DNA of 31,367 nt from a virus. The DNA is taken from the IMG/VR virus record IMGVR_UViG_3300050014_000841, positions 1 to 31,367 of that record; one strand, 5' to 3'. The notes beneath the pieces were generated by a model. That model made no database searches. It was not told the DNA's origin and worked only from the letters and a program-made list of their open reading frames with translations. Shown here piece after piece: positions 1 through 31,367 of this stretch. Each line of letters begins with the position of its first letter. The stretch's first letter is position 1. The position numbers and the translations under genes are program-made.

Positions 1-126
1 AACATAGTAAACAAGGCTGCTATGACAGGCGTTCTGCATCTCATTGCTGGTCTTTGCGGAATAGCGATCCTCTATGGAGTTCTGCAGATCGGAGGAGAGT
101 ATAAAGGGTGGAATCAATTAGTATAA
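1..126 (+). CDS. C-terminal part of a small membrane protein (partial)
   Basis: The frame is open from the window edge to TAA at 124-126, giving 41 visible residues. The middle is hydrophobic (LHLIAGLCGIAILYGVLQI), enough for one membrane helix, followed by a short polar tail. The gene may start further left, or at ATG 22, where a weak AAGG lies about 5 nt upstream. It runs in the same direction as the integrase and ends 44 nt before it, so it may belong to the lysogeny-side operon. No family is recognised. It could also be a chance open frame, although the hydrophobic block argues for a real membrane peptide. Confidence 0.4.
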   Translation, partial: NIVNKAAMTGVLHLIAGLCGIAILYGVLQIGGEYKGWNQLV

Positions 127-170
127 ACTTCATGCGTACAAAGCAAACAGTAAAGGATGAGTGATCCGCC

Positions 171-1358
171 ATGCCGGGCCACGTCGAGAAGCGCCGCAAG
201 TCATCCTGGACCATCATCATCGACAATGGCCGGGACAAGAATGGCAAACGCCTTCGCGTCACGAAAAACTACAAAGGTACAAAGAAGGATGCTGAGCGGG
301 AGATGGCCAGGATGCTGGTGGAGCTTGAGCAAGGCAGCTACGTGAAGCCCACCGACATGAACGTGGCCACGCTGCTGGATAAATTCGTGGTGAGCTGCAT
401 TGATAAGTCGCAAGACCTGGCACCTCAGACAAAGAAGCGGGACAAGGGCATCATCGAAAACTATCTCAAGCCGCAGTTGGGTTATCACAAATTAAAAGAC
501 CTGGCGCCTCTGCATGTCCAGGATTACGTGAATTGGGCAACCAGTGCCGGCGAAGGTTGCCCGGCCCAGTCCGGGGCTTCAGTGGCCAAGCATTACAACG
601 TGCTCCGCAAGGCCCTGCGCCAGGCCGTGGACTGGAAGCTGATCAAGGATAACCCCGCCGATCATGTCCATGCGCCGGGTATCGAGGATCGAGAGGCCAA
701 CGTGCTCAAGAGCGGCAAAGAGGTCTTCGACCTGATCATGGCCTTCTCAGGCACGCCTCTGTTCATCCCCGTGCTGCTGGCCGCCGCGGTGGACCTCCGG
801 CGCGCTGAAATACTCGGGCTGCTGTGGGAATGCGTTGACCTGGAGACAGGGAGAGCACAGATCAAGAATAGCCTGCAGAGGGTGGATGGTGAGCTGAGGC
901 TGCTGCCCAGGGTGAAGACGAAGCACAGCAAGCGCCAGGTGGCGTTGCCGGCAACCGTTGTTAAGGAGCTAAGGGCGCTCAAGGAGCGGCAGGAAGCAGA
1001 TAAGAAGGCAAACGAGGATTATGATAGCCGGGGCTTCGTCTGCTGCTGGGCAGATGGCCGGCCGGTCTCTCCGGAGTATTTCTCTCACGGGTTTACCAAT
1101 AAGAAGCGGGATCTGGGCGTCCACATCAAACTGCACGAGCTCCGCCACACCTTCAGCACCCTGATGCTGCTGGCCAACATGCATCCGAAGAAGGTGGCTG
1201 CCCAGGGTGGCCACGACGTGCGTGTGCTGCTCACAACCTACTCGCACATCATCCCCGAAATGCAGGATGAGGTAGCTGTCGCGGCCGAAGAAATTATCTT
1301 CACTAATCATAGCCGACAGGAGAATAAAAGCGACAACCAGACCGACAAAAAAGAGTAA
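171..1358 (+). CDS. int: Tyrosine-recombinase phage integrase
   Basis: This 395-aa site-specific recombinase would integrate and excise the phage at the tRNA-Gly attachment site 76 bp downstream. Residues 1-60 form a basic, arm-type DNA-binding domain (KRRKSSW, then a KNYKGTKKDAE region). Residues 65-160 are the SAM-like core-binding domain, and 175-370 the catalytic domain. Visible catalytic residues are R210 (AVDLRRAEILGL), a beta-strand Lys near 249 (VKTKHSKR), H322 and R325 (HELRHTF), H348 (GGHDV) and Tyr357 (TTYSHI). The usual Gly before the first Arg is Asp here. Length is typical of Tn916/phage-type integrases. The start has AGGATGA about 10 nt upstream. The strongly charged C-terminal tail is dispensable in many relatives. 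It is the only large gene of the window transcribed rightward apart from the acetyltransferase. Confidence 0.95.
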   Translation: MPGHVEKRRKSSWTIIIDNGRDKNGKRLRVTKNYKGTKKDAEREMARMLVELEQGSYVKPTDMNVATLLDKFVVSCIDKSQDLAPQTKKRDKGIIENYLKPQLGYHKLKDLAPLHVQDYVNWATSAGEGCPAQSGASVAKHYNVLRKALRQAVDWKLIKDNPADHVHAPGIEDREANVLKSGKEVFDLIMAFSGTPLFIPVLLAAAVDLRRAEILGLLWECVDLETGRAQIKNSLQRVDGELRLLPRVKTKHSKRQVALPATVVKELRALKERQEADKKANEDYDSRGFVCCWADGRPVSPEYFSHGFTNKKRDLGVHIKLHELRHTFSTLMLLANMHPKKVAAQGGHDVRVLLTTYSHIIPEMQDEVAVAAEEIIFTNHSRQENKSDNQTDKKE

Positions 1359-1380
1359 TGGCAACCATTGGGCAACCGGT
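1332..1380 (+). repeat. Left cluster of integrase arm-type-like repeats (GRCAACC)
   Basis: Three direct copies of GRCAACC are seen: GACAACCAGA at 1332 (inside the end of int), GGCAACCATTG at 1360-1370 and GGCAACCGGT at 1371-1380. The same words recur beyond the att core at 1565-1607. Repeats on both sides of an attachment core, next to int, are the usual layout of integrase arm-binding sites. Binding itself is inferred. Confidence 0.65.
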
Positions 1381-1400
1381 CTATTTTCTGGCAAAAAGTA

Positions 1401-1434
1401 AAAGCCCCACAACCTGCATGGGGCTTGACTTTTT
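1401..1434 (+). terminator. Intrinsic terminator after int
   Basis: AAGCCCC (1402-1408) pairs with GGGGCTT (1420-1426) across an 11-nt loop, followed by GACTTTTTT. It sits 43 bp after the int stop. Read on the other strand the stem is followed by TTACTTTTT, so it could also stop leftward transcription before it enters int. Confidence 0.8.
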
Positions 1435-1485
1435 TGGAGCGGAAGAAGGGATTCGAACCCTCGACCCTCGCCTTGGCAAGGCGAG
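1435..1485 (-). other. attP core: 3' half of a tRNA-Gly(GCC) gene
   Basis: On the minus strand this reads as the anticodon arm (stem TCGCC/GGCGA, loop TTGCCAA, anticodon GCC), variable loop, T arm (GAGGG, TTCGAAT, CCCTT), acceptor strand CTTCCGC and discriminator plus CCA of tRNA-Gly. The 5' half is missing: the upstream sequence (CCGGCTAAATAGACAGG) cannot form the D arm or the 5' acceptor GCGGAAG. Many integrases use the anticodon-to-CCA part of a tRNA gene as identity segment, so that integration restores the host tRNA. Because phage genes and arm repeats lie on both sides, this is best read as attP of the circular genome. Confidence 0.88.
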
Positions 1486-1507
1486 GAAACCTGTCTATTT
1501 AGCCGGT

Positions 1508-1542
1508 AACAATTATCAATAGCCTGTTATTCTTGAATTGTT
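1508..1542. repeat. Inverted repeat AACAATT/AATTGTT beside the att core
   Basis: AACAATT (1508-1514) and AATTGTT (1536-1542) are inverted around a 21-bp AT-rich spacer, between the core and the right arm repeats. This could be an excisionase, host-factor or bend site of the attP nucleoprotein complex. No specific protein can be assigned. Confidence 0.35.
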
Positions 1543-1564
1543 GTCTCTGCGATTATGAAATTTA

Positions 1565-1607
1565 GGCAACCATTGTCCCGATTGTGGCAACCGTTTGGAC
1601 AACCGGT
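1565..1607 (+). repeat. Right cluster of integrase arm-type-like repeats
   Basis: GGCAACCATTG (1565-1575), GGCAACCGTT (1586-1595) and GACAACCGGT (1598-1607) repeat the words found left of the att core in the same orientation. GGCAACCATTG is identical in both clusters. With the left cluster they bracket the tRNA-derived core, so the stretch 1359-1665 without a gene is accounted for as attP plus terminators. Confidence 0.65.
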
Positions 1608-1609
1608 AG

Positions 1610-1644
1610 GCAAAGTAAAAGCCCCGGAGTCTCCCCCGGGGCTT
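1610..1644 (-). terminator. Terminator at the end of the late operon
   Basis: On the minus strand, AAGCCCCGG pairs with CCGGGGCTT (plus-strand arms 1619-1627 and 1636-1644), followed by TTTACTTT. It closes the leftward late operon just after the holin candidate and the parS/NBS-like palindrome. Confidence 0.85.
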
Positions 1645-1647
1645 CAT

Positions 1648-1663
1648 TATTTCACGTGAAATA
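1648..1663. promoter_or_regulatory. parS/NBS-like palindrome, copy 1 (TATTTCACGTGAAATA)
   Basis: This is a perfect 16-bp palindrome, 2 nt after the stop codon of the last late gene and 3 nt before the terminator hairpin. It matches the ParB site consensus TGTTTCACGTGAAACA at 14 of 16 positions, and the Noc site TATTTCCCGGGAAATA at 14 of 16. Identical copies are at 16995 and 25185, with a near copy at 28048. A protein-binding role is inferred from symmetry and recurrence. Confidence 0.7.
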
Positions 1664-1665
1664 TT

Positions 1666-2013
1666 TTACTCCCTCACTACGGCGTGTCCGGCGCTCACAA
1701 CGTCGCACATCTTGGTTGACTTCGGCAGAACCTGATCGTCAACTCCACAGCCCGACATTACCCGCGGTTGGTTTTGAGGCTGTAAGACCGCAATGGGCTT
1801 GCCGAGCGCAACCTTGAGCAGGCTGGCGCTGTTGGCTGTCGGTATCTGCTTGCCTGTCAGCAGCGTCACGAAAAACCCGTCGAGGCTGAGCAGCATTGTC
1901 AGGTTTGCCGTGTTGCCGCTGTAAAGCATCAGCCCGGCCAATCCGGTCAGAAATACGATCATCACCATACAGAGCGCATCCAAAGCATCCGTGCTTGCGA
2001 AAAAGTTACTCAT
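1666..2013 (-). CDS. Putative holin / small membrane protein after the lysin
   Basis: This 115-aa protein has two hydrophobic segments, roughly residues 13-32 (LCMVMIVFLTGLAGLMLY) and 36-53 (ANLTMLLSLDGFFVTLLTG). A polar C-terminal half contains two Cys (MSGCGVDD, KMCDVV). A strong AGGAGG lies 4 nt before ATG, placed right after the lysin stop, so it is translated with the lysin. Position and topology suggest a holin or lysis-associated membrane protein, but no specific holin family is recognised and the C-terminal half is unusually long for one. It is the last gene of the late operon and is followed by the palindrome and a terminator. Confidence 0.6.
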   Translation of the reverse strand: MSNFFASTDALDALCMVMIVFLTGLAGLMLYSGNTANLTMLLSLDGFFVTLLTGKQIPTANSASLLKVALGKPIAVLQPQNQPRVMSGCGVDDQVLPKSTKMCDVVSAGHAVVRE

Positions 2014-2021
2014 ATTGCCTC

Positions 2022-3653
2022 CTATTCTCCGGGTACCCCCGGTAACACCTCGATAAACTCATTCACGCCGCTGGCGCTCTCCGTCTGCGTCGCCTGCAAC
2101 TTGCTCTCGTCCCAGGTCAGCGTTGTCGCCTTGCCGCCGAAGAGGACGATCTGCTCCTGCGTGAACCGCAGCGGGACGAATACCCGGCCCCACTGATCGA
2201 CCAGGATCGGGGTCACTGCTGGGTTGCTGTCGATGGGGACAGCCACGCCGTTCATGACGACCTGACTCTCGCCACAGGTGAAGATGGCGGTGGGCTCTGT
2301 GGCCGGCGGCGTCGGTACCGGGGGCGGGGTCGGTGTAGGCGCAGGGGTAGGCGCCGGTACCGGGGTAGTGTTCAGCGCCGCCAGGTCAGCATCCAGCGCG
2401 GTCAGGTCGAGGCCTTCAGGGGACAGCCCGCTCTTCAGGAATCCCTCACTGAGCAGCGCCCAGGCCTCCTCGCAGTATGCCTTGAAGAAAGCCAGGGTCA
2501 TCTTCCAGAGAACGCCCCAGGTCACTATGAGGATGTAAGTACCATCGAAGCCGACAATGGTAACGTCGTGGCCTTCTCCGGTGTCCTTGGCCCCGGGTAC
2601 AACATCAAACGGTTGGTTTGCGTTGAACTGCGGGATCATGGTATTGGGCACGTTGATACCGATCTCCACTGCGCTGAAGATGTACGCTGCTTCCAGGGCT
2701 TCATCGACATCCAAATTCAGCGCCAGGTAAGCATCGATCTTATGACGCTTCCCGCCGGCGTCGATCATGCCCGTCTGCTGGCGGTATTTCAGCGACACCC
2801 TGATCTCGGTGCCCTGGTCGCTGTCCGGGTTGTCCGGATTATAGCCTGTCTCTGCGCTGTAGTCGGCTAGTGCGTTGGCATCGGTGAAGACGGCCTCCGT
2901 CGATCCTTCGGCGGACCACAACTCTTCCTCATGGTCCGCTGCCGCCTGTACGCAATCGCCTACGGTATCGTTACCGAGCATCCCCCAGGCGTTGGATCCG
3001 ATCAGGCTGTTATGCCCGAAGCCAGCCGCGGGATATGCCGGCAGGGTCGTACGATACTTGGCCAACGGCAGGTCCCGTTCGTCAATCGTGTGCTTCTTGC
3101 GTCCGAACTTCCGCAGTGACGATGTCCGCGACACCGTCACCTTCGACAACTGCAATGCGCTGAGCCCTGTCTGAGCGATCAGGGCTGTCACGAAGGCCGG
3201 GCTGGCCATGTTGGCGAGGCTCGGCACATTCGTCCAGAGGCCCGCGGTCACGGCTGCAACTGGCGTCTGCGTCAGCCACGCGTCGGTGAGGTCATCGACT
3301 AGGCCGGCAAGGACACCCCACACGCCATTTGCCCAGGCGACGCGATCGACATCGGTAGAACCGGCCTTCCAATACGACCGGCTGAATTCCAGCACGGTAG
3401 CCGGGCTGATCGGCAGAGAACAGTTTTGCACAAATGCGGCAGTACCGGCCAATTGGTTGGCGAAGCCTTTGTATTCGGGCTTCATTGCGCCGGGGAAATA
3501 ATCGAAGCCGAAGTACCAGTCCCGGCCAGCACCCTTTGTGCCGCATCCTGTCTCCCAATAACCGATGGATGCCAGGAACATGGCATATGTGGGGCTAGCC
3601 ACCTTAATGGCTTCCCAATCCGCTAAAGTCATTCCTGTTTGCGATAAATTCAT
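2022..3653 (-). CDS. Modular phage lysin: lysozyme-like N-terminus, papain-like Cys peptidase, CuAMO_N-like stalk domain
   Basis: This 543-aa putative cell-wall hydrolase has three parts. Residues 1-130 resemble a lysozyme-like fold, with a candidate acidic residue E34 in GYWETGCGTKGAG. Residues 200-405 resemble a C1/C39-like cysteine peptidase: Cys234 in GNDTVGDCVQAAADH, His362 in GEGHDVTIVGFD, then YILIVTWG and a terminal FFKAYCEEAWALL. A Pro/Thr linker (430-455) leads to residues 456-530, which resemble the copper amine oxidase N-terminal domain (VVMNGVAVPIDS, VFVPLRFTQE, LTWDESK), common on clostridial surface proteins. There is no signal peptide, so export would need a holin. An ideal AAGGAGGT lies 4 nt upstream of the start, overlapping the preceding stop. 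The domain fold of the N-terminus is the least certain part. Confidence 0.75.
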   Translation of the reverse strand: MNLSQTGMTLADWEAIKVASPTYAMFLASIGYWETGCGTKGAGRDWYFGFDYFPGAMKPEYKGFANQLAGTAAFVQNCSLPISPATVLEFSRSYWKAGSTDVDRVAWANGVWGVLAGLVDDLTDAWLTQTPVAAVTAGLWTNVPSLANMASPAFVTALIAQTGLSALQLSKVTVSRTSSLRKFGRKKHTIDERDLPLAKYRTTLPAYPAAGFGHNSLIGSNAWGMLGNDTVGDCVQAAADHEEELWSAEGSTEAVFTDANALADYSAETGYNPDNPDSDQGTEIRVSLKYRQQTGMIDAGGKRHKIDAYLALNLDVDEALEAAYIFSAVEIGINVPNTMIPQFNANQPFDVVPGAKDTGEGHDVTIVGFDGTYILIVTWGVLWKMTLAFFKAYCEEAWALLSEGFLKSGLSPEGLDLTALDADLAALNTTPVPAPTPAPTPTPPPVPTPPATEPTAIFTCGESQVVMNGVAVPIDSNPAVTPILVDQWGRVFVPLRFTQEQIVLFGGKATTLTWDESKLQATQTESASGVNEFIEVLPGVPGE

Positions 3654-3663
3654 AATTACCTCC

Positions 3664-4077
3664 TTATTTTCTTGCCCGAATCTCCTTGAACAGGTCGTCG
3701 AGAGCCTTCAGACAATCCTTCCAGTTGCCCTTTTCCTCGACCGTGTGTTTCAACACTTCTTCGACCATATCCCACCTCTGAGCGTTACTCAGGATCTGGA
3801 TAGTGGTGCAGGTCTGCTGCATGATTGGCTGCAACTCCTTCAGGACCTGCTTCAGTTCCTGGTTCGAACTGGTTTGTCCATCCACGGATCGCACGAACAG
3901 CTCTATCAGTTTGTCGTTATGCGAGTCCCGCGCTGCCTGCTGACCGTCCTGCCGTTCCTCCTGGGGCGTGACTTTCCCGCTGATGGTGAACAGCTTGACG
4001 ATGTTAACGCTGACATACGCTATCGCAGCTACAGCGATACCAGCCATTCCGTAATCAGCTACGTTTAAAGGAGTCAT
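3664..4077 (-). CDS. Single-TM phage protein with long cytoplasmic helix (holin-like)
   Basis: The protein is 137 aa from ATG 4077, which has GAGGTGG about 6 nt upstream; an upstream GTG would add three residues but has no spacing for a ribosome site. Residues 8-30 (YGMAGIAVAAIAYVSVNIVKLF) form one membrane helix. The rest is charged and predicted helical (QELKQVLKELQPIMQQTC, then WDMVEEVLKHTVEEKGNW). The gene sits directly before the lysin, so a role in lysis (holin, antiholin or spanin-like linker) is plausible. No family signature is visible. Confidence 0.6.
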   Translation of the reverse strand: MTPLNVADYGMAGIAVAAIAYVSVNIVKLFTISGKVTPQEERQDGQQAARDSHNDKLIELFVRSVDGQTSSNQELKQVLKELQPIMQQTCTTIQILSNAQRWDMVEEVLKHTVEEKGNWKDCLKALDDLFKEIRARK

Positions 4078-4095
4078 TTCTTCCACCTCACCCCC

Positions 4096-5442
4096 CTAGA
4101 TCAGTTTCATCCGCTCCATTCGATGGAACCTGGCCAGCGGATGTCCGGGCTCCTCTTCACGGTCGAAGTCATCCCTGGCCCACTTCGTTGGCATGGAGAA
4201 CTGGAAGAACCGCTTCCGTAGCTCTGCCATGGCACCCTCCGGATTCTCCCCCCTGGCCGTCAGGATGCCGGTCGCCTCGTCGCCGGTGGTCAGGATGTTG
4301 CCGCCCTTCTTATGCACGTCCCACAGCCAGACGTCATCCTTGATCTCGTCCGGGAAGGATACCATCTGGTCCGGAGTCTTATCGTCGTTGAACACCCGCA
4401 GACTGCATGAATATACAGACTCATGCATAAAGATACGCTCCATCACATCGCCCTTGTACTTGCCGTCCAGGTAACTGCTCAGGAAGTCGCCCACATCGAT
4501 GGTCAGCAGCGCAAGCATGGAATAGAAGGCGTTGTAGGCGAATCTGCAGCCGCACACCTCCAGGGCATACATCTTGTCCTCTTTCGGTTCATAGATGACG
4601 CTCATATCCAGCAGTCCGGTGCCGATCTCCTTGGCCGCAAACTTATCAAAGGGGCCGTTGACGCGCTCCCGGAGCGGATGGTCGAGGGGGATAGTCCACA
4701 GCAGGTCGTAGCTGCAGCCGGTCTGCACCTCGCACATCTCGTTATATTTTTTCTTGGCCTCGATATCGACGTTGGCCAGGACCGGCGTGCCGTTGCTATA
4801 CCAGGTCTCCACGGCAAACTCTGTGCCGTCGACACGCTCCTGCAGCAGGCAGGCCTCCTTGTCAATCTCCTTGGACTCGGCCTCGATCTTGGCGATCAGC
4901 TCGTCGTTGGACTCGTTGGCCACCTGGGTGACCACAGCCGTGTTGTCGCTCTTGAGCACGTAGAGGCTCTTGTCCTGCGCCTTCTCCAGGAACTGGATAG
5001 CCTTCTGCGATGAACCCTTGCCGAACTTCTGCTGGGCCGGCAGGTCCATCCCCAGGGACTTGAGCAGCTTCAGGGTGCCGTCGCGCTCGGTCTCCAGCGT
5101 GTAACCAACTTCGCAGCCGCCCAGGACCTTCATGCCGCGCCGCCGCAGAGCATCGCCGAACTGCCAGCCGTATATCTGATCAAAGACCACGTAATCCTTC
5201 CGGCTGATGCGAGGCATGGCCTCAGAAGCCCACATTTTGTCTATGAGTCCCTTGCCGTTGGCCAGCAGGTATTCCGTCTTATCGGCGTTCTTCTTCTGCT
5301 GCTTGGCATCCTTGGGGGGCGTGAACTTGCCCTCACGCTCCTCCGGGCGGATCAAAACGAGGGTCACATCGTAACCCTCGTACTTCAGCCGCATTGCGAG
5401 AGGCAGGCCGCTGTGATCGGCGGAGAATATCCAGAACTTCAT
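4096..5442 (-). CDS. PurD-like (GARS-type) ATP-grasp ligase
   Basis: This 448-aa protein has the domain order of phosphoribosylamine-glycine ligase. There is an N-terminal Rossmann-like region (MKFWIFSADHSGLPLAMRLK, then YDVTLVLI), a linker region, and an ATP-grasp core with a candidate ATP-binding Lys in YVLKSD (about 164). QERVDGTEFAVE (201-212) follows, aligning with the EEFLxGxE motif, then YALEVCGCRF (292-301), aligning with LEFNxRFG. The C-terminal domain (DVHKKGGNILTTGDEATGIL) resembles the HAGTK..vTxGGRVLxV part of PurD. The metal-binding Asn of LEFN is not conserved, so substrate and activity are probably altered. It lies inside the late operon between the ejection protein and the lysis genes, with AGGAGG 5 nt from ATG. 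Phages rarely carry a lone PurD homologue; an amide or peptide bond-forming role on a nucleotide or peptide is inferred only from the family. Confidence 0.7.
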   Translation of the reverse strand: MKFWIFSADHSGLPLAMRLKYEGYDVTLVLIRPEEREGKFTPPKDAKQQKKNADKTEYLLANGKGLIDKMWASEAMPRISRKDYVVFDQIYGWQFGDALRRRGMKVLGGCEVGYTLETERDGTLKLLKSLGMDLPAQQKFGKGSSQKAIQFLEKAQDKSLYVLKSDNTAVVTQVANESNDELIAKIEAESKEIDKEACLLQERVDGTEFAVETWYSNGTPVLANVDIEAKKKYNEMCEVQTGCSYDLLWTIPLDHPLRERVNGPFDKFAAKEIGTGLLDMSVIYEPKEDKMYALEVCGCRFAYNAFYSMLALLTIDVGDFLSSYLDGKYKGDVMERIFMHESVYSCSLRVFNDDKTPDQMVSFPDEIKDDVWLWDVHKKGGNILTTGDEATGILTARGENPEGAMAELRKRFFQFSMPTKWARDDFDREEEPGHPLARFHRMERMKLI

Positions 5443-5451
5443 AAGCGCCTC

Positions 5452-8400
5452 CTAGTATCCTGGCCATGGGTATTGCCCTATCCCAGGGATATTTTGAATA
5501 GACCCGTATCTGGCCTGAATATAGCGAATAGCGGCCACGGCGTTATCCACCGGATTATTAATGTCGTTCATGCCTGAAACTGCATAGGCAAGGAATGTGG
5601 CTGGCTTCGTCTGCATTAATCCCGTTGCGCCAGAGTTGTTGCGCGCTGTCGGGTCGCCAGCCGATTCCGCCTGTGCCAGCCACGCTAAATCCGGTCCCCA
5701 GCCTTGTGGAACGCCCGTGACCTGCATCGCTTGCTGGATTGTGCCGCCGTTGCCGCCTGAGCGTGATGACGACATGGTCGCTCTGGTATAGCTAACCAGG
5801 TCGCTGCGAAGCATTGTTTTCTGCTGCGAGGTCAGCCCTTTCATGAATTGCATCCTCTGGGTCTTGGACATAGAGAGAAACTGCTGTCCTACAGGCGACA
5901 TGCTTTCTTTGGCAATCTTCTCCCGCGCTGTCTTGACAGCATCCGTCTTCTCCGTTGCCGTTCTCCATATCCCGGCCTTGGCGCCCTGCTGGAGGGCGAG
6001 GCCCAGTGCTTTCGTATTACCGCTATCGAGAGCCTTCGCCAGAGCGCTCTCCGCTGCAGACTCGGCTTGGGTCTTCTGTGCCTTCTGAGCCTCGCCCTGG
6101 GCATATGCCTGTTCCTGAGAAGCGTATGCCTGCGGCGAGGCTAACTCTGCCTGACCTGCTTGTATTGCCTGCTGCCAGATGTCCTGCTGCTGCTGGCGGG
6201 CCTGGTCCGATGTCAGGCTCTTGTCCTTGGCGATTGCATCGGCCTGGGTAGCCGCGGTGTCGATTGTCTTCGTCAGTTCCGGCAGATAATACTTGGATTT
6301 GACGCCTTTGGCGGTGAAGTCCGCCGATGCCTGATCTAATTGCGTCCGCAAATTGTAGAAGTTGGTTTCTATGTCGTTGCTGTAGAAAGGATCAGCGATC
6401 ACGTTTCGCTGCAAGGTCTGTCCGGGCGTTGTCGCTTGGCTAAAAATTCCCGCGTAAGACTGTATCAGGTAGTCGATCTTCTTGGGAGACCAATTCATTT
6501 TCTTGCCGATCTCCTTGGCGATCCAGGTGTCATTCTGATCATACTGTTGACCCGGAGACAGCGCGGAGAGCTTGCTGGAAACAATCGGCGCCCCAGTGTA
6601 AGATTTGTTATATGCTGCCTGATAGAACGGAGCGACGTTGAGCTGCGTATCAGCCATCATAAAGTATTGAGCGAATGCCCCGCCCCAGTTGGTCAGATCT
6701 TTGGCGTTCTTGGAAGCGATAGCCTCCAGGATATGCTCTGGCGCCGTAGAGAACAACACGCCCCAGCCCCGGGGCTTGACAATCTTAATGAACGTCTTGC
6801 CGCCATCGGCGGGGGTGGGGATACAGTAATAATGATCCTTGATGTACTGGCTCAGCTTCTGGTAATTCGCGTTGCCGTGATTTTTCAGCCATAAAGCGAT
6901 TGTCGGCAGCGTCAGCATGACAGCCGCCTTGCCGATAGCGTTCACCGGGTCATCCTTCAGCGTACGGGCGACCTTGTCAACCCCCTGAATTGCCACGTTG
7001 AGGAAAGGGAGCACGGCATCCGCCTGCTTGCCGATATTCCCCGATTTTCCATAGTTCACGCTCACATCATTGGCCTCGTAGAGAGCGCGCTGCCTGCCGG
7101 CCGGGGTGTCGTCGATCGCCCGCCACCTCTTGAACTCTGCCAAGCGCGGAGCTGTGGCCATGACGCTGTCGATGTTCTTGATGAAGCCCCCGGCTTTGTT
7201 CACCACGTGCGAGGCGGCCTTGAGAGGCTTCTCGTACCACTCACCGGGTACGATGTCATCCCTGACCCTCGCCAGGCTGCTGTCCGATCCGCCACTCGGA
7301 AGGCTTCGACCGCCGCCCACCGCCCTATAGGTGTCGTATCTCTCGTTGTCTTTCCCCATGACCTGGCCCCGGAACACATCCACCGCGGCCTGCATGATGT
7401 CGAAGGGTCCGCGGATATAATCGACCGGGTTGAATGCCGACAACGTCTTAGAAGTGATCAGCGCTGCCGGGATGTCGTAGGCCGGATGCTTAATAAGCAT
7501 AAAGTAAGGGTTATCGGAAACGGTCACCTGCTTGAATACGCTTGTGATCCTCGCCGCGGCCTTGAAGAAGTCGCCCATATACGCGGGCCTCAGGTTTCGC
7601 ATCGCTTTCAGATATTCGGGATCATCAACCTTCATCGCGATTGATTTACCATTGACGCGGGCGACCACCGTGTTTCCATGCTTGGCGACAATGGGTTGCC
7701 CATTCTGGTCTTTGGCATCCTCCGGAAGCGGCGCCGCAACTTCGTCCATCGCTGTTTCGGGGTTGGCAAGCTTCTCCTGCGAATCCTTTGCCAACCCCCC
7801 TTCGTCGCTCTCATCGATCCTGTACCAGCCCGAATTAGCCCATTCTGGATAGACCTGCGCCGTCCGTAGCATGGCCGCGTAGACGCTGTTCTGCCTGACT
7901 TTGTTTACAATATGATTCGCATCGTCCACGGCGGCATCAATAAAAGAATATGTGTTTCTGGTCGAACCACGTCCCCTATTGCCAATCGTATAGCTGCTAC
8001 GTTCGGCGGGTGCCTGTTCGACCTGCCTGTGGATGTAATGCGGGAATTGCTCATGCCAGGCGTCGAGCACCTTTTGATTCAGGTATCCGGTATCCCCGAG
8101 CCATGACTGGGTAAGCTGCTGCTGCCACTGATCCCAGTCTTTCCCGATCTGCTCGAAGTAGGGATGCTGCGCCAACTGCTTGGCTTCGATGGCTCTCGCT
8201 ACATCCGCGCCCTCCGCGTCCGGAGTTATTCCTTTGCTCGCAGGATAGACCTGGCGCCCCTTCTCCAGCCAGGACGGAGCATGTCTGGCCTTCATATACT
8301 CTTCCAGATCATCAATATCCCCCGGCTTGACAGCGGAGATCACGTCATTTAGAGACTTGCCGATGGTATTCCCGTTGGGGTCGACCAGGTTTTTGCTGAT

Positions 8401-10674
8401 GATCGTGTTTATGATGTTGTCCGTGCCGACCAGGTTATAAGCTACCAGCGCCACATTATCGTTGTCGGACAGTTTCATCCCGGGCGCTTCTCTCCCAATG
8501 TAGGTGTTGAGCGACTTCATCGCCTGCCCGATCCTGGCCTTGGTATCGACGGTAGCCGTATACGCTTTCCTGATGCGTTCACCCGCGGTGACGGATTTGG
8601 GATCTGTTTTGTTCTTGATCGTGTCCCTGGTATCCGGCGGGTTGGGATTGTCCTTCAGCGCCTGCTGCCGCCTGCTCACTTCATCCTGCGCCTTCAGCTT
8701 CTCTTGCTGCGCCAGGGCTAATTTTTGCGCCCGGACATTCTCGTCCATCGTCGGCTCAGCCTCAGGAGGCGTCTCTTTCGTCGGCAGCGCCAGCGATTGC
8801 CTGAGCAGGTCCTTGGGATTGGCCGCGCCGACGCCACCGATCATACTTTTGATAGATCCTCGCGGAGCTACCTGATCAGGCGCGTTTGCCGGGTTAAATC
8901 CCATCTTGCCGAGGCTGACCGGCTCTGCGGCAGGCGGAGTACCCACCTGGGCTGTCGGGTCACCCGGCACGTTTTGACTTGCTCCCCTTGCCTTCATGTC
9001 TGCTGCCCATTGCTGGGCATTCTGACGTGGCGCGGGCGCTCTGTCATCCTGACTTTGTTGTACCGTCTGCGATGCTGCATTTTGCACAACGTTATGAGCG
9101 TGGCCACTATCGATTATGGCCTTCAGCTTTGCAATAACTTCATTATTTTGCTGTAACGTGGGGTTCGCGTACGTTCCTTGGTCTATGGCCTTTAGTTTCG
9201 AGATGACGTCTGTTTCCGGAGCCATGCTCGAAGCTTGGACACCGCCTATTCTTGCTGGCTGTTCATCACCGCTGAGGATAGCTTTCAGCGTCAAGATCAG
9301 TTTACTGTCAGGGACCTGCGCTCCTCCGGAATTTACCTTCGGCGGCAAGTCCTCAGCCATCTTGCCGGCGACTATACCAAGGGCGCCGTCCGCATCGTTG
9401 TTTGCAACCGCAGTGCTCAGCGCCTCTTTTTCGGCAGGTTCCAGGTCATCGATGACCGACTTGATATTCTCCGTGACGGATGTCTGTAATGAATCCGCCT
9501 GCACCGGGGCTTGCTCTGCTCCTGCGCCTCCCTGTTGCGTCTGCTGCAATTCTGTAGGGGTTGCTTCTCCGTCCGGCCTAGCAAATGCAGACTGGCCTCC
9601 CAGAGCGGTCATCACCAACTCTACCGCGCCCATCGTCAGTCCCTGGTTGACCAGCGCCTTGCCGAAGTTCTGCTTCTCCTGCGCGGTCATAGCCAGGTAA
9701 CCGGCTGCAGTTCCGGCCGCACCGCCGACAACGCCACCGACCGGGCGCGAGAGGATGGCCGGCAGATTCAACGCGTTGCCAACTTTGCCGACCAGGCCCG
9801 CGCCGGTCTCCATGCCTGCACCCAGGGCTTCATTCTGCAATCCCTGGCGTGATGTGGGGTCAATACCCTGCAACACGGATGCCCCTCCACCCTGAGCCAC
9901 GCCGCGCCCGGCCATGCCTGCTATCTGCTGCCACAGAGGAAGATTCCCCATGTCCTCAGCGCCCAGGCCTGCGGTATCAGCGCCAACACCAGGAGCGCCG
10001 GCGCCGGCAGCTACCCAGGGAAGCAGGCCACCAACGACACGGGCCGCGCCGGAGGCGAGCGGGCTGTTTTGCACCATCTGCGCCCCTGCGTTGTCGGGCG
10101 CCCCCTGCGCTAGTTTCTGATAATATAATTGCTGCGCTGGAGATAGTCCGGGAGCGTTCTTCGCCTGTTTTGCATATGCCTGCGTCTCTGCGTCCGTGAC
10201 GCCTCCGGCGCTCCCCGCTACAATGTCGTTGAACTTGCCAACAGCGCCCAGGGCATTCTTCCACCAGGGGGTTGACGGCTTGGCGGTCGCTCTCGCTAAT
10301 TGCAGCGCTGGCGTATTTGATGCCTGCAGATTGCCCATACTCGGCGCCATGGACGTCGGGACTAATTTTTGTCCTTGCGGCGTCATGGCTCCGCTGGCGA
10401 GATTATAATCCGCTCCGCCCCATAGTCCAGCGACATTTCGGATCTGATTCGCACGGACATGGAGCGCCTGCGCCGAAGCAACATCCCCTTGCGCCATTGC
10501 CTGGTTCCACTGCTGCCCAAGAGATGATAGCGACGCCTGATTCCCTTGCGATAGGGTTGGAGGCGCTATGACGTCCTCAGCGTTCTTCCACCACGGCTTT
10601 TTAGCAACGGCTGCCGCAAGAGAAGATGCCTGAGCTTGTTGAGCTTGCACAGCCATCAGGCTGTCTGGCATCAT
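5452..10674 (-). CDS. Giant virion ejection protein with C-terminal lytic transglycosylase
   Basis: At 1740 aa this is the largest gene of the window. The last 100 residues are an SLT/LysM-type transglycosylase-like domain: catalytic Glu near 1670 in AQAESAGDPTARNNSGATGL, followed by MQTKPATF and AVAAIRYIQARYG. Residues about 1040-1420 resemble the LPD38 region of large polyvalent phage proteins (NPYFMLIKHPAYD, then YEANDVSVNYGKSGNIGKQ). Gly/Ala-rich hydrophobic stretches near 205-235 and 310-335 could insert into a membrane. Residues 1480-1620 are Ala/Gln-rich helical. Such proteins are packed in podovirus heads and ejected to open a path through the wall. GGAGTG lies 8 nt before ATG, and the stop overlaps the ribosome site of the ATP-grasp gene. 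Confidence 0.82.
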   Translation of the reverse strand: MMPDSLMAVQAQQAQASSLAAAVAKKPWWKNAEDVIAPPTLSQGNQASLSSLGQQWNQAMAQGDVASAQALHVRANQIRNVAGLWGGADYNLASGAMTPQGQKLVPTSMAPSMGNLQASNTPALQLARATAKPSTPWWKNALGAVGKFNDIVAGSAGGVTDAETQAYAKQAKNAPGLSPAQQLYYQKLAQGAPDNAGAQMVQNSPLASGAARVVGGLLPWVAAGAGAPGVGADTAGLGAEDMGNLPLWQQIAGMAGRGVAQGGGASVLQGIDPTSRQGLQNEALGAGMETGAGLVGKVGNALNLPAILSRPVGGVVGGAAGTAAGYLAMTAQEKQNFGKALVNQGLTMGAVELVMTALGGQSAFARPDGEATPTELQQTQQGGAGAEQAPVQADSLQTSVTENIKSVIDDLEPAEKEALSTAVANNDADGALGIVAGKMAEDLPPKVNSGGAQVPDSKLILTLKAILSGDEQPARIGGVQASSMAPETDVISKLKAIDQGTYANPTLQQNNEVIAKLKAIIDSGHAHNVVQNAASQTVQQSQDDRAPAPRQNAQQWAADMKARGASQNVPGDPTAQVGTPPAAEPVSLGKMGFNPANAPDQVAPRGSIKSMIGGVGAANPKDLLRQSLALPTKETPPEAEPTMDENVRAQKLALAQQEKLKAQDEVSRRQQALKDNPNPPDTRDTIKNKTDPKSVTAGERIRKAYTATVDTKARIGQAMKSLNTYIGREAPGMKLSDNDNVALVAYNLVGTDNIINTIISKNLVDPNGNTIGKSLNDVISAVKPGDIDDLEEYMKARHAPSWLEKGRQVYPASKGITPDAEGADVARAIEAKQLAQHPYFEQIGKDWDQWQQQLTQSWLGDTGYLNQKVLDAWHEQFPHYIHRQVEQAPAERSSYTIGNRGRGSTRNTYSFIDAAVDDANHIVNKVRQNSVYAAMLRTAQVYPEWANSGWYRIDESDEGGLAKDSQEKLANPETAMDEVAAPLPEDAKDQNGQPIVAKHGNTVVARVNGKSIAMKVDDPEYLKAMRNLRPAYMGDFFKAAARITSVFKQVTVSDNPYFMLIKHPAYDIPAALITSKTLSAFNPVDYIRGPFDIMQAAVDVFRGQVMGKDNERYDTYRAVGGGRSLPSGGSDSSLARVRDDIVPGEWYEKPLKAASHVVNKAGGFIKNIDSVMATAPRLAEFKRWRAIDDTPAGRQRALYEANDVSVNYGKSGNIGKQADAVLPFLNVAIQGVDKVARTLKDDPVNAIGKAAVMLTLPTIALWLKNHGNANYQKLSQYIKDHYYCIPTPADGGKTFIKIVKPRGWGVLFSTAPEHILEAIASKNAKDLTNWGGAFAQYFMMADTQLNVAPFYQAAYNKSYTGAPIVSSKLSALSPGQQYDQNDTWIAKEIGKKMNWSPKKIDYLIQSYAGIFSQATTPGQTLQRNVIADPFYSNDIETNFYNLRTQLDQASADFTAKGVKSKYYLPELTKTIDTAATQADAIAKDKSLTSDQARQQQQDIWQQAIQAGQAELASPQAYASQEQAYAQGEAQKAQKTQAESAAESALAKALDSGNTKALGLALQQGAKAGIWRTATEKTDAVKTAREKIAKESMSPVGQQFLSMSKTQRMQFMKGLTSQQKTMLRSDLVSYTRATMSSSRSGGNGGTIQQAMQVTGVPQGWGPDLAWLAQAESAGDPTARNNSGATGLMQTKPATFLAYAVSGMNDINNPVDNAVAAIRYIQARYGSIQNIPGIGQYPWPGY

Positions 10675-10679
10675 CTAGA

Positions 10680-11810
10680 TCACTCCAAACCATACTGCTG
10701 CGCATATTGCGCTATCGTAGCAGCAGGATCATCGTAGTAATTCGGATCCGATTCAGCCATAGAAAGGACGTTGGCCCATGTCGGTGTGCTAATCTTCTTC
10801 GAGTTCGTGCCGGCGTTCTGTGCGTTCGTGCCGGCGTTCTGCTGCAGCACTTGCAACGTGGCTGCCGCCTGGAGAGCCTGCGCCGAAGACGTCCCAATGG
10901 GGACTCCGAGGATGTCGGATTCCTGTTGCGTGGTGACCTCGCCGGTCGTTTTCACTGAATTAACTGCGGCGGTGGTCATTTCGTTGGTGGCCTGCGCTCC
11001 ATAACGGTTCTCATTCATGGCAAGCGTCGCCTGGGCTAGCTGCTGCTGGGCAGTCGTGTTCTGGATGTTCTCTGTCGTCCCCGCAGCGCCGCTCAGATTC
11101 GATACATCCTGCTGACTCAAGCCCTGTTGGGTGTTCAGGACGTTGGCCAGGTTGCTGATGTTGCCCTGATACTCGTTGTACTGGTTGGACTCCAGCCCCG
11201 GAAGTTCGGAAGCCAGCGCCTGGGTGTAATCCTGATTCTCGGTGTTCTGCATCCCCTGCACCATGGCGCTGCTCATAGTGCCACCATGCGAGGCAATGTC
11301 AGCGCCAGTCGTGTCAGATGCCTGTTGTGCCAGTTGCTGGGCGCTCGTCTGCGCTGCCTGGTAAAGCGGTGAATTTGTATTGAAGCTGAATGGCGTGGAT
11401 GCGGCGTTCTGATAGTTCGTGAGCGCGCCCTGAACCTGCTGATCCTGGCCGTTGATCTTCTGCACCAGGGAACTGACCAGGTCGTTGATCTGCTGCTCCT
11501 GCTGTGGCTGCCAGCCCGTAGCTGTAGCGGCGCCCGATATGTCCGCCGGGCTGGCGTAGGTCGTGCCTCCGAAATTCGCATCCGGCGCGATGTCCTGTGT
11601 CTGCAGCCCGGGGCCGGACAGCGTGACGTCTGTCCCGTTCCAACCGATGTCCTGATTCGGAAAGCCCATCGACGTCAGGGTCGAGCGGATGCCCGAGGTC
11701 CCGGCCGGGGCGTTGTTGCTGCCGCCAAAAGAAGCGGCCGCCGGTTGGGGCGTCTTCTGGGCCGTGGCAGCGGCAAGCTGCTGAGCAGGAGTAGGGTTAG
11801 TGGTCGCCAT
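10680..11810 (-). CDS. Ala/Gln-rich putative DNA-ejection (internal virion) protein
   Basis: This 376-aa protein is strongly biased to A, Q, N, T and S, with long predicted helices (LYQAAQTSAQQLAQQASDT, then LSQQDVSNLSGAAG). It lies immediately upstream of, and is probably coupled to, the 1740-aa transglycosylase, the position of the smaller ejection proteins of P22/T7-like phages. A 7-residue tandem repeat (NAGTNAQ NAGTN) is encoded by a 21-bp DNA repeat at 10803-10841. The C-terminal 40 residues are more ordered (TPTWANVLSMAESDPNYYDD). Assignment rests on position and composition, not on a motif. AGGAGA precedes the start. Confidence 0.6.
   Translation of the reverse strand: MATTNPTPAQQLAAATAQKTPQPAAASFGGSNNAPAGTSGIRSTLTSMGFPNQDIGWNGTDVTLSGPGLQTQDIAPDANFGGTTYASPADISGAATATGWQPQQEQQINDLVSSLVQKINGQDQQVQGALTNYQNAASTPFSFNTNSPLYQAAQTSAQQLAQQASDTTGADIASHGGTMSSAMVQGMQNTENQDYTQALASELPGLESNQYNEYQGNISNLANVLNTQQGLSQQDVSNLSGAAGTTENIQNTTAQQQLAQATLAMNENRYGAQATNEMTTAAVNSVKTTGEVTTQQESDILGVPIGTSSAQALQAAATLQVLQQNAGTNAQNAGTNSKKISTPTWANVLSMAESDPNYYDDPAATIAQYAQQYGLE
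10803..10841. repeat. 21-bp tandem duplication inside the ejection protein gene
   Basis: GTTCGTGCCGGCGTTCTG occurs at 10803 and again at 10824, a 21-bp period in frame. It adds one NAGTNAQ heptad to the protein and is probably a slippage duplication without regulatory role. Confidence 0.75.
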
Positions 11811-11822
11811 GTTGATCTCTCC

Positions 11823-12311
11823 TTACAAACCGGTATTGTACGAGACTGTATGAGTATGGACGTCGACTGAAATCGTGAGAGGGCCAACAGGATGGGTATG
11901 CGCCGTGCCTGCGCTGGCCGCTCCTGATGTGCCCGATCCGGTGTTGCCTCCGTGCGAATGAGTGTAATTGCTGAGCGCCAGAGATGCGAACACGTTATAG
12001 ACCATATCGTGTCTGGCAAGCTCCTGCCAGGCGGCTCCGTCGTATAGCATAAGCTCTTTCAAACCGCTCACCGTCAGCGCTTGCAGGAATCCGGCCAGGG
12101 GCGTGACGCCCGTCAACGCTGTGAGAGCATCAGCCTTCAATGGCAAGAAGTTCAGCCCGGGGATATTGCTGTTTCCGATCTTTCCGCTGAACACTTTAAT
12201 CGTTTCGATCGCCACGTTGATCTCTGTGATCGCCTGGTTGATCTCGGTGACCAGTTGTTTGACGTCGTCTGTCGAATTAACCTTTTTGATCGGTCTCAAC
12301 CCTGGCAACAT
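11823..12311 (-). CDS. Tail-tip / short-fibre protein with HxH metal-binding motifs
   Basis: This 162-aa protein has an N-terminal coiled coil (DVKQLVTEINQAITEINVAI, residues 17-36), a middle region, and a His-rich C-terminus with three HxH elements: YTHSHGG, TAHTHPV and DVHTHTV. Trimeric tail fibre tips such as those of T4 bind iron through HxH motifs in threaded beta structure, and the same alternating-His pattern is common in collar/fibre domains. The gene lies between the tail hub and the ejection proteins, so a tail needle, plug or short fibre is likely. AGGAGG lies about 7 nt from ATG. The exact role is inferred. Confidence 0.6.
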   Translation of the reverse strand: MLPGLRPIKKVNSTDDVKQLVTEINQAITEINVAIETIKVFSGKIGNSNIPGLNFLPLKADALTALTGVTPLAGFLQALTVSGLKELMLYDGAAWQELARHDMVYNVFASLALSNYTHSHGGNTGSGTSGAASAGTAHTHPVGPLTISVDVHTHTVSYNTGL

Positions 12312-12324
12312 GGGGCAGCCTCCT

Positions 12325-13746
12325 CTAGAATTTCGGCGTCACGTACACATCCTTGTCCAGGCCGTAGATGTCCACCCTGCCGGTCCCTGCAAACTTGAGC
12401 CGGTAGAAGTAGGACGGAGTAAGCACTCCCGGGGAGACGAATATTTTGCTTGTCTGAGGTAGCGTCTGCGCCGAGACCGAGCCGATCAGCGTCCAGTCAT
12501 TCCCGTCATTCATGTCCCGCTCCCGGTTCGACAGGTAGACATTCAGCGATGCCCCAGGCCATACCTCAGCCGTGAGGTAGGCGTCGACGAGCTGCTTCTC
12601 CTGGGCTAAGCTACCGTCAGAATACGGCTTGGTCTCGTATAGCCAGGAGAGCGTGTTGCTGTTGGTCGCTTTATCGATCTGGTAGACTATCCCGCCGGCG
12701 TCGCCGATGTAGACGCCTTTCAAGGTGCTGGCGGCATCCCGGTACATCACGTTGGCCTTGACATCAGCGTACTGCTGCCAGGGCCCCCACCAGTTATTGT
12801 TCCAGGTGTCGTAGGCAAAAAGCAGGTTCTCGCCAAGAGATATGTAATAGAATCGGCTGTCAGCGCAGGCAGAGACATAAGGCAACGGACTGTTGATAAT
12901 GACGTTGGGCAGGTAATTCTTGATCGGGTCGCTGATCCGTTCCGGGTCGCCGCCGTTCCAGCGGTAGACCCCGTCTACGCCTAGCCAATAGAGATACCCG
13001 CCGATTTCCGCTATCGTCGCGTTAGAGGCACAGCCAATGCCGTAGAAGCGGTCGATGATCGTATAGTCGCTGGCCGGGCCGTCTCCCCATACCTCGTGAT
13101 AGGAAGTCCACTTGAAGACGACCATCGTGCCAGTTGTCAGAGAGGCGATCCCGTTATTCGGCTCTCCGCTGGGCGCCTCAATCCAGTTCTGATACTGACC
13201 GAGATCCCCGGTCGCTACCCAATTTCCGGTGTTGCGCCAGCTACACCCCTGAAACATATTCGGGTCGTTAGGCGTCCCCGTTATCCATAACCGGTTGGCG
13301 TTGGCGGTTATGTACGCACCCAATGGGGCTGTCGCTGCCGCTACCTGTGTCGGAGCGCCGCTATTTGTAAAAAGATATAGACCGTCCAGGGCAGAGGAGA
13401 AGTAGAAGCCGCCCATGAATGAGCAAAAGCTGAACGATGTTCCTAGAAAAATCTGGCCACCTTGCTGTCCGTTGCTGTAATAGAATCTGCCACCCGCTAT
13501 GACGGCAAACTGCCCTTTATAATCGGCAACCATCAAAATGGAGCCGGCATATGCATTCTGCACCACAGCCGGGTAACAGGGCGTCAGCACCGGCAGCATA
13601 TACGGCGCGATGTTGAGCATAAGCGGGCTCTGATTGTCCGCGATCAAGGGAGGCGGCGTGATCCCGTTATTGACACCCCCGCCGAAGTCTATTGTGGCCA
13701 CTCGCTGTAGGCCGCTTTTCTTGTCGGGATTACTCCAGATTGCCAT
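12325..13746 (-). CDS. Tail hub / nozzle protein (P22 gp10-like in size and position)
   Basis: This 473-aa beta-rich protein contains many repeated Trp/Tyr/Gly strands (GRFYYSNGQQGG, YLYWLGVDGVYRWNGGDPER, RFYYISLGENLLFAYDTWNN), suggesting a propeller-like fold. Its length and its place between adaptor/tailspike and ejection genes match the tail stabilisation/nozzle proteins of short-tailed phages; that assignment is inference. The first ~24 residues (MAIWSNPDKKSGLQR...DFGGG) are repeated at the start of the 43-aa protein at 14372-14503. GAGGAG lies 5 nt before ATG. The moron at 13788-14375 is inserted directly before this gene. Confidence 0.6.
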   Translation of the reverse strand: MAIWSNPDKKSGLQRVATIDFGGGVNNGITPPPLIADNQSPLMLNIAPYMLPVLTPCYPAVVQNAYAGSILMVADYKGQFAVIAGGRFYYSNGQQGGQIFLGTSFSFCSFMGGFYFSSALDGLYLFTNSGAPTQVAAATAPLGAYITANANRLWITGTPNDPNMFQGCSWRNTGNWVATGDLGQYQNWIEAPSGEPNNGIASLTTGTMVVFKWTSYHEVWGDGPASDYTIIDRFYGIGCASNATIAEIGGYLYWLGVDGVYRWNGGDPERISDPIKNYLPNVIINSPLPYVSACADSRFYYISLGENLLFAYDTWNNNWWGPWQQYADVKANVMYRDAASTLKGVYIGDAGGIVYQIDKATNSNTLSWLYETKPYSDGSLAQEKQLVDAYLTAEVWPGASLNVYLSNRERDMNDGNDWTLIGSVSAQTLPQTSKIFVSPGVLTPSYFYRLKFAGTGRVDIYGLDKDVYVTPKF

Positions 13747-13787
13747 TTTTACTCCTCAGTGTTATACCTATAATGGAGGTGGATACC

Positions 13788-14375
13788 ATGGATCCTTTTA
13801 ACTACATTATTTATACACCAGAAGATTTCAAACAGTTTTATCCCGATGCAACCTTAGGCCCGGCAAGTTCTATTCAAAACCCTGGTTACATCAAGATTTG
13901 TTCTAACGTCACGATACATCATCATACTTCTATCAGCGTTACCCCTGACTACAATGGCAAGAAATATAATCCATCAATTATAATCGGGGAAAATACGATC
14001 ATCGGACCATATAACTCAATCGCTTCTATCAATCGTTTGGAAATAGGCAAATATGTTCTGTTTGGCCCTCATGTGCATATTAATGATCATTCTCATGGTT
14101 ACGAGGACATCACAAAGCCCATCATGTGTCAACCTGCATTCTCGAAAGGCCCGGTAATAATTGAAGATAATTGCTGGTTCGGGTTAGGTTGCCATATCTT
14201 ATCAGGTGTTACAATCGGGAAAAACTCCGCGATCGGAGCCAATTCTGTTGTTACCTCGGATATACCACCATTTTGTGTAGTTGCAGGGGTGCCTGCTAAA
14301 GTGATCAAACAGTACAATCCCAAAACAGGCAAATGGGAGCGCAAGAAGTCATTCCGCATATTTTGGCCGTTCTAA
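13788..14375 (+). CDS. Hexapeptide-repeat O-acetyltransferase (moron)
   Basis: This 195-aa left-handed beta-helix acyltransferase is of the WbbJ/NodL/maltose-acetyltransferase type. It shows hexapeptide turns (IIIGENTIIGPYNSIA, then PVIIEDNCWFGLGCHI, LSGVTIGKNSAIGANSVVTS), the His-containing loop HINDHSHGYEDI with the likely catalytic His, and the closing VVAGVPAKVIKQY. Such enzymes transfer acetyl from acetyl-CoA to sugars of capsule, wall or lipopolysaccharide. The start at 13788 is chosen because GGAGGTGG lies 6 nt upstream. It is on the opposite strand to the late operon, clearly more AT-rich than its neighbours, and inserted between two genes with related N-termini. A role in lysogenic conversion or receptor masking is inferred. 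Confidence 0.88.
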   Translation: MDPFNYIIYTPEDFKQFYPDATLGPASSIQNPGYIKICSNVTIHHHTSISVTPDYNGKKYNPSIIIGENTIIGPYNSIASINRLEIGKYVLFGPHVHINDHSHGYEDITKPIMCQPAFSKGPVIIEDNCWFGLGCHILSGVTIGKNSAIGANSVVTSDIPPFCVVAGVPAKVIKQYNPKTGKWERKKSFRIFWPF

Positions 14376-14503
14376 AGTCCGAACCATGTCCATGTTGGAG
14401 CCGATGAGTAAGTGAGTGTGATCGTTTCTCCGCCGCCGGAGTCTATCTGCACCGATCTTTGCAGACCGCTTTTCTTATCCGTAGATGGTTTCCAGAGTGC
14501 CAT
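14372..14503 (-). CDS. 43-aa microprotein sharing its N-terminus with the tail hub protein
   Basis: This is a short complete frame with GGAGGAAGC directly before ATG, starting 11 nt after the tailspike stop. The sequence begins MALWKPSTDKKSGLQRSVQI and ends with TWTWFGL. Residues 1-25 match the first 24 of the 473-aa hub protein (MAIWSNPDKKSGLQRVATI, then a GGG). Its stop overlaps the stop of the convergent acetyltransferase. It may be the surviving head of a duplicated or displaced hub gene, or a real peptide using the same docking segment. Confidence 0.6.
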   Translation of the reverse strand: MALWKPSTDKKSGLQRSVQIDSGGGETITLTYSSAPTWTWFGL

Positions 14504-14514
14504 GCTTCCTCCGC

Positions 14515-16059
14515 TTATGCGATCTGATAACTGCCGTTTAGGTGGATTGAAGCACCGTTTGCTCCGGGATAAGAGCCGTCATAGTTACATATATTGACAA
14601 CGGGTGAGGCGATCATACCCTGTAACTCTTTACCCGATGCGCCGCTTTCTCTTCCTACCAGTACTTCTTGATTTATCGCCGGTCGTGGTAATGTGGCCGT
14701 TACATTTCCGCTACCTGTCCCGTTGGTGGTGACTGTGACAACCAGTTCCACAAAACACGTCTTTCCCCTGATCAAATACTTACCTGTTGCCGAAGCAGTG
14801 GTAATTGTACCGCCTGTTGACGATACGGTGGGAGTATATGCTGTCCATACATCGGCCTTTGTTAAAGCACCCACTATTGCAACTTCCGCGGTTGCCGCAC
14901 CATTTACAAAGTTATCGTGTATCGTGTTATAATTTGGTGCTCCGTCTTGAGCGTATTCGTTCACCCCATAATTGTGCGTAGTTCCATCGATATGGTTATC
15001 GTGAATGTTATTGTATACCGCTCCTGAACCATACAATAATACTCCTGCGCCCCAGGCATTTCCAGCTTGATTGCAGTTGACTATCGTATTATCAGACACA
15101 TCACAAAATTGTGCGTTGTCTGCTAAGGCAATTCCAGATTTTCTCGCCTGATATACTTGATTACCTTTAACAATATTGTACTGCGTATATACTGCCGGGG
15201 ATGTTGGACCAAACAGACTGATGCCGAAGTCGGTTCCGCTGGTCGGTGTTGTCCATTTGCAACTATTATCCGTTACTATGCAATTTTGAGCATTGTCAAG
15301 ATTGATTCCTTCGGCAAATGAATCTATAGTTGTGTTACCTGATACGAGACAGGAGTAGGCATTCCATATACTAATTCCAAAATCTCCGGTAATGACGCAC
15401 TTATTTTCAAGTACCGCATGATCGCTCCCACCAGCAATCTGGATTCCATGGGAACCGGTATTAGTGGTTTTACAACTACGAGTAGTTATATTTAGAGCGC
15501 TTCCTCCCCCGTGGCGTATACCCACGTTGGCGCTGGTGGCATCAACCCTAATCTTTTCAAACAAAGAGTCGACGCAGTTGTTTGAGCTTATCGCCATCGA
15601 ACCGCCAGCAAGAAAATGTATAAAACGAACCAGAGCATCTGTAACCGTTTCAAAGTATAATACCGTGTCGTTGGGGTAAAGCGTTGTACTGACATTCATC
15701 ACAAAATTGCCGACTTCCAGCCCTAACCTGGAGGGGAAAGCTATATGCATTCCCTTAGCAGCCCCTGTCGGTGTGAGAACAGTAGCCGCCCCCGAACCGA
15801 TGAAGGCTGTAACGTTGACCGGAATTTCAAGTTCAGTGCTATAGAGGAAATTTCCAGGGGGCAACCACACCATTCCTCCGGATGCAGGGACCGCGTTGCA
15901 GGCGTTCATAATACCGTCGGTGGAATCAGATATGCCTGTAGGATCAGCACCTGACCCCACGATGTTGTAGACGGGAGTGATCTGAAACTGCATAGCTGTT
16001 TGAATAATTCCCGCGTATGACCCGATATTCTGTGCTATGTATTCCGCCCAAGATGCCAT
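14515..16059 (-). CDS. Tailspike with right-handed beta-helix
   Basis: This 514-aa protein has a short N-terminal segment (1-30) for virion attachment, then the pectate-lyase-3-like signature VYNIVGSGADPTGISDSTDG with GGMVWLPPGNFLYS. A long parallel beta-helix follows, seen as repeated NxI/GI rungs (residues ~150-390: GIQIAGGSDHAVLENKCVIT, CLVSGNTTIDSFAEGINLDN, CIVTDNSC). Residues ~405-480 (WTAYTPTVSSTGGTITTASA) form a C-terminal beta domain widespread in phage fibres. Such spikes bind and often cleave or deacetylate surface polysaccharide; no catalytic residues can be named. The gene starts 1 nt after the adaptor stop. Base composition is lower in GC than the flanking structural genes, suggesting exchange. 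Confidence 0.82.
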   Translation of the reverse strand: MASWAEYIAQNIGSYAGIIQTAMQFQITPVYNIVGSGADPTGISDSTDGIMNACNAVPASGGMVWLPPGNFLYSTELEIPVNVTAFIGSGAATVLTPTGAAKGMHIAFPSRLGLEVGNFVMNVSTTLYPNDTVLYFETVTDALVRFIHFLAGGSMAISSNNCVDSLFEKIRVDATSANVGIRHGGGSALNITTRSCKTTNTGSHGIQIAGGSDHAVLENKCVITGDFGISIWNAYSCLVSGNTTIDSFAEGINLDNAQNCIVTDNSCKWTTPTSGTDFGISLFGPTSPAVYTQYNIVKGNQVYQARKSGIALADNAQFCDVSDNTIVNCNQAGNAWGAGVLLYGSGAVYNNIHDNHIDGTTHNYGVNEYAQDGAPNYNTIHDNFVNGAATAEVAIVGALTKADVWTAYTPTVSSTGGTITTASATGKYLIRGKTCFVELVVTVTTNGTGSGNVTATLPRPAINQEVLVGRESGASGKELQGMIASPVVNICNYDGSYPGANGASIHLNGSYQIA

Positions 16060-16060
16060 G

Positions 16061-16972
16061 TTACCACCGCACTTTCGCTTGCATCGCTTCGCCGAGATTG
16101 TTCAAGGCCTCGGCCAACATAGCTTCGTATTTCTGACTCCAGAAGTTCTGCCTGGCTCCATCGCCCCTCAAGCCCGCCAACTCCGCCGCCAGGCCGTAGA
16201 CGAACAGCATGTGATAGTCCGGGAAGAACCGGGGAACCGTTGTCGCTGCCACGGTGTTGTTTAGAAGATTCGGGCCGTCCTCGAAGATGATCATCAGGTA
16301 CAGGTTGAACACACTGGCTGAAGCCGCCGCCCCGGTACCGCCTCCGCCTGTGAATGAGACTGTTGGCGTCCCGGTATAGCCTGAACCCGGGTTGGTGACG
16401 TAGACCGCCGTTACCGCGCCATTGGCAACCACCGCCGTGGCCGTGGCGCCTGAGCCTCCGCCGCCGGTGATGGCGACAGCCGGTGCCGTCGTATATTTGC
16501 TGCCTCCGGACGTGACTGACACGCCGTTAATCGTGCCGCTGGCCACTGGGGGCGCCGGGTAGATGAAGATCAGGTTGCCGGTCTCCGTCTGCAGGGTGCT
16601 GTAGCTGCAGTCGATCAGTTCGTCAGCCTGGTCGCAGGGTTGATACTCGCCCAGGTATCCCACCGAATCATCCCAGGAATCCTCATCCTGTTCCCAGTCG
16701 AAGAACGAATCGTCCGGCGGCGCTGGAGGCGATCCCGTTGAAGGAGTCATCACCGTGACGCTGCGGATTCGCTCCGGCATGATGTAGCTCGGCAGGGTGT
16801 ACATGGGGATGCCCAGCACGAGGCTGATCTGCTCGACGTCCTCCGGCTGCGTGAACAGGCGATAGAGCGTGTTCTGCATCTCGTTGACGATGTCTTGCAT
16901 GTCAGCCGTAGAGACGGCAGTCGGTACCCGCTGCGTGGCCATATATGTGATTTGAGAAAGCATCAGGGCCAA
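16061..16972 (-). CDS. Head-tail adaptor (head-completion protein) with an inserted glycine-rich repeat domain
   Basis: This is a 303-aa protein. The flanking parts (residues 1-140 and 220-303, e.g. ADMQDIVNEMQNTLYRLFTQ, then DYHMLFVYGLAAELAGL) look like a helical podovirus adaptor/tail accessory protein placed after the portal/capsid block. Residues 147-220 are two ~37-residue repeats with SGGSKYTTAPAVAITGGGGSG and NPGSGYTGTPTVSFTGGGG, a beta module found in many virion proteins. The TTG at 16972 is chosen because AAGGGG lies 8 nt upstream; this puts the ribosome site inside the 3' arm of the terminator-like hairpin at 16977-16994. ATG 16963 is the alternative but has no ribosome site. Confidence 0.68.
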   Translation of the reverse strand: MALMLSQITYMATQRVPTAVSTADMQDIVNEMQNTLYRLFTQPEDVEQISLVLGIPMYTLPSYIMPERIRSVTVMTPSTGSPPAPPDDSFFDWEQDEDSWDDSVGYLGEYQPCDQADELIDCSYSTLQTETGNLIFIYPAPPVASGTINGVSVTSGGSKYTTAPAVAITGGGGSGATATAVVANGAVTAVYVTNPGSGYTGTPTVSFTGGGGTGAAASASVFNLYLMIIFEDGPNLLNNTVAATTVPRFFPDYHMLFVYGLAAELAGLRGDGARQNFWSQKYEAMLAEALNNLGEAMQAKVRW

Positions 16973-16973
16973 A

Positions 16974-16994
16974 GGAAAAACCCCTTCCGGAGTT
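16974..16994 (-). terminator. Terminator-like hairpin overlapping the adaptor's ribosome site
   Basis: On the minus strand AACTCC, loop GGAA, GGGGTT, then TTTCC form a small intrinsic-terminator-like structure straight after palindrome copy 2. The 3' arm GGGGTT includes the likely Shine-Dalgarno of the adaptor, so the hairpin could act as attenuator or translational control. The stem is only 6 bp with one G-T pair. Confidence 0.55.
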
Positions 16995-17010
16995 TATTTC
17001 ACGTGAAATA
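16995..17010. promoter_or_regulatory. parS/NBS-like palindrome, copy 2
   Basis: TATTTCACGTGAAATA, identical to copies 1 and 3, lies 2 nt after the stop of the repeat protein and directly before the hairpin at 16974-16994. On the minus strand TATAAAA immediately precedes it. Confidence 0.7.
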
Positions 17011-17012
17011 TT

Positions 17013-17714
17013 TTATAAGAAATATCCTCGAGGTATCCTGTCTTTATCGGAGTGCTCATGAACCATGGTGTCCCTTGGTCGTCTTGGCCTTCCGTGCCTC
17101 GTGAGAGGTGACCCGGACGGAGGCAATGTTATTTGAACGATTTGAAGCGTATCTGGAAGAGACAAGCCCATCCCAACTGCACAGATAAGCGGGAGTTGAA
17201 GGTTAAATGCTGCTGATACGTGATCCGCGAGAGAGATTCCGGCCCCCACAGATGGAATGAGAGACAACAAAGTAAACGAAGAAGCCGCTTCTGCAAGCCC
17301 AATTCCTTCGCCTATCGCAGGCGATAGCAAGATAGTAACCTGCGAGATCTCCTGATCGGCTAAGGATGCTCCCATTCCGAGCACGGGAACCAGATAAACC
17401 GGCGTCGCGGATATAACTGTGTCCGGCAGTTCAATGCCCATCCCCACAACGGGAAGCAGTTGAATATGCATTGTAATCAAGACTGTTAAAGGCGGGTCCA
17501 TTCCCATTCCGAGCACGGGTGTTAATTTGACACTTGTGGCTGTTGATTGAGACTCAATCAACGCTTCGCCTATTCCAATGTTTGGCGCTAGGTTTAAAGA
17601 AATTGTCGATATCAGTTGCTCAGGTAATTCCAACCCCATACCAATTGCAGGAACCATGGAAACCCTTTTGTTTATGAAGGAAACACCTAAAGCGCCTAAC
17701 CCGTGTCGTGGCAT
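17013..17714 (-). CDS. Protein of eight ~22-residue GxG repeats (novel solenoid-like virion protein)
   Basis: This 233-aa protein is built almost wholly of a tandem repeat of the form P-hydrophobic-G-M-G-hydrophobic-x-L-x-D, then a beta-like segment. The G-x-G turns begin at residues 25, 47, 69, 91, 113, 135, 157 and 181, a period of exactly 22 (last 24). Examples are LTPVLGMGMDPPL, LPVVGMGIELPDTV and VPVLGMGASLADQE. Residues 200-233 form a basic tail (LTRHGRPRRPRD). No family is recognised. It lies between accessory virion genes and the adaptor, so it is probably a virion surface or tail component. AAGGTGAT precedes the start. Confidence 0.7.
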   Translation of the reverse strand: MPRHGLGALGVSFINKRVSMVPAIGMGLELPEQLISTISLNLAPNIGIGEALIESQSTATSVKLTPVLGMGMDPPLTVLITMHIQLLPVVGMGIELPDTVISATPVYLVPVLGMGASLADQEISQVTILLSPAIGEGIGLAEAASSFTLLSLIPSVGAGISLADHVSAAFNLQLPLICAVGMGLSLPDTLQIVQITLPPSGSPLTRHGRPRRPRDTMVHEHSDKDRIPRGYFL

Positions 17715-17789
17715 AGTATCACCTTCTTAATCAGCCCCCTACTAAACTGTTCCTCCGGTTACTCCACTGTCACCAAGCACGAAGTAGAA

Positions 17790-17900
17790 TTACTTCCCAA
17801 TTTCAAGAGAGATATAGCGTATTACAAAGTTATACCCCTTGTTTTTATAACCTTGTGCTGTTTCTTTAGTTGATACTTGATTAGTGTCGAATCCTTTCAT
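17790..17900 (-). pseudogene. 36-aa remnant of a DUF1906-type (glycoside-hydrolase-like) lysin
   Basis: A short frame with AAGGAGG 9 nt before ATG. It begins MKGFDTNQVSTKETAQGYKN and continues KGYNFVIRYISLEIGK, then TAA. This is the characteristic first strand-helix-strand of DUF1906 domains (GFDT....t..A...k..GYdFViRY), which are normally ~200 aa. After the stop the same frame reads FYFVLGDSGVTGGTV and stops again, and the space to the next gene is only ~75 bp, so the rest is gone. The stretch is AT-rich compared with its neighbours. It could still be translated as a peptide, but the catalytic domain is absent. Confidence 0.6.
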
Positions 17901-17917
17901 TTTTTAGTTCCTCCTTA

Positions 17918-18445
17918 TTAGGTTGTTGAGTAATAACCGACATAACCGCAACCGATAGCTACACCAGCACCTAAACCTGTACTAGTTGCAAGAGTTAATA
18001 TTTCGTTGATTGTTGCAGCTTGTATTGGTGGATTAAAATTTAAAGTTATTGGTAAAAGAGTATTTATTGGTATTTGACAGTTAAAAGCGCCACCGGTAGT
18101 AATAGGAGAGATATAGAAATTTACCCCAGTTAATGAAGCAACATTGAAACTTAGAGTTATATTAGAAATATTTGCAAATTTTCCTGCTAATGCAGGTATA
18201 GGAAGACTTAATGCAGTATTAGCTGCAGTTTGAGCATATCCAGCAAGAGGTGTTATTCCTGTTGGATATGCAGAGTTTTGTTGTGTTACAACCGGCAGCG
18301 GAGCAGTGGCACTCACCGGCACATAAAGCGAACCGCTTTTGATCCACTGCTCGACAGGAACAGCCAAGCCACCGTTAGAGTCAGCGTTGGCAAGATAGGG
18401 AACACTGTTAGAATCTTGTGGTAGAGGAACAGTTAAACTGCTCAT
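17918..18445 (-). CDS. Accessory virion protein with a compositional break
   Basis: This 175-aa protein's first ~50 residues (MSSLTVPLPQDSNSVPYLAN, QWIKSGSLYVPVSA) are encoded by DNA like the rest of the phage. From about 18290 leftwards the gene is markedly AT-rich (residues ~55-175: ISNITLSFNVASLTGVNFYI, then AATINEILTLATST). The second half is beta-rich and ends in GCGYVGYYSTT. The break suggests recombination at the 5' third of the gene, continuing through the adjacent DUF1906 remnant. No family is recognised; position suggests a decoration or fibre-like protein. GGGGGC precedes the ATG. Confidence 0.6.
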   Translation of the reverse strand: MSSLTVPLPQDSNSVPYLANADSNGGLAVPVEQWIKSGSLYVPVSATAPLPVVTQQNSAYPTGITPLAGYAQTAANTALSLPIPALAGKFANISNITLSFNVASLTGVNFYISPITTGGAFNCQIPINTLLPITLNFNPPIQAATINEILTLATSTGLGAGVAIGCGYVGYYSTT

Positions 18446-18454
18446 GTTTGCCCC

Positions 18455-19093
18455 CTAATATATCGGCCAAAGAATCTGCCCTAGAGCGTCGAGGCTCAGC
18501 GTCAGCGTGCCAGATGACCCGGACTGTTGAGTAGAACCAAAATTCACGTAGCAGACATACGGATTGCTCACCGGCTGAGTCGCTACCGAATCGTAGAAGG
18601 CAGCGTACTGGAATGGCCCCACTACACCTGTCACGGTGATCACCAGGTTGGCACAGCCGATCTTGACTACGCCTAAACCACACTCACCCCAAGAGCAGGT
18701 TCCGTCTGATACTTTCTCGCCTATCGCTCCGGCGAAGGTAACGGATGATCCAGATGTGCCACCGACCAGGCAGCGGTAAACATGCCCCGCACCGGAGGAA
18801 GCACCGTTGACGGTATCCCCGATGTTGTACGCCGTGCCAGTCGTCCAGGCCGTCAATGAAGCAGCTTCGACCTCTGTCGATGTTGGGCTGGCGATGGCAA
18901 TGCCGCCCTGGGTATAACCATAGGCCGTGGAAAGCTCGTTGGCGTTGGAGTAACCTGTCTGCGTGCCAGGCACCGGAGACCAGGACGAGTTATAGAGGGC
19001 GACCTTGATGTTGCTGCCCCACGCCGGCCGCGTCCCTGTCCCTAGAAACCATGCTGCCCAGTTAGCTCGCCAGAGATTAGCTATGGTTGCCAT
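18455..19093 (-). CDS. Accessory virion protein with carbohydrate-binding-like module
   Basis: This 212-aa protein begins MATIANLWRANWAAWFLGTG and continues WGSNIKVALYNSSWSP, a start seen in phage proteins thought to sit on the virion. Residues ~80-130 (TAWTTGTAYNIGDTVNGAS, HVYRCLVGGTSG, DGTCSWGECG) resemble the aromatic W-x-x-G-T-x-Y-x-x-G-D-x-V motif of chitin-binding-like modules common in phage structural proteins. This suggests surface polysaccharide binding. The gene overlaps no other; GGAG lies 8 nt before ATG. Function is inferred from the motif and place in the operon. Confidence 0.6.
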   Translation of the reverse strand: MATIANLWRANWAAWFLGTGTRPAWGSNIKVALYNSSWSPVPGTQTGYSNANELSTAYGYTQGGIAIASPTSTEVEAASLTAWTTGTAYNIGDTVNGASSGAGHVYRCLVGGTSGSSVTFAGAIGEKVSDGTCSWGECGLGVVKIGCANLVITVTGVVGPFQYAAFYDSVATQPVSNPYVCYVNFGSTQQSGSSGTLTLSLDALGQILWPIY

Positions 19094-19104
19094 TCAGATC
19101 GCTC

Positions 19105-19419
19105 CTAACTCTCGCAGATGAAAAAGCTCAGCGTTGTTGCGGTTGCTGCAATCGCTGACAAAAATTGAGCCGCCCCTGCTTTATTCTTGCTGGGGAAAGT
19201 TATTTTCATCGGCAGGGCAGTACCTGCAGGTATACAGAATCCATTGGACAACGTAGCCGCTGCGCTAGCGCCAAGATAGAGATACGCCGCATTTGCTCCC
19301 GAGTTGGAGACGTAGAAAGGAACATCCAATACGGACGGGTTGATGTTTGCCGCCGCCGTGCCGACGCTGGCCTGCTGCACCGCTATGATCACATCTGGGG
19401 CGTCTGCTCCTAGACTCAT
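19105..19419 (-). CDS. Small beta-rich accessory virion protein
   Basis: This 104-aa protein is Ala-rich with alternating beta-like segments (NPSVLDVPFYVSNSGANAAY, then LYLGASAAATLSNGF, GTALPMKITF). No family is recognised; size and place after the capsid genes fit a head decoration or spike base protein. GAGGTGAGA precedes ATG. A terminator-like hairpin (19443-19466) lies between it and the upstream gene. Confidence 0.55.
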   Translation of the reverse strand: MSLGADAPDVIIAVQQASVGTAAANINPSVLDVPFYVSNSGANAAYLYLGASAAATLSNGFCIPAGTALPMKITFPSKNKAGAAQFLSAIAATATTLSFFICES

Positions 19420-19442
19420 TGATTCTCACCTCACAAAATGAA

Positions 19443-19466
19443 GCAGGAGAGGGTTAGCTCTCCTGC
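19443..19466 (-). terminator. Strong hairpin between capsid-module genes
   Basis: GCAGGAGAG and CTCTCCTGC form a perfect 9-bp stem with a 6-nt loop, followed on the minus strand by TTCATTTTG. The weak U-tract suggests partial termination or mRNA-end stabilisation, which could help set high capsid expression relative to downstream genes. Confidence 0.6.
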
Positions 19467-19471
19467 CCCGC

Positions 19472-19975
19472 TTAAGTTAATACGTAGTCAATGGAAACGG
19501 TAACGCTTGTCAAGGTTGTCAGCGACGCGGCAGCGGGTATCTGTATCCCTTTGCCAGTAGTCAATGCGGCCATGAACCCTGCCCCCAAGGTGATGCTTGC
19601 TGTACTTGGAGAGATGCACCCCGCCAGTTGAGCCTCGGCGACCGTCACGATTGCCACCGGAGTGCCGTTCGTGTCTTCCAGGATGAAGTTGCCAGAACCT
19701 CCGGCTGTCCCATTCACGAGAATCTTGAAATTTAGAATATTGATCGTCGTGTTAGCAACACCTGCGAGAATGGGGTTTATCCCCGCGATGATCTTCGCCA
19801 GGGTAAAAACTCCCGTGAAGTTCTGGACAATGCCCTTAACTTTCGTTGTGGCCCCCGAGTTAAATACCGGGTTCCCATAGGCATCCAGGGTGAACAGTGT
19901 CTTCTCGGAGCCGTACCCGCCGATAGCAATTTCCACGACGGGCGATATTTTTGAGGGATGCGAATAGTTAGCCAT
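19472..19975 (-). CDS. Accessory structural protein downstream of the capsid gene
   Basis: A 167-aa, beta-rich, low-charge protein (KISPVVEIAIGGYGSEKTLF, NILNFKILVNGTAGGSGNFI, then SVTVSIDYVLT). Position directly after the major capsid gene fits a head-surface or head-completion protein, but no domain is recognised. AGGAGGCATAAAGC precedes ATG. The gene ends at a strong hairpin, so it may be expressed at capsid-like levels. Confidence 0.6.
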   Translation of the reverse strand: MANYSHPSKISPVVEIAIGGYGSEKTLFTLDAYGNPVFNSGATTKVKGIVQNFTGVFTLAKIIAGINPILAGVANTTINILNFKILVNGTAGGSGNFILEDTNGTPVAIVTVAEAQLAGCISPSTASITLGAGFMAALTTGKGIQIPAAASLTTLTSVTVSIDYVLT

Positions 19976-20024
19976 GCTTTATGCCTCCTGAGGGGGTTCA
20001 AGCGCCCCCCCACCGCTTCAGCGT

Positions 20025-20933
20025 TTAGCCGAGGTAATTTCCGTAAATAAACGACGGGTCATCCCAGCCGTAGCTCCAACGTCCAACTGTCTTGTACTTG
20101 GCGGCCTCACTGTCGAACTCGACTTTGTCATCGAAGTCCGGCTTGCGGCGGTCGAACCAGTTCAGATACAGTTTGGCCCGCTCGGAATCGGTCACGAACC
20201 AGGATGCGGAGAAGTTGATGAAGGGAATCTCGATGACCGTGAGCGAACCGTGCCAGACGTTGACGCCATGGTCGGTGGTCTCCGGTTCCTCGTCGGTTTC
20301 GGCGATGATCATGGCAGTCTTGCGCAGCGCCGTTGGCACGATCAGGGTGTTCGGCTGGATCATGATCAGGTTGCCCTTGTCATCAACCCACTGCTTCATG
20401 TTCGTCCGGACCTGCTCAAGGTTGTTGGCCGTCAACTGCAGCGTGCCATAGTTGTTGAGATACGTGCTTGAGCCCGGCATGATCGGATGTGATGTGTTGC
20501 ACAGCGAGACGTTGTCCGGGCCGAGCAGGGGCTGCCCACGCCAACCGGCTCCGGAGAAGGCGCCGTTGAAGATGGACGCGAACTGAGACTGCCGGGTGTT
20601 GTAGACGGTGTTGGAGAGCTTGCGGACCCTCTGCTTGATCGTGTTGTACATATCGTCTTCCAGAAGCTCACGTTCAATCGTGATACCCTTGGAGAACTTC
20701 TGGTGCGTATACGTGCTCTTGAAACCTTTCTGAAAGTCCTCGTAGGAGACCTGACCTGTCCACGGGTCCATCTGCCCCAGCTCACCAACGCCCAAGTTGA
20801 ACTCCTGGTACTTGGTCGAGGTATCCTGGTTAGCTATCTGGGCGATGTAATCAGGGTAGGTCTTGTTGATCCGGTCAAAAATAACCCGAAGATCGGGCTG
20901 TAGCAGTTCCGGCCAGTTATCTTCCAGTAACAT
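20025..20933 (-). CDS. Major capsid protein (HK97-fold, Mu gpT-like)
   Basis: A 302-aa protein with features of a Mu gpT-type HK97-fold capsid. It shows an N-terminal helix (LLQPDLRVIFDRINKTYPDY), an E-loop-like stretch (VSYEDFQKGFKSTYTHQ, then FSKGITIERELLEDD), a spine-helix region (YNTIKQRVRKLSNTVYNTRQ) and late A-domain strands (NTLIVPTALRKTAMII, TVIEIPFINFSASWFV). Unlike HK97 there is no long N-terminal prodomain; scaffolding is supplied by the separate gene at 21719-22603. GGAGGT lies 8 nt before ATG. The order scaffold, decoration, capsid is a coherent head module. Confidence 0.8.
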   Translation of the reverse strand: MLLEDNWPELLQPDLRVIFDRINKTYPDYIAQIANQDTSTKYQEFNLGVGELGQMDPWTGQVSYEDFQKGFKSTYTHQKFSKGITIERELLEDDMYNTIKQRVRKLSNTVYNTRQSQFASIFNGAFSGAGWRGQPLLGPDNVSLCNTSHPIMPGSSTYLNNYGTLQLTANNLEQVRTNMKQWVDDKGNLIMIQPNTLIVPTALRKTAMIIAETDEEPETTDHGVNVWHGSLTVIEIPFINFSASWFVTDSERAKLYLNWFDRRKPDFDDKVEFDSEAAKYKTVGRWSYGWDDPSFIYGNYLG

Positions 20934-20959
20934 TAGATTTTACCTCCAGTCCTCACTTA

Positions 20960-21700
20960 TTACAGAAACAACGGCTGCGTAAACATTACCTGCAGCATCA
21001 AGTTGTTGAACTCGATTGCCTTGACGATGCACTGCCCGGGCGCTGTCGGGTTGTGGGACACGTCCACGGTGGATGCTGAGCCCGACGCAAGTTGGACGTA
21101 CGAGCCGACGTTGATACCGGTGTAGGCAGCGCTCTGCGCTCCGGGCAAGAGGATGTACTTGCTCGTAGTGTCGATAGCGGCCGGCATCGGATTGATCCAG
21201 GTCACGGTCGTGGTGGACTGCGAAGAGATCGTCCTGATCTGCCCGGCGTTCGTGCCGGCATAGATCCAGATCGCCCCGCCAGCAGTGAAGTTGGTGCCGG
21301 TGGTGATACCGGCCGTATCACCCAGTGTCGTGGTCGATCCGCTGGTCGCTACGCTGTCGATGTGCCCGGAGAACGTCACCCGGTAAATGTTATAACGATT
21401 GGTCATCACCGGAGCCTGCACCAGCGACGTAGAGCCGTTGACTGGAATCGTCTGCGTGCCTGTCGTGGTCGATACGGGAACGCCGATGACTCCCAGGATG
21501 CCGGCTGCCGGAGTGGAGCCGGAGCAGGGCGTCACCTTGCCGGTGCCCGCATTAGTCGGGGCCGGGATATAGACGGCGTTGCCCAGGCTGAACGCGGTGT
21601 TAGGAACAAGTTCAAACAGACCCGGATCTTCACCCGGCGCCTGCATCAGGTTCCCGATGTACTCAAATCCCTGTGATACTCTCGGTGCTGTGTAAGCCAT
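20960..21700 (-). CDS. Putative head decoration protein
   Basis: A 246-aa protein between scaffold and capsid genes. The N-terminal half resembles capsid-decorating proteins of other phages (GLFELVPNTAFSLGNAVYIP, PAAGILGVIGVPVSTTTGTQ, then a conserved-looking VMTNRYNIYRVTFSG). The centre (SGSTTTLGDTAGITTGTNFT, AGQIRTISSQSTTTVTW) is a Ser/Thr/Gly-rich beta domain. The assignment rests mostly on position and beta-rich composition. AGGTGAGAG precedes ATG. Confidence 0.6.
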   Translation of the reverse strand: MAYTAPRVSQGFEYIGNLMQAPGEDPGLFELVPNTAFSLGNAVYIPAPTNAGTGKVTPCSGSTPAAGILGVIGVPVSTTTGTQTIPVNGSTSLVQAPVMTNRYNIYRVTFSGHIDSVATSGSTTTLGDTAGITTGTNFTAGGAIWIYAGTNAGQIRTISSQSTTTVTWINPMPAAIDTTSKYILLPGAQSAAYTGINVGSYVQLASGSASTVDVSHNPTAPGQCIVKAIEFNNLMLQVMFTQPLFL

Positions 21701-21718
21701 TGGGCTCTCACCTCTCGG

Positions 21719-22603
21719 TTACTTTTTTCGTCTGTTCTTACTCTTGGCGGCAACGTACTCTTCGGGCTTGACGCCGAGCGCCTTGGCGTACTTCATCTCC
21801 GATGGACTCATTTTCGGCGTCCTGTCACCTGCGCCGCCTGCGCTGGTGCCGCCTTCCACTTTCTTTTTCCCTCTTGCGTTGACGTTTTTAAGCGTTGCCT
21901 GTTCTGCTGCGCTCCGCATGTCAGTGCCCAACTCCCCGGATAAGACTTTCTGGCCAACGACGAAGGCCATCGCCGTAGGAAAATCGACCAATGCGCCCTT
22001 GCCGCTGAACTCGTCGATCTCCTTGAGGTACTTGGCCACATACGGCGTCTCGCTTATCGCTGCCGTTTTGGCGTCGGAGTAGTCGGCCCGGCGCTCGAAC
22101 TGCTGCGCCTTGGCATCAGACGCCTGCTGCCGCCGATCAACCACCAGACTGCGGGCCTCGCGGTCAACCTCACGCTGCGCCCTGGATGCCGCTTGCTGCT
22201 CGGTCACACCGGCCTCGATCTGGGCCTGGTACTCGGTAGCGTAGATCTGCTTGAGGTAGCTGTTGTCCTGAGCCTGCTGCTGCTTGGCGGTCTGATCAGT
22301 CTGCTGCTGCGCCTTGACATCGGCCAGTTGTTTCTCGAACTTTACCCGCTCACGGGCGAGTCTGGACTCGACGATGCGATCAATCTCTTCCTGCGTTACC
22401 GGCTTATCCTTGTCAGGTTCCGGCTCGTCGCCCTCATCCTCATCGTCCGAGTCGTCATCATCGGCATCATCATCCGGTTCATCAGGGTCGTCAGGTTCAA
22501 GGCCCTCCTGGTCGCCTGCAGGAGTACCGGCAGGAGCGCCAGCGGGAACCATGCAAGCCATCAACATCAACACGGTCAGGAAGAATCTCCAGAACTTTTT
22601 CAT
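21719..22603 (-). CDS. Capsid scaffolding protein with a signal-peptide-like N-terminus
   Basis: A 294-aa protein. Residues ~27-65 are extremely acidic (Asp/Glu/Pro), followed by PVTQEEIDRIVESRLARERV and long charged coiled coil (~70-180), the typical composition of phage scaffolds of the DUF4355-like kind. A basic C-terminus (SKNRRKK) could bind capsid. Oddly, residues 1-20 read MKKFWRFFLTVLMLMACMVP: a basic start, hydrophobic core and LMAC, resembling a lipoprotein signal. The start is well supported by GGGAGG 5 nt upstream. Whether this is a genuine membrane-targeting segment or a capsid-interaction helix cannot be decided here. Confidence 0.75.
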   Translation of the reverse strand: MKKFWRFFLTVLMLMACMVPAGAPAGTPAGDQEGLEPDDPDEPDDDADDDDSDDEDEGDEPEPDKDKPVTQEEIDRIVESRLARERVKFEKQLADVKAQQQTDQTAKQQQAQDNSYLKQIYATEYQAQIEAGVTEQQAASRAQREVDREARSLVVDRRQQASDAKAQQFERRADYSDAKTAAISETPYVAKYLKEIDEFSGKGALVDFPTAMAFVVGQKVLSGELGTDMRSAAEQATLKNVNARGKKKVEGGTSAGGAGDRTPKMSPSEMKYAKALGVKPEEYVAAKSKNRRKK

Positions 22604-22671
22604 TTGAACCTCCCGTACAAAGCCCGTCGGCTTATCCAGGCGAGTTTAGGGTCATCACTGTGTGGGACCAT

Positions 22672-22692
22672 AAAAAACCCCGCTTCTGCGGG
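22672..22692 (-). terminator. Intrinsic terminator before the scaffold gene
   Basis: On the minus strand CCCGC, loop AGAA, GCGGG, then GTTTTTT form a compact terminator 8 nt after the 47-aa gene's stop. It separates the portal block from the scaffold/capsid block. No convincing promoter was found in the 68 bp between it and the scaffold start. Confidence 0.8.
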
Positions 22693-22699
22693 TGGTCGC

Positions 22700-22843
22700 T
22701 TACATCGTGGGCGTCTTGTGCGCTTGCTTGGGGTTCAGGCTGATGCCCTTGATCGGGCGCTCCGATACTTTCGCTGCCTTTGCCTTGCGCTCCGGGGCCG
22801 GTCGTCCGTGTTTGCCGCCGGCGGCCTTCTTCTTCGTGAACAT
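22700..22843 (-). CDS. 47-aa basic protein
   Basis: A complete short frame beginning MFTKKKAAGGKHGRPAPERK and ending HKTPTM. It is rich in Lys, Arg, Ala and Pro with no acidic clusters. GGAGG lies 9 nt before ATG. It sits between another small basic protein and the scaffold, so it may be a minor head protein or nucleic-acid-binding peptide. No family is recognised. Confidence 0.6.
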   Translation of the reverse strand: MFTKKKAAGGKHGRPAPERKAKAAKVSERPIKGISLNPKQAHKTPTM

Positions 22844-22864
22844 TGTCGGTGTCCTCCTTATGAT

Positions 22865-23041
22865 TTATTTGCCCTTGCTGTGGCGTGCTGTGTTCAGTGC
22901 AATGGCAATCGCCTGCTGCTGAGCCTTCTTTTTCGACTTCGGCGCAGACGTGCCAATCGTGCCCTTCTGCTTGTAGGAACCCATAATCTCTTTGATGTTA
23001 GCCGACTTGACCTTGTTGGACTTGCCCTTGACCAGCGGCAA
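22865..23041 (-). CDS. Small basic protein (DUF6496-like)
   Basis: The C-terminal part (IKEIMGSYKQKGTIGTSAPK, KSKKKAQQQAIAIALNTARH) resembles the small DUF6496-type proteins found next to phage head genes, with the QAIAIAL motif. Start choice is uncertain: TTG 23041 has GGAGG 7 nt upstream and gives 58 aa; a GTG at 23050 overlaps the ribosome site; ATG 22984 would leave 39 aa. The frame overlaps the 3' end of the portal gene, suggesting translational coupling. Role unknown, possibly a minor head or DNA-associated protein. Confidence 0.6.
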   Translation of the reverse strand: MPLVKGKSNKVKSANIKEIMGSYKQKGTIGTSAPKSKKKAQQQAIAIALNTARHSKGK

Positions 23042-25151
23042 CCGCTCCACCTCCCTGTCCCGGTATCAAGCTCTTGAGTAGCTGCTGCTGCTGGCCTGGC
23101 GGTAGCGCCTTCAGCTTCGCCCTGGCCGCTGCGGGCAACCGGTTAAGCGCCTCATGCATCACAGCCGTTGCCGGATGCTGTCCACCCTGACCGGGCTGGC
23201 CACCACCCTGCTGCGCTTGTTGGGCTTGCGCCTGCTGCGCTTGCTGTTGCTGCTGCTTGTATCGCTGGAGTATGGCATCCCACGGCTCAAACCTGCCGTG
23301 CTCCATCACGAAGAAGAATGCCTGAGCGTCAATCATCTTGCCCTGATACAGCTCCTGCGCCATCTGCATGTTGAACATGCGATCCGCCGGCATGACGCTG
23401 GAAACCTTCGACTGCACGCTGTATTCCGGGAAGTAGACTTCCTTGCCCTGGTCAGTCAGCGTCTGAATAAGCTGCTGGGGTTCGACGCCCGGCTGCTGCT
23501 GCATCATGATCGGGAAGGGTATCACGATGTTGGTAGTCGGGTCCCACACTCGCAAAATCTTGAATAGGTCGAACAGACCGTAACGATAACCGCCCGGTGC
23601 CTGTGCGTCCTGGATGCGATAGGGCCGGCGCTCGGTGTAGAACTTGGATATCAGGTGGTTGATATATTCGGCGCTCTCCTCTTCGACTTGCGTCAAACTC
23701 TGTTCCTTGAAGCGGAGCCGGATCTGCGCCTGCTGCAGTTGCTGCGCCATGCCTGCAAAGGTTGGGTGTTGCTTGCCGTTCTTGCTGTCACCGGATGACT
23801 GGACCTGGTAGTTGCCGATAATCTCCTGCATGGTCTTGTCGAGCCGGTCAGTCTCTTTCTGCAGACTCGCTGCCGCCGGCTGCCCATACAATCGGACGAT
23901 CTTGTCCGGGTTGCGGGCAGGGAAGTACATACCTGGCAGGTTTCCCTTCTCCTGCACGTCTTTCAGTTGCTTCGGCGTCAGGGCTGTCGGGTCGTAAAAC
24001 GTCTGCCCCAGGGCGTTGTGTAGATGCGATTCGAGGATCAGCTCGACCGTCTTATTGCGAATCACCTGCGGGTTGGCGATGAACCAGGCGTCACCGTAAC
24101 CCCAGATGCTGTTCTCCCGGGGATTGCACTGGCGGACGATGAAGGGAAACTTCAGTTCGCTGTCCTCGCCCGGGTCGTAGTAGATATAGTTGCTATGCCG
24201 CAGGTAGATGCCCTGGTCCTCTCCTGCCCACCAGATGACGTGCAGGCCGTCGCCCTCGTCCTTCTCTCCATCGTCCAATATGAGCGGGTTGCCACGGTAC
24301 CAGGTCTCGATCAGCGGGCACATATCCATCCGTGAATCACCGTAGCCGAAGCCCTGATCGTCTTCCCAGAAATCATCCAGGCGATCATCCTCCGCGATAA
24401 TTTGCGGCTCGATGAGATGCCAGGAATCCGGATAGTGCTCCTTGTACCAATCCAGCGGATGCCAGGTCGCCACGTGGCAGCGCATACCATCGTTGATATC
24501 GGTGCTGCTGCAGTTGCTGCTCGACACCCGGGCGTCCGGGATGAACATCAGCGGGTGAATGTACGGCAGCCGGATCTCGCCGTTCCAGCGGTTCGGGCCA
24601 CGGCCACCCACCCAGTCGGGGTCCCAGTGCGGGTGAGAGATGATCGTGCCGTAAAGGAAGAACCAGATGTACGCCTTGAAACGGTTGTTCTCAATCTTGT
24701 TCTTGGCGATGATCGCCTTTTTGATGTCGGTCATCGCGCTGGCGTCCTGATCGGCGGTAGGCAGGTCCTGGACAGTCGGCACGTCGATCAGCTCGATGTC
24801 CTTCACGAACTCGGCAGCATTGCCCATCACCATCGCGAAGATGATATTTTCCACGGCGTTGGGCTTGCCCTGCTGCTCTGTCGCTGTTCGCAGAACCTCG
24901 CCGTCCGGCCCCATGATGCTCCAGTGGTCACCCTTGTAAAACAAGTACATCTGCTGCATCTCATCGACGTAGGGCCGCTTGGCGTTCTTGTCCCGCCGGT
25001 ACCAGTTGCGCGTCTGAACCGTGGCCGACTCCTCATCGGTGGAGTTGGAGTCGCCTAACTCCTGCCGCTGATCGCTCTTTTCGAGAATCTGCTCAGCGTC
25101 GAAGTCACGGATGGCGCCCTGATTCCTGCTCTTCTTCTTTTTCCTGGACAT
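22998..25151 (-). CDS. Portal protein (P22-like)
   Basis: A 717-aa dodecameric DNA-entry portal. Visible segments typical of P22-type portals are QMYLFYKGDHWSIMGPDGEV, PNAVENIIFAMVMGNAAEFV, a middle wing/stem region with NPRENSIWGYGDAWFIANPQ, TVELILESHLHNALGQ and the long helix LRFKEQSLTQVEEESAEYIN. The last ~110 residues are Gln/Ala/Gly-rich low complexity, often part of the portal barrel in this group. It follows the terminase genes by order. The start codon lies directly after a hairpin with a U7 tract (25151-25178) whose 3' arm holds the only plausible Shine-Dalgarno (AGGGGG). Confidence 0.88.
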   Translation of the reverse strand: MSRKKKKSRNQGAIRDFDAEQILEKSDQRQELGDSNSTDEESATVQTRNWYRRDKNAKRPYVDEMQQMYLFYKGDHWSIMGPDGEVLRTATEQQGKPNAVENIIFAMVMGNAAEFVKDIELIDVPTVQDLPTADQDASAMTDIKKAIIAKNKIENNRFKAYIWFFLYGTIISHPHWDPDWVGGRGPNRWNGEIRLPYIHPLMFIPDARVSSSNCSSTDINDGMRCHVATWHPLDWYKEHYPDSWHLIEPQIIAEDDRLDDFWEDDQGFGYGDSRMDMCPLIETWYRGNPLILDDGEKDEGDGLHVIWWAGEDQGIYLRHSNYIYYDPGEDSELKFPFIVRQCNPRENSIWGYGDAWFIANPQVIRNKTVELILESHLHNALGQTFYDPTALTPKQLKDVQEKGNLPGMYFPARNPDKIVRLYGQPAAASLQKETDRLDKTMQEIIGNYQVQSSGDSKNGKQHPTFAGMAQQLQQAQIRLRFKEQSLTQVEEESAEYINHLISKFYTERRPYRIQDAQAPGGYRYGLFDLFKILRVWDPTTNIVIPFPIMMQQQPGVEPQQLIQTLTDQGKEVYFPEYSVQSKVSSVMPADRMFNMQMAQELYQGKMIDAQAFFFVMEHGRFEPWDAILQRYKQQQQQAQQAQAQQAQQGGGQPGQGGQHPATAVMHEALNRLPAAARAKLKALPPGQQQQLLKSLIPGQGGGAVAAGQGQVQQGQVG

Positions 25152-25178
25152 AAAAAAATAAGCCCCCTCTCAGGGGTG
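25151..25178 (-). terminator. Terminator-like hairpin occluding the portal ribosome site
   Basis: On the minus strand ACCCCT, loop GAG, AGGGGGC, then TTATTTTTTT run straight into the portal ATG. It has the form of an intrinsic terminator. The AGGGGG arm is also the only candidate Shine-Dalgarno (about 10 nt from ATG), so folding would block both elongation and initiation. Confidence 0.68.
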
Positions 25179-25184
25179 AAGAAT

Positions 25185-25200
25185 TATTTCACGTGAAATA
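25185..25200. promoter_or_regulatory. parS/NBS-like palindrome, copy 3
   Basis: TATTTCACGTGAAATA again lies 2 nt after a stop codon (that of the 33-aa membrane peptide) and just before the terminator-like hairpin at the portal start. It is identical to copies 1 and 2. Confidence 0.7.
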
Positions 25201-25202
25201 TT

Positions 25203-25304
25203 CTAGCGGTGGTTGTACATCCACGATTCCACCGCAAGGATTACACCAGCGCCTAGCACAATGCCTATAGCAGCGCCGATTCCCGTGAGCTCAAAGAAGT
25301 TCAC
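25203..25304 (-). CDS. 33-aa single-TM microprotein
   Basis: GTG start with GGAGG 8 nt upstream, located inside the end of the previous gene. The translation begins VNFFELTGIGAAIGIVLGAG and continues VILAVESWMYNHR, one clear membrane helix with a short charged tail. It sits between the terminase-associated small genes and the portal. Role unknown; a membrane anchor for assembly or a small toxin-like peptide are both possible. Confidence 0.6.
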   Translation of the reverse strand: MNFFELTGIGAAIGIVLGAGVILAVESWMYNHR

Positions 25305-25306
25305 TG

Positions 25307-25618
25307 CTATCGCCTCCGCAGCATCAACGGGTTGTCCCGGTGAATCTCGATGTGATCGGCCTTGACCATCGCCATGCCGTAGAACGGCAAAAACTTGTTG
25401 GCGTCGACGAACAAGGCAAACGTCTTGTCGCAGAAGGTGATCGGCACGTTGGCGATCTCCCGCTCGGCGTCATACTCCAGCGGCGATCTCGCTTCCGGCT
25501 CCGGCTGGGACGCTTTCAGGCTGTCTACTTCCTGCTGCAGTTGATTGAGTTGGTCATTCAGCATCACACACCTGGCACGCAGCTTGCGGTTGTCCTCGTG
25601 CAATTCAGCGTTGGTCAT
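25307..25618 (-). CDS. Small coiled-coil protein
   Basis: A 103-aa protein. Residues 1-45 form a heptad-patterned coiled coil (LHEDNRKLRARCVMLNDQLN, QLQQEVDSLKAS). The C-terminal half is a compact mixed domain (TFCDKTFALFVDANKFLPFY, then VKADHIEIHRDNP). ATGA overlap with the upstream gene shows translational coupling. No family is recognised. Confidence 0.65.
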   Translation of the reverse strand: MTNAELHEDNRKLRARCVMLNDQLNQLQQEVDSLKASQPEPEARSPLEYDAEREIANVPITFCDKTFALFVDANKFLPFYGMAMVKADHIEIHRDNPLMLRRR

Positions 25619-25887
25619 TTTGCGAAGAACCTCCCTGATCTGTCGTCGTCCGGCGTGTCCGGCTCAAGCTCGCCTGGGTCGTCATCTTCCAGGCCATCCG
25701 GCGGCGTTCCGTACTTGACCTCTGGCTCCGGCAGAGCATCAATCCAGGCCTGCAGCAATACCTCGGTCTCGACGATCTCCTTGCAACCGCGGGTGTCATT
25801 GTCGGCCAACTTCTCTTCGAAGGCGCTGGCCAGGGCGTTGAATTGGTCGATGAAATGCTGGCGATAGTCTGGCGTCTGCTGGCTCAT
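25615..25887 (-). CDS. Small acidic protein of the terminase-portal interval
   Basis: A 90-aa protein: helical N-terminal half (YRQHFIDQFNALASAFEEKL) and a very acidic C-terminus (DGLEDDDPGELEPDTPDDD). ATGA overlaps join it to the genes on both sides, so the three small genes are one translational unit. Function unknown. Confidence 0.65.
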   Translation of the reverse strand: MSQQTPDYRQHFIDQFNALASAFEEKLADNDTRGCKEIVETEVLLQAWIDALPEPEVKYGTPPDGLEDDDPGELEPDTPDDDRSGRFFAK

Positions 25888-26063
25888 GGCTGCGCCTCCG
25901 TCAAGACCATGATCAGCGTCCGTTCCAGATAGGCAGCCAGCTTTTGGGCGATCTCGCCGATGTGCTCGGTATAGTCCGGCTCAACGTGGGAGCCGATAGC
26001 ATACTCTTTGTCGCCCACCTGCAGCCTCACCGTGATCTCGGTCAACGGCTCTGAATCGCTCAT
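25884..26063 (-). CDS. Small protein coupled to the large terminase
   Basis: 59 aa from the ATG that overlaps the terL stop as ATGA; the longer frame would need a TTG. It begins MSDSEPLTEITVRLQVGDKE and ends in the helical stretch AQKLAAYLERTLIMVLTEAQ. Predicted short beta sheet plus one amphipathic helix. No family is recognised. Confidence 0.65.
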   Translation of the reverse strand: MSDSEPLTEITVRLQVGDKEYAIGSHVEPDYTEHIGEIAQKLAAYLERTLIMVLTEAQP

Positions 26064-27571
26064 AGGTTCCAAAACCTCACTTTCGCTGGTTCATCGTCCT
26101 CATCGTCATCGTCATCGAAGTCTGGTTTGCCGTGGCCACCGGTTGTCCCCGGGAGGAAGGCCTCGGCGTCGCTGTTCAACTCCGGCTTACTTTTGAGATA
26201 ATACCTCAGCTCATCCATGGCGTGATCGTTGCGCTTGATCGGTCCGTCTGCTTCCGGCTTCCACCGATACGACTTGATCTCTTTGATCAGCATCGGGCAG
26301 GTGCGGAAGATAAACAGCTTCGGCTTGCCACGTGGCCACACTGCCGGCTGCTCACTTGGCCGCAGCTTGAGATACTGCTTCACTCGCTGGATGCCGCTCC
26401 ACACGTCTTTGTCAATCTCGGTGTTGGTGATGATCTTGTAGTCGTAAAACAGATCGACAACCGACTTCTCGGCGGCAAGAGTCTTGGCGTTGGCTGCGGA
26501 GTCAATCAGCGAGTACAGGTAGCCGTCATACTCCGGCCAGCCCAGCTCCCCGGCAATGCGGAACAACTCACCGGCGTGATGCTCGATGTCCATGCCGGCC
26601 TGGTAGTGCTCGGCCATCACGTAGATATTCCCGTCATAATCCTGGGCGTAGAAGTGCGCTGACAGCGGAACGTCAATGGCCGGGTCGATGCTGATCGTGT
26701 CGTACCATTCGTGCGGGATGTCGATCGGGTCGATGACGTGAATCTCTTCGACAAATTCTTTATACACCAGTCCGGACATGGCGACGAACTTACCGAACTG
26801 CCTGGCTTCCCGCTCATCCTCGGTCATCGTGGACTCAAGTTCGGCGATCTCATCCGGTGACAGGTAGGGGTTGTCTCCCCACTCCATCAGCCAGGACTTC
26901 ACCTGCTTGTCATGGCGCTCATTCAAGTAGATCAAATCGTACACCCACGTCAGGCCTTGCAGTGGCGTCATCGTGCCCCACATATCGCCTCGGGTGTCGA
27001 TGGTTCTCATCTTGCACTCGTCGTAGATCTCTTCCGGCGGTTCCTCGTCGAACCATATCCAGTGCTTAGCCGTGCCTTGAAACTTACTGCGGCCCTGGTC
27101 GCAGGACTTGAAACCGATGGTGCTATCGCCGCCCTGCTCACTCTCGACGACGATGAAGTCGATGATGGCGTTAGCCGGGTCATCCTTGCGGCCGCTGCGG
27201 ACGAAGATGTCCTTGATCCAGGCTGGATTGAGCCAGCGCAGGATCTCTTTTTGGGCGACGTCACGCTGGACGTTGTAATCAAGAGAGACCACCCAGCCGT
27301 CCTGCGGTCTGGTGATCTGGCGGTAAGGATGATTGCCTCTTGCTCTCCAGACGGCCTCGACAGCGCCGCCTACGGTCTTTCCCGTTCTATTGCCGCCGAA
27401 CAGCCAACGGTTGCGGTGCAGATCCTGGTGAAAATCGAGCTGCTTGCGATGGACTTTGTCGCCGGTGTTGTAGTAGCGCAGGAGCTCATCCTTCTGCCGG
27501 CGCTGCTTCTCGAGGAGCAGTCTGACTAATTCTTCTTTATCATGTCTTGAGCAGCCGTTTGATTTTTGCAT
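26060..27571 (-). CDS. terL: Terminase large subunit
   Basis: This 503-aa DNA-packaging motor has an N-terminal ATPase with Walker A GGNRTGKT (59-66), Walker B IWFDEE (172-177) and the coupling motif TMTPLQG (200-206). The C-terminal RNase H-like nuclease has acidic residues D296 (ISIDPA), D357 (LIDSAAN) and D449/D453 (NDHAMDELRYYL). This matches the Terminase_6/PBSX-like group. A run of Asp at 485-493 precedes the C-terminus. GAGGAG 4-5 nt before ATG lies within the end of terS, and the genes overlap by 32 nt. It would drive packaging into the portal encoded ~0.9 kb downstream. Confidence 0.93.
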   Translation of the reverse strand: MQKSNGCSRHDKEELVRLLLEKQRRQKDELLRYYNTGDKVHRKQLDFHQDLHRNRWLFGGNRTGKTVGGAVEAVWRARGNHPYRQITRPQDGWVVSLDYNVQRDVAQKEILRWLNPAWIKDIFVRSGRKDDPANAIIDFIVVESEQGGDSTIGFKSCDQGRSKFQGTAKHWIWFDEEPPEEIYDECKMRTIDTRGDMWGTMTPLQGLTWVYDLIYLNERHDKQVKSWLMEWGDNPYLSPDEIAELESTMTEDEREARQFGKFVAMSGLVYKEFVEEIHVIDPIDIPHEWYDTISIDPAIDVPLSAHFYAQDYDGNIYVMAEHYQAGMDIEHHAGELFRIAGELGWPEYDGYLYSLIDSAANAKTLAAEKSVVDLFYDYKIITNTEIDKDVWSGIQRVKQYLKLRPSEQPAVWPRGKPKLFIFRTCPMLIKEIKSYRWKPEADGPIKRNDHAMDELRYYLKSKPELNSDAEAFLPGTTGGHGKPDFDDDDDEDDEPAKVRFWNL

Positions 27572-28031
27572 CTAGCTCCTCGTCGGTGAGGCTGTTGATC
27601 TCAATCGGCTTGCCGTCTTTGCCGGTGTGCTCGACCTTGTTCACGTTCTGCCATTTGCTTCGCTGTCTGTTGCACATCCAAAAGATATCCGCAGTAGTAT
27701 CCGGGGGGTAATATTTTCGTACTTTCACTTCTTGGACTTCTGATCCTGCATTTTTCCCCGGCAGCGTAATCACTTTGAGCTCTATGTCGTCATGCTCATA
27801 TCCCATTGCCTTTTGATATAATCGGTCAGCGACATTTGCATCCGCTTGTGTTTTCCCTTTTTTTATAGACTCCTGAAATTCAGGATAGACCTTTTTCCAT
27901 TGGTTTAAATTCGACTCAGCAATCCCGAAAAAATCAGCAATCTCAGCGTCAACTGCACCAAGCAAACATAATTTGTAAACTTGCTCTGCGTATTCATCTT
28001 TATATTTACTTGGTCTTCCTCTTTTTGCCAT
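27540..28031 (-). CDS. terS: Terminase small subunit
   Basis: A 163-aa DNA-recognition subunit of the packaging terminase. It has an N-terminal basic start (MAKRGRPSKYKDEY), then a helix-turn-helix (LCLLGAVDAEIADFFGIAES, NLNQWKK), a central oligomerisation part (RLYQKAMGYEHDDIELK) and the DIFWMCNRQRSKWQNVNKVE block typical of Terminase_2-like small subunits. AGGTGAAAGGAG lies just before ATG. It is the first gene of the late operon, behind a promoter, tandem terminators and palindrome copy 4. Confidence 0.9.
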   Translation of the reverse strand: MAKRGRPSKYKDEYAEQVYKLCLLGAVDAEIADFFGIAESNLNQWKKVYPEFQESIKKGKTQADANVADRLYQKAMGYEHDDIELKVITLPGKNAGSEVQEVKVRKYYPPDTTADIFWMCNRQRSKWQNVNKVEHTGKDGKPIEINSLTDEELDAKIKRLLKT

Positions 28032-28047
28032 CTCCTTTCACCTCGAT

Positions 28048-28063
28048 TATTTCACGTAAAATA
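28048..28063. promoter_or_regulatory. parS/NBS-like palindrome, copy 4 (one mismatch)
   Basis: TATTTCACGTAAAATA differs from the other three copies at one position. It lies between the tandem terminators and the ribosome site of terS, unlike the others, which precede a hairpin. Confidence 0.55.
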
Positions 28064-28086
28064 AAAATACCGCCTCGAAAGACGGT
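28061..28086 (-). terminator. Late-leader terminator 2
   Basis: On the minus strand ACCGTC, loop TTTCGA, GGCGGT, then ATTTTTATTTT. This is the second of two consecutive intrinsic terminators between the leftward promoter and terS. Confidence 0.75.
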
Positions 28087-28087
28087 A

Positions 28088-28116
28088 AACAAAAGTGACC
28101 CCGAGACAGGGGTCAC
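28088..28116 (-). terminator. Late-leader terminator 1
   Basis: GTGACCCC and GGGGTCAC form a perfect 8-bp stem with a 6-nt loop, followed on the minus strand by TTTTGTTT. It starts only ~8 nt after the predicted transcription start of the promoter at 28131-28159. It also terminates transcripts of the early cassette. Confidence 0.82.
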
Positions 28117-28130
28117 ATCGCTTCGCTTCG

Positions 28131-28159
28131 AGTGTAGAATGGATTTTTATCCCTGTCAA
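28131..28159 (-). promoter_or_regulatory. Putative late promoter (sigma-70/sigma-A type)
   Basis: On the minus strand TTGACA (plus 28154-28159) is a perfect -35 box, separated by exactly 17 bp from TACACT (plus 28131-28136), a 4/6 match to TATAAT. Transcription would start near 28124 and run leftward toward terS, meeting two terminators at once. It lies directly after the last gene of the early cassette. Confidence 0.7.
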
Positions 28160-28170
28160 GTAATATTTAT

Positions 28171-28419
28171 TCATAACTCCACGAAGTACCTGCTAAAAAA
28201 GCTGGTCAGCGCCTTCTTGGCCTGCCCGAATCGCTTGCCGCTCTTACTGGCGTGACCACCGCCCCGGTTGACTGGCCGACAGGGATTCGGCGTCCGGGTC
28301 ATCCTCATCGGATAATGGGTGTACTTCGTGCAGCCGCACATCCAGACTCGATCTTCCGGCCCCATCTCTCCGCAGTAGGGGCACACCACCGGGCAATACT
28401 TCGACGGCACTTGTGGCAT
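28171..28419 (-). CDS. Zinc-ribbon protein
   Basis: An 82-aa protein with a treble Cys pattern: CPVVCPYCGEMG, then WMCGCTKY, and a further Cys in TPNPCRP. This would bind zinc. The C-terminal half is basic (SKSGKRFGQAKKALTSFFSR). GGAGG lies 7 nt before ATG, inside the upstream frame. It is the last gene before the late promoter region. A nucleic-acid-binding or regulatory role is possible; an antiterminator is one speculative option given its place. Confidence 0.7.
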   Translation of the reverse strand: MPQVPSKYCPVVCPYCGEMGPEDRVWMCGCTKYTHYPMRMTRTPNPCRPVNRGGGHASKSGKRFGQAKKALTSFFSRYFVEL

Positions 28420-28645
28420 CAGATCGCCTCCGTATCTGCTTTAGGGTCGGGTCATTCAACAACCTTAATCTCACTTTTGCTTCCCATTTGGGACAATCAC
28501 TGAGAATCATCAATGCAGTTACATAGTCTGACGGCAGGCAGAGTATAAAATCAGGTTTCACTTCAGCGTCAGCATCACCTACCAACTTGTCATACTCTGC
28601 ATCGGATATCTCTCGGACTTCGCCGCCTGTGATATACACGTTCAC
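28244..28645 (-). CDS. Hypothetical early protein, overlapping the zinc-ribbon gene by 176 nt
   Basis: 133 aa as an open frame. Residues 1-75 look protein-like (MNVYITGGEVREISDAEYDK, then DFILCLPSDYVTALMILSD). Residues 76-133 lie over the zinc-ribbon gene in another frame and have the Arg/Ser/Gly-rich look of an unselected reading (GAGRSSLDVRLHEVHPLSDE). The original protein probably ended near residue 75 and lost its stop, or a base error joins the frames. The start overlaps the previous gene's stop by 4 nt. Confidence 0.55.
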   Translation of the reverse strand: MNVYITGGEVREISDAEYDKLVGDADAEVKPDFILCLPSDYVTALMILSDCPKWEAKVRLRLLNDPTLKQIRRRSDATSAVEVLPGGVPLLRRDGAGRSSLDVRLHEVHPLSDEDDPDAESLSASQPGRWSRQ

Positions 28646-29046
28646 TGCTGCGCCAGCTTCTGGGCTGCAATCGCCTGCGACTGCAATAGCTGCTGCTGGA
28701 TGTTGATCGCCTGGACAGCCGTCTTAAATTTGGCGTCATCAATGCCCAGCATCCGTAAGCACTCGTCGATCACGTCACAACGTGCGAGCAGCAGGTTCAC
28801 TTGCACCTGAAAGTTGTCGAGGATTTCCGGGAGATGCTCCTGGATGAAGCGTGCCTTCTCTCGCCGTTGTTGGCGACTCTTCTCTGTGCCCGGTAAAATA
28901 AGATTAGCCATTTTTCTCCTCTCGGTAATCATATTGTTGTCCGAAACTCCAGCACCCCTGGTCATCGCCGCTCCACGGTACCGGGTTGCGCTTGAGACCA
29001 GCCACGGCCGGAACTTGTCGTCGTAAGCAACGTCCGTCTTAGTCAT
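28642..29046 (-). CDS. Helical hypothetical early protein
   Basis: 134 aa from the ATG that overlaps the upstream stop; an internal ATG at 28911 has a much better ribosome site (GAGGAG, 4 nt) and gives 89 aa (MANLILPGTEKSRQQRREKA, then RFIQEHLPEILDNFQVQVNL and LQSQAIAAQKLAQQ). The 89-aa form is an almost wholly helical, probably coiled-coil protein, and may be the main product. Residues 1-45 of the long form are of different character. No family is recognised. Confidence 0.55.
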   Translation of the reverse strand: MTKTDVAYDDKFRPWLVSSATRYRGAAMTRGAGVSDNNMITERRKMANLILPGTEKSRQQRREKARFIQEHLPEILDNFQVQVNLLLARCDVIDECLRMLGIDDAKFKTAVQAINIQQQLLQSQAIAAQKLAQQ

Positions 29047-29245
29047 GCTCCCCCCATTTCGCCCGGCCGCTCACCAGATCATCAATGCGGCCCTCGTCCA
29101 CCGCTCTCCGCTCGTACTGCCCACAGATCACATACCCCACCGTCTTCTCGGGTATCGCCAGCTTGGCCAGCTCGATCACGCTGCAGTTACAGTGCTCATC
29201 CTGGTTATGCCGGCACGATACGCGCTTGCAAAATATCTCAGCCAT
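29039..29245 (-). CDS. Small Cys-rich protein (DUF1540-like)
   Basis: A 68-aa protein with FCKRVSCRHNQDEHCNCSVI, the spacing of Cys/Asn/Cys seen in DUF1540-like small proteins of Firmicutes, probably metal binding. One more Cys (YVICGQY) follows. It overlaps the nuclease gene (ATGGCTGA) and the next gene (ATGACTAA), so it is part of the coupled early cassette. Function unknown. Confidence 0.6.
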   Translation of the reverse strand: MAEIFCKRVSCRHNQDEHCNCSVIELAKLAIPEKTVGYVICGQYERRAVDEGRIDDLVSGRAKWGEHD

Positions 29246-29588
29246 GCCCGAACAATCCCCCCAATTCTGGTATTTGCGCTACGATGTCCTCGACAGACAT
29301 AGCCACCATCCAGTTCCCGCCGGCTGCCTGGATGCTATCCCGGAATTTCTCCTGCACCAGGGACAATCTACCACCGGGCTTCTTCACCTCGATCCACCAG
29401 GTGACGCCACCTTTCACGGCCTGGAGATCAGGCAATCCAGGATGGCTCCCGAGGCTTTGCTGATGCCGAATCACGAACCAGCCCTTGAAGCGCAGGAAGT
29501 CCCTGATGCCACTCTGGATTTGATTCTCCGTCGGCCCTGGTATCTTTCTCACCCTACCCGCATCTGCTTGCCCAGCACGCAAAAGCAT
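29238..29588 (-). CDS. VRR-NUC domain nuclease
   Basis: 116 aa from ATG 29588, chosen because AGGAGG lies 6 nt upstream; a GTG at 29594 overlaps that site. It carries the PD-(D/E)XK-like VRR-NUC core: TENQIQSGIRDFLRFKGW, HPGLPDLQAVKGG (catalytic Asp) and TWWIEVKKPGGRLS (catalytic E-x-K), then QEKFRDSIQAAGGNWMVA. Stand-alone VRR-NUC proteins are common in phage replication modules and are thought to process branched DNA. It overlaps the upstream gene by ~40 nt. Confidence 0.88.
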   Translation of the reverse strand: MLLRAGQADAGRVRKIPGPTENQIQSGIRDFLRFKGWFVIRHQQSLGSHPGLPDLQAVKGGVTWWIEVKKPGGRLSLVQEKFRDSIQAAGGNWMVAMSVEDIVAQIPELGGLFGHG

Positions 29589-29842
29589 AGCCACCCTCCT
29601 CCTTCCGCTCCCGCCATCGGTGTCACCAGCGCAATCAATCCGCCCACCGGGACCTGCACCACCACGCTGGCTGTCACGTCCTCGCGCTGTCGGAACGCCG
29701 TCACGTTAGCGCCCAGCGCCAACACGTTTGAGAGGCATCCCATCACGCGATGCGAGCTCAGCCGGCCCTCGCCGTAGCGCTTTGCAAAATCATTTCGGGC
29801 GTGCTCGCTGACGATGACTCGGCTGTAGTAGCGTTGGGACAT
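29549..29842 (-). CDS. Hypothetical protein of the replication module
   Basis: A 97-aa protein. The N-terminus YYSRVIVSEHARNDFAKRYG is helical and charged; the rest is hydrophobic beta-like (ASVVVQVPVGGLIALVTPMA, GGGWLCFCVLGKQ). AGGAGG lies 7 nt before ATG, within the end of the replisome organizer gene. The overlaps on both sides support translation. No family is recognised with confidence. Confidence 0.6.
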   Translation of the reverse strand: MSQRYYSRVIVSEHARNDFAKRYGEGRLSSHRVMGCLSNVLALGANVTAFRQREDVTASVVVQVPVGGLIALVTPMAGAEGGGWLCFCVLGKQMRVG

Positions 29843-30483
29843 GGCGGTTCCTCCTCTTCTGGCGACTCTTCTGGTGATGGTGTATCTGGCAGCAGCACTG
29901 CGTTGTTGCTGTCATCGTAGGCGGCAAAGAAATCCTCAGCAATAGTACCTGGCGGCAACGATTTGAGCGGCTTGAAAATGTCCCGGTCAGGATTCGTGGG
30001 CGCGTTATTATTAATCTTTAGATCTGTATCTGTATCTGTATCTGGGGGTGTTTCAAAGTTGTTACCGTCACCGTTACTGGAACGTTGCTGTAACGTTTCA
30101 TGTAACGTTACCTCTAACGTTCCATTTTTCTTCGCACGGTGTTTCATAACTCGATCTGTGCTGCCATCGCTCTCGAAGTTGCGCTTGCCCCAGTTCGTGC
30201 AAACATAAACTCCATCCTCGACATGGAGCATGTTCTGCTGCTCAAATTTATCAAGCGCCTCCTTGGTCTCCCTGGGCTCCATGGCCGCCTCATCAGCAAT
30301 ATCATCGATGGTTGCGGGGATGCCCTCAGACAGCAGCAACCGGCCTTCGAGAGGCGACTCCTTGGCTATTGCCATGACAGCTATCCATACCCAGCGCAGA
30401 TCAGGCGGCAGGCGGCGCAGCTTCCTGTCTCTTGTAATTTCTGTGTAGCAGCGGAACCAGGTTTTGTTAGCCAAGGTCATCAT
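29758..30483 (-). CDS. Phage replisome organizer (initiator)
   Basis: A 241-aa protein. Residues 1-125 match the N-terminal domain of phage replisome organizers (Phage_rep_org_N): WFRCYTEITRDRKLRRLPPD, then WVWIAVMAIAKESPLEGRLL, a winged-helix region DDIADEAAMEPRETKEALDK and the closing DRVMKHRAKKN. It would bind the origin and recruit the helicase loader. Residues 130-165 are encoded by repeats (AACGTT iterons and a DTDTD run), suggesting the origin lies inside the gene as in lambda O. The C-terminal tail is low complexity (SPEESPEEEEPP). GGAGG is only 0-3 nt before the two ATGs; a TTG 9 nt away could be the start. Confidence 0.85.
   Translation of the reverse strand: MMTLANKTWFRCYTEITRDRKLRRLPPDLRWVWIAVMAIAKESPLEGRLLLSEGIPATIDDIADEAAMEPRETKEALDKFEQQNMLHVEDGVYVCTNWGKRNFESDGSTDRVMKHRAKKNGTLEVTLHETLQQRSSNGDGNNFETPPDTDTDTDLKINNNAPTNPDRDIFKPLKSLPPGTIAEDFFAAYDDSNNAVLLPDTPSPEESPEEEEPPCPNATTAESSSASTPEMILQSATARAG
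30002..30121. other. Putative phage replication origin inside the initiator gene
   Basis: AACGTT occurs four times at 30081, 30092, 30104 and 30116, spaced 11-12 bp and mostly as TAACGTT, so the copies face one side of the helix. Next to them are three ATCTGT hexamers (30022-30043) and an AT-rich stretch (30004-30020), a candidate unwinding element. This matches iteron plus AT-rich origins embedded in phage initiator genes. Confidence 0.6.
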
Positions 30484-30491
30484 CCTCCAAG

Positions 30492-30971
30492 TTAAGAAGC
30501 TGCTGATCGTCCCGTATACTCGGTCATAAACTTGCTCACGTTATACTGCTCGCCTGGGCGCCGCTGGTTAGCGCAGCGCAGCAGGTCACTCAAGAACTCC
30601 CGCACCACCTCGCACTGTGGTGGCGTCAGGGATCGCGTCATCTTGCTGCCGCATGCCCTGGTAAACTTGCATTGAAGCCGCTCCTGCGTCCGCGGATGCG
30701 CCCGGTGCACTTCAAGGCGCATGCCAATCCGGACGTGGCCGACGGAAGAGACAGGCCTGTGCATCTCTTTGGCGATCGCGCCGTCTGTCATCCCTTGCTG
30801 CCACAGTTCACGCAGCCGATCACGGTCGATGTGCGGCCGGGTTGTGGGCAGCCCCAGGCGCTTACGGGCGAGAAAGACTGCGCTCACAGTGACGCCGACC
30901 GCCGCGGCGATCTGCACATCGTTTTTGCCTTCTTCCCACAGGGACCGGACCAGGGCATCACGATCGCTCAC
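30492..30971 (-). CDS. Tandem helix-turn-helix DNA-binding protein (GcrA-like N-terminus)
   Basis: A 159-aa protein with two similar HTH units: ALVRSLWEEGKNDVQIAAAV with RKRLGL (residues ~6-41), and RLRELWQQGMTDGAIAKEM with VRIGMRL (~51-84). The pattern W-x-x-G-x-x-D-x-x-I-A resembles the start of GcrA-like regulators and resolvase HTHs. Residues ~100-159 (SLTPPQCEVVREFLSDLLRC) may be an oligomerisation part. It sits just upstream of the replisome organizer, so it probably regulates early or late genes. The start overlaps the previous gene by ATGA. Confidence 0.65.
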   Translation of the reverse strand: MSDRDALVRSLWEEGKNDVQIAAAVGVTVSAVFLARKRLGLPTTRPHIDRDRLRELWQQGMTDGAIAKEMHRPVSSVGHVRIGMRLEVHRAHPRTQERLQCKFTRACGSKMTRSLTPPQCEVVREFLSDLLRCANQRRPGEQYNVSKFMTEYTGRSAAS

Positions 30972-31207
30972 GTCGACGCCTCCAGTATCCGCAGCCAGAG
31001 CGGGAGCACCGGGAACCAGGTGACCGGAGTTTGTCCACTGAAGGAGGCACAGCTATAGCAACCACGTTGACCACGTATGACCCAGGCTAATCCTCTGATA
31101 CGGCGGTCGCACACCAGGCACCACGGCACAGAATAGGTGTTCAGGTGCTTCGAAACGTAGCGTGCCAACCGTGCCGGCACTTTTGTCTGTAACGCTGTCT
31201 CAGGCAT
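30968..31207 (-). CDS. Small zinc-ribbon protein
   Basis: 79 aa from ATG 31207, with GGTGAT 5 nt upstream; an upstream GTG would add three residues. Two CxxC knuckles (WCLVCDRRI and RGCYSCASF) about 22 residues apart suggest one zinc ribbon. Overlap with the upstream gene (ATGCCTGA) and with the HTH gene (ATGA) shows translational coupling. Function unknown. Confidence 0.6.
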   Translation of the reverse strand: MPETALQTKVPARLARYVSKHLNTYSVPWCLVCDRRIRGLAWVIRGQRGCYSCASFSGQTPVTWFPVLPLWLRILEAST

Positions 31208-31367
31208 GCTGATCACCGTCCAGATCCGCCAGAGTTTTCCGAAGCGCTTGGTAAACTTCAGTGTGCATACTTCCCTCTTTGACGAGTGCCCGTGCCGCCT
31301 CGACCACCCGGAGTAGCGCGGCCCCGGTAGTGGCAGAGTCTAAAATCTCCTTAAACCGTGCATAGGC
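31200..31367 (-). CDS. Early protein, C-terminal part (runs off the window)
   Basis: A frame open from the right window edge to TGA at 31200-31202, 55 visible residues. It is helical and charged (FKEILDSATTGAALLRVVEA, then ALVKEGSMHTEVYQALRKTL). Codon use and overlap with the next gene (ATGCCTGA) support it as the end of a real gene. No family can be assigned from this part. Confidence 0.6.
   Translation of the reverse strand, partial: AYARFKEILDSATTGAALLRVVEAARALVKEGSMHTEVYQALRKTLADLDGDQHA

Follow-up and report, generated by a model that had tools for sequence, protein, structure and literature searches.

A divergent PurD-like ATP-grasp protein encoded beside a large internal-virion-type gene in a putative phage late operon

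Why a virus that infects bacteria should carry a gene resembling purD, placed among genes for the virion, is the question raised by this locus. The window analysed here is a whole IMG/VR virus record of 31,367 bases, and neither purM nor purF was found anywhere in it, in agreement with the original observation that no other purine genes are nearby. The ORF (4096..5442, minus strand) is intact and encodes a 448-aa protein, recognised as PurD-like ATP-grasp from the ORF, AlphaFold, Foldseek and a family HMM.

On the minus strand, the gene order runs from a terminase-type set through portal, capsid and head-closure/stabilisation-type genes to a gene for a 1740-aa protein and then the PurD-like ORF. 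The head-closure/stabilisation-type protein (12325..13746, minus; phrog_3287 and phrog_578 (Hc3)) marks a podovirus late operon. The 1740-aa internal virion/polyvalent protein (5452..10674, minus) matches Pfam LPD38 (E 1.6e-27), has a C-terminal SLT transglycosylase domain (E 8e-12) and is probably injected into the host. Its gene ends 9 nt before the start of the PurD-like ORF, and a perfect Shine-Dalgarno sequence, AGGAGG (5448..5453, minus), lies 5 nt before the PurD-like ATG and overlaps the upstream stop codon. Located 3′ of the PurD-like ORF is a gene for a small, 140-aa protein with an N-terminal hydrophobic segment (3664..4086, minus; weak phrog_6664), which by position may be a holin or spanin-like protein. 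It is followed by a gene for a 543-aa protein (2022..3653, minus; phrog_19005, of unknown function, E 8e-31, with a weak Cu_amine_oxidN1 match at the C-terminus), a probable cell-wall hydrolase and, by position, endolysin; its C-terminal domain is stalk-like and it is possibly a new endolysin type. We infer that the operon is late from its position, downstream of and co-stranded with the terminase, portal, capsid, head-closure and internal virion genes. This neighbourhood favours a link between the PurD-like gene and the large internal/ejection protein over a link to lysis.

Several other features of the window were recorded. At its left end a tRNA-Gly (gcc) gene (1436-1504, minus) adjoins an integrase gene (171-1358, plus); there may be an attachment site here, in which case the record would be a provirus edge. 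Encoded on the other strand within the late tail region is a hexapeptide-repeat acyltransferase (13692-14375, plus; Pfam Hexapep E 3e-15), which has the look of cargo that modifies the cell surface. In the closest phage relative, G003 (terminase 68%), the acyltransferase at a similar location (33962-34966) is of another, OafA-like type. A 16-bp palindrome, TATTTCACGTGAAATA, is present at 1648-1663, 16995-17010, 25185-25200 and 28048-28063 (three perfect copies and one with a single mismatch, against 0.03 copies expected by chance), and three of the four copies precede minus-strand genes by no more than about 35 bp. It agrees at 14/16 positions with the bacterial ParB/parS consensus, TGTTTCACGTGAAACA, and its exact core was found in 0/278 fetched loci. 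The palindromes may be host-ParB sites, a phage centromere or repressor operators.

By sequence, the PurD-like protein shows a single domain, Pfam ATP-grasp_4, whose 25.9 bits fall short of the cut-off of 27; with the NCBIfam purD model it reaches 21.1 bits where 288 are required. There was no significant PHROG match, and no relatives came from single-sequence searches of the viral, phage and PDB sets, which by themselves would have made the protein look like a singleton. The AlphaFold model made with 43 relatives (pLDDT 84, pTM 0.87) is disordered at residues 232-242, and its top 15 PDB matches in Foldseek were all PurD/GARS (E 1e-22 to 2.5e-19, TM 0.62-0.67); a whole-length PurD fold is thus predicted. 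With the window protein left out of both HMMs, it scored 97.4 bits (E 4e-32) against the family HMM described below and 10.5 bits against a canonical PurD HMM. Chance is excluded, because the Foldseek match to PurD reaches E 1e-22 and the family HMM gave E 4e-32 with no window sequence in the model. The full PurD-type domain order that had been claimed can therefore be seen in the profile alignment to relatives and in the predicted structure, but not by sequence alone, where ATP-grasp_4 stays under its cut-off.

The proposed check of a predicted structure against PurD gave a clear match, but with an incomplete active site. The PurD motifs LEFNxRFGDPE and GPNTGGMG are absent, and the protein has LEVCGCRFAYNA and EVQTGCSYD. 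As originally reported, LEVCGCRF (residues 294-301; 4540..4563, minus) replaces LEFNxRF, and it aligns to IEFNCRF of E. coli PurD, with the metal-site residue E295 kept and the N/T position changed to C297. In the alignment EVQTGCSYD (residues 238-246; 4705..4731, minus) is the eroded equivalent of the GPNTGGMG/GPNTGEMGT loop, and it overlaps the disordered part of the model.

Relatives were found with a profile seeded by two plasmid-borne orphan PurD-like proteins (Halarchaeum and Roseomonas), which detected 14 viral contigs at first and then no fewer than 392 contigs in IMG/VR, plus at least 520 contigs from genomes; these counts from collection scans are lower bounds, and the IMG/VR contigs are predicted viruses that are not all verified. 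The family signature is EHKK..GPNTGEMGT..GxIDxN..LEFTxR, and it is intact in nearly all relatives examined, the window protein being the exception. Among 114 non-redundant PurD-like proteins, the metal-site Asn of PurD (E. coli N288) is nearly always T, and the charged changes relative to PurD are, in E. coli numbering, K105 to R, D214 to E, G229 to E and Y271 to D. The D of GxIDxN is presumably a metal ligand of the kind found in D-Ala-D-Ala ligase. In the tree, nine canonical PurDs form their own branch (3.9 changes per column, SH-aLRT 100), and 51/54 viral rows fall in one group (SH-aLRT 90). The PurD-like hits listed from INPHARED were mostly contaminating bacterial true PurD, and were used solely as canonical references. 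One viral relative (L017:5139-6725) has a HAD/kinase-phosphatase-like domain joined to its C-terminal end, with phrog_1238 and phrog_415 matches at 430-516, a possible clue to the substrate.

The distribution of the family bears on whether the gene is a true GAR synthetase, carried as an auxiliary purine-synthesis gene for nucleotide supply. Among 20 cell genomes with a PurD-like gene, some of them incomplete metagenome bins, 13 contain in addition a true PurD that scores above the cut-off, and the remaining seven have neither PurD nor PurM. Since the relatives either coexist with a real PurD or occur where both PurD and PurM are absent, the role of the family appears not to be in purine synthesis. 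Cellular gene neighbourhoods gave no consistent partner (109 neighbours, including alpha/beta hydrolase 6, SET 4 and M20 peptidase 3). In 24 phage records that bear a relative, no protein scored as high as the purD cut-off and a genuine purM was absent throughout. The PurD fold and the reading given to viral GART/PurD genes in a marine survey (PMC11360552) speak for purine supply. Against this, the score is far under the purD cut-off, both motifs are lost, purM and purF are absent from the record and the gene position is late; the original argument that late timing disfavours nucleotide supply agrees with the synteny seen in many phages. Purine supply is the least likely of the rival explanations and hardly credible. 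The idea of a repurposed ligase, by comparison, fares well: the fold is that of PurD, the active site is altered, purine genes are missing, and relatives sit beside true PurD or in cells lacking purM. A modified nucleotide, a virion peptide and a cell-wall precursor at lysis, the targets originally suggested for it, are putative substrates.

PurD-type enzymes use phosphoribosyl substrates, and this was counted in favour of a ligase that modifies nucleotides or DNA, for instance by decorating a base with an amino acid. However, no gene for base modification stood out among the tested ORFs of the window, and the PurD-like gene is in the late structural block and not the replication block, which makes such a role very improbable.

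Whether the window protein is itself a typical member of the orphan family was examined by score, residues and phylogeny. Complete relatives score about 370-660 bits on the family profile, as opposed to 97 for the window protein. At 14 positions that discriminate the family from PurD it has the family state at five, the PurD state at one and neither at eight. It has lost the invariant LEFT threonine of the family (LEVC), the GEMGT loop (CSYD; C243-Y245) and part of the glycine-rich ATP loop, while the family-specific charged residues R120, E228 and D279 are all present. Its end branch in the tree is 5.85 long and its placement is without support, and a rescan starting from the window protein turned up no closer relative, with matches no higher than about 30%, over short stretches. 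Having lost the LEFT threonine and the GEMG loop, the window protein is an outlier allied to the orphan family and the most divergent relative found, and not a clean member.

The losses are not evenly spread, as 11/12 invariant charged positions are kept compared with 30/80 other conserved positions (Fisher p 9e-4). The residues kept include K164, R300 and the metal-site carboxylates D279 and E295, so that an ATP-grasp fold with its conserved Lys and metal carboxylates is present in the model. Such retention of charged residues would be expected if the chemistry were under selection. It speaks for chemistry that has been kept and a substrate site that has been rebuilt, although activity is not assured because the threonine of LEFT, the GEMG loop and some of the ATP loop are lost. 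These same losses could instead mean a catalytically dead PurD fold with a structural or chaperone role in the internal/ejection apparatus. The missing GPNTGGMG loop, glycine-rich loop and third metal ligand, the long end branch and the coupling to the large internal virion gene would all fit this, but the charged residues listed above are retained, and the signature is intact in nearly all other relatives examined. A dead fold is considered unlikely, if still to be taken seriously.

In the phages, PurD-like genes sit in podovirus-type late operons, with the head-closure gene Hc3 about five genes upstream. The upstream neighbour is on the same strand and at least 400 aa long in 36/53 non-redundant phage loci, compared with 35/149 comparable genes of the same loci (p 1e-8, an optimistic value as the loci are related, mostly from one clade, and the synteny counts are not independent). 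The two genes overlap by 4 nt or 1 nt in 28 phage loci. The layout of the window matches that of these loci, with the PurD-like gene next in line after the large internal-virion-type gene. A single phage example was found in GenBank, MW202796, whose record carries no annotation for the PurD-like gene. Its capsid protein is distantly homologous to that of the window (25.6%, E 2e-23), and together with the shared layout this suggests that the position of the PurD-like gene may be inherited. A shared ejection protein across the phages is not proposed, as hhalign of the 1740-aa protein against the family's upstream proteins did not support homology; among those upstream proteins there was a single, weak LPD38 match (E 8e-4). 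A GNAT-type acetyltransferase (phrog_1249; for example L071:2081-2545) is a repeated neighbour in phage late operons, about four genes 5′ of the PurD-like gene, and its cluster spans 26 viral loci.

This synteny also has to be weighed against the gene being moron cargo of a temperate phage, that is, a PurD-like metabolic ligase of host type that benefits the lysogen and is placed at the end of the late operon. The integrase and tRNA genes of the window and the abundance of cellular relatives are consistent with cargo. So is phage G003, which lacks the PurD-like gene and has other genes in that slot, a KilA-C-like antirepressor among them; the gene is thus dispensable in the G003 lineage, a point against the reading favoured below. 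Against cargo stand the recurrence directly 3′ of large late genes across many phages, often with start-stop overlap, and the shared late strand and strong ribosome binding site in the window, and this explanation is quite unlikely.

From the observed fold, relatedness, non-purine distribution, gene position and retained invariant charged residues, we infer the activity, C-N ligation and substrate of the window protein as follows. The gene product would be a PurD-fold ATP-grasp enzyme derived from the orphan PurD-like family, which is distinct from true GAR synthetase. Most likely it would still bind Mg-ATP, activate a carboxylate as an acyl phosphate and join it to an amine. It would be made late, in translational step with the large, probably ejected internal protein encoded just upstream. 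Because of this proximity and translational coupling, the likeliest target would be a protein or peptide made or delivered with the late module, either the ejection protein or a host target, and not a purine intermediate. In our judgement there is an even chance that the protein is an ATP-dependent carboxylate-amine ligase, produced along with the ejection proteins and having its target in the virion or the host. A broader proposal is more tentative and would probably not hold in full: that a widespread and essentially unannotated PurD-derived ligase family works with podovirus-type DNA-ejection proteins, covalently modifies an ejected protein or host target and is misread in surveys as purine-synthesis auxiliary metabolic genes, with the window encoding a rapidly evolving variant that has a rebuilt active site.

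PurD-type hits in viromes, such as GART, are reported as auxiliary metabolic genes of purine synthesis (PMC11360552). The orphan family resembles PurD to annotation tools, but it differs in its metal-site and substrate-loop signature, and it occurs in late operons beside internal-virion-type genes and also in cells without the purine pathway. A residue test of LEFT/GEMG/GxID versus LEFN/GGMG/GxLY could guard against misannotation. If the family does modify virion or host proteins, this would add a new enzymatic function to the phage ejection module.

Among known systems, GAR synthetase PurD (EC 6.3.4.13) shares with the window protein its overall fold, domain order and conserved ATP-grasp core (K164, E208, E295 and R300) plus the RxD of the C-domain. 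The window protein differs in having LEVC for LEFN, in the absence of GDPE and GPNTGGMG, in the changes K105 to R, D214 to E and Y271 to D, and in its lack of purine pathway context. The GART genes that the marine survey interprets as purine synthesis (PMC11360552) are candidate members of the orphan family. The amidoligase/COOH-NH2 ligase/GATase sets of phiEco32- and LUZ24-like podoviruses are likewise phage-borne predicted amide-forming ligases, but of different families; no Amidoligase_2 or COOH-NH2_lig Pfam match was found in the window at E up to 1, and the ligase set of UFV-P2 is in the early block and not beside an ejection protein (PMC3890496). The archaeal and bacterial orphan PurD-like proteins give the nearest profile (97 bits) and share the charged signature R120, E228 and D279 and the absence of GDPE, but they keep the full GPNTGEMGT and LEFTxR, both lost in the window protein. 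A 2011 curation described two haloarchaeal extras, Hlac_1553 and rrnAC0307, as "not actual glycinamide ribonucleotide synthetases" (PMC3261824). These two are putative members of the orphan family, of which the Halarchaeum relative (L015) is a member. The PurD-like late proteins of phages (IMG/VR, MW202796) are only 18-24% identical to the window protein, which is far more divergent, and their upstream proteins have no significant profile match to the 1740-aa protein. They do have in common with it the fold, a podovirus-type gene set and the late position directly after a large internal-virion-type gene.
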